Origin: an uncultured Pelagibacteraceae bacterium | Lineage (GTDB): Bacteria; Pseudomonadota; Alphaproteobacteria; Pelagibacterales; Pelagibacteraceae | Assembly (NCBI GenBank): GCA_902619925.1 | Contig: CACNFY010000004.1 | Span: 1-64,000, forward strand | Reading direction: 5' to 3' | DNA length: 64,000 nt | Part shown: positions 1 through 64,000 of the stretch, piece by piece | Position numbering within the stretch: position 1 is the first letter of the stretch | Layout: each line of letters begins with the position of its first letter | Translations under genes and position numbers: made by a program | Notes under the pieces: generated by a model | The model's input: only the letters and a program-made list of their open reading frames with translations | Database searches by the model: none | Told to the model about the DNA's origin: nothing

Positions 1-349
1 ATCCTTTTTTTATAGTATTTAGATATCTTTCTTTAGGATACGTGAAAGGAGTTTTTTTAACCATAGTGTATGTCATTACCTTTTTATAATTATAATAAAA
101 ATAATGTTTTTTATATAATATTGGAAAATCCTCATACAAATCTAATTTTTTTTCATCTATCTTTGAAATATCAAAAAGGGCACCAGGTACAATTGAATTT
201 TTTTTAGGCTCTATATCCGCAGCACGATAAATGCTTCTAAATGTTAATTTGTAATCTCTCAGATTAATTTTTTTTATAAATTTAGAATCTTTACATCTTT
301 TTTTCATTTGAAAATGATTAAGATTACTTCCATACGCAAAATAAAGCAT
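1..349 (-). CDS. Gamma-glutamylcyclotransferase-like protein, partial (C-terminus beyond window)
   Basis: This gene runs off the left edge and is absent from the ORF track because no stop lies inside the window. Translating the minus strand from the ATG at 349 gives an open frame of about 116 residues that opens with MLYFAYGSNL, the hallmark of the gamma-glutamylcyclotransferase (GGCT/BtrG/AIG2-like) fold, followed by GALFDIS and an LYEDFP segment typical of these small proteins. Family members cleave gamma-glutamyl amino acids or peptides to 5-oxoproline; the substrate here cannot be told. The start overlaps the stop of the upstream cinA-like gene in a TAATG arrangement, so the two are probably co-transcribed and translationally coupled. 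Confidence 0.75.
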   Translation of the reverse strand, partial: MLYFAYGSNLNHFQMKKRCKDSKFIKKINLRDYKLTFRSIYRAADIEPKKNSIVPGALFDISKIDEKKLDLYEDFPILYKKHYFYYNYKKVMTYTMVKKTPFTYPKERYLNTIKKG

Positions 350-1101
350 TATTCTCTATTAACAATTTCTATTTTTTTTTTGTTTACAAAATTCAAAACA
401 TCTGAGCTACATTTATTTATCAAATCTTGATTATCTGACCTTATAACTATTGATACTCCAAGTTTTCCAGCTTGAAAGAATGGATAGCTACCAATTTCTA
501 CATTATCATATTTATTTTGAACTGCGGTCAAGGACTCTGCAATATGACTTTCAAAAGTTCTTAAACTTATAGTATGACTAATTATAGGGTTACCACCAAC
601 TATCTTATTTTTAATACCTCCCAACATTGATTTTAATATTGATGGAACACCAGGAAGAACAAAAACGTTTTCAACATAAAAACCAGGAGCTCCACTTGTA
701 GGATTTAATATTAAATTTGCACCTTTAGGCATCCATATCATTTTTTGTCTACCATCATTAAATTCTCCCGGTTTATAATATGCTTCAAGAATTTTGTATC
801 CTTCCTCGTGTTTTTCGTATGGGAGTTTGAATGCTTTTGATATAGACTCTGAAGTTATGTCATCATGTGTCGGTCCAATTCCACCTGATGTAAAAACATA
901 ATTATATTGCTTTCTCAATAAATTTACTGAATTTATTATCGTTTCTTCTACATCTGGTATGACCCTCACCTCTCCTACCTTAACTCCTAAAGAGTTCAAC
1001 CATTTAGCAAGAGTACTTGTATTTGTATCTTGCGTTCTACCGGATAAAATTTCGTTACCAATAATTAATATAGCTGCATTAAATTTTGAATTTTCGCTCA
1101 T
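349..1101 (-). CDS. CinA-like molybdopterin-binding (MoCF) domain protein
   Basis: A 250-residue protein matching the N-terminal MoCF/MoaB-like domain of CinA. Visible motifs are GNEILSGRTQDTN near residues 15-27, TSGGIGPTHDD near 71-81 and a GAPGF/LPGVP segment near 137-153. In CinA proteins this domain carries ADP-ribose/nicotinamide-nucleotide pyrophosphatase activity, while the separate C-terminal domain is the NMN deamidase. That deamidase domain is missing here, as is common in short alphaproteobacterial homologues, so the protein most likely acts as a stand-alone nucleotide hydrolase. The start lies 20 bp from the divergent sfsA start, and the stop overlaps the start of the GGCT-like gene. 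Confidence 0.8.
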   Translation of the reverse strand: MSENSKFNAAILIIGNEILSGRTQDTNTSTLAKWLNSLGVKVGEVRVIPDVEETIINSVNLLRKQYNYVFTSGGIGPTHDDITSESISKAFKLPYEKHEEGYKILEAYYKPGEFNDGRQKMIWMPKGANLILNPTSGAPGFYVENVFVLPGVPSILKSMLGGIKNKIVGGNPIISHTISLRTFESHIAESLTAVQNKYDNVEIGSYPFFQAGKLGVSIVIRSDNQDLINKCSSDVLNFVNKKKIEIVNRE

Positions 1102-1121
1102 TTTATATATATATTTTTTAT

Positions 1122-1820
1122 ATGAAATTTACCAAACCTCTAATTAAAGGCAAATTTTTGAAAAGGTATAAAAGGTTTTTTGTGGATGTTAAAGTAAATA
1201 AACATGTAATCACATCCCATTGTCCCAATACTGGGTCGATGATAGGTTTATTAGACAAAAATAACGATGCTTGGGTTTTAAAAAATGACGATCCTAAGAG
1301 AAAATTAAAATATACTTTACAAATATTAAGGACCTCAAAAAATATAATTGGTGTTAATACCCATCTTGCAAACAAATTAGTTCAGGAAGGTTTACAAGAT
1401 AACCTGTTTTTAGAATTCAAAAATGTGGATAAAATAGAATCTGAAAAATATTATAATAAAGAAACACGTTTCGACTTTTTAATTCAAAAAAACAAAAAAA
1501 AAATTTTTATAGAGGTCAAAAATGTTACACTTATTAGAGATGCTAAAATCTCAGAATTTCCAGATGCAATAACCACCAGAGGTAGTAAACATATTAAAAC
1601 TTTAATAGATGCACATAAAAAAGGGTATGAATGTTATGTTTTGTTTTTGGTACAAATAGATAATTGTAAGTATTTTAAAATAGCTAATGATATAGATAAA
1701 GAATATTATGAAAATTACAAAATAGCTAAAAAATTAGGTATAAAATTTATTGCTTATAACTGCAAAGTAGAACCTAAGGAAATTAAAATAGATAGAAGAA
1801 TTAAAATATTAGATGATTGA
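1122..1820 (+). CDS. sfsA: Sugar fermentation stimulation protein SfsA
   Basis: SfsA family protein of 232 residues when started at the ATG at 1122. The ORF track starts at 1086, but those extra 12 residues would overlap the divergent cinA-like start and look unlike the family, whose proteins begin close to the PLIKGKFLKRYKRFF segment. The conserved HCPNTGSM box, the FIEVKNVTL segment and the FPDAITTRGSKH box are present. These acidic residues resemble a nuclease-like fold, and E. coli SfsA has been described as a DNA-binding regulator, but its molecular role is poorly known. The last codons overlap the start of map by 8 bp, so this gene probably leads the map-pur operon. Confidence 0.88.
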   Translation: MKFTKPLIKGKFLKRYKRFFVDVKVNKHVITSHCPNTGSMIGLLDKNNDAWVLKNDDPKRKLKYTLQILRTSKNIIGVNTHLANKLVQEGLQDNLFLEFKNVDKIESEKYYNKETRFDFLIQKNKKKIFIEVKNVTLIRDAKISEFPDAITTRGSKHIKTLIDAHKKGYECYVLFLVQIDNCKYFKIANDIDKEYYENYKIAKKLGIKFIAYNCKVEPKEIKIDRRIKILDD

Positions 1821-2565
1821 TTATAAAGAAAAATTTGAAAAGATGAAGATAGCGGGCAACCTTGCATCAGAGACATTAAATATGTTAACTAATGAGATAA
1901 AAGAAGGTGTTTCAACTGACAAAATAGATCAACTGGGCTATGAATATATAAGGGATCATGGTGGATACTCTGCTCCATTATTTTATAGAGGCTTTCCTAA
2001 ATCTTTATGCACTTCATTAAACCATGTTATTTGTCATGGTATACCTGGTAAGAGAATATTAGACGAAGGAGACATTTTAAATGTTGATGTCACAACAATT
2101 GTAGATGGTTATTATGGAGATACTAGCAGAATGTACTCTATAGGAAAAATTTCAGTTAAAGCACAAAATTTAATTAATGTTACATACGAGTCACTAATGA
2201 AATCAATTAAAATTTTAAAACCTGGATTAAAATTGGGAGATATTGGTAATGAAATCCAAACTTATGTTGAGGCTAGAGGTTTTTCAGTTGTAAGAGATTT
2301 TTGTGGTCATGGGATAGGAGAAAAATTTCATGAACCACCTAACATTCTTCATTATGGTAAAAAGAATACTGGTATGGAATTAACACCAGGAATGACATTT
2401 ACAATAGAACCAATGATAAATTCAGGTAAATATGATGTTAAAATTTTAGATGATGGATGGACTGCTGTATCTAAAGACAAATCGCTATCTGCACAATTTG
2501 AACATACTGTAGGTATAAAAGATAATGGATATGAAATATTCACAGAATCTGTTAAGGTTATGTGA
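1813..2565 (+). CDS. map: Type I methionine aminopeptidase
   Basis: Removes the initiator methionine from nascent cytosolic proteins. The 250-residue length fits bacterial type I enzymes without an N-terminal extension. The five metal ligands are visible: Asp in LNVDVTT, Asp in YYGDTSRM, His in GHGIGEKFHEPP, Glu in FTIEPM and Glu in AQFEHTVG. The CHGIPG motif with the substrate-side His is also there. The gene overlaps the end of sfsA and is followed after 16 bp by purB, so it sits between a regulatory-type gene and the purine cluster and is probably part of the same transcript. Confidence 0.95.
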   Translation: MIDYKEKFEKMKIAGNLASETLNMLTNEIKEGVSTDKIDQLGYEYIRDHGGYSAPLFYRGFPKSLCTSLNHVICHGIPGKRILDEGDILNVDVTTIVDGYYGDTSRMYSIGKISVKAQNLINVTYESLMKSIKILKPGLKLGDIGNEIQTYVEARGFSVVRDFCGHGIGEKFHEPPNILHYGKKNTGMELTPGMTFTIEPMINSGKYDVKILDDGWTAVSKDKSLSAQFEHTVGIKDNGYEIFTESVKVM

Positions 2566-2581
2566 AGCCTCCTTATAATTA

Positions 2582-3874
2582 ATGATTGAAAGATATTCCA
2601 GAAAAGAACTTAAAGATATTTGGTCAGAGAAAAATAAATATAAAATATGGCTTGATGTTGAAATAGCTGCTGCTGAAGCAATGGAAAAACATAAAATTAT
2701 ACCTAAAGGAGTAGCATCCATAGTTAGAAAAAAAGGGAAAATAAAAGTAAAAAGAATTCAACAAATTGAAGATAAGGTTAAACATGATGTAATAGCATTT
2801 TTGACTTCTATTACTGAACAAGCTGGCATTAAAGCTAGATATTTACACCAAGGTATGACCTCATCAGATGTCTTAGATACTAGTTTTAATATTCAGCTTT
2901 TGCAGTCAGGAAAAATATTAATTAAAGATTTGGATAAAATCTTATCAGTTCTTAAAAAAAAGGCTAAGAAACATAAATTTACACCTTGCATTGGAAGAAG
3001 CCACGGTATTCATGCTGAACCAATAACTTTTGGTTTAAAACTTGCCTCTTTTTACCAAGAATTTTTAAGAAATAAAAAAAGATTAATAGAAGCTATAGAA
3101 AATATATCCACTTGTGCAATTTCAGGAGCAGTCGGAACATATGCTAATATAAATCCTAAAGTAGAGGTTTATGTTGCAAAAAAACTAAAATTAAAACCTG
3201 AACCAATATCCACACAAATAATTCCAAGAGATAGGCATGCACATTATTTTTCAACTCTTGGGATAATAGCTGGATCAGTCGAGAGAGTTGCGACTGAAAT
3301 AAGACATCTTCAAAGATCTGAGGTTTATGAGCTTCAGGAATATTTTTCGAAAAGTCAAAAAGGATCCTCTGCAATGCCACACAAAAAAAATCCAATCCTA
3401 TCTGAAAATTTAACTGGTCTTGCAAGAATAATAAGAAGCCATGTTACTCCAGCATTAGAAAATATATCGTTATGGCATGAAAGAGATATTTCTCACTCTA
3501 GTGTAGAAAGAACGATTGGCCCGGATGCCAATATTACTTTAGATTTTGCGCTAGTCAGACTAGCAAACTTACTCGATAATATGATTGTATATCCAAAAAA
3601 TATGATTGAAAATTTGAATATGACTAGGGGTCTGATATTTTCACAAGAAGTTATGTTAGAACTAACAAAAGCAGGAATTTCAAGAGAGAAAGCATATAAA
3701 TTAGTTCAGGGTCACGCAAAAAAAAGTTTATTGAATAAAATTAGTTTAATAAATCTAATTAAAACAGATAAAGTAATTATGAATAAAATTACAGAAAAAA
3801 AAATTAACAAGATTTTTACTTACGATAAACATTTTAAAAATGTCAATTATATATTTAGAAGAGTTTTTAAATAA
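2582..3874 (+). CDS. purB: Adenylosuccinate lyase
   Basis: PurB works twice in purine synthesis: it cleaves SAICAR to AICAR plus fumarate and adenylosuccinate to AMP plus fumarate. The fumarase/aspartase superfamily signature SSAMPHKKNP lies near residues 261-270, and GMTSSDVLDT near 92-101 and the RSHG segment provide further active-site residues. The length of 430 residues matches the short bacterial class. Its stop codon shares a base with the purC start, giving tight coupling. It opens the purB-purC-purS-purQ-purL run, which covers several steps of IMP synthesis. Confidence 0.95.
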   Translation: MIERYSRKELKDIWSEKNKYKIWLDVEIAAAEAMEKHKIIPKGVASIVRKKGKIKVKRIQQIEDKVKHDVIAFLTSITEQAGIKARYLHQGMTSSDVLDTSFNIQLLQSGKILIKDLDKILSVLKKKAKKHKFTPCIGRSHGIHAEPITFGLKLASFYQEFLRNKKRLIEAIENISTCAISGAVGTYANINPKVEVYVAKKLKLKPEPISTQIIPRDRHAHYFSTLGIIAGSVERVATEIRHLQRSEVYELQEYFSKSQKGSSAMPHKKNPILSENLTGLARIIRSHVTPALENISLWHERDISHSSVERTIGPDANITLDFALVRLANLLDNMIVYPKNMIENLNMTRGLIFSQEVMLELTKAGISREKAYKLVQGHAKKSLLNKISLINLIKTDKVIMNKITEKKINKIFTYDKHFKNVNYIFRRVFK

Positions 3875-4659
3875 TGAAAAAAGGCAAAAAATTATATGAA
3901 GGAAAAGCAAAAGTTATATATGCTACATCAGAAAAAAATTTAGTAATTCAACATTTTAAAGATGATGCAACAGCGTTTAATAACAAAAAAAGAGCAAAGA
4001 TAGATGGCAAAGGAATATTAAATAATAGAATCTCAGAACATATACTTAATAATTTAGGTCAAGTAGGAATAAAAAATCATTTAGTAAAAAGACTAAATAT
4101 GAGGGAGCAATTGATAAAATTTGTTGAAATTTTTCCAATTGAATTCATCGTAAGAAATATAGCAACTGGCTCATTAACAAAAAGATTGGGTATTGAAGAA
4201 GGAACAGTTTTAGAAAACCCATTAATCGAATATTGCTTTAAGAATGATGATCTCGGCGATCCACTAGTCTCAAAAGAACATATTTTTGCTTTTAATTGGG
4301 CTACAAAAAAAGAAATCGAAAAAGTTAATAGATATTTATTTAGAATAAATGATTTCTTGATTGGAATGTTTAGGGGTGTAGGAATAAAACTAGTTGACTT
4401 TAAAGTAGAGTTTGGAAGATATAATTACAATAACAAATCAGAAATTATCCTTGCAGACGAGATAAGCCCAGATACCTGTAGATTATGGGATATCAACTCC
4501 GAGAAAAAAATGGATAAAGACAGATTTCGTAAAAATTTGGGAAATGTTCTACAAGCTTATCAAGATGTGGCTAGAAGACTAGGTATTCTTCACGAAGAAT
4601 CGAATATAAGAACAGTTAAATTTCCTAAACCAAAAGCAGTAAAAATTAAAAAAAAATAG
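3874..4659 (+). CDS. purC: SAICAR synthetase (phosphoribosylaminoimidazole-succinocarboxamide synthase)
   Basis: ATP-dependent ligase joining CAIR and aspartate to give SAICAR, the substrate of the upstream PurB. Recognised from the N-terminal LYEGKAKVIY nucleotide-binding strand, the VEFIVRN-like segment (here PIEFIVRNIATGS) near residues 88-100 and the DEISPDTCRLWD motif near 192-203, all classic PurC signatures. The 261-residue length is a little longer than the usual 235-240 because of a basic Lys-rich tail. The start overlaps purB (TAATG) and the stop directly abuts purS. Confidence 0.95.
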   Translation: MKKGKKLYEGKAKVIYATSEKNLVIQHFKDDATAFNNKKRAKIDGKGILNNRISEHILNNLGQVGIKNHLVKRLNMREQLIKFVEIFPIEFIVRNIATGSLTKRLGIEEGTVLENPLIEYCFKNDDLGDPLVSKEHIFAFNWATKKEIEKVNRYLFRINDFLIGMFRGVGIKLVDFKVEFGRYNYNNKSEIILADEISPDTCRLWDINSEKKMDKDRFRKNLGNVLQAYQDVARRLGILHEESNIRTVKFPKPKAVKIKKK

Positions 4660-4893
4660 ATGAAAGTTAAAGTTATTGTTACTCTAAAAAACGGAGTTCT
4701 TGATCCACAAGGCAAAGCTATTCAACAAACTTTAAATGGAATGGGATTTGTAGATGTTAAAGATGTGAGACAAGGAAAATATTTTGATATTGAGGTCAAC
4801 GAAACGGATGAAAATAAAGCAAAATTTAAAATTGATGAAATGTGTAAAAAACTTTTAGCAAATTTAGTAATTGAAGATTACAAAATTTTATAA
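4660..4893 (+). CDS. purS: FGAM synthase subunit PurS
   Basis: A 77-residue protein of the PurS family, the small structural subunit of the three-part phosphoribosylformylglycinamidine synthase. The opening MKVKVIVTLKNGVLDPQG and the GKYFDIEV strand are typical. PurS bridges PurQ and PurL and helps channel ammonia. Its ATG follows the purC stop with no spacer, and purQ starts three bases after it, which matches the conserved purS-purQ-purL order seen in alphaproteobacteria and Gram-positive bacteria. Confidence 0.93.
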   Translation: MKVKVIVTLKNGVLDPQGKAIQQTLNGMGFVDVKDVRQGKYFDIEVNETDENKAKFKIDEMCKKLLANLVIEDYKIL

Positions 4894-4896
4894 CCA

Positions 4897-5580
4897 ATGA
4901 AGTCCTCTGTAATAATATTTCCCGGCTCTAATTGTGATAGAGACATGGATGTTGCCTTAAAAAAACATGGTTATAAAAACAAGATGGTATGGCACGATGA
5001 TATTGATTTACCTAAATGTGATTTAGTTGTTTTACCAGGTGGATTTTCTTACGGAGACTATTTGCGATGTGGAAGTATTGCTGGAAAATCAAAAATTATA
5101 AAGAGTGTAATTGAATTTGCAAATTCAGGTGGTCTTGTTCTTGGTATTTGTAATGGTTTTCAAATATTGACTGAAACAGGCTTATTGCCTGGTGTGTTAC
5201 AACAGAACAAATATCTAAATTTCATATGTAAAAATGTTCATGTTAAAGTAAATAATAAGGAAAATAGTTATTTTAAAAATATAAAAAAGGAAATTCTTGA
5301 GCTGCATATTGCACATAATGAAGGAAATTATTTCTGTACTAAGGATGAACTTGAAGTCATAAAAAACAATAATCAAATTGCATTAACTTATTGCAATACA
5401 GAAGGTTCTGATGAAGAGGAATTCAATCCTAACGGTGCTTTAAATAATATAGCTGGATTATTCAATAAGAACAAAAATGTGCTTGGAATGATGCCACATC
5501 CAGAAAGAATGATTGATAAATATTTATCAGGAAACGATGGTTCAATTTTTTTTGAAAATCTAATAAAAAATTACATTTAA
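4897..5580 (+). CDS. purQ: FGAM synthase glutaminase subunit PurQ
   Basis: Class I glutamine amidotransferase that supplies ammonia to PurL. The nucleophile Cys is in [10 protein letters not shown] near residue 86, and the His-Glu pair of the triad is in MPHPERM near 195-201. FPGSNCDRD at the N-terminus and [14 protein letters not shown] near 47-60 are diagnostic for PurQ. The 227-residue length is normal. Its stop codon overlaps the purL start by one base, so the glutaminase and synthetase subunits are translationally coupled. Confidence 0.95.
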
Positions 5581-7772
5581 TGGAAGTTAACGAACAAATT
5601 GCGATAGATCACGGATTAAAAATTGAAGAGTACAAAAAAATAAAAGAACTTCTAAAAAGGAATCCTAATTTAACGGAGCTAGCGATATTTTCAGCTATGT
5701 GGAACGAACACTGCTCTTACAAATCGTCTCGTAAACATTTGAAGAATTTATTTACTAAAGGAGAAAAGGTTATTCAGGGACCTGGAGAAAATGCTGGAGT
5801 TATAGATATAGGTGATGAAGACGCAATTGTATTTAAAATTGAAAGTCATAACCATCCCTCATTTATTGAACCATATCAAGGTGCCGCAACTGGTGTAGGT
5901 GGAATAATGAGAGATGTATTTACTATGGGAGCAAGGCCTATAGCAAATCTAAACTCAATTCATTTTGGATCAACACAACATAAAAAAACAAAAAATTTAT
6001 TAAGAGGTGTTGTAAAAGGAATTGGTGGATATGGTAATTGTATTGGAGTTCCTACCATAGCAGGACAAACAAATTTTGACGACTCTTATAATGGAAATAT
6101 TTTGGTAAACGCAATGACATTAGGTTTAGTCAACAAAAATAAAATTTTTTACTCAAAAGCGGCAGGTTTAAATAAGCCTGTAATATATGTTGGATCAAAA
6201 ACAGGGCGTGATGGAATTCATGGTGCAAGCATGGCATCAGCAATATTTGATGACAAAATTGAAGAAAAAAAACCAACAGTTCAAGTTGGAGACCCTTTTA
6301 CTGAAAAATTATTACTTGAAGCTTGCTTAGAGCTTATGAAAGAAGACTCTATTATATCTATTCAAGATATGGGAGCTGCAGGTTTGACCTCCTCTAGTGT
6401 TGAAATGGCATCTAAAGGAAAACTAGGTATAGAGTTAGATTTAAGTAAAGTTCCATGTAGAGAAGAAAAAATGACACCATACGAAATCATGTTGTCTGAA
6501 AGTCAAGAGAGGATGTTGATTATTTTAGAAAATGGCAAGGAGGAAAAAGCAAAAGAAATATTTGATAAATGGAACTTAGATTTTGCGGTAATAGGTAAAA
6601 CTACTGATACACAAAATTTAGAACTGCTTTTTAATCAAGAAAAAGTTGCTGAAATACCAATTGATTATTTAGCAGAAAATGCTCCAATGTACGATAGAAA
6701 ATGGAAAAAATCTAAACTTCCGCAAAAAATAGATTATCCAAAAGATTTATTTAAATCTCTTAAACTTGAAAGTTGTTTAACTAAAATAATATCTAATCCA
6801 AATATATGTGACAAACAATGGATTTGGGAACAATACGATCATACTGTAATGGGTGATACTATACAAAAACCTGGTGGTGATGCAGGAGTTGTTAGAGTTC
6901 ATGGTACTAATAAAGCAGTTGCAGCGTCAGTAGACTCCTCAGCCGTATATTGTTACGCACATCCCTTAACAGGAGGTAAGCAAGTAGTTTGTGAAAGCTG
7001 GAGAAATCTTATTTCTGTAGGATCTCAACCTGTAGCAATAACTAATTGTTTAAATTTTGGAAACCCTGAAAAAGAAAAAAATATGGGTGAATTTGTAGAA
7101 TGTGTAAATGGAATTTCTGAAGCTGCAAAGTTTTTAAATTTTCCTGTAGTTTCAGGTAATGTATCCTTTTATAACGAAACCAAAGACAAGGGTATTAAAC
7201 CAACACCTTCGATTGGTGGTGTTGGCATATTAAATGATTATAAAAATATGTTAACAATGGACCTAAAAAAAGAGGGAAATCTTATTTTGGTAATAGGAAA
7301 GACAGAGGGCCATTTAGATCAAAGTATTTTTTCAAGAATAATTTTATTAGAAAAAAAAGGCCCACCCCCAGAGGTAAATTTATTTAATGAAAAAAATAAT
7401 GGTGAGACTATTTTAAAATTGTTAGATAAAAAACTTATAATTTCATGCCACGACATTTCTGTTGGCGGTATAATTATTGCTTTATCAAAAATGTGTATTA
7501 AAGGTAATAAAGGAGTAAAAATAAATTCTCAAATAAAACTTTTAAATAAATTTAATTACTTTTTTGCCGAAGACCAGGGAAGATATATAATTGAAATTGA
7601 AAATAATAATTTTGCTATGGTAAAAAAGGTCTTGGAGGAGAATTCTGTTCATTTTGATGAATTGGGTGTTGTGGATGGTAATAAATTAACATTTAAAGAC
7701 GAATTAAATATAAGTATTCAAGATTTAAATAAAAAGTATAAATCGTGGTTAAAAAATTATATGATTAGTTAA
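5580..7772 (+). CDS. purL: FGAM synthase synthetase subunit PurL (short form)
   Basis: The 730-residue small-type PurL converts FGAR, ATP and ammonia to FGAM. It lacks the PurS-like and glutaminase domains of the large gammaproteobacterial PurL; these are supplied by purS and purQ just upstream. Visible motifs include [12 protein letters not shown] near residues 41-52, [13 protein letters not shown], the metal/nucleotide segment KIESHNHPS near 93-101, and the second AIRS-like half with [11 protein letters not shown]. Translation is coupled to purQ, and the gene is followed one base later by bolA. Confidence 0.95.
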
Positions 7773-7773
7773 T

Positions 7774-8019
7774 ATGGCAATGGATTTAAAAGAAATAGAG
7801 AGACTTATAAAAGAGACCTTTAGAGATGCTACAGTTGAAATTGAGGATTTAGCAGGTGATGGCAATCATTACTCCGCAACGGTCATTTCGTCTCAATTTC
7901 AAGGAAAGTCTAAAATTGAACAACATAAAATGGTATATAAATCTTTAAAGGGTAAAATGGGAAATGAGCTACACGCATTGGCTTTAAAAACAAGGGAAAA
8001 AAATGGATCAACAAGTTAA
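7774..8019 (+). CDS. bolA: BolA family protein
   Basis: An 81-residue BolA/IbaG-type protein. It shows the class-II-KH-like fold sequence with a GDGNHYSATVISSQF strand-turn and the signature helix with HKMVYKSLKGKMGNELHALAL. BolA proteins pair with monothiol glutaredoxins to bind a [2Fe-2S] cluster, in which the conserved His of the last helix is a ligand. The following gene is exactly such a CGFS glutaredoxin and overlaps this one by 17 bp, which strongly supports the pairing. Translation may start at the ATG at 7774 or at the second ATG two codons later. Confidence 0.9.
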   Translation: MAMDLKEIERLIKETFRDATVEIEDLAGDGNHYSATVISSQFQGKSKIEQHKMVYKSLKGKMGNELHALALKTREKNGSTS

Positions 8020-8335
8020 AGATTTAATAACAAATGAAATAAACGATAATGAAATTTGTTTATTCATGAAAGGAACACCAGAAGCACCTCAATGTGGTTT
8101 TTCTATGGCTGTTGCTAATATATTAAAAGTTTTAGAAGTAAAATTTAAAGGTGTTAATGTTTTAGAAAGTCAAAATCTCCGTGAGGGAATTAAAGAATAT
8201 AGTGAATGGCCAACTATACCACAACTTTATGTAAAAAAAGAATTTGTTGGCGGTTGTGATATTGTTAAGGAGATGTTTGAAAATGGAGAGTTAAAAAATC
8301 TTTTAGATCAAAAATCTATTAGTTATAAAAAATAA
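8003..8335 (+). CDS. grxD: Monothiol glutaredoxin (Grx4/CGFS type)
   Basis: A 110-residue monothiol glutaredoxin with the MKGTPEAPQCGFS active-site loop near residues 22-34, the WPTIPQLYVKKEFVGGCD glutathione-binding segment and normal family length. Such proteins carry and transfer [2Fe-2S] clusters in the cytosol. The reading frame overlaps the end of bolA, so the BolA-Grx partners are made together. A convergent methyltransferase gene begins its 3' end one base later, with no recognisable terminator between them. Confidence 0.94.
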   Translation: MDQQVKDLITNEINDNEICLFMKGTPEAPQCGFSMAVANILKVLEVKFKGVNVLESQNLREGIKEYSEWPTIPQLYVKKEFVGGCDIVKEMFENGELKNLLDQKSISYKK

Positions 8336-8938
8336 CTAAAATAAGCTTCTAATTTTTTTTGAAAAAAATTTTCTCACTAAATTTAAATTTGATATTTTTT
8401 GAGTTACTATATTATCGGTTATAATTTTATAATCAATTTTTTCCTCCCATAATAATTGAATAACTAAACTATCGCTAAAATTTTCTCTAAATTTATTAAT
8501 ACTTGCTACAGTTAATATTGGTTCAAATATTTGAACTTTATTAGAAATAATAAGTTTTTTATTTAAATCATCAAATTCTAAATGCCATAGATGTGCTTTT
8601 TTATTTTCAAAAACTAAATTATCCTCTAATTTTGTTGGCACCTCAATATAACCAGATTTTGCAACTCTCTGAATTTCACTCAAAAAAAGTTTAGGATCTT
8701 CTACATGTTCTAAAACATGACTTGTAATCACAAAATCAAACTCCTTATCTTTAAATGGTAACTCCTTTCCAGAAATTTTTATAAAGTTTCGATCTTTATA
8801 ATGATTACTTAAGTCTTGAATGTCAGATATTACATTTGCGTACTCACTTGCACTAAATCCACAACCAATATCCAAAACTTTTAGATTTTTTTCTTTTAAA
8901 AAACTATTAACAAATGATTTTGTCGTTCTTTTGATCAA
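8336..8938 (-). CDS. Class I SAM-dependent methyltransferase
   Basis: A 200-residue Methyltransf_11-like protein. The SAM-binding motif I is VLDIGCGFSASEY near residues 20-32, and a motif IV-like segment FDFVITSHVLEHVEDP is near 68-83. The substrate is not recognisable; homologues occur in surface-sugar and lipid modification. It lies 3 bp downstream of rpsD on the same strand and is convergent with grxD, so it is probably read from the rpsD promoter. No unusual features. Confidence 0.75.
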   Translation of the reverse strand: MIKRTTKSFVNSFLKEKNLKVLDIGCGFSASEYANVISDIQDLSNHYKDRNFIKISGKELPFKDKEFDFVITSHVLEHVEDPKLFLSEIQRVAKSGYIEVPTKLEDNLVFENKKAHLWHLEFDDLNKKLIISNKVQIFEPILTVASINKFRENFSDSLVIQLLWEEKIDYKIITDNIVTQKISNLNLVRKFFSKKIRSLF

Positions 8939-8940
8939 TA

Positions 8941-9558
8941 TTATCTTGAATAGTATTCAATTACTAAATTCGGTTCCATGTTAACTGGATAAGGAACTTC
9001 TTCAAATTTAGGTACTCTTACAAATTTAACTTTTTTATTTTTTTCATCAACTTGCAAATACTCAGGTATCTCTCTTTCTTTATTTGCAAGAGCAATATCG
9101 ATTATAGCTAGTTGTTTTGACTTATCTCTAATTTCGACACTGTCTTCTTCTTTAACTTGATAACTTGATATATTTACTTTTTTACCATTTACTTTAACAT
9201 GTCCATGATTAATCAGTTGTCTTGAAGAAAAAATTGTATTTGAAAATTTTGATCTATATATAACAGCATCCAATCTTCTTTCTAGTAAGCCTATTAAGTT
9301 TTCTGCAGTATCACCACGTTTCATAATTGCTTTTTTATACATATTCCTAAATTGTTTCTCATTCATATTTCCATAATAAGATTTTAGTTTTTGTTTAGCT
9401 TGTAACTGAATTCCATAATCAGATGGTTTTGCACTTTTGGTTTGTCCATGTTGTCCAGGAGGATAAGCTCTTGTATTAAATGGGCTTTTAGGTCTTCCCC
9501 ATAGGTTTACCTTTAACCTTCTATCAACTTTATGTTTAGAATTTAATCTTTTTGTCAT
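8941..9558 (-). CDS. rpsD: 30S ribosomal protein S4
   Basis: Primary 16S rRNA-binding protein of the small subunit body. The N-terminal segment has the usual [20 protein letters not shown] start and [10 protein letters not shown] near residues 32-41. The S4 RNA-binding domain starts near [14 protein letters not shown], and [15 protein letters not shown] is the S4 signature. The 205-residue length is standard. As in many alphaproteobacteria it is outside the main ribosomal operon. The N-terminal zinc cysteines found in some S4 proteins are absent, which is the common C-minus form. Confidence 0.97.
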
Positions 9559-9594
9559 TTTGTAAGAGGTTTTATAAACTTAAGCATATTTTTG

Positions 9595-10314
9595 TCAATC
9601 GACCTTTTTCTTAGCTAAATTTGCAAATACACTTGATAAAATACGGATTTCTTTTTCAGAAAGTTCCATTCTATAAAAAATATTCCTTAGGTTTTCTAAC
9701 ATAATAGGTTTTTTTTCTTTTGGGTAAAAAAAATTTATTTTATCTAAATTATTTATACATAGGTCAATCATTGCCTGAATTTGCTTTTTTGTTCCTTTTT
9801 GAATTTTATTTGATTTTTTAAATAAAAAACTTTTCTTTTTAAAAATACTGAACAGTGCTTGACAAACTATAATTAAACTGTGGGATAAATTTAAAGATTT
9901 GAAATTTTTATTTGAAGGTATATTCAATGTACAATTTGCATAGCTAATTTCGTAATTTGTTAATCCAGATGCCTCAGCACCAAATAAAAATCCAACTTTT
10001 TTCTTAAAATTTATTTTTTTTAAATCTTCGAGAGTTATATGTTGAATATTTTTATTTCTAGACCTTGATGATGTAGCTATTAAATAGTCAAAATTACCTA
10101 GACTTTCATTAATATCTTCATAAATTTTTGCTTTAGTAATTATTTCTTTTGCACCAACAGAAGTTGCATAAATTTTATCATTTGGAAATATAGGTTTTGG
10201 TTTAATTATAATTAATTTTGAAAAATTAAAATTTTTCATAGCTCTTGCACAAGAACCGATATTTTCAGACAATTGAGGTTTATTAAGTATAAAAGAAATA
10301 TTATTAAAAGACAT
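9595..10314 (-). CDS. trmJ: TrmJ-like tRNA 2'-O-methyltransferase (SPOUT family)
   Basis: A 239-residue TrmH/SpoU-family RNA methyltransferase. The N-terminal ILNKPQLSENIGSCARAMKNF matches motif 1 with the catalytic Arg, GFLFGAEASGLTNYEI near residues 118-133 is motif 2, and LNIPSNKNFKSLNLSHSL near 139-156 is the knotted SAM-binding motif 3. The C-terminal extension of about 80 residues fits TrmJ, which methylates position 32 of tRNAs. The start shares one base with the cimA stop, so it is translated as part of the cimA-cysS-nadE operon. Assignment to TrmJ rather than another TrmH relative is likely but not proven. Confidence 0.82.
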   Translation of the reverse strand: MSFNNISFILNKPQLSENIGSCARAMKNFNFSKLIIIKPKPIFPNDKIYATSVGAKEIITKAKIYEDINESLGNFDYLIATSSRSRNKNIQHITLEDLKKINFKKKVGFLFGAEASGLTNYEISYANCTLNIPSNKNFKSLNLSHSLIIVCQALFSIFKKKSFLFKKSNKIQKGTKKQIQAMIDLCINNLDKINFFYPKEKKPIMLENLRNIFYRMELSEKEIRILSSVFANLAKKKVD

Positions 10315-11915
10315 TAATTGCTTGCAGGTGCATTATCTTTAAATAATTTATAATCCAAACTATCTACTAATGCTCTAAAAGATGCTTCAATAATATTGGG
10401 TGAAACACCAATTGTAAACCAGTTCTTACCTTTTGAATCTGTACTTTCAATTGAAACTCTAGTTACTGCTTCGGTACCTGTATTTAAAATTCTTACTTTA
10501 TAATCAACTAATTTTAAGTCTTTTAAATAATCTGCATACTTTTCGAGTTTATCAACATTATTTCTTATTGCATTATCTAAAGCGTGTACCGGGCCATTAC
10601 CCTCACCTTCACAAATTATTTTATCTCCATCAACCTCAAGTTTTGCTTTTGCTTTAGAAATAATTTTATCTTGATTGTTTTTTGTTACAGATACATCGTA
10701 CTCTTTTATTGAAATATATCTGGGTATTTTAGCAATAATTCTTCTAGCCAATAATTCAAATGATGCATCTGCACCGTCGTAGCTATAACCTATAAACTCT
10801 CTGTCTTTTACTTCCTCTAACAATTTTTTTATTTTTGGGTCATTTTCAGCAAGTTCAATTCCTATAGTTTTTAGTCTAGACATTATGTTTGATCTTCCAG
10901 ATTGGTCTGAAACAACTATATTTCTGCTATTACCAATAATCTCAGGATCTACGTGTTCATATGTTTTTGGATCTTTTTGTACAGCTGACACATGTAATCC
11001 ACCTTTATGAGAAAATGCAGCTGCTCCAACATATGGTAAATGTTTATTTGGCTTTCGATTTAGTATTTCATCAAGTAGCCTAGAACATTGTGTAATATTT
11101 TTTAAATTATTATGTTTAATATTCATCTCAAATTGATCTGAGAATTCTTTTTTTAAATGAAATGTAGGTATTAAAGACATTAAGTTAGCGTTTCCACATC
11201 TTTCTCCTAAACCATTTATTGTCCCTTGAACTTGTCTTGCTCCAGATAAAACTGCTGCGATCGAATTTGCGACAGCATTTCCAGTGTCATTATGTGCATG
11301 GATACCTAAATTCTTTCCTGGTATAGATTTTTTGACTTCTTTAACTATTTCGCTTACTTCATGAGGCAAAGTTCCACCATTAGTATCACATAAGATAATC
11401 CACTTAGCTCCATTATCGTATGCTGCCTTTATACAATCTAATGCATATTTTGGATTTGATTTATATCCATCAAAGAAATGTTCAGCATCAAACATGAATT
11501 CTTTATTATTTTTAACGAAGTGTTTTGTGGTTTCTTTTATATTTTCTAAATTTTCTTCATTTGAAATTCCTAAAGCGACATCAACATGATAGTCCCAAGA
11601 TTTTCCCACTAAACAAACTGCATTTGTGTTAGAGTTAAGAATTGCGGATAGCCCTGGATCATTTTCAGCACTTCTTCCTGTTTTTTTTGTCATTCCAAAA
11701 GCTGTGAAGGTAGAATTTTTTAGATTAAGGCCTTTTTGAAAAAATTCTGTGTCTGAAGGATTAGCCCCAGGCCATCCTCCCTCAATATAATCAACACCTA
11801 AATTATCTAATGCATGCGCAATTTTAGTTTTTTCATCTATTGAAAAATGTACTCCTTGAGTTTGCGCACCATCTCTAAGAGTTGTATCAAATATGTATAG
11901 TCTTTCCTTGCTCAT
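10314..11915 (-). CDS. cimA: (R)-citramalate synthase
   Basis: Condenses acetyl-CoA and pyruvate to citramalate, the entry to threonine-independent isoleucine synthesis. The 533-residue protein belongs to the LeuA-like HMGL family: DTTLRDGAQTQGV near residues 10-22 holds metal and catalytic residues, and HAHNDTGNAVANS near 206-218 gives the metal-binding His pair. The IEGGWPGANPSD and FGMTKK segments mark it as CimA rather than isopropylmalate synthase. The C-terminal 130 residues form the LeuA-type allosteric dimer domain, so isoleucine feedback is expected. The ATG overlaps the cysS stop. Confidence 0.9.
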   Translation of the reverse strand: MSKERLYIFDTTLRDGAQTQGVHFSIDEKTKIAHALDNLGVDYIEGGWPGANPSDTEFFQKGLNLKNSTFTAFGMTKKTGRSAENDPGLSAILNSNTNAVCLVGKSWDYHVDVALGISNEENLENIKETTKHFVKNNKEFMFDAEHFFDGYKSNPKYALDCIKAAYDNGAKWIILCDTNGGTLPHEVSEIVKEVKKSIPGKNLGIHAHNDTGNAVANSIAAVLSGARQVQGTINGLGERCGNANLMSLIPTFHLKKEFSDQFEMNIKHNNLKNITQCSRLLDEILNRKPNKHLPYVGAAAFSHKGGLHVSAVQKDPKTYEHVDPEIIGNSRNIVVSDQSGRSNIMSRLKTIGIELAENDPKIKKLLEEVKDREFIGYSYDGADASFELLARRIIAKIPRYISIKEYDVSVTKNNQDKIISKAKAKLEVDGDKIICEGEGNGPVHALDNAIRNNVDKLEKYADYLKDLKLVDYKVRILNTGTEAVTRVSIESTDSKGKNWFTIGVSPNIIEASFRALVDSLDYKLFKDNAPASN

Positions 11916-13270
11916 TTTATTTTCCAGATTGTTTTACCATCTTTATCTTCAATTAAAACACCTTTGTCCAAAAGCTCTTTTCTGATTTTGTCAGCTAAAC
12001 TGTAATTTTTATTAGCCCTTGCTTCATTTCTTTTATCAATCAATATGTTTATTTCTGCCTCTGAAATATCCATTTTACTTTTTTTAAAAGATAACCAATC
12101 ATCTTTACTCTCCTGTAAAAGTCCTACAAAATTACATCCTGCTATAAATTTTTCTTTGTCTTGTTGGTTTCCAGACTTCGCTTTATCAAATAATTTATGA
12201 AGTACAGATATATAACCTGGCGTATTTAGATCGTCATATAATGGCATTAAATCATCATCATCAATTAAAACTTTTTTTTCTAATTTAAGATAACAAGAAT
12301 ACCATTTATCTAAAGTTTTATAACATTCTTCCATTAATTGATCATTCCAATCTAAAGGCTGTTTGTAATGTGAGCTCATTAAAGCTAATCTCAAAACTTG
12401 ACCATTATATTTATTTTTTAAACTGTTAATCTTAAGAATATTACCTTGGGACTTAGACATTTTTTCTTTTGAAATTGTGATAAAACCATTATGAACCCAA
12501 TAATTTGCAAATTTTTTGTTATTTGCGCATACCGACTGAGCTATTTCATTTTCGTGATGAGGAAAAATTAAATCTCTTCCCCCACCATGTATATCAAATG
12601 TTTCACCTAAATATTTTTTTGACATCGCAGAACACTCTAGATGCCAACCGGGTCTTCCATTTCCCCAAGGAGATGGCCAATAAGGCTCATTTTCTTTAGA
12701 AGGTTTCCATAAAACAAAATCTTCAGGGTTATTTTTCTTCTCTGAAATATCTACTCTAGATCCAGCTATAAGATCCTCTAATTTTTTGTTTGAAAGCTTC
12801 CCATAATCTTTAAAACTTTTAACTTTAAAGTAGACATGTTTTTCACTTTCATATGCATATTCCTTGCTAATTAATTCGTCTATCATTTCAATCATTAATT
12901 TAATGTTTTCGGTTGCTTTTGGTTCGTGAGTTGGTATCTCGCAATTTAAATAACTACAATCATCATGAAAAGTTTTAGTAATTTTTTCAGTTAATTCAGA
13001 AATTGAAATATTTTTTTCTTTTGAGGAATTGATAATTTTATCATCTATATCGGTAATATTTCTTACATAAGTAACAAATTCTTTACCATATTTACATTTA
13101 AGTATTTTAAAAAGTAAATCAAAAACTACTATAGGTCTTGCATTTCCAATATGAGGATCATCATAAACTGTTGGTCCACAAACATACATTCCAATATTTT
13201 TTTTATCTAAAGGCTTAAAAATTTCTTTTTTGTTACCTAGACTGTTTGATAAAAATATTTCTTTATTCAT
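11912..13270 (-). CDS. cysS: Cysteinyl-tRNA synthetase
   Basis: Class I aminoacyl-tRNA synthetase charging tRNA-Cys. The HIGH-box variant is HIGNAR near residue 39, the KMSKS motif is in KEKMSKSQGN near 268, and the zinc ligands appear in MYVCGPTVYD, HLECSAMS and HHENEIAQS. I start at the ATG at 13270, giving 452 residues. The ORF-track start at 13279 is a TTG three codons earlier inside the end of nadE, and the ATG gives a typical TAATG overlap with the nadE stop. Length is normal for the family. Confidence 0.95.
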   Translation of the reverse strand: MNKEIFLSNSLGNKKEIFKPLDKKNIGMYVCGPTVYDDPHIGNARPIVVFDLLFKILKCKYGKEFVTYVRNITDIDDKIINSSKEKNISISELTEKITKTFHDDCSYLNCEIPTHEPKATENIKLMIEMIDELISKEYAYESEKHVYFKVKSFKDYGKLSNKKLEDLIAGSRVDISEKKNNPEDFVLWKPSKENEPYWPSPWGNGRPGWHLECSAMSKKYLGETFDIHGGGRDLIFPHHENEIAQSVCANNKKFANYWVHNGFITISKEKMSKSQGNILKINSLKNKYNGQVLRLALMSSHYKQPLDWNDQLMEECYKTLDKWYSCYLKLEKKVLIDDDDLMPLYDDLNTPGYISVLHKLFDKAKSGNQQDKEKFIAGCNFVGLLQESKDDWLSFKKSKMDISEAEINILIDKRNEARANKNYSLADKIRKELLDKGVLIEDKDGKTIWKIK

Positions 13271-14928
13271 TAATTCCAATTCCTAAATCCGCTTGTAAGT
13301 GGGAATCTCCTATCTCTACCAAAAGCTTTATTGGTAACTTTGGGACCTGGAGCTGCTTGAAATCTTTTGTATTCTGATCTTGCTAAAAGTTGAGCAGTCT
13401 TTTCGACAACCTTTCTATCAAACCCTTTTGAGACAATTTTCTCGACAGAAATTTCATCTTCTACTAGCCCTTTTAAAATTTCGTCGAGAATATTATATTC
13501 AGGCAAACTATCTGTATCTTTTTGATTATCTCTTAGCTCTGCCGTTGGAGCTTTATTAATTATATTTAAAGGAATTACTTTTCCTTTTGGACCTTTAAAT
13601 AAATCTGAATAATTTTCATTTCTCCAATTACATAGTTTAAATACATCTGTTTTCCATACATCTTTAATTGGTGCATATCCTCCACACATGTCACCATACA
13701 GTGTAGAGTATCCAACTGCATATTCAGATTTATTTCCTGTGGCTAACACCATATAACCATATCTATTTGATAAAGCCATTAACAGCAAACCCCTTAATCT
13801 GGATTGTATATTTTCCTCTGTTATACCAGGCTCAAATTTTGGACCTTTAAAATCACCTAAGATATTTTCAACAATTTTCATTGCTTCACTTATTTTTAAA
13901 TTAGAATATTTTATATTTAATAATTTGGCCGCTTGTTTAGCATCATTTAAACTCTCATCTCCTGTGAATGGACTTGGTAACATTATTGCTTGAACCAGGT
14001 TTGGTCCAAAAGCATCTGTAGCGACGGCAGCTACCAAAGCAGAATCTACTCCACCTGATAAACCTAATATTACACCAGGAAATTTATTATTATTAACGTA
14101 ATCTCTAAGTCCTAAGACTAAAGCTTTATATAATCTCTCTGTGGAAGATGAACTATTATTTAAATTTCCTTGTCCAGACCATTTACCATTAGTTTTTTGG
14201 AAACTTATTTCAGCTGTTTCCTCTTTAAATTCTGAGGAATTATAAAATTTTTTTCCGTCATGATTTAGTGCGAATGATGAACCATCAAAAATAAGTTCAT
14301 CCTGACCTCCAGTTCTATTCAAATATACTATTGGAAGTTTAGTTTCACTGACTCTGAGCTTAGCAACACTTTCTCTCTCCTCATTTTTTGAAACTGTGAA
14401 TGGTGAAGCGTTAATTGCTATTATTATTTCAGCACCAGATTTTGACAATCTTTCTAACACTGTTTTTTCCCATATATCCTCACAAATTGGTAAACCAAAT
14501 TTAACACCTTTAATATCTACACAATCTTCTAATGAGCCTTGTTTAAATATTCTTTGTTCATCAAATACACCTGTATTTGGTAATTCATATTTATCTTTAA
14601 TCGAACTTATTTTACCATTTTCAATAACAAATACTGAATTTTTAATACTTTTCTTATCTTTCCTTGGCGCACCTACAATTATCGCAGATTTTTTATCCTT
14701 TGTGCTATCAGCAAGTTTATGTATTTCGTTTTCAACTAAATTTAAAAAATCTTCTCTTAATACTAAATCATCAATTGGATAACCAGATACATAAAGCTCT
14801 GGTGCTACTAAAATATCTACATCTTCACCTAATCCTGATCTTATAGATATTAATTTATCAATATTACCAGAAACATCACCAACAAGTGGATTAAGTTGTG
14901 CAAGAGCAATTTTAAGTTTTTTGTCCAT
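13270..14928 (-). CDS. nadE: Glutamine-dependent NAD+ synthetase
   Basis: Final step of NAD synthesis, amidating nicotinic acid adenine dinucleotide. The N-terminal half is a nitrilase-like glutaminase, with its Glu in VAPELYVSGYP near residue 43 and the nucleophile Cys in LPICEDIWE near 150. The C-terminal half is the ATP-pyrophosphatase synthetase with the PP-loop LGLSGGVDSALVAA near 289-302. Both halves are intact in 552 residues, so it can use glutamine rather than free ammonia. It leads the nadE-cysS-cimA-trmJ run and starts 77 bp after the DAHP synthase stop. Confidence 0.95.
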   Translation of the reverse strand: MDKKLKIALAQLNPLVGDVSGNIDKLISIRSGLGEDVDILVAPELYVSGYPIDDLVLREDFLNLVENEIHKLADSTKDKKSAIIVGAPRKDKKSIKNSVFVIENGKISSIKDKYELPNTGVFDEQRIFKQGSLEDCVDIKGVKFGLPICEDIWEKTVLERLSKSGAEIIIAINASPFTVSKNEERESVAKLRVSETKLPIVYLNRTGGQDELIFDGSSFALNHDGKKFYNSSEFKEETAEISFQKTNGKWSGQGNLNNSSSSTERLYKALVLGLRDYVNNNKFPGVILGLSGGVDSALVAAVATDAFGPNLVQAIMLPSPFTGDESLNDAKQAAKLLNIKYSNLKISEAMKIVENILGDFKGPKFEPGITEENIQSRLRGLLLMALSNRYGYMVLATGNKSEYAVGYSTLYGDMCGGYAPIKDVWKTDVFKLCNWRNENYSDLFKGPKGKVIPLNIINKAPTAELRDNQKDTDSLPEYNILDEILKGLVEDEISVEKIVSKGFDRKVVEKTAQLLARSEYKRFQAAPGPKVTNKAFGRDRRFPLTSGFRNWN

Positions 14929-14979
14929 AATTAAGATATAGTCACTTTATATAAATATTGTATAGAAATAATAGTCATA

Positions 14980-15002
14980 CCTAATTATTGTTTTAAATTA
15001 GG
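14980..15002 (-). other. Hairpin between the DAHP synthase gene and nadE
   Basis: A 7-bp perfect inverted repeat (CCTAATT ... AATTAGG) lies directly after the DAHP synthase stop codon on the minus strand, with a 9-base loop. There is no T-run behind it in the direction of minus-strand transcription, so it is at best a weak terminator or an mRNA 3'-end stabiliser. It is the only structure I can see in this 77-bp gap. Confidence 0.3.
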
Positions 15003-15005
15003 CTT

Positions 15006-16385
15006 TTAAGAAGCCGCTTTAATAATATTTTTTGCGTAATTTGAATTCTTTTTAATTTCATCTGAAATTAAAAATGCCAATTCTAATGCTTGATCAGCAT
15101 TTAACCTAGGATCACAATGTGTATGGTATCTACTAGATAGATCTTGATCAGATATATTTTTAGCACCACCAGTGCACTCGGTTACATTTTGACCAGTCAT
15201 TTCGATATGTAGGCCTCCAGCATAAGACCCCTCACTTTGATGAACTTCAAAAACGTTTTTAACTTCATTTACCACATTGTTAAATGGTCTAGTTTTAAAA
15301 CCAGTAGTTGATACTAAAGTGTTTCCATGCATTGGATCACAAGACCAAATTACATTTAATCCCTCTTTTTTAATTCCTCTTATCAATTTAGGTAAAAATT
15401 TACCTACTTTGTCATGACCATATCTAGATATTAAAGTAATTTTCCCTTTTTCATTTTTTGGATTAATTTTTTCACAAATTTTAGCTATTTCATCAGCTTT
15501 AGATGTTGGTCCACATTTTATACCAATAGGATTTTCTATTCCTCTACAAAATTCAACATGTCCGCCATCTATTTGTCTAGTCCTATCTCCGATCCAAACA
15601 AAATGTGCTGATGTATCATGATATTCTCCTGTAGTAGAGTCAATTCTAGTCATGCTTTCTTCAAATGGTAAATGTAAAGCTTCGTGTGAAGTCCAAAAAT
15701 TTACAGTATACAATCTTCTATTAAATTCAGGTGTAATACCGCAAGCTTCCATAAATGCTAATGCGTCTGCAATCTTATCCTCTAATTCTTTAAACTTTTT
15801 TGCTTGTGGACTGGTTTTTATATAGCCTAAATTCCAAAGATGAACTTTCTTTAAATCTGCAAAACCACCATTAGAAAATGCTCTTAATAAATTTAAAGTG
15901 GAGGCTGATTGTGAATAAGCTCTAAATAATCTTTTAGGGTCAGGTCTTCTTAATTTTTCATCGAATTCAATGCTATTTATGTTATCACCTAAATAACTCG
16001 GAAGTTCCTTTTCACCTTGTTTTTCTGTGGGTGCACTTCTAGGTTTTGAGAATTGACCTGCAATCCTCCCAAGTTTAACAACTGGTAAAGAGGCAGAATA
16101 AGTTAAAACCAAAGACATTTGTAAAATTACTTTAAATGTATCTCTTATATTGTCTGGATGAAATTCTGCAAAACTCTCAGCACAATCTCCGCCTTGAAGT
16201 AAAAAAGCCTTACCGTCAACAACGTTAGCTAATTGATCTTTCAAATGTCTTGTCTCACCAGCGAAAACTAACGGTGGCGATGATTTCAATTTATTAAGAA
16301 CCATATTTAATTCCTTCTCATCTTCATAAGCAGGAATGTGTTTTACTGGATACTTTTTCCAACTATTTGTTTTCCAATTTTTCAT
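15006..16385 (-). CDS. aroG: Class II (plant-type) DAHP synthase
   Basis: Condenses phosphoenolpyruvate and erythrose 4-phosphate to DAHP, the first step of the shikimate pathway. The protein aligns with type II enzymes of plants and Mycobacterium: LLQGGDCAESFAEFHPD near residues 68-84 with the metal-binding Cys, GRIAGQFSKPRS near 105-116, and the metal-binding His in VIWSCDPMHGNT near 344-355. I start at the ATG at 16385 (459 residues); the track start at 16391 is a TTG two codons earlier. Aromatic-pathway regulation cannot be read from the sequence. The symbol is used loosely, since naming of class II enzymes varies. Confidence 0.92.
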   Translation of the reverse strand: MKNWKTNSWKKYPVKHIPAYEDEKELNMVLNKLKSSPPLVFAGETRHLKDQLANVVDGKAFLLQGGDCAESFAEFHPDNIRDTFKVILQMSLVLTYSASLPVVKLGRIAGQFSKPRSAPTEKQGEKELPSYLGDNINSIEFDEKLRRPDPKRLFRAYSQSASTLNLLRAFSNGGFADLKKVHLWNLGYIKTSPQAKKFKELEDKIADALAFMEACGITPEFNRRLYTVNFWTSHEALHLPFEESMTRIDSTTGEYHDTSAHFVWIGDRTRQIDGGHVEFCRGIENPIGIKCGPTSKADEIAKICEKINPKNEKGKITLISRYGHDKVGKFLPKLIRGIKKEGLNVIWSCDPMHGNTLVSTTGFKTRPFNNVVNEVKNVFEVHQSEGSYAGGLHIEMTGQNVTECTGGAKNISDQDLSSRYHTHCDPRLNADQALELAFLISDEIKKNSNYAKNIIKAAS

Positions 16386-16420
16386 GTTCAACTCGTGATT
16401 GTTCTATCAAAGATTAATTA

Positions 16421-18238
16421 TTATTCAACTGTTACAGATTTGGCTAAATTTCTAGGTTTATCAATGTCACAATTCTTTAATAATGCAACGTGATAAGCCA
16501 AAAATTGAATTGGTATAGTCAATAGGAAAGCGCTGATATGAGATTGAAAATCTGGGAGTTCAAATTTAAACCTTATATTTTCACTTAAAGTTTTTGATTT
16601 GTCGTTTGAAATCATTAAGACTTTACCACCTCTAGCTATTACCTCTTGCATATTAGATATTGTTTTTTCAAAGTATCTATCTTTTGGGGCTAGCACTACT
16701 ATTGGCATACCATCTTCTATTAGGGCCAGAGGTCCATGTTTCATTTCACCTGCTGCATAACCTTCAGCGTGTATATAAGAAAGTTCTTTAAGCTTTAATG
16801 CTCCCTCCATAGCTATTGGATAAGAGTATCCTCTACCAAGATACATGGTACCTTTAGCATTAATAAAATCTCTTGCAATCTCCTGTACTTCTTTTTGTTT
16901 TGATAGGGTCTCTTTGATTAACTCAGGTAACTTTTTAATATCCTCTATCAATTTTTTAAGTATCTTAGAGTCTATATCTTTTCTGTCTTTAGAAATTTTT
17001 AATGTCAATAAAAGCAAAACTAACATTTGGCCCATAAATGCCTTAGTAGATGCTACACCTATTTCAGGGCCTGCATGAATTGGTAAGACGAAATCAGACA
17101 ATCTAGCTATTGAGCTTTCTACAACATTAACTATTCCACAGGTTTTTACGTTATTTTTTTTACATTTTTCAAGAGCTGCGTATGTATCAGCGGTCTCTCC
17201 AGACTGCGAAACAAATATATATAAATCATCTTTATTTAATTTAACATTTCTGTATCTAAACTCTGAAGCAATATCTGCCTCAACATCTATAGAGGTAAAT
17301 TCTTCAATCCAATATTTAGCCATTAGACAAGAGTGATAGGCTGTACCACAACCAATAAGTCTTATTTTATTTATTTTATTTGGATCTATTGGAATATTAT
17401 AGATATTAATTTCATTTCTAGATTTATCTAAATACTCATTTAAACATTTTTTAATTGTAAGATTTTGCTCATCGATTTCCTTTGACATAAAATCTTTAAA
17501 ATCTCCCTTATCAACAATATTTTCTTCATTTGACAACTCAAAAACTTCTTTATTAATTTTGTTTTTATTGCTGTTATAAAATTCTACTTTCTCTTTTGAT
17601 AAAAGACAGAAGTCACCATCATCTAAGTAAGATATTTTATTTGTCATAGTTTTTAGCGCATATGAATCTGAGCCAATAAAATTTTCATTGTGACCATATC
17701 CAACTGCCAAAGGGCTTCCTCTTCTTGCTCCTACAACTAAATTTTTATAATTTTTAAAAATTACACCTAAAGCAAAACTTCCAATCAATTTATTTAAAGT
17801 TTTATATATACTGTCAACGAGATTTTCAGATTTGAGGAAGTCTGTGAGAATTATAGTTATAACCTCAGTATCTGTTTGAGATTTAAATGTATAGCCTTTG
17901 GTTTCATATTCTTTTTTTAATTTATCTGAATTTTCAATAATGCCATTATGAACAACAGAAACCTGATCTGTTGAATGTGGGTGTGCATTAATTTGATTTG
18001 GCACACCGTGAGTAGCCCAACGGACATGTCCTATACCCAAATCACCGACTGAAGGATTCTGAAATAAAATTTTTTCTAAATTTTCTACTCTTCCCGAGCA
18101 CTTTTTTTCATCAATAAATCCATTATTTAAAGTAGATATTCCCGCAGAGTCATATCCTCTATACTCTAACTTTTTTAGAGCATTAATAATGCTTGAGGAT
18201 ACAGATTTATTACTTACTATTCCTACTATTCCACACAT
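16421..18238 (-). CDS. glmS: Glutamine--fructose-6-phosphate aminotransferase (isomerizing)
   Basis: Makes glucosamine 6-phosphate from fructose 6-phosphate and glutamine, the committed step to UDP-GlcNAc for peptidoglycan and LPS. The N-terminal glutaminase begins MCGIVGIVSN with the Cys nucleophile at residue 2, GHVRWATHG near 72-80 and HNGIIENSD near 98-106. Two SIS domains follow, with SQSGETADT near 345 and the C-terminal PRNLAKSVTVE. At 605 residues it is full length. It lies 3 bp downstream of the stand-alone GlmU acetyltransferase gene, so two steps of the same pathway are linked. No glmS ribozyme-like leader is present. Confidence 0.96.
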   Translation of the reverse strand: MCGIVGIVSNKSVSSSIINALKKLEYRGYDSAGISTLNNGFIDEKKCSGRVENLEKILFQNPSVGDLGIGHVRWATHGVPNQINAHPHSTDQVSVVHNGIIENSDKLKKEYETKGYTFKSQTDTEVITIILTDFLKSENLVDSIYKTLNKLIGSFALGVIFKNYKNLVVGARRGSPLAVGYGHNENFIGSDSYALKTMTNKISYLDDGDFCLLSKEKVEFYNSNKNKINKEVFELSNEENIVDKGDFKDFMSKEIDEQNLTIKKCLNEYLDKSRNEINIYNIPIDPNKINKIRLIGCGTAYHSCLMAKYWIEEFTSIDVEADIASEFRYRNVKLNKDDLYIFVSQSGETADTYAALEKCKKNNVKTCGIVNVVESSIARLSDFVLPIHAGPEIGVASTKAFMGQMLVLLLLTLKISKDRKDIDSKILKKLIEDIKKLPELIKETLSKQKEVQEIARDFINAKGTMYLGRGYSYPIAMEGALKLKELSYIHAEGYAAGEMKHGPLALIEDGMPIVVLAPKDRYFEKTISNMQEVIARGGKVLMISNDKSKTLSENIRFKFELPDFQSHISAFLLTIPIQFLAYHVALLKNCDIDKPRNLAKSVTVE

Positions 18239-18241
18239 ATT

Positions 18242-18865
18242 CTACTTTTTCTTTCTTTTATAATTTTTAGTTTCTTGTTGATTAGCTCTAGTTAGTGCGA
18301 GGGATTTTGCTTTTACTCTTTTTGTAATGACTGATCCTGCCCCTATAACACTATTTTCTTCCAAAGTAACCGGAGCGACTAATGAGGTATTTGATCCAAC
18401 AAATACATTATTTTTAATATTAGTTTTATATTTTTTAACACCATCATAATTACAAGTAATTGTTCCAGCTCCAATATTAACCTTTGAACCTAAACTTGAA
18501 TCACCTATGTAGGATAAATGGTTAACTTTGGAGCTTTTACCGATTGTACTTTTTTTCACTTCCACAAAATTTCCAATTTTTGATCCAGATAATATTTTTG
18601 TTCCTGGTCTTAACCTTGCATATGGTCCTACTGTAACATTGTTTTCTATCTTGGTATTTTCTAAATGTGAAAAAGAATAAATTTTTACATTATTCTTAAT
18701 ATCTACCTTTTTTCCAATTACAACATAAGGATCAATTGTAACGTTTTTACCAATCTTGGTATCTTTAGAAAAAAAAATAGTTTCAGGTGCAATCATTTTG
18801 ACACCTTTTTTTAAAAATTTGTTTCTTAGGGCTTTTTGTTGTTTTATTAAATCGTTTTGTTTCAT
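18242..18865 (-). CDS. Stand-alone GlmU-type glucosamine-1-phosphate N-acetyltransferase domain
   Basis: A 207-residue left-handed beta-helix protein matching only the C-terminal half of bifunctional GlmU. Acetyl-CoA-dependent N-acetylation residues are conserved: the Arg in ARLRPGT near residue 85, the Lys region FVEVKKS and the catalytic His in [12 protein letters not shown] near 118-129. [13 protein letters not shown] and the C-terminal LALTRANQQ are also GlmU signatures. The N-terminal uridylyltransferase domain is absent: the frame closes with a stop just upstream of the ATG, and gph lies divergently beyond. It probably acts with a separately encoded nucleotidyltransferase. Directly upstream of glmS in the same operon. 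Confidence 0.85.
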
Positions 18866-18935
18866 TTGATATTTGGCTTATAGTTAAGTAAATAAGTAAT
18901 TTAATTCACAAATTATTTCTTAATAATACTTTTAT

Positions 18936-19625
18936 ATGGCACAAAAATTTACATTATTATTTGATCTTGACGGTACTTTAGCAGATACAGCGCCAGATCT
19001 TATGAAGGCTCACAATCATGTAATGAATAAATTTGGCTATTCATCAAAAAATATGGACGAGATAAGAAATTTGGTGGGTAGAGGTGCTGCTGTTATGATC
19101 GGTAGATCAATTTGGGGCTCGGCAAGAAAAGAATTATCCAAAATATCTGATGAAAAAATAAAAAAAGATATGACGAAAGAATTTATAAAATTTTATGAAA
19201 ATAATTTAGTTGTCGAGACGCAGTTATTAAAAGGAGTTGAAAACTTTTTGCTTTGGGCAAAATCAAACAACATATCAATGGGGGTATGTACAAATAAACA
19301 AGAACATCTTGCAATAGAGCTGTTGAAAAAAATAAATATTTATGATTTTTTTGAATATATCGCTGGGGGTAATACATTTGATTTTTGTAAGCCAGATCCA
19401 AGACATATAACAAATATGGTTGAAATAATGAGAGGAGATATAAGAAAAACAATTATGATTGGGGACAGTGAAAATGATGCTGACGCAGCAAAATCTGCTG
19501 GGGTACCAATGATATTAGTTGAAGACGGTTATACTGAAAAAAGAATTGATCAGATATATCATAATCATCTAATCAAAGATTTTGTAGGTCTCGAAAACAT
19601 AGTTTTAAAATATTTGAATGATTGA
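18936..19625 (+). CDS. gph: Phosphoglycolate phosphatase-type HAD hydrolase
   Basis: HAD-superfamily phosphatase of 229 residues. Motif I is FDLDGTLADTAPDL near residues 8-21 with the nucleophile Asp, motif II the CTNK segment near 112, and motif III/IV KPDPRH plus GDSENDADAAKSAG near 170-183. The Gph family dephosphorylates 2-phosphoglycolate, but related enzymes act on other sugar phosphates, so the substrate is an inference. It overlaps the downstream LysE-family gene by 8 bp and starts 70 bp from the divergent glmU-domain gene. Confidence 0.82.
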   Translation: MAQKFTLLFDLDGTLADTAPDLMKAHNHVMNKFGYSSKNMDEIRNLVGRGAAVMIGRSIWGSARKELSKISDEKIKKDMTKEFIKFYENNLVVETQLLKGVENFLLWAKSNNISMGVCTNKQEHLAIELLKKINIYDFFEYIAGGNTFDFCKPDPRHITNMVEIMRGDIRKTIMIGDSENDADAAKSAGVPMILVEDGYTEKRIDQIYHNHLIKDFVGLENIVLKYLND

Positions 19626-20220
19626 TTTTAATATTTTAATTGCTTTAATAAGTTACTACTTTGTAATGTATGTTACCCCTGGACCAAATAATGCTATGGT
19701 TCTTGCCTCGGGATTAAAATTTGGTTTTAATAGAACTATTCCACACATTTCTGGAATAACAATTGGACATGTTAGTCAATTGATTTTAGTTTGTTTTGGT
19801 CTAGGTAAAATATTTCAAGTTTTTCCGAACCTACAAAACATTTTAAAAATTCTTTGTGCAATATATCTATTATATCTCGGATACAAAATAATTGGATCAT
19901 TTAGCAAAATTAAAGAAGATGGTTCTAAACCTTTAAAATTTTATGAAGCTGCACTTTTTCAAATTGTTAATCCTAAAGCATGGACAATTTCAAGTATGGC
20001 TGCATCAGGCTTTTTGCCAGAAGATGGCAGTTTAATATTATCTATACTTTTCATTAGTTTTGTAGCTCTTGTAATTTGTCCAATTTCAATTACACCATGG
20101 GCAGCATTTGGTTCTGCAATTAAAAATTTAGTGAAGAACAACAAAATAAAAGTATTTATTGAGTATTTTTTAGCTTTTTTACTTTTAATTACTGCAATTT
20201 TGATTGTATTAGATAAATAA
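19618..20220 (+). CDS. LysE/RhtB-family amino-acid exporter
   Basis: A 200-residue inner-membrane protein with about six hydrophobic segments. The YVTPGPNNAMVLASGLKFG block near residues 18-36 is the conserved LysE/RhtB family motif, and a second PKAWTIS segment follows near 118-124. The family exports amino acids or derivatives. Its job next to prpDBC is unclear; if co-transcribed it could relieve build-up of amino acids from branched-chain catabolism, but that is speculation. The start overlaps gph. Confidence 0.82.
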   Translation: MIDFNILIALISYYFVMYVTPGPNNAMVLASGLKFGFNRTIPHISGITIGHVSQLILVCFGLGKIFQVFPNLQNILKILCAIYLLYLGYKIIGSFSKIKEDGSKPLKFYEAALFQIVNPKAWTISSMAASGFLPEDGSLILSILFISFVALVICPISITPWAAFGSAIKNLVKNNKIKVFIEYFLAFLLLITAILIVLDK

Positions 20221-20253
20221 TTATTTATTAGTAATAACTTTCAAGGAGTTAAA

Positions 20254-21756
20254 TTGATAATTCATAATATAAAAGTTTATCCGTCCAAAATTTATTTACC
20301 AAAAAAAAAGCAGCTCGCTTGGAAAATTGCAGAAATTGCTACTGACAATGCAAAATTAAATAATAATTCAATTGAAATGGCTATTAACAGAATTATTGAT
20401 AATGCATCAGTTGCTATTGCCTCATTAAATAGAAAATCAGTAATAGCCTCAAGGGAAATGGCTTTAAAACATCCTAAAAAATATGGTGCAACTATTTTTG
20501 GAGTTAGCTCCAAATATCTCTTTGATAGTGAGTGGTGCGCCTGGACAAATGGTACAGCAGTTAGAGAACTTGATTTTCATGATACATTCTTAGCAGCTGA
20601 TTATAGTCATCCTGGTGATAATATTCCTGCCCTTTTAGCTGTTGCTCAACAAAAAAACAAAAGTGGTTTAGATTTATTAAGAGGTATAATTACCTCTTAC
20701 GAGGTTCAGGTGAATCTTGTAAAAGCCATTTGTTTACATAAACATAAAGTAGATCACATTGCACATTTAGGTCCAAGCGTAGCAGCAGGAATTGGAGCTA
20801 TGCTAAAGTTAAGTACAGAAACAGTCTATCAGGCAATTCAACAATCATTACACACAACAATATCAACAAGACAATCGAGAAAAGGAGAAATTTCAAGTTG
20901 GAAAGCATTTGCTCCAGCTCATGCAGGTAAACTTGCAATAGAGGCTATAGATAGAGCAATGAGGGGTGAAGGTGCACCAAGTCCAATTTACGAGGGCGAA
21001 GACAGCGTTATAGCAAGAATTTTAGATGGAAAAAAAGCAAAATATAAAGTTCCTCTACCAAAAATTAAAGAGCCAAAAAAAGCAATTCTTGAAACCTATA
21101 CAAAAGAATATTCTGCAGAGTATCAAGCTCAAGCAATTATAGATATTGCAAAAAAATTAAATAAAAAAATTGTTGATCTAAAAAATTTAAAAAAAATTGA
21201 TATTTATACTAGTCATCATACACATTACGTTATTGGAACAGGTGCAAACGATCCTCAAAAAATGGATCCAAAAGCTAGTAGAGAAACATTAGATCACTCA
21301 ATTATGTACATCTTTGCGGTAGCATTAGAAGACGCTAATTGGCATCATGTGAAGTCCTATAGCAAATCAAGAGCTAACAAAAAAAGTACTATTAAAATCT
21401 GGAAATCTATTAAGACACATGAAGATAAAAAATGGACAAAAAAGTATCATGATCCAAATCCAAAAAAGAAATGTTTTGGAGCTAAAGTAATTGTAACAAT
21501 GAATAATGGTAAAAAATATATAGAGGAATTAGAAAGAGCAGATGCACATCCATATGGTGCTAGACCATTTAAAAGAGAAAATTATATTAATAAATTTAAA
21601 ATTTTAACAAAAAATATAATTTCTAATAAGGAGAGCGAAAGATTTTTAAGAGATGTTCAAAATTTAAAAGGAATAAAAACTGGTCAATTAAGAAAATTAA
21701 ATATTGAAATAAAAAAATCTAAACTAAAGAGAAATACAAAAGAAGGTATCTTTTAA
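20254..21756 (+). CDS. prpD: 2-Methylcitrate dehydratase PrpD
   Basis: MmgE/PrpD-family dehydratase of 500 residues that turns 2-methylcitrate into 2-methyl-cis-aconitate in propionyl-CoA disposal. Recognisable segments include the [20 protein letters not shown] region near 107-126 and [13 protein letters not shown] near 168-180. The start is a TTG at 20254, supported by an AAGGAG Shine-Dalgarno sequence six bases upstream and by the lack of any suitable ATG nearby. The stop overlaps the prpB start, so prpD-prpB-prpC form one operon covering the methylcitrate cycle except the aconitase step. Confidence 0.92.
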
Positions 21757-22652
21757 TGCATTTCGTTAAAAAAACAGTAAAACAAAAAAGAAACGATTTT
21801 GTAAAAAAAATACAATCTGGGAAAATTTTAAGAGTACCTGGAGCTTATAATCCACTAACAGCAAAATTAATTGAAGAAATTGGTTATGATGCAATATATG
21901 TTTCCGGTGGAGTAATGTCTAATGATCTTGGCTATCCAGATATTGGTCTAACATCTTTAGAGGATGTTAGTAGCAGATCAAGGCAGATAGCTAGAATTAC
22001 AAATCTTCCTACCATTGTAGATATTGATACTGGATTTAAAAATTGTTCTAAAACTATAAAAACTTTTGAAAAATTTGGTATAACAGCAGTTCACATTGAA
22101 GATCAAATAGATCAAAAAAGATGTGGTCATCTAGATAATAAGGAAATTATTAGTCAAAAGAAAATGGTTAAAAAAATTAAAGAGTGTGTAAAAGCAAAAA
22201 AAGACAAAAATTTTAAAATTATAGCCCGATCAGATGCTAGGTCAGTTGAAGGCTTAGATAAAATGATAGATAGATGTAAAGCATACATTGATGCGGGTGC
22301 TGAAATTATATTTCCAGAGGCACTGAAGGATGAGAAAGAATTCGAAACTGTTAGAAAATGCTTAGATACATATTTATTGGCAAATATGACAGAATTTGGA
22401 AAATCTAAATTATTAGATTATAAAGTCTTAGAAAATTTGGGGTTTAATATAGTGATTTATCCAGTAACAACACAAAGACTTGCAATGAAAAGTGTTGAGG
22501 ATGGATTGCGTGCTATTTTTGACGATGGACATCAAAATAATTTAATTGATAAAATGCAAACAAGAAAAAGGTTATACAAACTAGTTGATTACGAAAAATA
22601 TAATTCTTTAGACAAGAAAATTTATAATTTTAGTACTGAGGGACATGAATAA
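21756..22652 (+). CDS. prpB: 2-Methylisocitrate lyase
   Basis: Cleaves 2-methylisocitrate to pyruvate and succinate. The isocitrate-lyase/PEP-mutase fold is clear: the RVPGAYNPLTAKLIEEIG N-terminal strand, the DIDTGFKN metal-binding segment near residues 89-96, the catalytic loop IDQKRCGHLDNKE near 118-130 and ARSDARSVEGLD near 155-166. The 298-residue length fits PrpB. It shares overlapping start/stop codons with both prpD and prpC, so the three proteins are expected in fixed proportion. Confidence 0.93.
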   Translation: MHFVKKTVKQKRNDFVKKIQSGKILRVPGAYNPLTAKLIEEIGYDAIYVSGGVMSNDLGYPDIGLTSLEDVSSRSRQIARITNLPTIVDIDTGFKNCSKTIKTFEKFGITAVHIEDQIDQKRCGHLDNKEIISQKKMVKKIKECVKAKKDKNFKIIARSDARSVEGLDKMIDRCKAYIDAGAEIIFPEALKDEKEFETVRKCLDTYLLANMTEFGKSKLLDYKVLENLGFNIVIYPVTTQRLAMKSVEDGLRAIFDDGHQNNLIDKMQTRKRLYKLVDYEKYNSLDKKIYNFSTEGHE

Positions 22653-23776
22653 TGGATGCAGATATTAAAAAAGGGTTAATGGGGGTTACGGTAGACGAGA
22701 CCTCAGTATCAAAAGTAATGCCTGAAATAAACTCTTTAACTTATAGAGGTTATGCTGCACAGGATTTATGTGCGAATTGTAAATTTGAAGAAGTAGCATA
22801 TCTTATTCTAAATGGAGAACTTCCGACCAAAAAACAATTAAAAGATTTTGAGAAGAAAGAGAAAAAAGAGAGAAAACTTTCTAAGACGTTATTGCAAGAT
22901 ATTAAAAATTTTCCAAAAAAAGCTCATCCAATGGATGCAGCGAGAACAGCCGTGAGCATAATGGGACTTGAGGACAAAGAAACCAAAGATAATTCTCCTA
23001 AAGCAAACATGAGAAAGGTTATGAGAATTTTTGCAAAAACTCCAGTTGCTTTAGCAGCTTTCTATAGATCAAGAAAAGGTAAAAAAATAATACCTCCAAA
23101 AAAGAATCTTTCTTTTTCAGAAAATTTTTTTCATATGTGCTTTGGTAAAGTTCCAAATAAAGATATCGTAAAAGCGTTTGATGTCTCATTAATATTATAT
23201 GCTGAACACAGTTTTAATGTTTCAACTTTTACTGCAAGAACCATCACAAGCAGTCTATCAGACATTCATGGAGCAATAACTGGAGCTATTGCAAGTTTGA
23301 AAGGACCTTTACATGGTGGTGCAAATGAAGAAGTGATGCATATGATGAACAAAATTAAAAAACCTGAAAATGCTTTAAAATGGATTAACAAAGCTTTAGA
23401 TAATAAAGACGTCGTAATGGGTTTTGGTCATAGAGTTTACAAAAGTGGAGATTCTAGAGTTCCCACTATGAGGAAATACTTTAGTAAAGTTGCAAAAATT
23501 AAAAAAGATAAAAAATTTGAAAAAATTTACAACATTATAGAAAAAGTCATGGTTGATAGGAAAAATATTCATCCGAATGTCGATTATCCTACAGGTCCAA
23601 CTTATCATTTAATGGGTTTTGATACTGATTTTTTTACACCAATTTTTGTTATATCAAGAATTACTGGTTGGTCAGCCCATATTATGGAACAATACTCTAC
23701 GAACAAATTAATCAGACCACTTGCCGCTTACAAAGGTAATAATCATAGACAAGTGATTGATTTAAAAAACAGATAA
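22652..23776 (+). CDS. prpC: 2-Methylcitrate synthase
   Basis: Citrate-synthase-family enzyme condensing propionyl-CoA with oxaloacetate. The catalytic His residues are in GPLHGGANEEVM near 219-230 and GFGHRVYKSGDSR near 257-269, and the Asp-bearing segment is NVDYPTGPTYHLMG near 308-321. At 374 residues it has the short-form length of PrpC rather than the longer GltA, and the operon position with prpD and prpB settles the assignment. It ends convergently, 2 bp from the nrdB stop, without a visible terminator. Confidence 0.92.
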   Translation: MDADIKKGLMGVTVDETSVSKVMPEINSLTYRGYAAQDLCANCKFEEVAYLILNGELPTKKQLKDFEKKEKKERKLSKTLLQDIKNFPKKAHPMDAARTAVSIMGLEDKETKDNSPKANMRKVMRIFAKTPVALAAFYRSRKGKKIIPPKKNLSFSENFFHMCFGKVPNKDIVKAFDVSLILYAEHSFNVSTFTARTITSSLSDIHGAITGAIASLKGPLHGGANEEVMHMMNKIKKPENALKWINKALDNKDVVMGFGHRVYKSGDSRVPTMRKYFSKVAKIKKDKKFEKIYNIIEKVMVDRKNIHPNVDYPTGPTYHLMGFDTDFFTPIFVISRITGWSAHIMEQYSTNKLIRPLAAYKGNNHRQVIDLKNR

Positions 23777-23778
23777 TA

Positions 23779-24786
23779 TTAACTAAAAGCCTCTGTCCAA
23801 GAACCTTGAGTCGAAGCTTTTGAATATTCAGTAGCACGACCTTCAAAAAAGTTCATATGCTCAACAGCATTAAGCATAGTATCTAACCAAGTTAACGGAT
23901 TTTTTTGTACATCATATATTGGCTCAAGACCAAGTTGAACTAATCTTCTGTTGCCAATAAATCTGATGTAATCTTTAACCTCTTGTGCAGTCAGACCTTT
24001 CATCGGACCCATTTCAAAAGCTAGATCAATAAATGCATCCTCGTGCTCAACAATAGTTCTGCAAGCTTCGTAAAGTTCTTTTTTTAATTTTGGAGTCCAA
24101 ATTTCAGGATTTTCTTTAATGAACTCTTTAAAAATTCTAATCATCGAATTACAATGAAGAGTTTCATCTCTGACAGACCAAGTAACTATTTGGCCCATTC
24201 CTTTTAGTTTATTATGCCTTGGAAAGTTTAATAAAATTGCAAAGCTTGCAAAAAGCTGTAGTCCTTCTGTGAATGCGCTGAATACAGCAACCGTTTTTGC
24301 AATATCTTCTTTTGAATTTACATTAAAGCCTTGCATGTAGTCATACTTATCTTTCATTTCTTTATACTTCATAAATGCAGAATATTCTGACTCAGGCATT
24401 CCAATTGTATCTAATAAATGTGAGTAAGCTGCAACATGGACTGTTTCCATTGCTGCAAATGCTGTCATCATCATTAATACTTCTGTTGGTTTGAAAACAC
24501 TTGTGTAATGTCTAAGATAGCAGTTGTTAACTTCAACATCTGCCTGAGTAAAAAACCTAAATATTTGAGTTACAAGATTTTTTTCAGGTTGAGATAAATT
24601 TTTTTGCCAATCTCTTACATCATCGCCAAGTGGAACCTCCTCTGGCAACCAATGTATTCTCTGCTGTGTTAACCAGGCATCATAACACCACGGATATCTA
24701 AATGGTTTATAAACTGGATTCTCAACTAATAGTCCCATTTTTTTTGGTTGAATTGTTTGTTTGTTAGCTTTCTCAATTACTGACAT
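23779..24786 (-). CDS. nrdB: Class I ribonucleotide reductase, beta subunit
   Basis: Radical-generating subunit of aerobic ribonucleotide reductase. The di-metal ligands are visible in TQADVEVN (Asp), METVH (Glu and His), FTEGLQ (Glu) and RDETLH (Glu and His), and the Tyr eight residues after the METVH Glu aligns with the E. coli Tyr122 radical site. I start at the ATG at 24786 because a GAGGAG Shine-Dalgarno lies 8 bases before it; the track start at 24795 is a GTG touching that site. The start overlaps the end of nrdA by 10 bp. About 335 residues. Confidence 0.94.
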   Translation of the reverse strand: MSVIEKANKQTIQPKKMGLLVENPVYKPFRYPWCYDAWLTQQRIHWLPEEVPLGDDVRDWQKNLSQPEKNLVTQIFRFFTQADVEVNNCYLRHYTSVFKPTEVLMMMTAFAAMETVHVAAYSHLLDTIGMPESEYSAFMKYKEMKDKYDYMQGFNVNSKEDIAKTVAVFSAFTEGLQLFASFAILLNFPRHNKLKGMGQIVTWSVRDETLHCNSMIRIFKEFIKENPEIWTPKLKKELYEACRTIVEHEDAFIDLAFEMGPMKGLTAQEVKDYIRFIGNRRLVQLGLEPIYDVQKNPLTWLDTMLNAVEHMNFFEGRATEYSKASTQGSWTEAFS

Positions 24787-26720
24787 GATAGACACTCCTC
24801 ATATTTATTTTCTTCTTCCTGTATTTGTTTATTTTTAGATTTGTATACATTCGCTGTGATGTCAGTTGAATCAGCATTATTGACATTTTCAGCTCTTTGT
24901 ATTGATTTTGACCTGCAATAATAAAGACTCTTCAATCCTTTTTTCCAAGCTTGAAAATGGATTTGGTGAAGATCTTTTTTATGTACATCCGCAGGTAAAA
25001 ATAAGTTTATAGATTGTGCTTGTGAGATATGTGGTGTTCTATCTGCACTAAGATCAACAAGCCATCTTTGGTCAAGCTCAAATGCTGTCTTAAACACATC
25101 TTTTTCATCTTTAGTTAAAAAATCTAGATGGGAAACAGAACCTTGATTTGTTGTGATACTAGACCAAGTTTCATCATCATTTTTTCCATACTTTTCTAAC
25201 AGCTTCATAAGATATTTGTTTCTAACATTAAATGAACCTGATAGAGTTTTATGTGTATAACTATTTGCAGCAACTGGTTCAACGCCCGGGGAGGTTCCTC
25301 CACAAATTATTGATATGGAAGCAGTTGGGGCTATTGCAGTTTTGTTAGAAAATCTCTCCATTATTCCATAGTCTGCAGCGTCTGGACATGCACCTCTTTC
25401 CTCAGCTAGGTCCTTTGATGATTGATCTACTTTTTTTTGTATATTTTCAAATATTTGCTTGTTCCAAACTTTACTCATCACAGACTCCAAAGGCATCATT
25501 TTCTTTTGAAAATAAGAGTGTAAACCCATTACCCCAAGACCAACGCTTCTCTCCTTAATTGCAGAATAAGTTGCATCACTAAACTCATCTGGTGCGTTTT
25601 CAATGAAATCTGTAAGTACATTATCTAAAAATCTCATTACATCACCTATAAACAATTCATCGTCTTTCCACTCATCATATTTTTCAACATTTAAGGATGA
25701 CAAACAACAAACTGCTGTCCTGTCTCTACCATCTTTATCTATTCCTGTGGGTAAAGTTATTTCGCTACATAAGTTTGATGTTTTAACTGTTAAGCCAGCT
25801 AGTTTATGATGTTGAGGAATTTGTCTATTAACAGTATCAATATAAATTATATACGGCTCGCCAGTTTCAATTCTAGCAGTTAATAATCTAATCCATAAAT
25901 TTCTTGCTGAAACAGTCGACTGAACAGCACCGTCTTTAGGGCTCTTAAGTGCCCATTGTTCATCAAGTTCAACAGCTCTCATAAAAGCATCTGACACCAG
26001 AACTCCATGATGTAAGTTTAATGCTTTTCTATTTGGATCGCCTCCGGTTGGTCTTCTCATTTCTATAAACTCTTCTATTTCGGGATGATCAATTGGTAAA
26101 TAACACGCAGCTGAACCTCTTCTCAAAGATCCTTGGCTGATTGCCATTGTCAAAGAGTCCATAACTTTAATAAAAGGAATTATTCCAGATGTCTTACCTA
26201 CTCTTCCAATCTTTTCACCAATAGATCTTAAGTTACCCCAATAGCTACCTATGCCACCACCTCTAGCTGCCAACCAAACATTTTCGCTCCAAAGTCCAAG
26301 TATTCCGTTTAAACTATCTCCTGCTTCATTTAAGAAACATGAAATTGGCAGACCTCTTGTTGTACCTCCATTTGATAAAACTGGTGTTGCGGGCATAAAC
26401 CATAAATTGCTTATATAGTTATATAATCTCTGAGCATGCAAATTATCATCTGCATAATGACTCGCCACTCTCGCAAATAAATCTTGGAAAGACTCATTTT
26501 CACCCAAATATCTGTCGCTTAAAGTGGCTCTTCCAAAATCAGTAAGATTTTCATCTCGGTCTCTATCAATTTTAATTGTAATACCTCTCGAATTTTGAAA
26601 CAGCTCTGTGTTATTATTGAGCGAAAATAAATCTGGTCTTTTATCTTTGTTTTCTGATACTACCTCTGGTTTAAATTCAGAGACAGCTTTCTTTATAGCC
26701 TGAGACAATACTTTGTTCAT
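24777..26720 (-). CDS. nrdA: Class I ribonucleotide reductase, alpha subunit
   Basis: Catalytic subunit converting ribonucleoside diphosphates to deoxy forms. PATPVLSNGGT near residues 114-124, NLCSEITLPTG near 327-337 and the C-terminal ECLSCQ redox Cys pair that relays electrons are visible. There is no N-terminal ATP-cone domain before the catalytic barrel (647 residues against about 760 in E. coli), so overall-activity control by dATP is probably lost or located elsewhere. The ATG has an AGGGAG Shine-Dalgarno, and two NrdR-like boxes lie upstream. Confidence 0.95.
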   Translation of the reverse strand: MNKVLSQAIKKAVSEFKPEVVSENKDKRPDLFSLNNNTELFQNSRGITIKIDRDRDENLTDFGRATLSDRYLGENESFQDLFARVASHYADDNLHAQRLYNYISNLWFMPATPVLSNGGTTRGLPISCFLNEAGDSLNGILGLWSENVWLAARGGGIGSYWGNLRSIGEKIGRVGKTSGIIPFIKVMDSLTMAISQGSLRRGSAACYLPIDHPEIEEFIEMRRPTGGDPNRKALNLHHGVLVSDAFMRAVELDEQWALKSPKDGAVQSTVSARNLWIRLLTARIETGEPYIIYIDTVNRQIPQHHKLAGLTVKTSNLCSEITLPTGIDKDGRDRTAVCCLSSLNVEKYDEWKDDELFIGDVMRFLDNVLTDFIENAPDEFSDATYSAIKERSVGLGVMGLHSYFQKKMMPLESVMSKVWNKQIFENIQKKVDQSSKDLAEERGACPDAADYGIMERFSNKTAIAPTASISIICGGTSPGVEPVAANSYTHKTLSGSFNVRNKYLMKLLEKYGKNDDETWSSITTNQGSVSHLDFLTKDEKDVFKTAFELDQRWLVDLSADRTPHISQAQSINLFLPADVHKKDLHQIHFQAWKKGLKSLYYCRSKSIQRAENVNNADSTDITANVYKSKNKQIQEEENKYEECLSCQ

Positions 26721-26755
26721 TTAACTCCCTATTTTATAGTACTTTTTAAGTAAAA

Positions 26756-26802
26756 CAACTATATGTTGTGTGTAGATTTCTGTAATACACTATATAAATT
26801 AG
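26756..26802 (-). promoter_or_regulatory. Tandem NrdR-like boxes upstream of nrdAB
   Basis: Two sites resemble the NrdR consensus acaCwAtATaTwGtGt. CAACTATATGTTGTGT lies at 26756-26771 (about 13 of 16 positions) and ACACTATATAAATTAG at 26787-26802 (about 12 of 16). Their starts are 31 bp apart, three helical turns, which is the spacing usual for paired NrdR sites. A TTGTTT/TAAAAT promoter-like pair on the minus strand overlaps the proximal box, which fits repression of nrdAB. NrdR itself is not in the window. The whole 157-bp gap is shared with the divergent phosphomutase gene. Confidence 0.6.
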
Positions 26803-26877
26803 AAATCAATAGAACATTTATAGAACACATGAAAAAAATATGCAATAAAAAAGTTAAAAAAATATACATATATCAAC

Positions 26878-28326
26878 ATGCAAAAAGAAAAGAAAATAGA
26901 CCCGTTCGGCTTTAGAGAATATGACGCAAGATGGCTGTTCCCTGAAAGCATTAATGAACTGGGAATCGAGTCGGTTGGTAAAGGCTTTGGAACACAAGTA
27001 ATTAAAAAAAATAAAAATCCAACTGTTACCGTAGGCCATGATTACCGATCTTATAGTGAAAATGTTAAAAAGAATTTTATCAAAGGTTTAATATCAACAG
27101 GATGCAATGTAAAGGACATAGGATTATGTCTTTCACCAACAGTTTACTTTTCTCAATTTAAATTAAATTCCGATGCAATTGCAATGATCACGGCAAGCCA
27201 TAATGAAAATGGATGGACAGGAATAAAAATGGGTATCGAAAAAGGTTTAACACATTGTAAAGATGAAATGTCAGACTTAAAAAATATCGTTTTGAATGAG
27301 CAGTTCGTAACAGGTTCTGGAAAATATGAACAAATCAAAGATTTTAATAAAATTTATATTAAAGAGCTATCAAAAAACAAATTAAAAACAAAATTAAAAG
27401 TCGTTGCAGCATGTGGCAATGGAACTGCAGGAATATTTGCACCCGATGTATTAAAGGGTATAGGTTGTGAAGTAATAGAGTTAGATTGTAATTTGGATTA
27501 CACATTTCCTAGGTATAATCCTAATCCCGAAGATATGGGAATGCTTCATGAAATTGCAAAATGTGTTAAAGAAAATAATGCGGATGTGGGTTTTGGATTT
27601 GATGGTGATGGAGATAGAGTTGGTGTAATAGATAATAATGGTAATGAAATTTTTGCAGATAAAATTGGATTATTGATTGCCAGAAACATATCAAATACTT
27701 ACAAAAATTCAAAATTTATAGTGGACGTGAAGTCAACAGGATTGTTTGTGAATGATCAAGTATTAAAAAAAAATAATTGTAAAACAATTTATTGGAAAAC
27801 TGGACATTCTTACATAAAAAGAAAAGTTAACGAAGATAATGCAATTGCAGGTTTTGAAAAAAGTGGTCATTTCTTTTTTAACAATCCTCTTGGTTATGGA
27901 TTTGATGATGGTATTAATTCTGCAATACAGGTATGTAAATTGTTAGATAATCAATCTGAATCATTAAATAGCTTAATAGAGAATTTACCTAAAACTTATC
28001 AAAGTCCTACAATGGGACCATTTTGTAAAGATGAGGAAAAATATGATGTAATTGAAGAACTAATTAATAAAATTAATAAACTTAAAAAAGAAAAATTCAA
28101 AATTAAAGGACAGATTATAACAGATATATTAACTGTTAATGGAGTAAGATTCTCTTTAGAGGATGGATCTTGGGGATTAATTAGAGCCTCATCAAACAAA
28201 CCCTCATTAGTTGTTGTTACTGAGAGTCCGACCTCGGATGATTTAAAAAAAGAAATATTTTTTTTTATTGATAAACTGCTCCAAGCAACTGGTAAAATCG
28301 GTGAATACGACCAGAAAATAAACTAA
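26878..28326 (+). CDS. Phosphomannomutase/phosphoglucomutase
   Basis: Alpha-D-phosphohexomutase of 482 residues, giving mannose 1-phosphate or glucose 1-phosphate for sugar-nucleotide synthesis. The phosphoserine loop is TASHNENGW near residues 100-108, the metal-binding loop is DGDGDRVGV near 242-250, and the sugar-binding segment is GFEKSGHF near 323-330. It resembles the AlgC/ManB type. It could feed the RfbA step of the polysaccharide island in this window, though that link is inference. The gene is divergent from nrdA and convergent with a TSUP permease, overlapping its stop by 4 bp. Confidence 0.87.
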   Translation: MQKEKKIDPFGFREYDARWLFPESINELGIESVGKGFGTQVIKKNKNPTVTVGHDYRSYSENVKKNFIKGLISTGCNVKDIGLCLSPTVYFSQFKLNSDAIAMITASHNENGWTGIKMGIEKGLTHCKDEMSDLKNIVLNEQFVTGSGKYEQIKDFNKIYIKELSKNKLKTKLKVVAACGNGTAGIFAPDVLKGIGCEVIELDCNLDYTFPRYNPNPEDMGMLHEIAKCVKENNADVGFGFDGDGDRVGVIDNNGNEIFADKIGLLIARNISNTYKNSKFIVDVKSTGLFVNDQVLKKNNCKTIYWKTGHSYIKRKVNEDNAIAGFEKSGHFFFNNPLGYGFDDGINSAIQVCKLLDNQSESLNSLIENLPKTYQSPTMGPFCKDEEKYDVIEELINKINKLKKEKFKIKGQIITDILTVNGVRFSLEDGSWGLIRASSNKPSLVVVTESPTSDDLKKEIFFFIDKLLQATGKIGEYDQKIN

Positions 28327-29138
28327 ATATTAAAAAATCTATAAATAAATATTGTTCCAACCACATATAAGAAGACACCAAATAACCTTTGTGCTTTTAA
28401 TTTATCCATTTTATAAACAGTGTTTGCGCCTACCCTAGCCATAAAACTTGTAATTGGAACAAATAATATAAAAGCGGGGATGTTAATAAATCCTATGCTA
28501 AATGGTAATGATACATCAAAATAAAAGCCAGATATTAAAAAACCAATTGAACCTGTAAAGGATATAAAAAAGCCTATAGCAGCAGCACTACCTATACATT
28601 TGCTTATAGGATAGCCAAGATACCTTAAAATCGGAACATTCATCATTGCACCTGTAATTCCCATTGGGGCTGATACAAATCCAGAGAATAAACCCAAGAA
28701 TAATCTTGGTGTTATTGATAAGTTTGGTTTAATTTTTTTTAACTTTTCTTGAGCAAGCATTAAATATGCACCAAACAAATATACAACCAGAGAGAAAAAA
28801 AGTACCAATGATTTAGTTTTCATAAAGGAAGCAAAAATTGTTCCCAGTATAACGCCCATTATTACAAAAATTCCAAAATTCTTAACAACACTAAAATCTA
28901 CAAGTTTGTTTTTATTATGTGTCATTACAGATACGGTTGAAGTAAAAATAGTAATTGTAAATGCAGTTCCCACTGTTAAATGCATCAAATAATTTTTATC
29001 AAAATTTAATGTTTCGAAAATAAAAAATAAACAAGGAACAGATATTAATCCTCCTCCTATACCGAATAGACCAGCAAAAAAGCCAACAGCTGTAGCTGCA
29101 AAAATTATTAGTAAAAAAAAATACCAATATTCATTTAT
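28323..29138 (-). CDS. TSUP (TauE/SafE) family permease with damaged or non-canonical start
   Basis: Inner-membrane permease of the sulfite/organosulfonate exporter family. The ORF track starts at 28988 (a TTG), but the frame stays open upstream and encodes the expected first helices including AGLFGIGGG, matching the paralogue just upstream (AGLLGVGGG). No ATG, GTG or TTG starts this full-length frame. Either an ATA at 29138 is used, or one base is missing from the A9 run at 29113-29121, since one more base would join the frame to the ATG at 29134. I annotate the full-length extent. It lies downstream of its paralogue, probably a tandem duplication. Confidence 0.7.
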   Translation of the reverse strand: MNEYWYFFLLIIFAATAVGFFAGLFGIGGGLISVPCLFFIFETLNFDKNYLMHLTVGTAFTITIFTSTVSVMTHNKNKLVDFSVVKNFGIFVIMGVILGTIFASFMKTKSLVLFFSLVVYLFGAYLMLAQEKLKKIKPNLSITPRLFLGLFSGFVSAPMGITGAMMNVPILRYLGYPISKCIGSAAAIGFFISFTGSIGFLISGFYFDVSLPFSIGFINIPAFILFVPITSFMARVGANTVYKMDKLKAQRLFGVFLYVVGTIFIYRFFNI

Positions 29139-29170
29139 TACAAACGCTAAAGACAGACAAACCTACTTAG

Positions 29171-30007
29171 TTAAGTTATGCTAAAATATTCAAAAAAAGA
29201 TCTAGCAGATACAACTAATAAAAAACAGCCAAATATTCTACTCAATAATTTTTTATTTATTTTATAAACAACTTTGGCTCCAATCCTAGCCATTATCATT
29301 GTAATTGGCACAAAAACAATAAAACCTAAAAGGTTAATGTATCCAAAAGAGAACGGAGAATTTACATTATTAATAATATTTCCACCAATGATCATTGTGG
29401 TTGTACCTGTTAATGCAATTAAAAAACCAACTGCAGCTGCTGTCCCGATAGATGTACGGATATCATAACCAAATGTTCTTAAAAACGGAACCATCAACGA
29501 ACCACCGCCTATTCCTAAAGGCACCGATATAAATCCAATTAATAAACCTGAAATATTTTTTACCATTTTTGAAATCTCTTTCGGATTTTCTAATAATTTA
29601 TCTCTAAAGAATATAAAAAATAGACCAACACAAAATGAAAAAAAGGCAAAAAATAAAACCAAGGCTGGTGTTTTCATATTAACGGCTAAAAATGTACCAG
29701 CTAGAACACCAAGCACAATTAACAAACCAAAAGTTTTAACCATTTTAAAATCAACAGCTTTATATTCCATATGTGTTTTTGTAGAGATGATTGAAGTTGG
29801 AATAATAATTGCGAGTGATGTTCCAACTGATAAATGCATTCTTGTTAAGATATCAAAATCTAGTACGCTAAAAGCATAGTATAAAGCTGGAACCATTATA
29901 ATTCCTCCGCCAACACCCAACAATCCTGCCATAAAACCAGCCACAGTTGCTGCAATAGCTAAAACTGTAAGTAAATTTATAATTGTACTAGTATCTATGT
30001 TTTCCAT
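29171..30007 (-). CDS. TSUP (TauE/SafE) family permease
   Basis: A 278-residue membrane protein with about eight hydrophobic segments. The N-terminal half contains AGFMAGLLGVGGGIIMVPAL near residues 22-41 and the C-terminal half repeats the pattern with GFISVPLGIGGGSLMVPFLR near 156-175, the internal duplication typical of TSUP proteins. The family moves sulfite, sulfoacetate or other small organic anions; the substrate here is unknown. The start overlaps the dusA stop, and a related gene follows 32 bp downstream, so a dusA-TSUP-TSUP transcript is likely. Confidence 0.85.
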   Translation of the reverse strand: MENIDTSTIINLLTVLAIAATVAGFMAGLLGVGGGIIMVPALYYAFSVLDFDILTRMHLSVGTSLAIIIPTSIISTKTHMEYKAVDFKMVKTFGLLIVLGVLAGTFLAVNMKTPALVLFFAFFSFCVGLFFIFFRDKLLENPKEISKMVKNISGLLIGFISVPLGIGGGSLMVPFLRTFGYDIRTSIGTAAAVGFLIALTGTTTMIIGGNIINNVNSPFSFGYINLLGFIVFVPITMIMARIGAKVVYKINKKLLSRIFGCFLLVVSARSFFEYFSIT

Positions 30008-31011
30008 TAAATTGAAGCTTGATTTGCTTTCTCATTATTTTGAGCAATATCCATTATGTATTTTGCTTTTTGAAAATCAGAATCTCTTGCCATCATATTA
30101 TCGCTTAAATATCTTTTCCACTCTTTAGAACCAGGTTGTCCATGATACAAACCAACAGTATGTCTCATGATATGATTAACTTTAGTGCCATTTTTAACCT
30201 CCTCTTCTAAATAACTTAAAAGTTTTTTAACAATATCCTCTCTTGATAAAACATTAGTATTGTTAAAAATTTCTTTTTCTATTTCACTTAAAAAGTAAGG
30301 ATTTTGATAAATAGCTCTTCCAATCATTACACCATCACAATTTTGTAAATGATTTTTAATTTGGTCTATGGAGGTAATACCTCCATTTATAATAATTTCT
30401 AAATCTGGATTTGATTTCTTTATTTCATATACCATTTTATAGTTTAGCTTAGGAATATTAAGGTTTTGCTTAGGTGTTAACCCTTTTAAAATAGCCTTTC
30501 TAGCGTGTAAAATGATGGTCGATGATCCGGCATCCTTAATTTTATTGATAAACATATTTAGATAATCAAATTCTTCAGTATTATCAAAACCAATTCTTGT
30601 TTTTGCAGTAACTGGAATTTTGCAAGAATTAGACATTTCATTAATACATTCTGCAACAAGATCTGGTTCTTTCATTAAACACGCACCAAAAGAATTTTTT
30701 TGTACTTTTTTACTTGGACACCCAAGATTAAGATTTATCTCGTTGTAACCTAAATCTTCTGAGATTTTAGCTACCTCAGATAGTTCTTTTTTATCAGAAC
30801 CACCTACCTGCAGTGCAACAGGTTTTTCTTCCTCTCTAAACCCTAATATTTTTTTTCTATCCCCGTGAATTGCAGACTTTGTTGCAACCATCTCTGAATA
30901 CAGCATTACATTTTTGCTTATAAGTCTTAAAAAAAATCTATCGTGTCTATCTGTGCAATCCATCATAGGTGCAACAGAAATTTTTCTATTTATCTTTTTA
31001 TTAATATCCAA
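30007..31011 (-). CDS. dusA: tRNA-dihydrouridine synthase A
   Basis: FMN-dependent enzyme reducing uridines (typically U20/U20a) in the tRNA D-loop. SVAPMMDCTDRHDRFF near residues 12-27 is the DusA N-terminal strand, NLNLGCPSKKVQKNSFGACLM near 93-113 holds the catalytic Cys, and KTRIGFD and NGGITS are phosphate/FMN-binding segments. The best start is a TTG at 31011; the first in-frame ATG is inside the conserved barrel strand and would be too late. The first 11 bases overlap the dctM end. Length of 334 residues is normal. Confidence 0.9.
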   Translation of the reverse strand: MDINKKINRKISVAPMMDCTDRHDRFFLRLISKNVMLYSEMVATKSAIHGDRKKILGFREEEKPVALQVGGSDKKELSEVAKISEDLGYNEINLNLGCPSKKVQKNSFGACLMKEPDLVAECINEMSNSCKIPVTAKTRIGFDNTEEFDYLNMFINKIKDAGSSTIILHARKAILKGLTPKQNLNIPKLNYKMVYEIKKSNPDLEIIINGGITSIDQIKNHLQNCDGVMIGRAIYQNPYFLSEIEKEIFNNTNVLSREDIVKKLLSYLEEEVKNGTKVNHIMRHTVGLYHGQPGSKEWKRYLSDNMMARDSDFQKAKYIMDIAQNNEKANQASI

Positions 31012-32332
31012 GTGCTTTACCCATTATTTTATCAGGTAACCAAGTAACGATTTCAGGAAAAATACATAAAATTAGTATAGCTAATGCCATTATTATCATA
31101 AATGGTATAGATCCTTTTAAAATTTCTGACAAACTCACGTCTGGGGTAATACCTTTAATAATATAAAGGTTTAATCCAACTGGAGGTGTTATTAATCCTA
31201 TTTCCATATTAATAGTAAACACTATTGCAAACCAATAAGGATCAAAACCTAAAGTTGTTATAACAGGTAGTAATATTGCTGAAGTCATAACGATAACAGC
31301 AACAGGTGGTAGAAAAAATCCTGCTATTAAAAGAAATATATTTATTAAAATAAACACTACCCATTTATTCGAACTTAACTCTACCATGCTTTGTGCAAGT
31401 GATTGGGTTACATAAAGTTGAGAAAGTGTGAATGCAAAAAGATATGATGCAGCAATAATGAACATTATCATTACACTCTCTTTCATAGAGACTTTAACAA
31501 TGTTCCATATTTTTTTTGGTTGGTAAATCTTGTAAACGACTGCGATTAATACAAAAACTAAAAAAGCACCAACTCCAGATGCTTCTGAAGGCGTTGCGAC
31601 ACCTCCATATAATACATATAGAACACCAGCTATGATCGCTAGGAAAGGAAGTATTCGTGGTAAAACTTCTAGTTTTTCTTTTAAGGTTGGAGGTTTCCTA
31701 TTTTTTAAAGCTTTTGCAGAATCTTTATCTATAAAATAACTGTGTATTAGTGCCCATATTGCAAACATTCCGGCCAACATAAAACCAGGTATCAAACCAC
31801 ATAAAAACAATCTTCCAATAGATGTACCAGTAGCAATTCCATAAACAATTAAAACGATACTAGGTGGAATTAACACTCCTAATGTTCCACCTGCTGCTAT
31901 GGTCCCTGTAGCTATTTGATCTGAATATCCTCTTTTTCTCATCTCAGGAATTCCCATTGTTCCAATAGCAGCACAAGTTGCTGGACTTGATCCACTAAGA
32001 GCAGCAAAAATTGAACAAGCTCCAATATTTGAAATTACTAACCCACCTGGTAATCTCCAAAGCCATCTATCTAATCCAGTATATAAATCCTTTCCAGCAG
32101 GAGAATTAGCAACTGCCATTCCCATTAAAATAAACATTGGTATTGAAAGAAGGACGAAAGAATTAAGACCTGCATAAAATGTTTCAGCAAAAACATCCAA
32201 CATTTGTAAACCTTCAAAAGCAATTAAAAGTGCTATTGATACAAAGCTCAGACCAAACGCAATTGGAATTCCGGAGAACAAAACTATTAAAGTAAAGACC
32301 GCAACTATTATCGCAATTATTAATGGATCCAT
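31001..32332 (-). CDS. dctM: TRAP transporter large permease (DctM)
   Basis: The 443-residue large membrane subunit of a tripartite ATP-independent periplasmic transporter, with about 12 hydrophobic segments. SIPMFILMGMAVANSPAG near residues 63-80, AALSGSSPATCAAIGTMGIPEM near 108-129, GTLGVLIPPSIVLIVYG and GLITPPVGLNLYI are strongly conserved DctM motifs. It couples sodium gradient to uptake of an organic acid delivered by DctP. The start overlaps the dctQ stop (TAATG), so the two permease subunits are translationally coupled. Confidence 0.93.
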   Translation of the reverse strand: MDPLIIAIIVAVFTLIVLFSGIPIAFGLSFVSIALLIAFEGLQMLDVFAETFYAGLNSFVLLSIPMFILMGMAVANSPAGKDLYTGLDRWLWRLPGGLVISNIGACSIFAALSGSSPATCAAIGTMGIPEMRKRGYSDQIATGTIAAGGTLGVLIPPSIVLIVYGIATGTSIGRLFLCGLIPGFMLAGMFAIWALIHSYFIDKDSAKALKNRKPPTLKEKLEVLPRILPFLAIIAGVLYVLYGGVATPSEASGVGAFLVFVLIAVVYKIYQPKKIWNIVKVSMKESVMIMFIIAASYLFAFTLSQLYVTQSLAQSMVELSSNKWVVFILINIFLLIAGFFLPPVAVIVMTSAILLPVITTLGFDPYWFAIVFTINMEIGLITPPVGLNLYIIKGITPDVSLSEILKGSIPFMIIMALAILILCIFPEIVTWLPDKIMGKALGY

Positions 32333-32826
32333 TAGTTTGTATCCCTCTCGTCAGTAAGTTTGATTATTTCAGCAATATACTGCAAAATCATTAATCCAGC
32401 GCCAATCATCATTGATGAATATGGTATCCATAAAGGAGGATCCCAAACAGTTCCTGTTGAGTAATTTTTTGTAAAAGCTTCCTCAACCATTAAAAAACCA
32501 AAATAAAATAAAATTAAAAAAAATAACAAGCTTACTAGCGAAGTAAATATTTTAAGTCTTAAAATATTTTTTTTAGATAAAAAATCGTATATCCATTCCA
32601 TACTAACATGTGCCTTTTCACTTAATACATAAGCACTTCCTATGAAAGTTGAGGCAACTAAAAGCATTGTTACTAATTCTGTTTGCCAAGTGATTGCTCT
32701 TTGAAAAAAATATCTTTCAAATACAAGTTCTACAATGACCAAAATTGATAAAAGCAAAGCTAAAACAGCAAAAGCACCACATGCTTTTGCAACTAAATCA
32801 CAAAATTTTAGATATTTTTTTTTCAT
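32332..32826 (-). CDS. dctQ: TRAP transporter small permease (DctQ)
   Basis: A 164-residue protein with four predicted membrane helices, the DctQ subunit. The ITWQTELVTMLLVASTFIGSAY region near residues 39-60 with the following HVSMEWI is the family signature. Its ATG directly follows the T-run of a strong hairpin, so its only Shine-Dalgarno-like sequence (AGGGG) lies in the hairpin stem. Downstream dctM overlaps it. Expression of DctQ and DctM should therefore be much lower than that of DctP. Confidence 0.9.
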   Translation of the reverse strand: MKKKYLKFCDLVAKACGAFAVLALLLSILVIVELVFERYFFQRAITWQTELVTMLLVASTFIGSAYVLSEKAHVSMEWIYDFLSKKNILRLKIFTSLVSLLFFLILFYFGFLMVEEAFTKNYSTGTVWDPPLWIPYSSMMIGAGLMILQYIAEIIKLTDERDTN

Positions 32827-32862
32827 AAAAAAACCCCTATCTAATAAAATTAAATAGGGGTT
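32827..32862 (-). terminator. Intra-operon terminator/RBS-masking hairpin between dctP and dctQ
   Basis: On the minus strand the sequence AACCCCTAT is followed after a 13-base loop by ATAGGGGTT and then a run of seven Ts ending at the dctQ ATG. This is a perfect 9-bp stem with a U-tract, a classic intrinsic terminator. The AGGGG in the descending arm is also the only Shine-Dalgarno candidate for dctQ, seven bases before its ATG, so folding would hide it. The likely effect is high DctP and low DctQM output. Confidence 0.8.
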
Positions 32863-32876
32863 CTTTATATATTATT

Positions 32877-33887
32877 TTAATCTACTGCTAAAGCCATTTC
32901 CATTAGCTTATCGCCACCTGGAACTTTTTCAGCAAATGCTTTATGAGATGATTGTTTTGCAATTTCAACCCACGCAGCATGATCTTTGGCATCCATGTAT
33001 ACTAATTTAACGCCAGCAGCTTTATAAGCTTCCTCAAACTTTTTATCTAAGTTTTCAACTTGAGCTGTCATATACTCCTCAGCAACTTTACCTGCTTTCA
33101 TTAAAGCTTTTTGTTGCTTAGCATTTAATTTATCAAAACTCATTTTTGACATTAAAATTGGCTCGTACATAAACCATAAACCAAATTTACCTGGAGGTGT
33201 TGCACATGTGACCTGTTCATAAATTTTGTAACTTACAAAACTACCAGAACTTGTATTTGCACCAGTTAGTACACCAGTTTGTAAACCTGTATAAATCTCA
33301 GATGAAGGCATACTTTGAATTCCAGCACCAGCTTGTTCTAACATTTGGTTAAAAGCTTTACCAGCTGCTCTCATTACTTGACCTTTTGCATCACTTGGAT
33401 TTTTAATACATTTTGTTTTTGATGCAAAACCACCACCTAACCATGCATCTGATAATACAACAACACCAGCATCATTAATAATTTTTTTAATTTCAGTCAT
33501 CATTGGACCTTTATTAAATCTTAATGCGTGATCGTGATTTTTTACTGTTCCTGGCATTAGGGTGGCATCAAATTCTGGATGGAATTTAGATGCATAAGCT
33601 AATGGAAAAGCAGAAATATCTAATTGACCTGTTGTCATTGGTTTCCACTGTTCTTTTGGTTTATATAATGATTTAGCCGGGTAGATTCTTATATCTACAC
33701 CAACATTTGCCTTTTTCATTTCATCAGCAATTATTTGAACCATCTCGTGTCTAGGATCGAATGAGCCGTCAGCTCTAGGCGTACCTGGCCATTGGTGACT
33801 AGCTTTTAAAGTAACTGCATATGCAGATCCTATTGTGGTTAAAAGAAATACTAATGAAGTGAAATATAATGATATTTTTCTAAACAT
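32877..33887 (-). CDS. dctP: TRAP transporter substrate-binding protein (DctP)
   Basis: A periplasmic solute receptor of 336 residues with an N-terminal signal peptide ending near SAYAVT. It has the DctP-family Arg that pairs with substrate carboxylates in the KGQVMRAAGKAFNQML segment near residues 166-181, and the SSEIYTGLQTGVLTGAN segment near 194-210. The substrate is most likely a carboxylate; the divergent CaiB-type CoA transferase hints at one that is activated as a CoA thioester. The gene is first in the dctP-Q-M operon and is followed by a strong hairpin. Confidence 0.92.
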   Translation of the reverse strand: MFRKISLYFTSLVFLLTTIGSAYAVTLKASHQWPGTPRADGSFDPRHEMVQIIADEMKKANVGVDIRIYPAKSLYKPKEQWKPMTTGQLDISAFPLAYASKFHPEFDATLMPGTVKNHDHALRFNKGPMMTEIKKIINDAGVVVLSDAWLGGGFASKTKCIKNPSDAKGQVMRAAGKAFNQMLEQAGAGIQSMPSSEIYTGLQTGVLTGANTSSGSFVSYKIYEQVTCATPPGKFGLWFMYEPILMSKMSFDKLNAKQQKALMKAGKVAEEYMTAQVENLDKKFEEAYKAAGVKLVYMDAKDHAAWVEIAKQSSHKAFAEKVPGGDKLMEMALAVD

Positions 33888-33976
33888 TTTTTTCCTTCTG
33901 TAGTTATTAAAAAAAGTGTATTAAAGATAACTTAGGCGCAAGAGTCAAGTTGCCTAAAAGTACAAAGAAATTGCAT

Positions 33977-35119
33977 ATGAATGGTCCTTTAAAAGATTTA
34001 TTAGTTGTAGACTTAACAAGAGTATTGGTTGGTCCTTATTGCACAATGATATTGTCTGATTTAGGCGCAAGAGTTATTAAAATAGAGGCTCCAGAAATAG
34101 GAGACGATTCAAGAAAGTTTGGACCTTTTGTAAAAGATTACTCTGCATATTTTATGTCTTTAAATAGAGGTAAAGAGAGCATTGCTTTAAATTTAAAAAA
34201 TGAAGATGATAAAAAAATATTCGAAAAAATTTTAGCCAAAGCTGACATTCTCGTTGAAAATTTTAAGCCTGGAACATTAGAGAAATGGGGTTTTGGTTGG
34301 AAACAAGTTTCAAAAAAATATCCTAAATTAATTTACGCTTCTGCATCAGGTTTTGGACAAACAGGTCCATTGAAAGAATTACCGGCGTATGACATGGTCG
34401 TACAAGGTATGGGTGGATTAATGAGCGTCACAGGCCAACCTAATTCAGAACCAACAAGAGTAGGGACATCAATTGGTGACATTACTGCGGGATTATTTAC
34501 AGCTATTGGAATAAATGCTGCTTTATATGATAGACAAAAAACAGGTAAAGGGATGTACATAGACGTATCTATGTTAGATTGTCAAATTGCTATCCTTGAA
34601 AACGCAATTGCGAGATATTTGTCTAAAAATGAAATTCCTAAACCAATGGGATCACGTCATCCATCAATAGCTCCATTTGAGGCTTTTAAGACAAAAGATA
34701 GTTACATAATAATTGCTGCGGGTAACGATAAACTATTTGAAAATTTGTGTAATGCTTTAGATCTCAAAGATTTAATAATGGATGAAAAATACAAATCAAA
34801 TTCTTTGAGGAGTGAAAATATGAATCAGTTGAAAAAAATTCTAGAACAGAAACTTATTAATAAAACTACAAATGAATGGGTTAAAAATTTAGAAAGTTTG
34901 AAAATTCCATGTGGTCCAATTTTTAATATAAAAGAAGCGGTTGAAAATCCTCAGGTAGAGGCAAGAAATATGATTGTTAAAGCTTATCATAAAGTTATTG
35001 GAGATTTTAAACTTGCTGGCAATCCAATTAAAATGTCCACATATAAAGATGAAAAAACACGAGGAGACATCCCAGATTTAGACGAACACAGAGAAAAAAT
35101 TATTAAAGAATTTAATTAA
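33977..35119 (+). CDS. CaiB/BaiF (family III) CoA-transferase
   Basis: Family III CoA-transferase of 380 residues. The N-terminal PLKDLLVVDLTRVLVGPYCTM with the LGARVIKIE strand is typical, the catalytic Asp is in VSMLDCQIAILENA near residue 202, and YDMVVQGMGGLMSVTG near 141-156 is conserved. It moves CoA between carboxylic acids; the substrate cannot be told from sequence. I start at the ATG at 33977; the track start is an upstream TTG at 33950 in a region unlike the family. It is divergent from the DctPQM operon and overlaps the convergent cmk end by 8 bp. Confidence 0.88.
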   Translation: MNGPLKDLLVVDLTRVLVGPYCTMILSDLGARVIKIEAPEIGDDSRKFGPFVKDYSAYFMSLNRGKESIALNLKNEDDKKIFEKILAKADILVENFKPGTLEKWGFGWKQVSKKYPKLIYASASGFGQTGPLKELPAYDMVVQGMGGLMSVTGQPNSEPTRVGTSIGDITAGLFTAIGINAALYDRQKTGKGMYIDVSMLDCQIAILENAIARYLSKNEIPKPMGSRHPSIAPFEAFKTKDSYIIIAAGNDKLFENLCNALDLKDLIMDEKYKSNSLRSENMNQLKKILEQKLINKTTNEWVKNLESLKIPCGPIFNIKEAVENPQVEARNMIVKAYHKVIGDFKLAGNPIKMSTYKDEKTRGDIPDLDEHREKIIKEFN

Positions 35120-35744
35120 TTTTTTTTTCAATAGCATCTGACATTTTTTTTATCATCATCTTTTTATTTAAAATGTCTGTTCTTATCAAAATTGCATCTT
35201 TTGCTTTTTTTAACGGGCTATGCTTTCTTTTTTTATCCATTGAAGTACGTTTGCTCAAAGATTTACTAACTTCTTTTAATGGTATTTTTTTTTTTAAATC
35301 GACCCATCTCCTATAGCTTGCTTTTTTAAGACTACATTTAAAGTAAAATGCAATATCATATTTAGGATTTTTTTTTAATATTGTGGATGCAATGTCCCTA
35401 CCCTCAATACAAATTCTTTTATTATTTTTAATTAATTTTTTTTGTATTTTCTTCATAATCAATCTTACATTTTTAATTTTAGCTAATGGACCTACATGTT
35501 CATCAATTTTTTGCGTATGAAGATTTAGTTTTGATATATTTTTATAATTAATATTCTTAAATTTTTTATTTAAAAACATAATTAAATTTTTAGGTTTGTT
35601 CTCAATAATCAATTTACTCGCATATCTATAAAGTAATCCAGAGTTTATAAGTAATAATTTATATTTTTTCGATATTAATTTTGCTCCGGTGCTTTTTCCA
35701 CTAGCCGCTTCACCGTCACATGCGATAATTAATGATTCTTTCAT
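35112..35744 (-). CDS. cmk: Cytidylate kinase
   Basis: Phosphorylates CMP and dCMP. The P-loop is ACDGEAASGKSTGAKLI near residues 8-24, the segment NSGLLYRYASKLI near 35-47 corresponds to the CMP-binding region and CIEGRDIAST near 111-120 to the family DxGT region. Length of 210 residues is normal. The protein is unusually rich in Lys and Ile, as expected for this AT-rich genome. Convergent overlap with the CoA-transferase gene; rpoZ starts upstream on the same strand about 60 bp away from its start. Confidence 0.88.
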   Translation of the reverse strand: MKESLIIACDGEAASGKSTGAKLISKKYKLLLINSGLLYRYASKLIIENKPKNLIMFLNKKFKNINYKNISKLNLHTQKIDEHVGPLAKIKNVRLIMKKIQKKLIKNNKRICIEGRDIASTILKKNPKYDIAFYFKCSLKKASYRRWVDLKKKIPLKEVSKSLSKRTSMDKKRKHSPLKKAKDAILIRTDILNKKMMIKKMSDAIEKKIN

Positions 35745-35803
35745 AAACTATGAATAGATTTATTATAATTTATTAAGAAACTTTTAAAAGAAATATAAAT
35801 TAA

Positions 35804-36325
35804 TTATTGATCGTTTGTATCGGAAACATCTGAAGCATCGGCAGTCTCTTGATCTTTTAATTGATCAATTGAGACTTCAGCTTCTTCGCTTTCTTCGCTA
35901 GGAATTTCTTGAGAAACTTGATCTGTTGAATTTTGTAATTCATTTAAATCATCTTTGGTTACTTGTATTTTCTCTGGTATTTTTCTAGCTCTTTTAGACG
36001 GTAAAATTGGTACTCCACTTTTAGAAATCTCTCCTTTATAAAGGTTTTCAAAATCATCGCCAACCTCCTCGTCCTCTTCAGACGTTTCATCTAACTGTTC
36101 TACATGTTTTCTAAGTTTGTATACGGCGCTGTCTGTTAAATCTGAAACTTTGATATTTTCGTTGGCAATTTCTCTTAAAGCTATAACGGTATTTTTATCG
36201 TTATCTCTTTCCACTGTAGGTTCTAATCCTGAATTTAATTGAGTAGCTCTTTCTTTTGCGACTAAGACCAATTCGTATGGACTTTCTACTTTATCAATAC
36301 AATCTTCAACTGTTACTCTAGCCAT
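35804..36325 (-). CDS. rpoZ: RNA polymerase omega subunit
   Basis: The N-terminal 70 residues match omega: [30 protein letters not shown] with the conserved ARVTVEDC start, then [10 protein letters not shown]. Omega assists assembly of beta prime into the polymerase. The total of 173 residues is longer than usual (about 90 in E. coli, 120-130 in many alphaproteobacteria); the extra C-terminal part is rich in Glu, Asp, Ser and Gln and looks disordered. It is transcribed alone or with cmk; the 59-bp gap to cmk shows no terminator. Confidence 0.9.
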
Positions 36326-36363
36326 GCGGAGTATTTATACTTGGTATTTAAATAAATCAAGTT

Positions 36364-37575
36364 TTAATTTGATAAAACGGGATTTAAGCGATCTCTTATA
36401 AAATAAAGAGATATTAAAGATATCGATATATAAATTGCCGATATAATTGCAATATTTTCAATAGTAAATCCTTTATCGATTAATATACCAAATAAAGCCG
36501 TACCAAATGCAGTTGCAAATACCATTAATGCAGTAGTTAAAGCCTTTATTGAACCTATATATTTAACTCCATAAATTTCAGCCCATGTTGAGGAGCCTAA
36601 TACGTTAGCAAGTCCGTTTGAAATTCCAATTAAACCTAAAAATACAAATGCAGTTATTGGATGATTGAAATAAATAATTACAAATACAGAAATTAATAAG
36701 GGGATATTCATAAAAATTATTAGTTTTCTACTTGTAAATTTATCGATTAAAATTCCTGATATAATAAGCGTGATAACAGACAAAATTGAATATACCATAA
36801 ACGACTGAGCAATTATATATGGTCCCCAATTTTTAGATGTCAAAATAAAAGATTGATAAACAAATGTTCCCGTCGCAATCCATGGCATCGCTAACATGTT
36901 TGCGCATATTATATAAAATCTATAATCTTTTATAACTTCTTTTCTTTTCCAGTTTTTAATATCAGTAGATTTTTTATTTATTCTATCCTCTATTTCTCTT
37001 GAATCTAAATCTAAATTTCTAACCAATAAAAATGAAGTCAAAGGTAAGATTAACAAAACTATTATTGAAATTGAGATCCAAACAAATTTCCAATCATATA
37101 ATGATAGAACAAATATTATAAGTACAGGAAGAATAAATTCTGCTGTAGATAATCCAAACCAAATTGTACTTAAAGCCTTACCTCGTGATTTTGTAAAATA
37201 CCTAGATATAGTTGTAGTAGCTGTATGTGACATCATACCTTGACCTGAAAATCTCATTAAAAAAATAGCAATAAAAAGTATTGATATAGAAGAAATTTGT
37301 GAAAAAAAGAAACATGAAAACGAAAGTAGTAAAATTACTAAAAATGCAAATTTTGATATATTGATATCATCAATTTTTTTTCCAACCCAAATTAAAATAA
37401 AACTACTTAATAAAGTTGCAGAGGCATATATTGAGCCAAATTGTCCATGAGATATATTTAGTTCATTTCTTATGCTGGTATTAAATATCCCTAAAAAAAA
37501 ACTCTGTCCAAAACTTGAAAAAAATGTAAATATGAATCCAAATAAAATTACTTTTAAACTTAAACTTTTAAACAT
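36364..37575 (-). CDS. Major facilitator superfamily transporter
   Basis: A 403-residue MFS permease with 12 hydrophobic segments. After helix 1 comes SIRNELNISHGQFGSIYASATLLSS, a pattern seen in oxalate/formate and monocarboxylate-type transporters, and the loop 2-3 motif is WVGKKIDD. RFSGQGMMSHTATTTISRYF near residues 109-128 is also typical of that group. The substrate is therefore guessed to be a small carboxylate. Its start codon is only 6 bp from that of the divergent dehydrogenase gene, so the pair may share control and substrate. Confidence 0.8.
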   Translation of the reverse strand: MFKSLSLKVILFGFIFTFFSSFGQSFFLGIFNTSIRNELNISHGQFGSIYASATLLSSFILIWVGKKIDDINISKFAFLVILLLSFSCFFFSQISSISILFIAIFLMRFSGQGMMSHTATTTISRYFTKSRGKALSTIWFGLSTAEFILPVLIIFVLSLYDWKFVWISISIIVLLILPLTSFLLVRNLDLDSREIEDRINKKSTDIKNWKRKEVIKDYRFYIICANMLAMPWIATGTFVYQSFILTSKNWGPYIIAQSFMVYSILSVITLIISGILIDKFTSRKLIIFMNIPLLISVFVIIYFNHPITAFVFLGLIGISNGLANVLGSSTWAEIYGVKYIGSIKALTTALMVFATAFGTALFGILIDKGFTIENIAIISAIYISISLISLYFIRDRLNPVLSN

Positions 37576-37581
37576 AATTAA

Positions 37582-38451
37582 ATGAGTTGTAACGTTGCTT
37601 TCATAGGTCTTGGTGTCATGGGTTATCCAATGGCAGGTTATATATCAAAAGGGGGACACAATGTAACTGTTTTTAATCGAACAATATCTAAAGCGGAGAG
37701 ATGGATTAAAGATTATAAAGGCAAAATAGCAAAAACTCCTGCTGAGGCTGCAAAGGATGCTGAATATATTTTTACCTGTGTTGGAAATGACAATGATTTA
37801 AGAGAAGTTACTTTTGGCGAGAAAGGAGCTTTTAAAAGTATTAAGAAAGGATCTGTATACATAGATAATACAACCGCATCTGCAACAATTGCAAAAGAAA
37901 TTTATGAGTATGCAAAAAAAAATGGCTTTGGTGCATTAGATGCGCCAGTATCTGGTGGACAAGCAGGAGCAGAAAATGGTGCATTGACTGTAATGATAGG
38001 CGGAGACAAAACAGATTTCGATAAAGCGAAAGACAAGATTGATTGTTATAGCAAAAAAATGAAGCTTCTAGGTGGGCCTGGAAACGGTCAACTTGCAAAA
38101 ATGGTAAACCAAATATGTATAGCTGGATTGGTTCAAGGACTATCAGAAGGGATTAATTTCGGCATGAAGGCTGGATTAAATATGGAGGATGTTATTGAGG
38201 TTATCTCTAAAGGTGCCGCACAATCCTGGCAAATGGAAAATAGATATAAAACTATGATCGATGATAAATTTGATTTTGGATTTGCTGTTGATTGGATGAG
38301 AAAAGATCTAAAAATTGCAATGGATGAAGCTAAAAATAACGGTTCATTACTTCCAGTAACTGAACTTGTAGATAAATATTATGCAGAGGTACAGAATATG
38401 GGTGGCAATAGATTGGATACCTCTAGCTTAATTAAAAGATTTAGAAAGTAA
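37582..38451 (+). CDS. NAD(P)-dependent beta-hydroxyacid dehydrogenase (HIBADH family)
   Basis: A 289-residue member of the 3-hydroxyisobutyrate/tartronate-semialdehyde/glyoxylate reductase family. The Rossmann motif is FIGLGVMGYPMAGY near residues 7-20, substrate-binding DAPVSGGQAGAENG near 117-130, and the catalytic Lys is in GNGQLAKMVNQI near 170-181. The exact substrate (3-hydroxyisobutyrate, tartronate semialdehyde, glyoxylate or succinate semialdehyde) cannot be chosen from sequence. The neighbouring MFS gene, divergent with only 6 bp between start codons, could import a related acid. Confidence 0.85.
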   Translation: MSCNVAFIGLGVMGYPMAGYISKGGHNVTVFNRTISKAERWIKDYKGKIAKTPAEAAKDAEYIFTCVGNDNDLREVTFGEKGAFKSIKKGSVYIDNTTASATIAKEIYEYAKKNGFGALDAPVSGGQAGAENGALTVMIGGDKTDFDKAKDKIDCYSKKMKLLGGPGNGQLAKMVNQICIAGLVQGLSEGINFGMKAGLNMEDVIEVISKGAAQSWQMENRYKTMIDDKFDFGFAVDWMRKDLKIAMDEAKNNGSLLPVTELVDKYYAEVQNMGGNRLDTSSLIKRFRK

Positions 38452-38457
38452 AATTGT

Positions 38458-39057
38458 ATGCAACCAGCATACTATGAAAACTTAGAAGAAATTCAAAATA
38501 AGTATTGGGCAATGCTTAATGATGCTGTTACTAATCGTAACTCACCTTTTAGAATTCCGGTATTTATTTGTGCAGATCAAAATGAAATTGATGGTAGAAT
38601 TGTTGTGCTTAGAAAATCAGATAGAGAAAATAATTTATTACAATTTCATACTGATTTTAGATCATCAAAGATAAATATATTAAAGAAAAATAATAATGCA
38701 TCTTTAGTTTTCTATGATAAAGAGGAAAAAATTCAATTAAGGGTAAAAGTTGATTGTATAATAAATAATAAAAATTCAATAACAGACGAGTCTTGGAAAA
38801 AAACACAACATATAAGTAGAAGGTGTTATTTAACAGACGATCCACCCGGGACAATTTCTAGTGATCCAACATCAGGAATGATCTCAAAATTAGAGGATTT
38901 TGATTACACAATGGAACAAAGTGAGGAGGGATATAAAAATTTCACAGTAATACAATGCAAAATTAAATCAGTTGAATGGTTATATCTTGCTGCAAAAGGT
39001 CATCGTAGAGCTAAATTTGACATAGAAAAAAAACAAACAAGTTGGTTGGTCCCGTAA
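38458..39057 (+). CDS. Pyridoxamine 5'-phosphate oxidase-like flavoprotein
   Basis: A 199-residue protein of the FMN-binding split-barrel superfamily. The GRIVVLRKSDRENNLLQFHTD region near residues 42-62 matches the FMN-phosphate-binding strands of PdxH-like proteins, and the C-terminal WLYLAAKGHRRAKFD segment corresponds to the PdxH dimer tail. It is not a clear PdxH because the pyridoxal-phosphate-binding tail is divergent, so the activity is uncertain. It follows the dehydrogenase gene by 6 bp and overlaps the truncated carbonic anhydrase start. Confidence 0.78.
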   Translation: MQPAYYENLEEIQNKYWAMLNDAVTNRNSPFRIPVFICADQNEIDGRIVVLRKSDRENNLLQFHTDFRSSKINILKKNNNASLVFYDKEEKIQLRVKVDCIINNKNSITDESWKKTQHISRRCYLTDDPPGTISSDPTSGMISKLEDFDYTMEQSEEGYKNFTVIQCKIKSVEWLYLAAKGHRRAKFDIEKKQTSWLVP

Positions 39058-39383
39058 TGAAAAAATATGAAGCAATGGTTTTATCTTGTATTGATCCAAG
39101 ATTTCAGCCAAAAGTATATAAATATTTAAGAAGCAAAAATCTAGTTGGTAAATATAGTTCATTTACAATTGCTGGTGCTGGAATTGGTGTGACTCATAAA
39201 AAATTTAAAAAATGGCATTCCACATTTTGGGATAATTTTGATGCTTCAATCAAATTACATAAAATAAACAAGCTGATAGTAATTAATCATCAAGACTGTG
39301 GTGCAGCAAAAATAGCAAATAAAGAAAAAAAATTTAATTTTAAATTTTTTTACTTAATTGTTATTCTAAAGCCCTACCAGTAA
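39057..39383 (+). pseudogene. Beta-carbonic anhydrase-like gene, truncated at its 3' end
   Basis: From the ATG at 39057 the product starts MKKYEAMVLSCIDPRF and shows the beta-class zinc-site motifs: Cys with Asp-x-Arg in CIDPR, and His-x-x-Cys in HQDCGA near residues 81-86. Homologues continue for roughly another 100 residues, but here the frame ends within about 25 residues of the second zinc motif in an AT-rich tail, and its last 23 bases overlap the end of the convergent FecR-domain gene. The missing part would include the helices needed for dimerisation, so the gene is probably dead. The break marks the left edge of the FecR/barrel pair. Confidence 0.65.
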
Positions 39384-40896
39384 TGACTGCTGATCCCTCT
39401 AATCTCTCAATGGATTGAACATATGCCGCCTCTCCAGCTGGTGCTGCTGTTGCATCATGTGCTCCTTCAAAAATCATAGTTCCTAGACCTGCAAGACCAT
39501 CAGAGCCAACAGTTGTAAATTTGCCGTACTGAAATACATCTAACGATGCATCTTCATTACTTGTGTCATGGTTATACTTATCCATTAATTGCTGTGTAGA
39601 TCCAGAATTTAGTGTTAAAGAACTACTCTGCAAAGTATTTGCAACTCTGATAAGTGAGGTGCATGCATCAGCTGGACATTCGCCCCCGCCACTATCAATC
39701 AATGTATCAAGAGATGTACTTCCATCTGACCCCAAGGCCATAGCAACAGAGGCAACAACAGGTATTGTTGTTAATGTAACAGTTGGCGTGGTATAACTGT
39801 GGTTAACAGTTGATGCACCTTTTAATGTTACTTTAGAAAATACATCTGCACTAATTTCTTTTTTATTAAAGTTTACGTAAACTTTTGCTCTACCCTGTTG
39901 GGTTGCTCCATCCTCAAAAACATTTTTGTCAGAACTATATGTTAATCCGTTCGAACCAGTTGTAACTTTTGTAAGATCCATCCAACCTGAGTCATATAAA
40001 ATAGTATTTTGATCTAAGGTTCTTACATAATTTTCATTATCTGTTACAACAATATTTTCCTGTAACTTATCCATTGCAACTAAAATTTCTTTTGATTCAG
40101 ATCCAGTTGATAAATCTGACAATATTTCTGCGGCACCCTCGTCGCTTTTTAATTCAAATTTTTCTGCTGTTAATTTAATATCTTCCTTTAAATCTTTTGA
40201 GCTTAATAAATTTGACGTTAAACTATTAGAATTATCAATTATATTAATTGAATTCAAAGCTGAATGACTCATTGATGCCGACATCTGTTCTATAAAGTCT
40301 GGATTAGTAGGTGAAGCTATAGATACTACATTTGTAATCATAGCTTGAAAGCCAGGATTGGTTATATTAGTAACATTTGTTCCATCTGTTACTTGAACAT
40401 TTCCAGGTTCCATACCAAGTTTATTTTCAGGTCCTGGGCCTAATAATAATATTGTGCTCTCCTTTTTGTCATTCGATGAAACAAGGAACTCTGTCCCTCT
40501 TACACCCAAAGAACCATTAGGTATTTTAATTTCTAAATTATCTGGATTTTTTTCACTAATTTTACCTGAAATAGTTTTTACAATACCAGATTTTATATTT
40601 GTTACAAAATTTCCATCATTTGATTTTGGATCATATATAAAATCATCAATTGTCAATTCAGTATTTTCACCAAGTGTCATAACAGTTTCGTCCAAAAATA
40701 ATATTTGGGCATTTGATTTAGAGCTAACAATGATTGTATCACCATAAAATATTTTTGATCCATTTATCAATTTTTCATTTTTTTGATTGTCAATATTTCC
40801 AATCGCGGCTCCAATTACACCAATAAATTCATTGCTAAAAGATTTATTAGTTAAAGATATAAATGCAAATAAGAAAACAATAAATTTTTTAATCAT
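39361..40896 (-). CDS. Secreted FecR-domain protein with C-terminal beta-rich domain (candidate Slam cargo)
   Basis: A 511-residue protein with a signal peptide of about 21 residues (FIVFLFAFISLT, cleavage near NKSFS-NEF) and no lipobox Cys. Residues 24-160 form a FecR domain: GDTIIVSSKSNAQILFLDE, MTLGENTELTIDDF and SLGVRGTEF are typical. No transmembrane helix follows, so this is not a classical anti-sigma FecR. The C-terminal 200 residues are Gly/Ser/Thr-rich beta-sequence with RAKVYVNFNKKEISADVF and a Cys pair, reminiscent of TbpB-like barrel domains. The upstream barrel gene overlaps it by 8 bp. Function unproven; export to the surface by the partner is my inference. Confidence 0.7.
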   Translation of the reverse strand: MIKKFIVFLFAFISLTNKSFSNEFIGVIGAAIGNIDNQKNEKLINGSKIFYGDTIIVSSKSNAQILFLDETVMTLGENTELTIDDFIYDPKSNDGNFVTNIKSGIVKTISGKISEKNPDNLEIKIPNGSLGVRGTEFLVSSNDKKESTILLLGPGPENKLGMEPGNVQVTDGTNVTNITNPGFQAMITNVVSIASPTNPDFIEQMSASMSHSALNSINIIDNSNSLTSNLLSSKDLKEDIKLTAEKFELKSDEGAAEILSDLSTGSESKEILVAMDKLQENIVVTDNENYVRTLDQNTILYDSGWMDLTKVTTGSNGLTYSSDKNVFEDGATQQGRAKVYVNFNKKEISADVFSKVTLKGASTVNHSYTTPTVTLTTIPVVASVAMALGSDGSTSLDTLIDSGGGECPADACTSLIRVANTLQSSSLTLNSGSTQQLMDKYNHDTSNEDASLDVFQYGKFTTVGSDGLAGLGTMIFEGAHDATAAPAGEAAYVQSIERLEGSAVITGRALE

Positions 40897-42247
40897 TTAA
40901 ATTAATCCTTTTAGATAGTCCTATCATTTTAAAAGATCTTTTTATCTCATAACTGGATATCGTAGAGTTTACATTAGATTCTCTTAAGCTTAAATAGTAA
41001 TAAATATTATTATCTTTATTAATTTTTTTTAAAAACGGTAAAATTTGATTTATATCTCCTCTTAAATTTAACGTTGTAACTAAACTAGTATCCTCTCTAT
41101 CTGTTAAGGATGATACTGTAATTTTTCTTGAAATATAATCATTTGTTAAATGAGTAGCTGATACTGTGAATGTTCCTAATGAAAAAATCTTAGAAATAGA
41201 TAAATTTAAACCATTAGACTCATAACTATCATAATTTTTCGAATGTTGGATATCACTAAATAGTAATTTTGAACTTATTTGTATTTTATCAGATAAATTA
41301 TAATTTAATCTAATATTAGCAGAATATATTTCACTATTATTCAGTTCTCCCGCGTCAAGAAAAGTCTGATTTCCTTGAGAGTCTACTGGCGAGGATCGTG
41401 AATGATATCTATTATCATTAAAACTTACAGCATAATTAAAATTTAATTTATCATTAAATATATAAGTGTTATTTAAACCAATACCCTTACTTTGATAGTC
41501 CTCTTGCATTCTGTAATTAAATTTATTGTAAAAAATGTATGGAGAAAAATAATGATTTTTATATGCCTTTAAGTAACTTAAAGAAGATGAATGAACATCG
41601 CTTTCACCTTTAAATTTTTTGTTATTTGTGTTTATATTTAAACCAAAATTCATAAATAGAGACGAACTTTGATCTATCATTCTACCGATGGTAAGTGAGC
41701 TTCCTTTTGTAAAAGTTTTATCATATTGAAGTGTTAATCTACTATCATTTGCAGGAAAAGGTACCTCAGAGTCGGTAGAGCCATTGCTTTTAGCAAGCAT
41801 CCCTGATTTAGTTTTTCCACTTATATTGTCCTCCTCAGTTTGAGAATACTTAAGATCAATATATGCAATCCACTTACTTGTTTTGTTTTTATCAACAGTT
41901 TTATCTGTTAATAATTCTGATATTAATTGTTTTGTTTCTTTCGTTGTATTTGGATCTTCAAATATCGTTTTAACTAAAAAATCAATTTTTACCTTGGAGT
42001 CCATCTTCAATAAGATAGATATTAAATATAATTTGATATCTGAATTTTTTGGATAAAGCGAACTAAGTCTTTCTAATGTAGCAATTGTTAATTTAATGTT
42101 TCCTGCTTCCTCTTGTTGCTTTGCAAAATTTAAATTTAACTCTAAATCTGTTGGATTATCTAATATCTCTTTATAAGTAATTATTGAAGAAATTGCTTTA
42201 GGTTGAAATAAAAAGATAAATATTATTAAAACAATAAACTTAAACAT
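40889..42247 (-). CDS. TPR plus beta-barrel outer-membrane protein (Slam/DUF560-like)
   Basis: A 452-residue protein with a signal peptide (FIVLIIFIFLFQPKAISS), then two to three TPR-like helices around residues 28-90 (LNLNFAKQQEEAGNIKLTIATLERL), then about 330 residues of alternating strands ending in RSFKMIGLSKRINLND. This layout, periplasmic TPR followed by an outer-membrane barrel with an Arg-rich last strand, is that of Slam (surface lipoprotein assembly modulator, type XI secretion). It overlaps the FecR-domain gene by 8 bp, so the pair is one transcript, as exporter and cargo genes usually are. A generic barrel protein is the alternative. Confidence 0.62.
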   Translation of the reverse strand: MFKFIVLIIFIFLFQPKAISSIITYKEILDNPTDLELNLNFAKQQEEAGNIKLTIATLERLSSLYPKNSDIKLYLISILLKMDSKVKIDFLVKTIFEDPNTTKETKQLISELLTDKTVDKNKTSKWIAYIDLKYSQTEEDNISGKTKSGMLAKSNGSTDSEVPFPANDSRLTLQYDKTFTKGSSLTIGRMIDQSSSLFMNFGLNINTNNKKFKGESDVHSSSLSYLKAYKNHYFSPYIFYNKFNYRMQEDYQSKGIGLNNTYIFNDKLNFNYAVSFNDNRYHSRSSPVDSQGNQTFLDAGELNNSEIYSANIRLNYNLSDKIQISSKLLFSDIQHSKNYDSYESNGLNLSISKIFSLGTFTVSATHLTNDYISRKITVSSLTDREDTSLVTTLNLRGDINQILPFLKKINKDNNIYYYLSLRESNVNSTISSYEIKRSFKMIGLSKRINLND

Positions 42248-42257
42248 CTATCTTGAT

Positions 42258-42770
42258 TTAAAAGACTGTCTTTAAATATTTTTTCCAATTATTTTGATAT
42301 CTTATCGCGTTTTGTTTCATTGCTTCAATTTCATCTTTTGAAACTTGTCTTACTATTTTTCCCGGTGAACCCATAACCAATGAATTGTCCGGTATTATTT
42401 TATTTTCAGTAATTAATGCTCTCGCACCAATTAGACAATTTTTACCAATTTTAGATCCATTTAACAGCACCGCTCCTATTCCAATTAAACTATTATCATC
42501 AATAGAACAACCATGTAACATCACTAAGTGACCCACAGTCACATTTTTACCAACTTTTAATGGATAGCCTGGATCTGTGTGGAGAACACAACTATCTTGA
42601 ACATTTGAGCCTTCGCCAATATGTATATTTTCAATATCTCCCCTTAAAGTAGCATTAAACCAAACACTAGTATTTTTTTCTAATGTAACATCACCGATAA
42701 CTACCGCATTCGGAGCTACCCAATTTTCACCAGCATTTTTTGGTTTTTTATCTTCCAAATCGTAAAACAT
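42258..42770 (-). CDS. Gamma-carbonic anhydrase family protein (YrdA-like)
   Basis: A 170-residue left-handed beta-helix protein with hexapeptide repeats. The zinc-ligand pattern is seen as the His in SCVLHTDPG near residue 64 and two His in VTVGHLVMLHGC near 81-86, and the N-terminal APNAVVIGDVTLEKNTSVWFNATLRGD is typical of YrdA/PaaY/CaiE-type trimers. Many of these bind zinc but have weak or unknown carbonic anhydrase activity. It sits just beyond the FecR/barrel pair, whose other edge truncates a beta-carbonic anhydrase. Confidence 0.87.
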   Translation of the reverse strand: MFYDLEDKKPKNAGENWVAPNAVVIGDVTLEKNTSVWFNATLRGDIENIHIGEGSNVQDSCVLHTDPGYPLKVGKNVTVGHLVMLHGCSIDDNSLIGIGAVLLNGSKIGKNCLIGARALITENKIIPDNSLVMGSPGKIVRQVSKDEIEAMKQNAIRYQNNWKKYLKTVF

Positions 42771-42790
42771 AATTTATATATTAACTTAAC

Positions 42791-43342
42791 ATGACACTTA
42801 CAAAAACTCCAATATGTGATTTTGGTAAACAGGCAGAATATTTTAAATTAAAATCTACTGATAATAATTTAATTAGCTTAGACGAAATAAAAGGGGGGAA
42901 AGGTACATTAATAATGTTTATTTGTAATCATTGTCCATACGTCAAAGCTGTAATAGAGGATATTGTTAATGACTGTAATTCTTTGAAACAAATCGGAATA
43001 AATGCTACAGCAATTTGTTCTAATGATGTAAATAATTATCCAGAGGATTCATTTGATAAAATGATTGAGTTTTCAAAAATAAATAAATTTAATTTTCCAT
43101 ATCTACATGATGAAAATCAAGAGATAGCAAAAAAATATGATGCTGTTTGTACACCAGATTTCTTCGGATATAACAGTAACCTTGAACTACAATATAGAGG
43201 CAGGATAAGAGAATTAAAAGAATTGAAAGCAGTTAGATCTGGTGAAAGTGATTTAATGACAGCAATGAAAATGATTGCTGATACAGGTAAAGGACCTAGA
43301 GAGCAAATACCAAGTATGGGCTGCAATATTAAGTGGAAATAG
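42791..43342 (+). CDS. Thioredoxin-like peroxiredoxin-family protein
   Basis: A 183-residue thioredoxin-fold protein with the active-site motif MFICNHCPYVKA near residues 42-53 and the cis-Pro region DAVCTPDFFGYN near 114-125. It belongs to the AhpC/TSA-like redoxins with a CNHCPY signature found widely in bacteria. No signal peptide is visible, so it is cytosolic. Its function is not defined; a role in peroxide or thiol homeostasis is usual for the family. It is divergent from the gamma-carbonic anhydrase gene with 20 bp between. Confidence 0.8.
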   Translation: MTLTKTPICDFGKQAEYFKLKSTDNNLISLDEIKGGKGTLIMFICNHCPYVKAVIEDIVNDCNSLKQIGINATAICSNDVNNYPEDSFDKMIEFSKINKFNFPYLHDENQEIAKKYDAVCTPDFFGYNSNLELQYRGRIRELKELKAVRSGESDLMTAMKMIADTGKGPREQIPSMGCNIKWK

Positions 43343-43345
43343 TTA

Positions 43346-44428
43346 ATGTATCTAATTATTACTAGATCCTTCCCCCCTTCTCTTGGTGGAATGCAAAATT
43401 TAATGTGGGGCCTTGTAAACTCCCTTTCAAAAATTAATTTGGTTAAGGTATTTGCAGATTACGAAATAAATCATGAGGAATTTGATAGTAATGTTTCTTT
43501 TACAATTAGTAGGGTTGGTGGACCTAAACTTTTAAGAAAATATAGAAAAATTTATTTAATTAACGAATATATCAAGAGAAATAAAAAAATTGAATGTGTG
43601 ATTGCTGATCATTGGAAGAGTTTAGAAAATATAAATTTTTCAAAAAAAAAAATTTGTTTGATCCATTCAAAAGAAATTAATCACAAGATGGGTACCAGGC
43701 TAAATAAAAGAGTACTGAAAGTTCTAAACAATGCAAATATTGTAGTATCTAATTCAGAGTTTACCAAAAAATTAGCAATCGATATAGGTGTTAACGAAAA
43801 TTTAATTACAGTAATAAATCCAGGAATCGAAAAATTAAAAAGTATAAGCTCTAAAAGTTTAGAAAAAGCAGAAGAACTATTAAAAAATAGATCCCCTAGA
43901 CTTATAACAGTCGCAAGAATGGATAAACGAAAAAATCACGAAAAAGTAATTATGGCACTTAGAAATTTAAAAGAGTTACACCCAAGAATAATATATACCT
44001 GTATTGGATATGGTGATGAAGAACAAAATATAAAAAAATTAACTCGCCAATTATTTTTAGATGATCAAATATTATTTTTAAACAATATATCCCAAGATTT
44101 AAAAAATGCTTTAATATCAAAATCAGATTTGTTTGTAATGCCAACAATTACTTACAAAAAATCTGTTGAAGGATTTGGTATAGTTTTTATAGAAGCAGCA
44201 CAACATGGAATTCCATCAATTGGTGGGAGAGATGGTGGAGCTTCAGACGCAATAATTCACGAAAAAACAGGTCTTATATGTGATGGAAACAAACTTGAAG
44301 ATGTTTATAATTCTATAAATAATTTATTAAATGATAAAAAATATTTAGAATATGGTATTAATGCAAAACAAAATTCTGAAAAATTTTATTGGTCAAAGAT
44401 AATTGAAAAATACAAAAGAATCTTATAA
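43346..44428 (+). CDS. Glycosyltransferase family 4
   Basis: A 360-residue GT-B glycosyltransferase. The N-terminus RSFPPSLGGMQNLMWGL near residues 7-23 is the acceptor-side glycine loop, and the C-terminal donor site is GFGIVFIEAAQHGIPSIGGRDGGASD near 274-299 with the Glu-x7-Glu-like arrangement. RLITVARMDKRKNHEKVI near 185-202 is also typical of GT4. It probably adds a sugar in lipopolysaccharide or exopolysaccharide assembly; the sugar is unknown. It follows the redoxin gene by 3 bp and may be co-transcribed with it. Confidence 0.83.
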   Translation: MYLIITRSFPPSLGGMQNLMWGLVNSLSKINLVKVFADYEINHEEFDSNVSFTISRVGGPKLLRKYRKIYLINEYIKRNKKIECVIADHWKSLENINFSKKKICLIHSKEINHKMGTRLNKRVLKVLNNANIVVSNSEFTKKLAIDIGVNENLITVINPGIEKLKSISSKSLEKAEELLKNRSPRLITVARMDKRKNHEKVIMALRNLKELHPRIIYTCIGYGDEEQNIKKLTRQLFLDDQILFLNNISQDLKNALISKSDLFVMPTITYKKSVEGFGIVFIEAAQHGIPSIGGRDGGASDAIIHEKTGLICDGNKLEDVYNSINNLLNDKKYLEYGINAKQNSEKFYWSKIIEKYKRIL

Positions 44429-44437
44429 ATATTAATC

Positions 44438-44860
44438 GTGATCGAAAAATTTAATAATATTTGGTACTTAATAGTGTACGTAATTCATTTTGCGGGAATT
44501 GCCGTTTATGCGTACCAAACCGTTTTTCAAACAAGAAAATTCTGTAATAAATTTGAAATTGACGATTCAGGATTTCCGATGGTAAGATTTGTCGGTGCTT
44601 TTATGTTAGGATGGGTTGCAATGGCCATATACATAATGTTTATTAGAAGAAATGGTGTTGTAGCAGCAGGATCTTTTTTTAATTTAGTGTTTTTAACAAA
44701 TTTAATAATATTTTTAGTAAATTCATATTCTTTGTTAATAGATAAAACTGGAGTAAAAACACCTGAAAAATCTAGAGAAGGAATTATTGCTCCGTTAATT
44801 TTTTCAGCTTTAAGTGCATCATTGTGCTATGGGCTAGCTGATAAAATCTACATGTATTAA
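44438..44860 (+). CDS. Hypothetical membrane protein, four predicted helices
   Basis: Unrecognised 140-residue protein starting with GTG at 44438. Hydrophobic stretches lie near residues 8-25 (YLIVYVIHFAGIAVYAY), 46-65 (MVRFVGAFMLGWVAMAIYI), 72-95 and 113-133, so it is an inner-membrane protein with four helices. A charged QTRKFCNKFEIDDSGFPM loop separates the first two. It is close behind the GT4 gene and convergent with the GT9 gene, overlapping its stop by 4 bp. No function can be assigned. Confidence 0.65.
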   Translation: MIEKFNNIWYLIVYVIHFAGIAVYAYQTVFQTRKFCNKFEIDDSGFPMVRFVGAFMLGWVAMAIYIMFIRRNGVVAAGSFFNLVFLTNLIIFLVNSYSLLIDKTGVKTPEKSREGIIAPLIFSALSASLCYGLADKIYMY

Positions 44861-45798
44861 TTAATCATTTTTAGTATTTTATCAAACACTCTTTCAGCAG
44901 AAAGTTTATTTAAATCATTTACCTGTATAGGTTTAAAGTTTTCTCTCTCAATGCTTACTTTATATGCTGTGGTGTGACTACCAAATAAAGTTACTCCTCG
45001 AACACCTAAATGCGCACTCATATGAGCGGGACCCGTATCATTAGACACAACAAAAGAGCTATTTTTAATTAATGAAGCCAACTCAGATATATTTAATGCC
45101 TTCGAGTCTTTTAAAATACATAATGCTTTTATATCTCTTGCCTCTGAAATCTCATTTGGTCCAGGAGCAATCACAATTTGATATTGATTATCAAATTTTT
45201 TTAAAATTAAACTTATAAGTTCATTATAATATGGCCATTTTTTTAATTTCAAATGTGGCGAGCAAAACGGAAATAAAACAATATATTTATTAAGTTTATA
45301 TTTATCTAAAAAATCCATTTTATTCTCACACGCCCATACAAAATTTGGCAAAAGTGTATTTTTAGTTTTTAGCCCACTGACCTTTAGTTGATGATCGAAA
45401 CGCTCTAGAACAGAACGTTTGTCAAATTCATTTTTATTAGTATTTTTAGGTAATGTAGTTAGAGAGCTCGACCATTGATTTTGGTCCGCATTAGGAAAAA
45501 GTATTTTCTTATAAAATGAGGTTCTAGAGGAATTTTGAAGATCATATACTTTTGATATTTTTAAGTTTTTAATTTTTTTCATTAAAATAAAGAGATAAAT
45601 TAAATTAAATCTTGATAATCTTCTATCTAATATTATCTCTTTCAAAAAAGGATTTTTTTTGAACAGATCGATATAAGGTTTGGTTGTCAATAAATAAATG
45701 TTTTCATTGGGATGATTTTCAAATATATCTTGGATAGCGCCGCTAGCTTGGGCTATATCTCCAAGTGATCCGTGTTTTATGATTAATATATTAGACAT
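44857..45798 (-). CDS. Glycosyltransferase family 9 (heptosyltransferase-like)
   Basis: A 313-residue GT9 protein. It starts ILIIKHGSLGDIAQASGAI near residues 4-22, the Gly-Asp acceptor motif of heptosyltransferases, and near the C-terminus has FVVSNDTGPAHMSAHLGVRGVTLFG near 248-272, the ADP-heptose-binding region. It probably adds a heptose or related sugar to the LPS core. The gene is divergent from the DUF6165 gene, which is often found with GT9 genes. Confidence 0.85.
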   Translation of the reverse strand: MSNILIIKHGSLGDIAQASGAIQDIFENHPNENIYLLTTKPYIDLFKKNPFLKEIILDRRLSRFNLIYLFILMKKIKNLKISKVYDLQNSSRTSFYKKILFPNADQNQWSSSLTTLPKNTNKNEFDKRSVLERFDHQLKVSGLKTKNTLLPNFVWACENKMDFLDKYKLNKYIVLFPFCSPHLKLKKWPYYNELISLILKKFDNQYQIVIAPGPNEISEARDIKALCILKDSKALNISELASLIKNSSFVVSNDTGPAHMSAHLGVRGVTLFGSHTTAYKVSIERENFKPIQVNDLNKLSAERVFDKILKMIN

Positions 45799-45830
45799 AT
45801 TTTTAACAATTTATAAAAGTAATAAAATTT

Positions 45831-46220
45831 ATGGATAAAATTCTTATAGAAGTTTCTGTTGGTGAGCTTTTAGATAAAATCTCAATATTAGACATAAAAA
45901 AAAATAAAATTCAAGATCCTGACAGTCTTAAACATATAAATAACGAATACAATATTTTAAAATCAGAATATGACAACAAAGTGAAATCGGATGAAAAATT
46001 AAATAATTTATACAATTTGTTGAAAGATATAAATTCAAAACTTTGGGTAATTGAGGATCAAAAGAGACTTTGTGAAAAAAATTCCAATTTTGGAGAAAAT
46101 TTTATTAAATTGTCCAGAGATGTTCATATTCTTAACGATAAAAGAGCAGCACTTAAATTAGAAATAAATGAATATACTGGTTCAAAAATTAAAGAAATCA
46201 AAAAATACACAACATACTGA
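45831..46220 (+). CDS. DUF6165 family protein
   Basis: A 129-residue mostly helical protein starting VSVGELLDKISILDIKKNKI and containing LWVIEDQKRLCEKN near residues 77-90 and DVHILNDKRAALKLEIN near 102-118. This is the pattern of DUF6165 proteins, which occur in surface-polysaccharide loci beside GT9 glycosyltransferases, as here. No enzymatic motif is seen; the helical make-up suggests a structural or regulatory protein. It is divergent from the GT9 gene across 32 bp. Confidence 0.7.
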   Translation: MDKILIEVSVGELLDKISILDIKKNKIQDPDSLKHINNEYNILKSEYDNKVKSDEKLNNLYNLLKDINSKLWVIEDQKRLCEKNSNFGENFIKLSRDVHILNDKRAALKLEINEYTGSKIKEIKKYTTY

Positions 46221-46249
46221 TTATCTATTTAAATACTTATAAATTCAGA

Positions 46250-46327
46250 ATGTGGTCCATTGATGATATTAAAAACTGTCTAGATGATTTTTTTAATATA
46301 TATGGTCAAATACCAATAAAAAAATAA
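46250..46327 (+). pseudogene. Possible 25-codon remnant in the gap after the DUF6165 gene
   Basis: The 165-bp gap 46221-46385 holds only one readable piece, a 25-codon frame MWSIDDIKNCLDDFFNIYGQ ending in IPIKK then TAA. The shape (short helix, then FFNIYGQIPIK) resembles the N-terminus of a class of polysaccharide-locus methyltransferases whose proteins continue with an N-G-G-M-type segment. No continuation is present in any frame. It may be a fragment of such a gene, or chance. Nothing else of note lies in this gap. Confidence 0.25.
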
Positions 46328-46385
46328 TAAGGGTGGTATATAGTTTAGTTATATATTTTTTTTTAAATATATTAATTTAAAATTA

Positions 46386-47060
46386 TTATTCAAAACTATA
46401 CTTCTTTTCAAAAAATTTTATTAAATTATGAATAATAAAAGTAATAAATAAATATATACTTCCGGCAACAACAAATACTTCAATTGGTTTAAATGTGGTT
46501 GAAATTATATATTTGGCCACTCCAGTTAGATCCATTAGAGTTACAGTGCTTGCAAGTGATGTCCCCTTCAGCATTAATATTATTTCATTACCGTAAGCAG
46601 GTAAAGACTGTCGGATTGCTATTGGAATTTGTATTTTATAAAAAATAATTTTATTATTTATACCCAAACTCTTACCAGCTTCAATTAATCCAGGATTTAT
46701 GGTTTGAAATGCTGATCTTAATATTTCAGATGTATAGGCTCCTGTATTTAGTGCAAAAGCTATAATAGCACACCAATATGGCTCTTTCAAAATTACCCAA
46801 AATATACTATCTCTTATAAATTCTACCTGACCAAAACCATAATAAATAATGAATATCTGAACTAATAATGGAGTTCCTCTAAAAATATAAGAATACCCAT
46901 AAGCAAACTTTCCTAATACTAAATTATTATTTACTCTTAAAATTGCAAAAAATAGTCCAATAAACAAGCCAATCACAAGTGAAGCAGATAAAAGTTTTAA
47001 AGTTATTATGCTTGCCACAATTAATTTAGGGAAACTATTTAATAATAAATCAATATCCAT
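46386..47060 (-). CDS. Polar amino-acid ABC transporter permease (HisM-like)
   Basis: A 224-residue inner-membrane permease with about five helices. The EAA-loop that docks the ATPase is GAYTSEILRSAFQTINPGLIEAGKSLG near residues 106-132, and FRGTPLLVQIFIIYYG near 60-75 is the usual motif of the HisMQ family. It forms a heterodimer with the upstream permease, whose end it overlaps by 11 bp. Substrate class follows from the binding protein at the head of the operon. Confidence 0.88.
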   Translation of the reverse strand: MDIDLLLNSFPKLIVASIITLKLLSASLVIGLFIGLFFAILRVNNNLVLGKFAYGYSYIFRGTPLLVQIFIIYYGFGQVEFIRDSIFWVILKEPYWCAIIAFALNTGAYTSEILRSAFQTINPGLIEAGKSLGINNKIIFYKIQIPIAIRQSLPAYGNEIILMLKGTSLASTVTLMDLTGVAKYIISTTFKPIEVFVVAGSIYLFITFIIHNLIKFFEKKYSFE

Positions 47061-47751
47061 TAAAACCTTTGCTGTATTTAATTTCCATTTTATTGATTAA
47101 TTTCATGCTTAAAAAGGTTAGCATTAAATATAAGACAGCGGCTAAAGTGTAAAAAAATAATGGGTCTCTTGTAGATCCAGCAGCAATATAAGATTGTCTC
47201 ATTATCTCAACTAGACCTGTGACTGATATTAAAGAGGTATCTTTTAAAGTAATTTGCCAAACATTACTTAAATTTGGAATAGCTAATCTTAGCATTTGTG
47301 GAAGTATAATTTTATAAAATCGAATTAACTTATTAAAACCTAGTACATTTGAAGCCTCAAATTGACCTTTATCAATCGATTGTAAGGCCCCTCTAAAAAC
47401 CTCCGTAGAGTAAGCTCCAGATATTATTCCAATTGAAAATGCTCCAGTAAGAAAGGCATTAATTTCAATATATTCATTATATCCGAATATTGATGCAACA
47501 TACATGATTGCACCACTACCTCCAAAGAAAAATAGATAAATTACAAGTAGTTCTGGAACACCTCTTATTACTGTTGTGTAAAAATTTGCAATAATATTTA
47601 AAAGTTTATTTTTTGATAATTTTAATGGAGTGAATATTAGTGCAAAAATAAAACCAATTATCATTGCAGTAACAGACACTGCCAGTGTCATCAAGGTTGC
47701 GATTAATAATTCATCACCCCAACCAGTTTTACCAAATGCGATAAGTTCCAT
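47050..47751 (-). CDS. Polar amino-acid ABC transporter permease (HisQ-like)
   Basis: A 233-residue permease with the EAA-loop SGAYSTEVFRGALQSIDKGQFEASNVLG near residues 110-137 and the VIRGVPELLVIYLFFFG segment near 62-78, typical for arginine/ornithine/histidine-type systems. It is the second gene of the operon, following the binding protein after a hairpin terminator, and overlaps the second permease. No ATP-binding subunit follows; the next downstream DNA is the 165-bp gap. Confidence 0.88.
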   Translation of the reverse strand: MELIAFGKTGWGDELLIATLMTLAVSVTAMIIGFIFALIFTPLKLSKNKLLNIIANFYTTVIRGVPELLVIYLFFFGGSGAIMYVASIFGYNEYIEINAFLTGAFSIGIISGAYSTEVFRGALQSIDKGQFEASNVLGFNKLIRFYKIILPQMLRLAIPNLSNVWQITLKDTSLISVTGLVEIMRQSYIAAGSTRDPLFFYTLAAVLYLMLTFLSMKLINKMEIKYSKGFNGY

Positions 47752-47755
47752 TTAG

Positions 47756-47781
47756 AAAAGGCGGTTAAATAATTAACCGCC
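47756..47781 (-). terminator. Hairpin between the binding-protein and permease genes
   Basis: On the minus strand GGCGGTTAA, a TTAT loop and TTAACCGCC form a perfect 9-bp stem followed by TTTT and then, nine bases after the stem, the permease ATG. It looks like a leaky intrinsic terminator that lets most transcripts end after the binding protein. The same layout occurs in the dctPQM operon of this window. Confidence 0.7.
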
Positions 47782-47795
47782 ATTTCAATTTAAAA

Positions 47796-48659
47796 TTACA
47801 TTGATGCGTCAAAACCGAAGTGTTTGATAGCTAACCTACTAATTACTCCGTCTTTTCTTGCTTGATCAATTGCTTTATTAAATGCCTTAAGAAGGGCTGC
47901 ATCTCTTTTACCTTGAGCGGAATCTTCTCCCATCTGAGAAGCCTGTCTTAAACCAACTCCAACTCCATTTCCAAATGCACCTCCAGAAAAAGTTGGACCT
48001 ACTAATACAACTGGTTTTCCAGATTTTTCAGCATAATCTGTAAAGGCCACTGCTGCTGCTAAAGCTACATCACACCTTCCTGATGCTAAATCTAAGTTTA
48101 CATCGTCCTGGGTTTTGTAGGTTCTTACATTAACTTTACCAACATCTCCTGACTCTAAAAAATTTTGGTGAATAGTTCCTGTTTGAGTACAAACAGTTTT
48201 ACCAGCTAATGCACCTGTAATTGTTTTTAAGGCTTTATTAACAGATGAACCACCTAAAGTTAAATTTACTCCTTCCGGGGTGTCCATACCTTCAAGATCA
48301 GAGCCTTTCATAACAGCAAGAGAAGCTACTTCATCAGCATATCCCTGTGAAAAAGTAATTACCTTTTTTCTTTCATCTGTAATTGACATTCCAGCCATTA
48401 TAGCATCAAACTTCCTCATTTGAAGCGCTGGTATCATTCCATCCCAGTCTTGCTCGACTATTATACATTGTTGTCCAATATACCTACAAAGCGCCCATGC
48501 TAGTTCAACTTCAAATCCAATTAATTTACCTGAAGCATCTTTTGAATTCCACGGGGGGTAAGCACCTTCTGTACCTATTCTAATTTTATCGGCATTAGCT
48601 GAGATTGTTAAAAATAAACTTATCAATAACCCTAAGCCAAATTTTTTAAATATATTCAT
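47796..48659 (-). CDS. Polar amino-acid ABC transporter substrate-binding protein
   Basis: A periplasmic binding protein of the HisJ/ArtJ family. The signal peptide is FGLGLLISLFLTISANA, the mature start has IRIGTEGAYPPWNSKDASGKLIGFEVEL, and KFDAIMAGMSITDERKK lies near residues 82-98 with the Arg that binds the amino-acid carboxylate. Lysine, arginine, ornithine or a related compound is the probable ligand. I start at the ATG at 48659, just after a clear GGAGGAA Shine-Dalgarno; the track start at 48671 is a TTG that precedes and spans that site. Followed by a terminator-like hairpin. Confidence 0.9.
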   Translation of the reverse strand: MNIFKKFGLGLLISLFLTISANADKIRIGTEGAYPPWNSKDASGKLIGFEVELAWALCRYIGQQCIIVEQDWDGMIPALQMRKFDAIMAGMSITDERKKVITFSQGYADEVASLAVMKGSDLEGMDTPEGVNLTLGGSSVNKALKTITGALAGKTVCTQTGTIHQNFLESGDVGKVNVRTYKTQDDVNLDLASGRCDVALAAAVAFTDYAEKSGKPVVLVGPTFSGGAFGNGVGVGLRQASQMGEDSAQGKRDAALLKAFNKAIDQARKDGVISRLAIKHFGFDASM

Positions 48660-48719
48660 TTTTTCCTCCAAAAATATAAACCTGATTATTCCACAAATTT
48701 TCAGATTTAAAAAGATAAA

Positions 48720-49760
48720 TTAATTATTAATTGATGATGCAAAATTCCAAGAACAATCAAAACTTGGTATATAAACTCTATCTAGGGTAGCATTACCAAA
48801 GTTTTTATTAAACACATCTAGCCAATTTTTAACTTGTTTAGGTTTTTTATCTTGGCTTCCAACCTGGGCGGTAATAGTTCCACTCGTTTTTAAAATTCTT
48901 TTTAAAGATTTCATGTGTTTCGCAGCTAAATCAATACAATACTGGTCGTCATTTAAATCAACAAATATTTTATCATATTTATTATTTTCAATGTTTTTTA
49001 TACTTTCAAATGCATCACCCCAAAAACACTTAACAGAATTTTTTTTAGTAGCTTTATCTCCTACTTTTGCTAGATGTTTTTCACACACCTTAACAACTTG
49101 AGGGTCCAATTCAAACCAATCAATAAGTCCAAAATTTTTATAAATACATTCTCTTGCAACACCTCCATCGCCACCACCAATTATTGCTACTCTATCTCTA
49201 TCCTTATTCAAATTTAATCCTGATTTAACAAATGTTGAACTATATAAATGTTCGTCTTTTTCAGCCACCTGTAATTCACTGTCTATAAACAAAGCTTTAC
49301 CAAATTGTTCTAAATTTAAAATTTCTATGTGTTGACCCACTTTAGAAGTGAAGTTTTCTAAAACATCTTTAACAATATAATATTTTCTTAATCCTTCAGA
49401 GCTATATATATCTCCATATTGACTTAAAGTACTTCTATCAAAATTATTTATTGAGATTCTTTTAGATTTTATTTCTTTTTTTAACACATCTAGTGCAATT
49501 TTTGGATGAACCTTTCCACAAGTAAAAAAATCAAAGCTAATTATTCCTTTTTCAGGAAAAGTATGAAAGCTCATATGACTTTCAGCAAGTAATGCAACAG
49601 TTGTAAACCCTTGTGGTTCAAATTTATGGCTATTAATTCCTAAGATTTCAACTTTAGCAAGTTTAGCTATTTTATATATTATTTTTTGATAGAATTTTTG
49701 TGAATAATCTTTTTTTACACCAATAAAATCTAGAGTTATGTGCTCACCAACCTTAATCAT
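48720..49760 (-). CDS. speD-speE: Fused S-adenosylmethionine decarboxylase and spermidine synthase
   Basis: One 346-residue chain with two enzymes. Residues 1-115 are a prokaryotic AdoMet decarboxylase: LLAESHMSFHTFPEKG holds the Glu-Ser cleavage site that produces the pyruvoyl cofactor, followed by the catalytic His and then FDFFTCG with the proton-donor Cys. Residues 125-346 are an aminopropyltransferase: VAIIGGGDGGVARE near 190-203 binds decarboxylated SAM, WFELDPQVVKVC and KIFVDLNDD follow. It makes spermidine from SAM and putrescine and releases methylthioadenosine. The downstream-oriented neighbours mtnP, mtnA and a class II aldolase can recycle that product. No leader riboswitch is visible. 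Confidence 0.92.
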   Translation of the reverse strand: MIKVGEHITLDFIGVKKDYSQKFYQKIIYKIAKLAKVEILGINSHKFEPQGFTTVALLAESHMSFHTFPEKGIISFDFFTCGKVHPKIALDVLKKEIKSKRISINNFDRSTLSQYGDIYSSEGLRKYYIVKDVLENFTSKVGQHIEILNLEQFGKALFIDSELQVAEKDEHLYSSTFVKSGLNLNKDRDRVAIIGGGDGGVARECIYKNFGLIDWFELDPQVVKVCEKHLAKVGDKATKKNSVKCFWGDAFESIKNIENNKYDKIFVDLNDDQYCIDLAAKHMKSLKRILKTSGTITAQVGSQDKKPKQVKNWLDVFNKNFGNATLDRVYIPSFDCSWNFASSINN

Positions 49761-49764
49761 AAAA

Positions 49765-50394
49765 TTACTCTTTTTTATAATTTTTAATCTGTCCTAAAAT
49801 TTTAATCATTTCATTATCAGATAGAATCTTAGGATTGCCTAATCTTAAAGCATTTATATATTGTTGACAAATATTTTCTATTTCTTGAGCAAGTTCAAAA
49901 GCCTTATATAAATTTTTTTCAAAAGCAACCTGACCGTGATTTGACATCAAACATGCTTTTCTATCTTCAAGTGCTTTAATAATATTTTTTGAGAGCTCTT
50001 CAGTACCAAAAGTAGCATAATCTGCGCATTTGATATCGTTACCACCCGCGAGAGCTACCATGTAATGAAAGGCTGGTATTGATTTTCCGTGAGTAGAAAT
50101 TGCTGTAGCATGAGTTGAATGTGCGTGAACAATTGCATTAGCTTCAGTTTTATTTATATATATATCTTTATGAAACCTCCATTCTGAGGAAGGTTTCAGT
50201 TTATTCTCTTCAAATTTTCCATCTAAAGAAACAAATACTATATCTTCACTTTTTAAAGATGAATATTTTACTCCTGAGGGCGTTATCAAAAATCCATTAT
50301 TATATCTAATTGATATATTTCCAGATCTTAAAGCTGAAAGGTTTTCAGTATTAAGCATATTTGCATATTTAATTACTTCTTCAGCGGGACTCAT
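49765..50394 (-). CDS. Class II aldolase/adducin family protein (Ald2- or MtnB-like)
   Basis: A 209-residue zinc aldolase-fold protein. SGNISIRYNNGFLITPSGV near residues 22-40, the catalytic Glu in PSSEWRFH near 68-75, zinc-binding His in VHAHSTHATA near 90-99 and SNHGQVAF near 150-157 are all present. The pattern fits fuculose-phosphate-aldolase-like enzymes. In an operon with mtnP and mtnA it most likely cleaves 5-methylthioribulose 1-phosphate to DHAP and methylthioacetaldehyde (Ald2 of the DHAP shunt) or dehydrates it (MtnB). Its upstream end overlaps the small membrane protein gene by 14 bp. Confidence 0.78.
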   Translation of the reverse strand: MSPAEEVIKYANMLNTENLSALRSGNISIRYNNGFLITPSGVKYSSLKSEDIVFVSLDGKFEENKLKPSSEWRFHKDIYINKTEANAIVHAHSTHATAISTHGKSIPAFHYMVALAGGNDIKCADYATFGTEELSKNIIKALEDRKACLMSNHGQVAFEKNLYKAFELAQEIENICQQYINALRLGNPKILSDNEMIKILGQIKNYKKE

Positions 50395-50716
50395 TACTTT
50401 TATTATCTTTTAATTTTTTAGAAAAAACATATCCAAATATTATTCCAACAAAAATAATTATGTATTGATAAAGCTTAAGTATAATAAATACTATTGGTAA
50501 TTCTTTTTCAGACGGATTTTTATCAAAGTAATTTTTAGAACCATCTTCATATAGATCTACTGAACCAAAAATCAAATAAATACCATAAATAACTAAATAA
50601 ATGCATGGAATAGTTGAAATATATAGCAAAGTTTTATTTTCTTTAATTAAACTTAAAAAGTTTGCTGAAACAGCAACTAGAATTAAACTTATTAACGAAA
50701 AAATTAATGGGTTCAT
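50381..50716 (-). CDS. Hypothetical small membrane protein in the MTA-salvage operon
   Basis: Unrecognised 111-residue protein with three hydrophobic stretches near residues 4-22, 31-50 and 74-96 and a charged, Asp/Lys/Asn-rich loop (DLYEDGSKNYFDKNPSEKEL). It is probably an inner-membrane protein. It overlaps mtnA on one side (ATG and stop share bases) and the aldolase gene on the other, so it is translated within the MTA-salvage operon. Its place suggests a linked role such as moving a small product out, but nothing in the sequence shows this. Confidence 0.6.
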   Translation of the reverse strand: MNPLIFSLISLILVAVSANFLSLIKENKTLLYISTIPCIYLVIYGIYLIFGSVDLYEDGSKNYFDKNPSEKELPIVFIILKLYQYIIIFVGIIFGYVFSKKLKDNKSNESR

Positions 50717-51783
50717 TTAAATAATTTATTTAACCCTTCCTTAGATGCTCTGCAAATACCTTTTTCTGTAATTAGACCTGTTATATATTTAGCTGGAGTT
50801 ACATCAAATGCTAAATTTAGAGACCTGCTATTTTTAGGGTATATTCTTATTTTTTCTATATTTCCATTTTTATCTATACCCTCTACAATTGATAACTCTT
50901 CTGAATTTCTCTCTTCAATAGGAATATTTTTAGAATCTTTCAAATCCCAATCTATCGTAGAACTTGGTAAGGCTACATAAAATGGAACATTATTATCTTT
51001 AGCAGCAATTGCTTTTAAATAGGTTCCGACTTTATTGCAAACATCTCCATTGGACAATGTGCGATCAGTTCCAACAATACACATATCTACCTCGCCTCTC
51101 TGCATTAAAATACCACCAGTATTATCTGCTATAATTGTATTTTTAATATTTTCCTCATTTAATTCGAAAGAAGTTAAATTTGCTCCTTGATTTCTTGGCC
51201 TTGTTTCATCTACCCAAACATGAATTGGAATATTTTTTTGATGAGCGTGATAAATAGGTGAAGTTGCTGTACCCCAATTTATTGTTGCAAGCCAACCAGC
51301 ATTACAATGGGTTAAAATATTTACGGTATCTTTTTTTTTTTTATAAATATCCTCTATAATTTTCAGTCCATTCATACCGATATTTTTACAAAAATTTATA
51401 TCCTCTTCACAGATATCGTTCGCTTCATTAATAGCGATATTTAATATTTTATTACTATTAACACCTTTTAATTTTGAATACATTCTATCCACTGCCCACT
51501 TTAAATTGATTGCAGTTGGTCTTGATTTAATTAGATTTTTACAAGCATTATCTAAAAAAGATCTTTCATTATTCTCCATTAAAGCTAATACAATGCCATA
51601 TGCTGCAGTAGCTCCAATCAGTGGTGCACCTCTGACCTCCATAACTTTTATTGCATTAATTGCATCATCCACTGATTTTATTTCCTTAATTTGAAATTTA
51701 TGAGGTAGTTTTGTTTGATCAATAATTTTAACAGTATTATTCTCAAACCAAATTGTTTTATATTCTTGGCCTTTAATTTTCAT
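50713..51783 (-). CDS. mtnA: Methylthioribose-1-phosphate isomerase
   Basis: Isomerises 5-methylthioribose 1-phosphate to the ribulose form. The 356-residue protein has the eIF2B-alpha-like fold, with VRGAPLIGATAAYG near residues 49-62, the catalytic Cys in LTHCNAGWLAT near 156-166 and the catalytic Asp in GTDRTLSNGDVCNKVGT near 238-254. These separate a true MtnA from eIF2B subunits and ribose-1,5-bisphosphate isomerases. It takes its substrate from MtnP, encoded two genes upstream in the same operon, and hands product to the class II aldolase. Overlaps with both neighbours. Confidence 0.92.
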   Translation of the reverse strand: MKIKGQEYKTIWFENNTVKIIDQTKLPHKFQIKEIKSVDDAINAIKVMEVRGAPLIGATAAYGIVLALMENNERSFLDNACKNLIKSRPTAINLKWAVDRMYSKLKGVNSNKILNIAINEANDICEEDINFCKNIGMNGLKIIEDIYKKKKDTVNILTHCNAGWLATINWGTATSPIYHAHQKNIPIHVWVDETRPRNQGANLTSFELNEENIKNTIIADNTGGILMQRGEVDMCIVGTDRTLSNGDVCNKVGTYLKAIAAKDNNVPFYVALPSSTIDWDLKDSKNIPIEERNSEELSIVEGIDKNGNIEKIRIYPKNSRSLNLAFDVTPAKYITGLITEKGICRASKEGLNKLFK

Positions 51784-52232
51784 TTAATTCTATCCAAACT
51801 ATCCTTTGGCCAAGTTTTTTCTCTCTCGTACATTTCATTGTAACAAATTTTTTTATTAGTAATTTCAATCCATGGATCTTTACTTTTAATAAAAATATGC
51901 GCTTGAGGTTCGATAGGCCTCTCTAATGTTTGAGTTCTTACTGCTATTCTTCCTTTTGAAATATTGTATCTACAAAAAACATATACACCGCATATAATAC
52001 AAAAATATGCATTGTAGCCTTTTCCACTTCCAGTAGGCAAGTCTATTGAAGCTACATCTCCACTAATTTTAAAATCCTCCTCCACCACCATCGTATGAAT
52101 TACAAAGGATGATCCTGTTGATAATTTACAATTTTTACAATGACAAGCTTGAGTAAATAAAGGTTTGCTTTCAATTTTATATTTTACATTTCCACAGGCA
52201 CAATTACCTCTTAATTCATTTTTTTTTTTCAT
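51780..52232 (-). CDS. GFA (glutathione-dependent formaldehyde-activating)/CENP-V family protein
   Basis: A 150-residue zinc protein with the GFA core: GNCACGNVKYKIE near residues 9-21, ACHCKNCKLSTGSSFVIH near 29-46, and YFCIICGVYVFCRYN near 75-89, together supplying the seven or so Cys of the two zinc sites. The family founder handles glutathione-formaldehyde adducts, but most members have unknown substrates. Between mtnP and mtnA, with overlapping start and stop codons, it may deal with a thiol- or aldehyde-containing product of methylthioadenosine breakdown. That is inference. Confidence 0.8.
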   Translation of the reverse strand: MKKKNELRGNCACGNVKYKIESKPLFTQACHCKNCKLSTGSSFVIHTMVVEEDFKISGDVASIDLPTGSGKGYNAYFCIICGVYVFCRYNISKGRIAVRTQTLERPIEPQAHIFIKSKDPWIEITNKKICYNEMYEREKTWPKDSLDRIK

Positions 52233-53098
52233 TTATCTAAAACTCTACCAGCTATTGTTTTTAGTTTATCTTTTGTTTTTTGTGTTCTTTTTTCAGGCGA
52301 GGTAATAATTGCAACATCTAAACAATTGTTTGTTGGATCTTCTGGGTCTATGTGGTTTTCAAAGTTATTAATTAAGTTTTTTAACATTTGTTTGGCTTTT
52401 GAGGCATTTCCCATTAGAACTTGAATTACTTTTTGAACATTAACATTTTCGTGGTCTGGGTGCCAACAATCAAAATCAGTTACCATTGATATCGAAGCGT
52501 ACCTAATTTCAGCTTCCCTAGCTAATTTTGCTTCTGGCATATTTGTCATTCCAATTACATCCGCATTCCACGATCTGTATAAATTTGACTCTGCTAATGT
52601 AGAAAATTGCGGTCCCTCCATTACTACGTATGTGCCGCCTCGTTTGTAATCTATTTTACACTGTTTTATTGCATCTTCGCATGCATTCATCAAACCACTA
52701 GATGTCGGATTAGCCATCGAAACATGTGCTACAATTTCATCATCAAAAAAAGTTTTATTCCTAGCAAAAGTTCTGTCTATAAATTGATCGATAATAACGA
52801 ATTTGCCTGGAGCTAATTCCTCTCTGAGAGAACCCACTGCAGAAATTGATACAATGTCCGTTATACCTAATTGTTTTAAAGCATCTATATTTGCTCTAAA
52901 GTTTATCTTTGATGGTGAAATAAAGTGTCCCCGACCATGTCTTGGCAAGAAAAAAACCTCTTTGTTATTATAGTAAGTCTTTAAAATTTGATCTGAGGGT
53001 TTCCCCCATGGCGTGTCACAATTTATTAGTTCTCTGTCTTTAAAGTCCTCAATGTCATATAAGCCACTTCCTCCAATAATAGCTAATTTATTTGTCAT
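52229..53098 (-). CDS. mtnP: S-methyl-5'-thioadenosine phosphorylase
   Basis: Phosphorolyses methylthioadenosine to adenine and methylthioribose 1-phosphate. The IGGSGLYDIEDF start, the phosphate-binding LPRHGRGH segment near residues 52-59, SVSAVGSL-like ISAVGSLREEL near 84-94, and MEGPQFSTLAES near 165-176 with IGMTNMPEAKLARE near 183-196 are characteristic of MTAP. The 289-residue length is typical. It heads the operon mtnP-GFA-mtnA-membrane protein-aldolase, and adenine released can be reused by the divergent apt gene 36 bp away. Confidence 0.92.
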   Translation of the reverse strand: MTNKLAIIGGSGLYDIEDFKDRELINCDTPWGKPSDQILKTYYNNKEVFFLPRHGRGHFISPSKINFRANIDALKQLGITDIVSISAVGSLREELAPGKFVIIDQFIDRTFARNKTFFDDEIVAHVSMANPTSSGLMNACEDAIKQCKIDYKRGGTYVVMEGPQFSTLAESNLYRSWNADVIGMTNMPEAKLAREAEIRYASISMVTDFDCWHPDHENVNVQKVIQVLMGNASKAKQMLKNLINNFENHIDPEDPTNNCLDVAIITSPEKRTQKTKDKLKTIAGRVLDK

Positions 53099-53134
53099 AT
53101 TATTTAAAATGTTTTAATTATAACTCAATTAATT

Positions 53135-53662
53135 ATGGATTTAAAAGATTATATTAGATCAATACCTGACTATCCAAAAAAAGGAATACTTTTTAGAGAT
53201 ATAACTACTTTAATAAAAAATGAGAAAGCTTTTTCAAACACAATAAATACAATGATCGAAAGGCTCAAAAATTATGAATTTGACAAAATTACCGCTATAG
53301 AATCCAGGGGTTTTATTTTTGCCTCAGCAATTTCATATATATTAAAAAAACCTTTTATTTTACTTAGAAAAAAAAATAAATTACCAGCTGATAGGTATTC
53401 AATAGACTTTGAGCTTGAATATGGAACAGCTACTATTGAAATGCATAAAGACTCAATAAATAAAAACGAAAAAGTTGTAATAATTGACGATTTAATAGCA
53501 ACAGGAGGAACTGCTGAGGCCGCTGCTAAGATAATTGAAATGTCAGGTGGAATTGTATCAAACTTTATTTTTGTAATTAATCTTTTTGATTTAGGGGGCA
53601 ACGATAAATTAATTAAAAAAGGTTATAAAGTTGAAAATTTGATAGAATTTCCAGGACATTAA
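53135..53662 (+). CDS. apt: Adenine phosphoribosyltransferase
   Basis: Converts adenine and PRPP to AMP. The 175-residue protein starts with the typical YIRSIPDYPKKGILFRDIT, has ESRGFIFASAISY near residues 58-70, and the PRPP-binding loop VVIIDDLIATGGTAEAA near 113-129. It is divergent from mtnP with a 36-bp gap, an arrangement that links adenine salvage to methylthioadenosine breakdown. The 3' end overlaps the convergent GT2 gene by 4 bp and marks the border with the polysaccharide island. Confidence 0.93.
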   Translation: MDLKDYIRSIPDYPKKGILFRDITTLIKNEKAFSNTINTMIERLKNYEFDKITAIESRGFIFASAISYILKKPFILLRKKNKLPADRYSIDFELEYGTATIEMHKDSINKNEKVVIIDDLIATGGTAEAAAKIIEMSGGIVSNFIFVINLFDLGGNDKLIKKGYKVENLIEFPGH

Positions 53663-54513
53663 TTATCAACACGATAATAAGATTTTTTTCCTAAAATTGA
53701 ACAGATTAAACCAGCTAATCTATTATAATATTTAATCTTTTTTGTTTTATTAAACAATATTAAAAAAATTAAATATTTAAATAAAGATGAAAATAGATTT
53801 GGAGAAATTCTAATTAAAGCTTTAGTTAGTCCATAATGTTTTCGATTATAATAAAATTTAGACCACATCCAATGCCAATTTCTAAGTTTTTCGATGTCTG
53901 CTTTATTCATATTGGTTGATGATGCTGCTATATGGTCAACTATTGAGCTATTAAACACATAAATTTTGTGACCCAAATCTATAGCTCTTTTACATAAATC
54001 ATCATTTTCTAAATACAAAAATATATTTTCATCAAAGAAATTTCCTTGAAACTTTTTTTTATTTATCAACATAGAAAACCCATCAACAACATTCACAGAA
54101 ATAATATCCTGGTATTTATTATTTTCATTAATGATACCTTTATAATTTGGAAATCTTTGATTGCTAATTACAGGTGAGACAATTGCAAAATCATCAATTT
54201 GTTTTAAATCTTTAATTAAATTATCTAAAGTATCAGGTTTAAATATTGTGTCTGGATTAAGTATAAATACAAAATCTGTGTTTGATCTGGATATTCCTAT
54301 ATTATTTGAAGCCCCCATTCCTAAGTTGTCATTTAAAAATACCTCAATATTGTCATATTTTAATTCTAATTCTTTTTTTAATTTAATATTTCTAGAATTT
54401 TCTATTAATATTTTTTTTGAATTTATAGGTAATGAATCTAGGCATTTATAAATTACATTTTCACTTTTATAGCAAACAACTATGAATGTAATATTATCCA
54501 ATTCTAAATGCAT
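53659..54513 (-). CDS. Glycosyltransferase family 2
   Basis: A 284-residue GT-A glycosyltransferase. FIVVCYKSENVIYKCLDSL near residues 10-28 is the nucleotide-binding start, FVFILNPDTIF near 72-82 has the Asp-x-Asp-like metal site (NPDT), and LENDDLCKRAIDLG near 167-180 contains the acceptor-side acidic motif. The RNWHWMWSKFYYNRKHYG segment near the C-terminus is shared with the second minus-strand GT2 of this island. It probably adds a deoxysugar such as rhamnose during O-chain assembly; the sugar is a guess. Confidence 0.83.
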   Translation of the reverse strand: MHLELDNITFIVVCYKSENVIYKCLDSLPINSKKILIENSRNIKLKKELELKYDNIEVFLNDNLGMGASNNIGISRSNTDFVFILNPDTIFKPDTLDNLIKDLKQIDDFAIVSPVISNQRFPNYKGIINENNKYQDIISVNVVDGFSMLINKKKFQGNFFDENIFLYLENDDLCKRAIDLGHKIYVFNSSIVDHIAASSTNMNKADIEKLRNWHWMWSKFYYNRKHYGLTKALIRISPNLFSSLFKYLIFLILFNKTKKIKYYNRLAGLICSILGKKSYYRVDN

Positions 54514-54560
54514 ATAGATTTTTGAGTATACTAAAAGTAGCGATTAATGTAAAAAAAACA

Positions 54561-55583
54561 ATGAACAAAATTTTAGTTACTGGTGGTTTGGGTTTTATTG
54601 GAAGTAATTTGATTAAGATTTTATTAAAAAAAAATTATTATGTAATTAATATTGATAAAATCAGCTATTCATCAAATTTTTATAACACAAAAAATTTTAA
54701 AAATAATAAAAATTACAAATTTATCAAATGTGATTTGGTCGACAAAATTAAGTTTTTAAAAATCTTAAACAAATATAAACCAATTTGTATTTTTAATTTG
54801 GCTGCAGAAACCCATGTTGACAGATCTATAGATAGTCCTAAGAATTTTATTAAATCAAATATATTAGGAACTTTTAATCTTCTTGAGGCATATAAATTGT
54901 TTTCAAAAAAAAGTAATAAAACAAAATTAATACACGTATCAACTGATGAAGTTTATGGTGACGTATTAAAAGGTAGGTCTAAGGAAAATCATCCTTACAA
55001 ACCTAGCTCCCCATATGCCGCTTCAAAAGCATCATCCGACCATCTAGTGTATTCATATATAAGAACGTATAATATAAAAGCAATAATTACGAATTGTTCA
55101 AATAATTACGGACCAAGACAACATCCAGAAAAACTAATTCCTAAAATTATATATAATGTAATTAATAATAAAGAAATTCCAATTTACGGCAAAGGTTTAA
55201 ATTCCAGAGAATGGATTTATGTAGATGACCATTGCGAAGCTTTGATAAGAGTTTTCTTGAAGGGAAAAATAGGTGAGTTTTATAATATTGGTTCAAACGT
55301 AAATTTAAATAATCTACAAGTGGTTAATCACATAATTAATGTTGTAAACAAAAAAATAAACTTAAATAAAAAAATTAAAATTAAATTTGTAAAAGACAGG
55401 CCTGGACATGATTTTAGATACGCTATAAACAGTGATAAAATTTTAAAAAAACTTAAATGGAAACCAAAGTATACATTTAAAGATGGAATATATTTAACAT
55501 TTAAATGGTACTATGAAAATAAAAAATATTTTTCTAATTTTAGCAAAAAAGATATAATTAAAAGATTAGGAAAATTAAAATGA
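54561..55583 (+). CDS. rfbB: dTDP-glucose 4,6-dehydratase
   Basis: Short-chain dehydrogenase that turns dTDP-glucose into dTDP-4-keto-6-deoxyglucose. VTGGLGFIGSNLIKILL is the NAD-binding motif, NLAAETHVDRSIDSP near residues 82-96 and VSTDEVYGD near 127-135 carry catalytic residues, and YAASKAS gives the Tyr-x3-Lys pair. I start at the ATG at 54561 (340 residues), which gives the normal MNKILVTGG start; the track start at 54522 is a TTG in a spacer. First gene of rfbB-rfbA-rfbC with overlapping codons. Confidence 0.93.
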   Translation: MNKILVTGGLGFIGSNLIKILLKKNYYVINIDKISYSSNFYNTKNFKNNKNYKFIKCDLVDKIKFLKILNKYKPICIFNLAAETHVDRSIDSPKNFIKSNILGTFNLLEAYKLFSKKSNKTKLIHVSTDEVYGDVLKGRSKENHPYKPSSPYAASKASSDHLVYSYIRTYNIKAIITNCSNNYGPRQHPEKLIPKIIYNVINNKEIPIYGKGLNSREWIYVDDHCEALIRVFLKGKIGEFYNIGSNVNLNNLQVVNHIINVVNKKINLNKKIKIKFVKDRPGHDFRYAINSDKILKKLKWKPKYTFKDGIYLTFKWYYENKKYFSNFSKKDIIKRLGKLK

Positions 55584-56449
55584 TTAAAAAAGGGATTATA
55601 TTGTCTGGCGGACTTGGAACTAGAATGAGTCCATTAACTAAAGCAGTAAATAAACAGTTATTACCAATCTATGACAAGCCTTTAATTTATTATCCTTTAT
55701 CAATTTTACTATTATCAAAAATAAAAAATATATTAATTATTGTTAATAAAGGACAAGTTGATCAATACAAAAAATTATTACCGGATGGAAAAAGACTTGG
55801 CATCAAAATTGAATATAAAGAACAGGCTTCTCCTAAAGGTCTACCCGATGCCTTTATCTTAGGTGAAAAATTTATTGGAAAAGATAATGTTGCCTTAATT
55901 TTAGGTGATAATTTCTTTTATGGACAAAATTTAACGAATACACTTATTGAATGTTGTAATTTAAAAAAAGGAGCTAAAATCCTATTACACAAAGTTTCAA
56001 AGCCAGAACAGTATGGAGTAGCAAAAATTGATAGAAATAAAAAAGTAATAAAAATCCAAGAGAAACCAAAAAAAAATATATCAGATCTTGCAATAACTGG
56101 TTTGTATTTTTTTGATAACAAAGTTATTAATTATTCAAAAAAGTTGAAACCATCTAAAAGAGGTGAAATTGAAATAACCGACTTGTTAAATATTTATAGG
56201 ACAAAAAAATTACTTAAATCAGATTTTATAGGTAGAGGCGGTGCATGGCTTGACACCGGATCAATAGAGGACTTCTATAAAACAAGTGCTTTTGTTTCCG
56301 CGATAGAAAACAGACAAGGATTTAAAATTGCATGTTTAGAGGAAATTGCATTAAATAATAAATGGATAAATAAAAATCATATTAAAAAAGCTATTAAGTT
56401 TTATGGAAATTGCATTTATTCAAAATATCTATCTAAATTGTTAGTTTAA
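55580..56449 (+). CDS. rfbA: Glucose-1-phosphate thymidylyltransferase
   Basis: Makes dTDP-glucose from dTTP and glucose 1-phosphate. The N-terminal ILSGGLGTRMSPLTKAVNKQ near residues 7-26 is the nucleotide-binding signature with the catalytic Arg and Lys, LPIYDKPLIYYPLS and LGDNFFYGQNL near 107-117 follow, and GRGGAWLDTGS near 217-227 is near the C-terminus. The 289-residue length is normal. Overlaps rfbB by 4 bp and rfbC by one base. Confidence 0.95.
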   Translation: MIKKGIILSGGLGTRMSPLTKAVNKQLLPIYDKPLIYYPLSILLLSKIKNILIIVNKGQVDQYKKLLPDGKRLGIKIEYKEQASPKGLPDAFILGEKFIGKDNVALILGDNFFYGQNLTNTLIECCNLKKGAKILLHKVSKPEQYGVAKIDRNKKVIKIQEKPKKNISDLAITGLYFFDNKVINYSKKLKPSKRGEIEITDLLNIYRTKKLLKSDFIGRGGAWLDTGSIEDFYKTSAFVSAIENRQGFKIACLEEIALNNKWINKNHIKKAIKFYGNCIYSKYLSKLLV

Positions 56450-56979
56450 TGAAAAAAATAAAAACTAAATTTAAAAATTTGTTTGTACTTCAAGGTATTA
56501 AGCACAGAGATAAACGTGGTTATTTAAAAGAAGTTTTTATTGAAAAAGAAGTAAAAAAAAAAATTAAATTTACGATAGTTTCATGCTCAAATAAAAATGT
56601 CCTTAGAGGTATGCATTACCAAATTAAATTCCCTCAAGATAAATTTATAACTGTTTTAAAAGGTCAAATTTTAGATGTTGTAGTTGATTTAAGAAAAAAA
56701 TCTAAAACATTTGGTAAACACTTTAAAATTAAATTAAGTGATAAAAATAATAAATTTTTATTTGTACCAAAAGGTTTTGCGCATGGATTTTTGGGTCTAG
56801 ATAAAGAAAATTTAGTGCTTTATAGTTTAACAAATTATCGATCTGTTAAAGCCGAGAGAAGTTTATTATGGAAAGATAAAAACCTTAAAATTAATTGGGG
56901 TATCAAAAAACCTATTGTTTCTAAAAGAGATAGTGAAGCAAAAACATTTAAAGAAATTATAAATTCTAATGAATTCTAA
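56449..56979 (+). CDS. rfbC: dTDP-4-dehydrorhamnose 3,5-epimerase
   Basis: Cupin-fold epimerase of 176 residues acting on dTDP-4-keto-6-deoxyglucose. NVLRGMHYQIKFPQDKF near residues 43-59 contains the catalytic His, VVDLRKKSKTFGK near 77-89 the substrate strand, and FVPKGFAHGF near 103-112 the second conserved His. It completes rfbBAC; the usual fourth enzyme, the reductase RfbD, is not adjacent, but an RfbD-like SDR is encoded at 60982. Convergent with the second GT2 gene, overlapping by 14 bp. Confidence 0.93.
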   Translation: MKKIKTKFKNLFVLQGIKHRDKRGYLKEVFIEKEVKKKIKFTIVSCSNKNVLRGMHYQIKFPQDKFITVLKGQILDVVVDLRKKSKTFGKHFKIKLSDKNNKFLFVPKGFAHGFLGLDKENLVLYSLTNYRSVKAERSLLWKDKNLKINWGIKKPIVSKRDSEAKTFKEIINSNEF

Positions 56980-57811
56980 AATATGACTTTAAATTTAAAT
57001 ATCCACTCATTAAACCACTTAACTCAGATAAACTTAAATTTAAATTTCTTTTATTAAAAAATAAAATATTAAAAATTATACCTTTTATTGAATTTTTTAA
57101 ATTTGGAAAAGTTTTACTAATTGCAATTAAAATACCTTTGTGTTTCAAATAAAAATTATATTTAGACCAACAATAATGCCAGTTTCTTAATTGTTTGTAT
57201 TTTTCAATTAATCTAGCATCTATGGAACTACCACCTAAATGTTCAATTGTAACTTTTTCGTACAAGTAAATTTTTTTATTCAGCTTTTTACATCTTTCAT
57301 AAAAATCAGACTCTTCAAAGTAAAGGAAAAATCTTTCATCAAAATATCCAATTTTATCAAAATTCTTATTTTCAAACATCATTACACAGCCAGTATTGAA
57401 ATTTAAGAATTTCATCCTATTTTCTAAATCATTTCCTAATATTAAATTTTTGTAATTTTGACCCTTTATTTTAACAGTAATAACTCCAAAATTATTTGTA
57501 AGTTTTGCTCTATTATAGATTTGTTTGACTTGTCTGGATGTTATTTTAGTATCTAGATCCAAATACAAAGTATATTTAGTTTTTATTTTTTTCAATCCAT
57601 AATTAAGTCCTGCACCGAAACCATTATTTTTTTTTGGAAAATAGAACTTGATATTTTTATTATATTTAATTAATTTTTGTTTAAGTTTTTTATTATTAGA
57701 ATTCTCAACAATAACTATCTTAAAATTTTTATTTAAATTTGTAATTAATTTCTCAAGTCTTTCATTTGAGTTATATGAAACACATATAATTGTGAGGTTT
57801 AAACTTTTCAT
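56966..57811 (-). CDS. Glycosyltransferase family 2 (paralogue of the GT2 at 53659)
   Basis: A 281-residue GT2 protein. TIICVSYNSNERLEKLI near residues 8-24 starts the nucleotide-binding domain, YTLYLDLDTKI near 78-88 provides the Asp-x-Asp metal site, and FFLYFEESDFYERCKKL near 151-167 has the acidic acceptor motif. The RNWHYCWSKYNFYLKHKG segment near the C-terminus matches the first GT2 of the island closely. The end overlaps rfbC and the start is coupled to an upstream unknown gene by a 4-bp overlap. Confidence 0.82.
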   Translation of the reverse strand: MKSLNLTIICVSYNSNERLEKLITNLNKNFKIVIVENSNNKKLKQKLIKYNKNIKFYFPKKNNGFGAGLNYGLKKIKTKYTLYLDLDTKITSRQVKQIYNRAKLTNNFGVITVKIKGQNYKNLILGNDLENRMKFLNFNTGCVMMFENKNFDKIGYFDERFFLYFEESDFYERCKKLNKKIYLYEKVTIEHLGGSSIDARLIEKYKQLRNWHYCWSKYNFYLKHKGILIAISKTFPNLKNSIKGIIFNILFFNKRNLNLSLSELSGLMSGYLNLKSYFRIH

Positions 57812-58461
57812 ATTTTTTTTGAAAAAAGTAAATTTAAAGAATAAGTTTCAAATTTTTTTTTTGAGGCTATATTTTTGTCAGCATTTCTTGATTTAAATAT
57901 TAATTCAAAATTATTTTTTTTCATTAAATAAATTAAATTTTTGTATGAGTGAATACTTTGATATAGATTTTTATTGTTTAATTGTCTTGATACATAATTT
58001 TTTTTCATTGAAAATGGTGTGTGGGTAATTAAAATTTTTTTAGAATTTTTTAAATTAATCTTTTTTAATATATTAAGATCTTTTAAATATTGTAAAGATG
58101 AACCAAAATTAATTATATCCCACGATAGTTTGAGAATTTTTTCGTTTTTAAACACAACAAAATTCTTTTTTTTTTTATAATTATGTTGAGTAAATGGATC
58201 ATATATATAAAATTCAAAATCCTTAATATTTATCTTATTTAACAAATTTGCGTATACGATTTTATTACTTCCATAATCCAATACTCTTATTTTTTGCTTA
58301 TTTTTTTTATTAATTGATATAATTGTTAAGCAAAAAATATCTCTAATATGATTATAAATACCTTCCTCAATTAAATTAAACTTATTTTTTTTATTATGAT
58401 TATTTATTTTTCTTAATAGCTGAATATTATTATTGTAATTAATCCAATTAAAGCTATTCAT
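57808..58461 (-). CDS. Putative methyltransferase-like protein of the polysaccharide island
   Basis: A 217-residue protein with weak Rossmann features: KIRVLDYGSNKIVYANLL near residues 62-79 looks like a SAM-binding motif I, and DIINFGSSLQYLKDLN near 115-130 like a motif IV. The pattern recalls the TIGR04325-type methyltransferases of surface-sugar loci. The rest is extremely rich in Lys, Asn and Ile. The substrate is unknown. It is coupled to the GT2 gene downstream and divergent from the cupin gene with 8 bp between start codons. Confidence 0.5.
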   Translation of the reverse strand: MNSFNWINYNNNIQLLRKINNHNKKNKFNLIEEGIYNHIRDIFCLTIISINKKNKQKIRVLDYGSNKIVYANLLNKINIKDFEFYIYDPFTQHNYKKKKNFVVFKNEKILKLSWDIINFGSSLQYLKDLNILKKINLKNSKKILITHTPFSMKKNYVSRQLNNKNLYQSIHSYKNLIYLMKKNNFELIFKSRNADKNIASKKKFETYSLNLLFSKKI

Positions 58462-58469
58462 TTTAATAT

Positions 58470-58874
58470 ATGACCTTATATACAGAAAAAGAATTTAAAA
58501 TATATAAAAAAAAAAGTGGAAATTTAATTCCTTTTTCATTCAAGAAAGATCTACCTTTCAAGCCTAAAAGGATTTTTATAGTTTACGGCAAGAAAGGTTA
58601 TGTTAGGGCTAAACATGCTCATTACACTTGTAAACAATATATAGTGGTTATATCTGGTCGTGTGGAAATATCTTTCGAAAATAAAAACAACAAATCAAAA
58701 CTGATATTGGGAAATAAAAAAAATTTTGGTTTTCTTTCAAAGCCACTTACATGGATAAAAGTAAAATTTTTAACAAACCAATGTATAATTATGGTTTTTT
58801 GCGATAAAGAATATAAATATAGTGATTATATAACAAGTTATAAAAAATTTCTTAATATAATAAAACGAAAATAA
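58470..58874 (+). CDS. FdtA/QdtA-like dTDP-4-keto-6-deoxyglucose 3,4-ketoisomerase
   Basis: A 134-residue cupin protein of the WxcM-like/FdtA family. KRIFIVYGKKGYVRAKHAHY near residues 30-49 has the conserved Arg and His pair, CKQYIVVISGRVEIS near 52-66 is the core cupin strand, and FGFLSKPLTWIKVKF near 89-103 follows. FdtA/QdtA/TylM-type enzymes move the keto group from C4 to C3 of dTDP-4-keto-6-deoxyglucose so that an aminotransferase can make a 3-amino sugar. A DegT aminotransferase lies four genes downstream, which fits. Confidence 0.8.
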   Translation: MTLYTEKEFKIYKKKSGNLIPFSFKKDLPFKPKRIFIVYGKKGYVRAKHAHYTCKQYIVVISGRVEISFENKNNKSKLILGNKKNFGFLSKPLTWIKVKFLTNQCIIMVFCDKEYKYSDYITSYKKFLNIIKRK

Positions 58875-58875
58875 T

Positions 58876-59799
58876 ATGAATTTACTAATAACTGGAGCTT
58901 GTGGCCATATCGGAAGTTATGTAGTTCAAAATCTTCCTAAAATTAAGAAAATTAAAAAAACTGTATTAATAGATAATTTAGAATTTGGTAGACATAACTC
59001 TTTATTCAATAATAAAAAGGGAAATAAGATTAGATTTTATTTAAGTGATCTAAAAGACAAGAAAAGTTTAAATGAAATTGGTAAAATTGATTATGTTATT
59101 CATTTAGCATCTATGACCAATGCTGAGAATAGCTTTAAAGATAAAAAAAAAATGTATGACAACAATTTAGGCTGTTTTAAAAATGTATTAAATTATTGTA
59201 TAAAAAATAAATGTAAATTAATTCATATATCATCTACAAGCGTTTATGGAAAACAGACAAATATAGTAGACGAAGATTGCGAAAAAAAATTTTTAAAGCC
59301 ACAATCTCCATATGCGGATATAAAACTTATAGAAGAGAATATATTAAACAAGAATAAAAAAAAAATAAAATTTGTAATTCTGCGTTTTGGAACTATAGCT
59401 GGTATATCTCCTGGGATGAGATTCCATACTGCAGTTAACAAATTTTGTTTTTTAGCATCAATAAAAAAACCCATCACTGTTTATAAAACTGCAATGAATC
59501 AATTTAGACCCTATCTTTCATTGCAAGATGCATTTATGGCATTTAAATTTTGTATAGATAAAAATTTATTTAATAATGAAAAATATAACATTTTATCTGG
59601 GAACTTCACAGTTAAACATATTTTAGATAAAATAAAAAAGTATAAAAAAAATATTAAAATTAATTACATAAGCAGTCCAATTATGAATCAATTATCTTAT
59701 CATGTAAGTAATGCCAAAATTTGCGAGAAGGGATTAAAATTAAAAAATAGTATAGATAGTGATGTTAAAGATACCATTAAACTTTTGGATAATATTTAA
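58876..59799 (+). CDS. NAD-dependent epimerase/dehydratase (SDR family)
   Basis: A 307-residue extended SDR. LITGACGHIGSYVVQNL near residues 3-19 is the NAD-binding motif, HLASMTNAENSFKD near 75-88, ISSTSVYGKQ near 117-126 and PYADIKL near 142-148 with the Tyr-x3-Lys pair. Activity on a dTDP- or other nucleotide-sugar is expected; whether epimerase, reductase or dehydratase cannot be decided. It overlaps by one base the start of the following methyltransferase, within one plus-strand operon. Confidence 0.78.
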   Translation: MNLLITGACGHIGSYVVQNLPKIKKIKKTVLIDNLEFGRHNSLFNNKKGNKIRFYLSDLKDKKSLNEIGKIDYVIHLASMTNAENSFKDKKKMYDNNLGCFKNVLNYCIKNKCKLIHISSTSVYGKQTNIVDEDCEKKFLKPQSPYADIKLIEENILNKNKKKIKFVILRFGTIAGISPGMRFHTAVNKFCFLASIKKPITVYKTAMNQFRPYLSLQDAFMAFKFCIDKNLFNNEKYNILSGNFTVKHILDKIKKYKKNIKINYISSPIMNQLSYHVSNAKICEKGLKLKNSIDSDVKDTIKLLDNI

Positions 59800-60995
59800 T
59801 GAAGTGTAAAATTACTGGAAAAAAATTGAAACCATTTATGTCATTTGGAAAAATGCCAATTGCTAATGGTTTTCTGAATAAAAAAGATTTTAAAAAAGAG
59901 TTTTTTTTCAACATGGAAGTCGGTTTTTCCAAAAAATTATCTTTGTTTCAAATAAATGAGCATCCAAAGCCTGAACAAATGTTTAATAAATCATATCCAT
60001 TTTTTACAGGAAGTTCTTTATCAATGATTAAACATTTTAAAGGTTATGCTGATTGGATAATCAAAAACTATAGTAAAAATCTTAAATATTTAGTTGAGAT
60101 TGGTTCTAATGATGGCACTTTTCTTCTTAATTTTAAGAAAAAGAATATTAAAATTTATGGTTATGAACCATCAAAAAATGTTGCGAATTTAGCAAAAAGA
60201 AAAGGAATTAATACAATCAATAATTTCTTTAATTTAAATAGTGTAAAAAGCAACAAAAAGATCAAAAATAAAGTTAATATAATTTGTGCAGCTAATGCAA
60301 TTTGTCATATTCCTGATTTAAAAAACCTTATAAAATCTGTTGATTATCTTTTAAGTGAAGAGGGATTGTTTATATTCGAAGAACCTTATCTAGGGTCAAT
60401 GTATAAAAAGGGATCATACGATCAAATATATGATGAGCATATATTTATATTTTCTGTTTCATCAATTAAAAAAATATTTGAGTTATTTAACTTTGAGCTA
60501 ATAGATGCTATTCCACAGATTACTCATGGTGGATCTATGAGATACGTTATATCAAGAAAAGGGAGAAGAAAAATAAAAAATAATGTTAATAAAATATTAA
60601 AATATGAGAAAAAAAATAATATTGATAATATTAAAGGATGTTTAAAGTTTAAAAGCAAATGTGAAGGATCTAAAAAAAAACTTATTAAAAAATTAAAAAA
60701 TTTAAAAAAAAATAATAAAACAATTGCTGGTTATGCGGCTACATCAAAAAGTACAACTGTTTTCAATTATTGTAATATAAATAGAAAATTAATTGATTTT
60801 ATTTGTGATACTACAAAGGAAAAAATTGGAAAGTTTTCCCCTGGAACACATATACCTATAGTTTCTATGAGACATTTTTATAATAACTTGCCTGATATCG
60901 TATATCTCTTAGCCTGGAACCATAAAAAAGAAATTTTTAAAAAAGAAAAAAAAATTTTTAAAAAAGTAAAATGGATTTCACATGTCAAACTATAA
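59799..60995 (+). CDS. Sugar C-methyltransferase-like protein (Methyltransf_13/14 type)
   Basis: A 398-residue protein with the three-part layout of NovU/TylC3-type sugar C-methyltransferases: an N-terminal domain with FMSFGKMPIANGF near residues 14-26, a SAM-binding core with LVEIGSNDGTFLLNFKKK near 100-117, and a C-terminal domain with GYAATSKSTTVFNY near 310-323. These enzymes methylate carbon 3 or 5 of dTDP-4-keto sugars. The zinc-site Cys residues normally found as CxxC at the start and as a second pair near residue 45 are mostly missing (CKIT instead of CxxC). Confidence 0.78.
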   Translation: MKCKITGKKLKPFMSFGKMPIANGFLNKKDFKKEFFFNMEVGFSKKLSLFQINEHPKPEQMFNKSYPFFTGSSLSMIKHFKGYADWIIKNYSKNLKYLVEIGSNDGTFLLNFKKKNIKIYGYEPSKNVANLAKRKGINTINNFFNLNSVKSNKKIKNKVNIICAANAICHIPDLKNLIKSVDYLLSEEGLFIFEEPYLGSMYKKGSYDQIYDEHIFIFSVSSIKKIFELFNFELIDAIPQITHGGSMRYVISRKGRRKIKNNVNKILKYEKKNNIDNIKGCLKFKSKCEGSKKKLIKKLKNLKKNNKTIAGYAATSKSTTVFNYCNINRKLIDFICDTTKEKIGKFSPGTHIPIVSMRHFYNNLPDIVYLLAWNHKKEIFKKEKKIFKKVKWISHVKL

Positions 60996-61695
60996 AAAAA
61001 TATTATTTACTGGAGGTTCAGGAAGATTTGGGTCAACTTTTAGAAAAATTCATAATAATAAAAAATATTTATATCCATCAAAAAAAACACTAGATATATT
61101 AAAATATAATTCTTTAAAAAAATACTTCAAAAAAAATAAACCAGATTTAGTTATTCATTGTGCGGCTTTATCAAGACCAATGGATACGCATGATAAGGAA
61201 ATTTCTAAAAGTATTAAAACAAATATAATCGGAACATCTAATCTAGTTTGTGTTTGTGAAGAACTTAATATAAAAATTATTTACTTTTCGACAAATTATA
61301 TTTATCCAAGTACAAAAGGTAATTATGATGAAAACTCCCCAATTAAACCAATTAACAATTATGCTTGGTCTAAACTTGGTGGGGAATCAGCAGTACAGAT
61401 GTATAAAAATTCATTAATTTTAAGAATTTGTATGACAGAAAACCCGTTTATTCACAAATCGGCCTACAAAAATCTGATTACAAATTTTATTTTTCACGAT
61501 GAAATAGTTAAGCTTTTGCCAAAATTATACTCTAAAAAAGGTATTATAAATGTTGGGGGAAAATCACAATCTGTTTATAAATTTGCCAAAAAATTTAATC
61601 CAAAAATTAAAGGAATATATTTAACCAAAAAAAATAAAATAGCAAAGTTAGATACATCTATGAATATTAGAAAATTTAAAAAAATAATATCATGA
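60982..61695 (+). CDS. RfbD-like sugar-nucleotide reductase (SDR family)
   Basis: A 237-residue SDR resembling dTDP-4-dehydrorhamnose reductase. ILFTGGSGRFGSTFRK near residues 7-22 is the NAD(P)-binding motif, KPDLVIHCAALSRP near 53-66 and YFSTNYIYP near 100-108 follow, and NNYAWSKLGGE near 124-134 has the Tyr-x3-Lys pair. It is shorter than RfbD (about 290 residues), lacking part of the substrate-binding domain. It could supply the missing 4-keto reduction for the rfbBAC pathway or act on the amino sugar. Starts within the methyltransferase end. Confidence 0.75.
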   Translation: MSNYKKILFTGGSGRFGSTFRKIHNNKKYLYPSKKTLDILKYNSLKKYFKKNKPDLVIHCAALSRPMDTHDKEISKSIKTNIIGTSNLVCVCEELNIKIIYFSTNYIYPSTKGNYDENSPIKPINNYAWSKLGGESAVQMYKNSLILRICMTENPFIHKSAYKNLITNFIFHDEIVKLLPKLYSKKGIINVGGKSQSVYKFAKKFNPKIKGIYLTKKNKIAKLDTSMNIRKFKKIIS

Positions 61696-62828
61696 TAAAA
61701 TTTTGGTCGTATACCAGAGAATATAAAAAAAATAATTCTAAAATATTGTCTGCTATCAATAAGACTCTAAAGAAAGGTAATTTATTTTTTGGAGATCAGC
61801 AAATAAAATTTGAAAATAATTTTTCTAAAAAATATAAATCAAAATTTGCAATAAGTTGTGGTAGTGGAACAGATGCTTTGTTAATCTCTTTATTATCAAT
61901 TGGTATAAAAAAAGGTGACGAAGTAATTACAGCGGCAAATACAGCCATTCCTACTATATCAGCAATTAAATCTGCAGGCGCGACTCCTAAATTAGTTGAT
62001 ATTGGTGAGGATTACTTGATTAACAAAGATATGATTGAGAGTGCTATTACAAAAAAAACTAGAGCTATTATACCTGTACATTTGTATGGGCAAACATGTG
62101 ATATGAGTGAAATAATAAAAATTTCAAATAGATATAAAATAAAAATTGTTGAGGACTGTGCACAAGCTCAGGGAGCTAAGTACAAAAATAAGTTTGCTGG
62201 TACATTTGGATCTTTTGGCTGTTTTTCATTTTATCCAACGAAAATTCTTGGAACCTATGGCGACGGTGGAATGATATTAACAAATGACAAAAAACTTTAT
62301 TTAAAAGCAAAAAGAATTAGATTTTATGGCATAGAAACTAATAATAAAAAAAATAAGTTTAATAATAAGTACTACGCAAACGAACCTGGAATCAACTCTA
62401 GACTTGACGAAATTCAGTCAACAATTTTAAATATCAAATTAAAATCTGTAGATAAGAATATAAAAAAAAGAAGATTAATTGCTAAAAAATATATAAAGTC
62501 TTTATCTAATTCCACCTTGTTATTGCCTAATGAAAGAAATAATAAAACTCACGTATATCATTTATTTACTATTTATCATCCGAAAGGAAAGAAAATCATG
62601 AAATATATGCTGAATAAAGGTGTTCAAACTAGATCAATATATCCGTATCCAATTAATAAAATGAAAGCATATTTTAAAGACTTTAAAAAAAATAAAAATC
62701 TAAATAATTCTTATAAAAAATCAAAAGGTATTTTTTGTCTTCCATTATATCCTGAGCTTAAAAATTCAGAAATTAACTTTATTTTAAATGCTCTTAAATT
62801 TTCCTTAAAAAAATTACAAATTTGGTAG
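61692..62828 (+). CDS. DegT/DnrJ/EryC1/StrS-family sugar aminotransferase
   Basis: A PLP-dependent aminotransferase of 378 residues. FAISCGSGTDALLISLLS near residues 55-72 binds the phosphate, VPVHLYGQTCDM-like IIPVHLYGQTCDM near 125-137, EDCAQAQGAKY near 154-164, and the PLP Lys is in FSFYPTKILGTYGDGGMI near 177-194. It probably aminates the keto group produced by the FdtA-like isomerase, giving a 3-amino-3,6-dideoxysugar. It is the last gene of the island, and its TAG stop lies inside the 3' end of the convergent tRNA gene. Confidence 0.9.
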   Translation: MIKFWSYTREYKKNNSKILSAINKTLKKGNLFFGDQQIKFENNFSKKYKSKFAISCGSGTDALLISLLSIGIKKGDEVITAANTAIPTISAIKSAGATPKLVDIGEDYLINKDMIESAITKKTRAIIPVHLYGQTCDMSEIIKISNRYKIKIVEDCAQAQGAKYKNKFAGTFGSFGCFSFYPTKILGTYGDGGMILTNDKKLYLKAKRIRFYGIETNNKKNKFNNKYYANEPGINSRLDEIQSTILNIKLKSVDKNIKKRRLIAKKYIKSLSNSTLLLPNERNNKTHVYHLFTIYHPKGKKIMKYMLNKGVQTRSIYPYPINKMKAYFKDFKKNKNLNNSYKKSKGIFCLPLYPELKNSEINFILNALKFSLKKLQIW

Positions 62829-62899
62829 CGGGAAGTGGGATCGAACCACTGACCTCGGGCTTATGAGTCCCGCGCTCTAACCAACTGAGCTACCCCGCC
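62823..62899 (-). tRNA. tRNA-Met (CAT anticodon), CCA encoded
   Basis: Minus-strand sequence starting GGCGGGGTAGCTCAG folds as a tRNA: a 7-bp acceptor stem with terminal G-U pairs, D-arm TAGCTCAGTTGGTTAGAGC, anticodon loop CTCATAA (CAT), T-arm AGTGG-TTCGATC-CCACT, and the CCA encoded at 62823-62825. The start resembles alphaproteobacterial elongator tRNA-Met. The position 31/39 pair is an A-G mismatch. A lysidine-modified tRNA-Ile(CAT) is the less likely alternative. The degT stop codon overlaps bases 62826-62828. Confidence 0.92.
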
Positions 62900-62932
62900 A
62901 TTAGATTTAAAAGATATATACTATTTTAAAGT

Positions 62933-63115
62933 TTACGAAGCAATATGCTTAATAATATAGTACAATAATCCTGTTATAATGGTTGCTATAACAAAACCCT
63001 CAATGAAAAGAATTATGACCTTTTTTGTATTTTTATATTCAGTTCTTAAATAAATATGAACCATTGTATAAATACCAACAATTGCGATACTTAAAAGTAT
63101 ATCTGTTGCCAACAT
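62933..63115 (-). CDS. Hypothetical small membrane protein
   Basis: A 60-residue protein with two hydrophobic helices near residues 4-22 (TDILLSIAIVGIYTMVHIY) and 34-55 (ILFIEGFVIATIITGLLYYI), separated by a charged segment RTEYKNTKK. I do not recognise a family. It lies 6 bp downstream of the pmbA-like gene on the same strand, which makes it a likely co-transcribed true gene rather than chance. Confidence 0.55.
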   Translation of the reverse strand: MLATDILLSIAIVGIYTMVHIYLRTEYKNTKKVIILFIEGFVIATIITGLLYYIIKHIAS

Positions 63116-63121
63116 ATAATT

Positions 63122-64000
63122 TTATTTTCCACCTACTGTCATTCCGGTAATAAGAATAGTTGGTGAATTAGTAGAATATTTAAATTCTAAATCATTAGCT
63201 AAAGTAATGTTTTGAAACATTTCATTAAAATTACCAGCAATAGTTATTTCGCTCACAGGATAGATAAATTCACCATTTTCGATCATAGTACCTGAAGCAC
63301 CAACTGAATAATCACCAGTTATTAAATTTGCACCTCTTCCAATTGTTTCATTAACATAAATAATTTTCTTTTCACTTTTAATTAAATCCTCAAACGATAA
63401 TTCGCCATTCTCAAAATATAAATTTGTTGTTCCACTGGATCTACCATTTGATTTTCTATTGATTTTTTTTCCATTATAACTGTCTATTAAATAATCTTTT
63501 AATACACCATCTTTAACCAACTCTAGATTGTCTACTTTTACTCCTTCACTATCAAAATATCTTGATCCATTACCTTTTATTATATTTCCTCTATCAATAA
63601 TATTTATTGATTTATTAAATACCTGATTGTTTATCTTATCTTTTAAAAAGGTTGTACCCTTTGCTATAGCGCTAGAGCTAATTGCGCCTGCAAAATTTGT
63701 TAGAAAATTTTTTGAAATTCTTTTATCAAAAATAATACTTATTTTTTCGCTTTTAATTTTTTTTGGATTTAATTTATTAATTGCATATTTTGCAGCATTT
63801 CTTCCTATAGTTTCCGGTTTAAGTAAATCACTAAAGAATCTTTTAGTGGTATATTCGTAGTCTCTCTCCATAGAACCGTTACTTTTCGAAACAACCTCAC
63901 AATATGCGGTAAATTGTGAGGTTTTATAACCATCCATAAATCCATTTGAGTTAGCTAAAATAAAATTAGATTTGTTTTCACTAAATCCTGATCCATTAGT
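63122..64000 (-). CDS. pmbA: PmbA/TldE metalloprotease-related protein, partial (N-terminus beyond window)
   Basis: C-terminal 290 or so residues of a TldD/PmbA family protein. The frame is open through the right edge; upstream of the track's Met the translation reads SGFSENKSNFILANSNGF, typical of PmbA. KRISKNFLTNFAGAISSSAIAKG, NIIKGNGSRYFDSEGV and YSVGASGTMIENGEFIYPVSE near the end are conserved. The TldD HExxxH metal site is not present in the visible part, fitting PmbA/TldE, the non-catalytic partner. TldD/TldE degrade or process unfolded peptides such as microcin precursors. Confidence 0.87.
   Translation of the reverse strand, partial: TNGSGFSENKSNFILANSNGFMDGYKTSQFTAYCEVVSKSNGSMERDYEYTTKRFFSDLLKPETIGRNAAKYAINKLNPKKIKSEKISIIFDKRISKNFLTNFAGAISSSAIAKGTTFLKDKINNQVFNKSINIIDRGNIIKGNGSRYFDSEGVKVDNLELVKDGVLKDYLIDSYNGKKINRKSNGRSSGTTNLYFENGELSFEDLIKSEKKIIYVNETIGRGANLITGDYSVGASGTMIENGEFIYPVSEITIAGNFNEMFQNITLANDLEFKYSTNSPTILITGMTVGGK

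Follow-up and report, generated by a model that had tools for sequence, protein, structure and literature searches.

A clade of outer-membrane barrel proteins related to the Slam exporters is tied, as judged from sequence comparisons and gene neighbourhoods, to proteins carrying a FecR domain and to receptors carrying a CHASE2 domain, and one pair of genes belonging to it is located in the 64,000-nucleotide stretch of DNA analysed here (hereafter the window), which is part of a 1.1-Mb SAR11 (Pelagibacteraceae) genome assembled in 30 contigs. This linkage of barrel, FecR and CHASE2 genes suggests a new way in which a surface signal could reach the cytoplasm. The pair most likely represents a variant of the type XI exporter rebuilt as a trans-envelope sensor, with a surface domain outside, FecR in the periplasm and CHASE2 below, the topology, the contact between the components and the signalling being predictions drawn from the homologies, the gene pairing, the CHASE2 co-occurrence and the single clade. 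An initial annotation, made from the sequence of the window, had read the two proteins as an exporter and its cargo, the latter possibly a surface sensor or ligand binder. This pairing proves largely right at the family level but was incomplete, as it missed the CHASE2 receptor and a paralogous operon, which point to a signalling system and not to a lone surface ligand binder.

The gene pair and its products

Both open reading frames of the initial annotation were confirmed on the minus strand, the barrel gene first and the FecR gene next, together with the 8-bp overlap (ATGATTAA) reported there (Table 1). The overlap, a likely sign of translational coupling, recurs in almost every orthologous pair whose two genes are intact, and the genome-context survey that had been suggested found both genes, in the same order, at every orthologous locus having both flanks. 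The two genes are under purifying selection (dN 0.13-0.19, dS about 1.0-1.3), and the pair is not a product of chance, since dN/dS is about 0.12-0.18 for both. By direct reading, a signal-peptide-like stretch is present at the N-terminus of both proteins, and the FecR protein has no lipobox Cys and no membrane helix past the signal peptide. Its FecR domain (PF04773) scores 40.5 bits against a cut-off of 24, in agreement with the earlier description of this protein.

Table 1. Positions, in window coordinates, of the gene pair and of the features predicted in its products
Feature	Position	Strand	Basis
Outer-membrane protein of 452 aa related to Slam, with TPR helices and a 14-strand beta-barrel; putative type XI exporter within the FecR/CHASE2-linked clade	40889..42247	-	ORF, model, profiles, tree
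Periplasmic TPR helices, exporter residues 25-113	41909..42175	-	Model secondary structure; profile alignment with SlipAM-positive relatives over their TPR region
14-strand beta-barrel, exporter residues 126-449	40901..41872	-	Model and structure search
8-bp overlap (ATGATTAA) between the end of the exporter gene and the start of the cargo gene	40889..40896	-	Direct reading; conserved in orthologues
Protein of 511 aa with a FecR domain and a Sec signal peptide and with no lipobox; putative partner of the exporter as cargo and in signalling	39361..40896	-	ORF, Pfam, orthologues
N-terminal signal peptide predicted in the FecR protein, approximately residues 1-22	40831..40896	-	Direct sequence reading
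FecR domain, residues 53-146; with the stretch just before it, kin to LapA-type retention modules	40459..40740	-	PF04773, 40.5 bits; PDB 5ix9
C-terminal beta-rich region of the FecR protein, residues 290-511, candidate exported domain	39361..40029	-	Sequence; model poor
Motif VNFNKKEI, FecR-protein residues 341-348	39853..39876	-	Motif comparison among cargos; weak hhalign anchors

Relationship of the barrel to type XI exporters

Type XI secretion has been defined by DUF560 proteins and TbpB-type cargos (PMC8406197), with translocon activity reported for the former (PMC9090332). When the window proteins alone were searched against Pfam, NCBIfam and the PDB, nothing but FecR was found; PF04575 (SlipAM) gave no match to the barrel at E<1 in the Pfam search, where a doubtful TPR-like match was its sole result. 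The AlphaFold2 model of the barrel, built on 15 close orthologues (mean pLDDT 65), has helices followed by 14 strands, which bears out the outer-membrane TPR and beta-barrel layout proposed initially and agrees, at moderate model confidence, with the TPR-then-14-strand-barrel layout of Slam. The best PDB matches of this model are outer-membrane barrels, OmpG being at the top (Foldseek; TM 0.71 by target) and the CymA porin also ranking high. This ranking and the lack of a Pfam barrel match on the window protein are what would be seen if the barrel were a porin for small molecules, accompanied by a FecR envelope protein in an accessory role and with no tie to secretion, and an unrelated porin was the fold named in the initial annotation as contradicting its own reading. 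However, OmpG was rejected as a true relative because such matches are generic for 14-strand barrels (about 8% identity), and the family profiles tie the barrel to SlipAM across both TPR and barrel; a porin, already disfavoured, is therefore given a very slight probability.

The PF04575 match foreseen by the initial annotation is thus lacking on the window protein, whereas the exporter assignment holds at the family level, the window barrel belonging to the SlipAM/DUF560 superfamily. The curated SlipAM cut-off is passed by four non-SAR11 relatives (L157, 52.3 bits; L129, 36.7; L143, 35.1; L120, 29.9), the match of L157 spanning positions 4-285 of 288. A profile built from 12 barrels, with zero SAR11 sequences among them, matches the window barrel over residues 22-434 (E 9.7e-19); its matches among 151 SAR11 ORFs are limited to barrels of the same family as that of the window, and, of 30 alphaproteobacterial loci with a Pfam SlipAM match, it finds the barrel in 29. 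Family profiles also join the window barrel to SlipAM across the TPR and barrel regions, including by hhalign, in which the A3 profile contains the window sequence. In a tree of 46 barrels, the 27 FecR/CHASE2-linked ones, that of the window included, are split from 19 ordinary SlipAM barrels by a single branch with a support of 100/100; L124 and L181 were counted among the 27 on the basis of CHASE2 alone, no FecR being seen there.

The FecR partner and the CHASE2 association

The FecR proteins of some relatives end in a barrel of the TbpB/NHBA/LbpB type, and putative FecR-domain Slam cargos therefore exist among them. A profile of six FecR-protein C-termini retrieved from the PDB only TbpB (1.6e-8), NHBA/GNA2132, LbpB and fHbp, all of them Slam-type surface lipoproteins, and the same profile matches, in eight cases, a protein that lacks FecR and is encoded beside an ordinary SlipAM exporter. 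Weak TbpB_B_D matches are located at or near the C-terminus of the FecR proteins of L086, L127, L136 and L157. The TbpB-like C-terminus attributed initially to the window cargo is thus found in its homologues but not in the cargo itself, for which the model is poor (pLDDT 38, on 15 close orthologues), the C-terminal profile has zero matches in the PDB, and hmmsearch, hhalign and the PDB profile give no significant link to TbpB-like domains; the 8-strand barrel expected there is unsupported by model, profile or PDB search. For the tails of the SAR11 and other relatives without the WG motif, a TbpB-like reading was rejected, the PDB profile yielding noise only. The motif VNFNKKEI of the window cargo (pattern V-N-F-x-x-K-x-I) resembles VNFGTRTV and IDFSARTI in the barrel domains of other FecR cargos; its form occurs in 13 of 16 cargos (chance 1-2%) and, having been picked after the sequences were seen, serves as support only.

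FecR is the constant part of these proteins and the C-terminus exchangeable, as seen from three variants. The window genome has a second, paralogous pair on contig C2 (L045), with a barrel 26% identical, whose FecR protein carries a long Lys-rich C-terminal tail and no beta domain; the FecR protein of L042 has 906 aa; and G010 (L034) encodes the FecR and C-terminal parts separately, as two proteins that both have a signal peptide, the gene for the C-terminal part beginning right after the stop codon of the FecR gene. RTX repeats, present in 4 of the 26 FecR proteins surveyed, fit a general role of the FecR domain at the N-terminus of exported proteins.

The sequence of the FecR domain further indicates that it is related to retention modules of the LapA type. 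When 13 FecR domains of this family were combined in a profile, its sole match in the PDB was chain 5ix9, of an antifreeze protein (E 4.9e-9), which we take to be the retention region of the Marinomonas adhesin MpAFP. The NCBIfam LapA retention model (NF033682) scores 16.7 bits on the window FecR protein, its cut-off being 50, and finds 17 of the 26 FecR proteins with E values of 0.1 or less, the scores lying below the cut-off where inspected. LapA-type modules remain periplasmic while the remaining adhesin is exported (PMC13090378, PMC6890996). Not every member of the present family can have a covalent retention anchor, as the two parts are separate proteins in G010.

In the paralogous operon, the gene next after FecR2 encodes a protein combining a CHASE2 with a SpoIIE (PP2C phosphatase) domain, and HATPase_c_2 and STAS genes lie upstream on the opposite strand. 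The CHASE2 copy beside the paralogous pair is the only one in the window genome (G000), and no CHASE2 gene was found in the window neighbourhood of the pair described here. Among 61 related genomes, CHASE2 is present in 12 of the 13 bearing the barrel as against none of the 48 without it (Fisher 7e-12; 7e-9 within genus), the P values overstating independence because the genomes are related. In G009 (92% complete) the pair is present and CHASE2 was not found. A CHASE2-SpoIIE (PP2C) gene lies directly upstream of the orthologous barrel/FecR pairs of L017, L019-L022 and L034 (G010), and of the related pairs of L042, L144 and L152. Exactly one CHASE2 occurs in 12 of the 16 genomes with close orthologues, and the four lacking it are assemblies of small size (700-800 kb). 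Where CHASE2 stands at the orthologue of the window pair, pair 1 (G061, G063-G066), the genome has a single FecR gene, and genomes with an orphan pair 1 (G067-G070, G072, G074, G075), the type to which the window genome belongs, have two, the second being directly beside the sole CHASE2 in six of these seven (all but G075).

CHASE2 is found in 149 of 289 Alphaproteobacteria. Forty CHASE2 loci, mostly high-scoring matches and not a random sample, were examined; a TPR-barrel is present at 11 of the 38 lying outside SAR11, accompanied by FecR at 10 of the 11, and L124 has a barrel and CHASE2 with no FecR within the examined stretch. In Paracoccus aminophilus pAMI5 the TPR-barrel, FecR and CHASE2-cyclase genes stand in a row, and FecR adjoins CHASE2 also at loci in which no Slam barrel was detected. 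Scans of the CHASE2 proteins identified nine adenylate/guanylate cyclases and, in the SAR11-family member, a phosphatase. These distributions bear on a simpler reading, in which the barrel would be an ordinary type XI exporter of an unlipidated surface or secreted cargo, FecR would be merely structural and CHASE2 would just regulate expression. The SlipAM superfamily membership, the cargo barrels, the window copy with no adjoining CHASE2 and the G009 pair agree with it; nevertheless, it is considered quite unlikely, given that FecR is constant while the partner C-termini vary, that the linked exporters and CHASE2 loci form one clade and that FecR neighbours CHASE2 even where no Slam barrel was found.

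Proposed mechanism and comparison with known systems

The preferred reading, which is given an even chance of being correct, is one of export through the Slam-like barrel, the C-terminal part of the FecR protein leaving the periplasm while FecR stays there and reports to CHASE2. After Sec export, the barrel would move the C-terminal part through the outer membrane, and the FecR domain would fold and stay in the periplasm, held at the TPR side of the exporter. An outside event, either a ligand or the completion of export, may then alter the contact of FecR with the periplasmic CHASE2 domain, and CHASE2 would set a cytoplasmic output, namely a SpoIIE-type PP2C phosphatase in SAR11 and an adenylate cyclase in other Alphaproteobacteria. 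The SAR11 phosphatase probably acts on the partner-switch pair STAS/HATPase, whose genes lie close to the second operon, and the window pair, having no CHASE2 of its own, would need to draw in trans on that of the paralogous pair.

More tentatively, the systems may constitute a trans-envelope class in which a Slam-type exporter halts a FecR protein partway through the outer membrane, FecR serves as a periplasmic retention module, the exported domain senses the outside and FecR passes this state on to CHASE2 receptors, whose outputs (PP2C phosphatase or adenylate cyclase) are interchangeable. Several observations count against the best reading, namely the window barrel falling below PF04575, the window cargo C-terminus with no sequence link to TbpB-like domains, the paralogous cargo with a Lys-rich tail, the split G010 proteins and the G009 pair with no detected CHASE2.

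The main rival to export and retention is that the barrel is a receptor and nothing is exported, a ligand on the outer loops acting through the periplasmic TPR on a wholly periplasmic FecR protein and hence on CHASE2, as is thought for NsrA, the outer-membrane barrel receptor serving CHASE2 adenylate cyclases in Sinorhizobium meliloti (PMC7529298, PMC13001267). This precedent, the CHASE2 linkage of the pair, the existence of FecR partners with no beta domain and the separate proteins of G010 make such a receptor possible, though unlikely, as the barrel has its relatives among the SlipAM proteins, of which the members studied so far act as translocons (PMC9090332, PMC8406197), and as Slam-cargo barrels, for which a pure receptor would have no use, form the C-terminus of several FecR partners. 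A plasmid CHASE2 locus of S. meliloti, which has a FecR gene and no annotated barrel, was considered as NsrA and rejected, being a different CHASE2 locus.

The ligand recognised by CHASE2 domains is given as not known in a study of Burkholderia (PMC5192318). The gene link proposes a physical chain from exported domain through FecR to CHASE2, by which an outer-membrane event would reach the receptor, and with it an exporter clade dedicated to signalling, which is carried by culturable Alphaproteobacteria such as Paracoccus. If the export-and-retention reading is true, CHASE2 gains a defined input, type XI secretion serves sensing as well as display, and a device for sensing at the surface is retained in the very small genomes of some SAR11 ocean bacteria. 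Within the open-access literature, to which the search was confined, no paper joining FecR with Slam or CHASE2 with SlipAM was found.

With FecA-FecR-FecI the pair shares the FecR domain name and family PF04773; however, the window FecR protein has a signal peptide only and not the transmembrane anti-sigma part, and no FecI/sigma factor or TonB-dependent receptor lies beside the pair in the window neighbourhood. LapA-type retention modules (NF033682; MpAFP, PDB 5ix9) are similar in that the FecR profile matches their N-terminal part and in the N-terminal position on a protein that is exported, or here predicted to be; yet the NF033682 cut-off is not reached, and the likeness is one of sequence, type I secretion and LapG cleavage being features of the LapA system. 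FecR and CHASE2 are also co-encoded in a Campylobacterota cluster of CHASE2 cyclase, phosphodiesterase, FecR outer-membrane protein and TPR protein (PMC9239204) and in a FecR-LysM/CHASE2 kinase operon of Burkholderia (PMC5192318), of which the former shares the TPR protein as well, but neither paper, in the part available, ties these genes to Slam exporters or retention modules.

The NsrA-CHASE2 pathway likewise links an outer-membrane barrel with CHASE2 inner-membrane receptors, a link known here from genes. NsrA is, however, described as one protein with its barrel at residues 600-1200 (PMC7529298, PMC13001267), in contrast to the present systems, in which barrel and FecR are separate, the barrel is Slam-related and the SAR11 output is a phosphatase. 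The type XI/Slam systems (PF04575, SlipAM) have in common with the window pair an N-terminal TPR with a 14-strand outer-membrane barrel and a neighbouring cargo gene, relatives of the window barrel exceeding the Pfam cut-off and homologous cargos ending in TbpB-type barrels. In contrast, the FecR-linked barrels form a separate clade, of which the window member falls below Pfam detection, the cargo here has a FecR domain and no lipobox, and the operon often includes a CHASE2 receptor.

Flanks of the exporter/FecR pair

The carbonic-anhydrase-like ORF (Table) appears shortened at its 3' end and shares an overlap of 23 bp with the end of the FecR gene, where a rearrangement boundary is possibly located. 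The hexapeptide-repeat gene, lying 10 bp upstream of the exporter, occupies the place held in relatives by the gene for the inner-membrane receptor CHASE2 and may be co-transcribed with the exporter.

Features in the window and at the fetched loci (L017, locus of a close relative; L045, paralogous operon of the window genome)
Feature	Position	Remarks
Carbonic-anhydrase-like ORF	39042-39383	Pro_CA_2 match, positions 2-91 of 125
Hexapeptide-repeat (gamma carbonic anhydrase-like) gene	42258-42770	same strand as exporter
GAF-like + SpoIIE-type phosphatase, 430 aa	L017:352-1644	upstream of CHASE2 operon, opposite strand
Pilus/secretion genes	L017:1813-2577, L017:7636-8136; L045:767-5590	
Split FecR genes, genome G010	L034:4692-6269	
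Paralogous FecR protein	L045:7366-8682	relatives L036-L044
FecR domain, SAR11 genome G001	L069 (G001:C16:9665-9958)	within 1838-aa open frame

Surroundings of the SAR11 operons

The SAR11 CHASE2-barrel-FecR operons are surrounded by type IV pilus/type II secretion genes encoding prepilin-peptidase-like, pilin-like, GspE-like and GspF-like proteins; a SAR11 autotransporter adhesin has been described beside such genes (PMC12636525). The GAF-like phosphatase is also retained in G009, a genome carrying the pair in which no CHASE2 was found.

Variant FecR proteins

In G010, the FecR and C-terminal domains, fused in a single gene in the orthologues, are encoded by two separate genes, and both products carry a signal peptide of their own. 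FecR proteins of 1000-1400 aa were observed near CHASE2 genes (L126, L128, L130, L138), and the presence of RTX repeats in four FecR proteins of the surveyed set suggests that FecR-headed type I secreted adhesins occur near CHASE2. Neither CHASE2 nor the barrel was detected in G001, the source of the 1838-aa frame.

The paralogous FecR protein terminates in a very basic tail of >100 residues, abundant in KKK/AVKKK repeats. In S. meliloti, a basic ribosomal protein acts as the signal for NsrA, the outer-membrane receptor that serves CHASE2 cyclases (PMC7529298); the tail might, speculatively, represent a tethered basic ligand.
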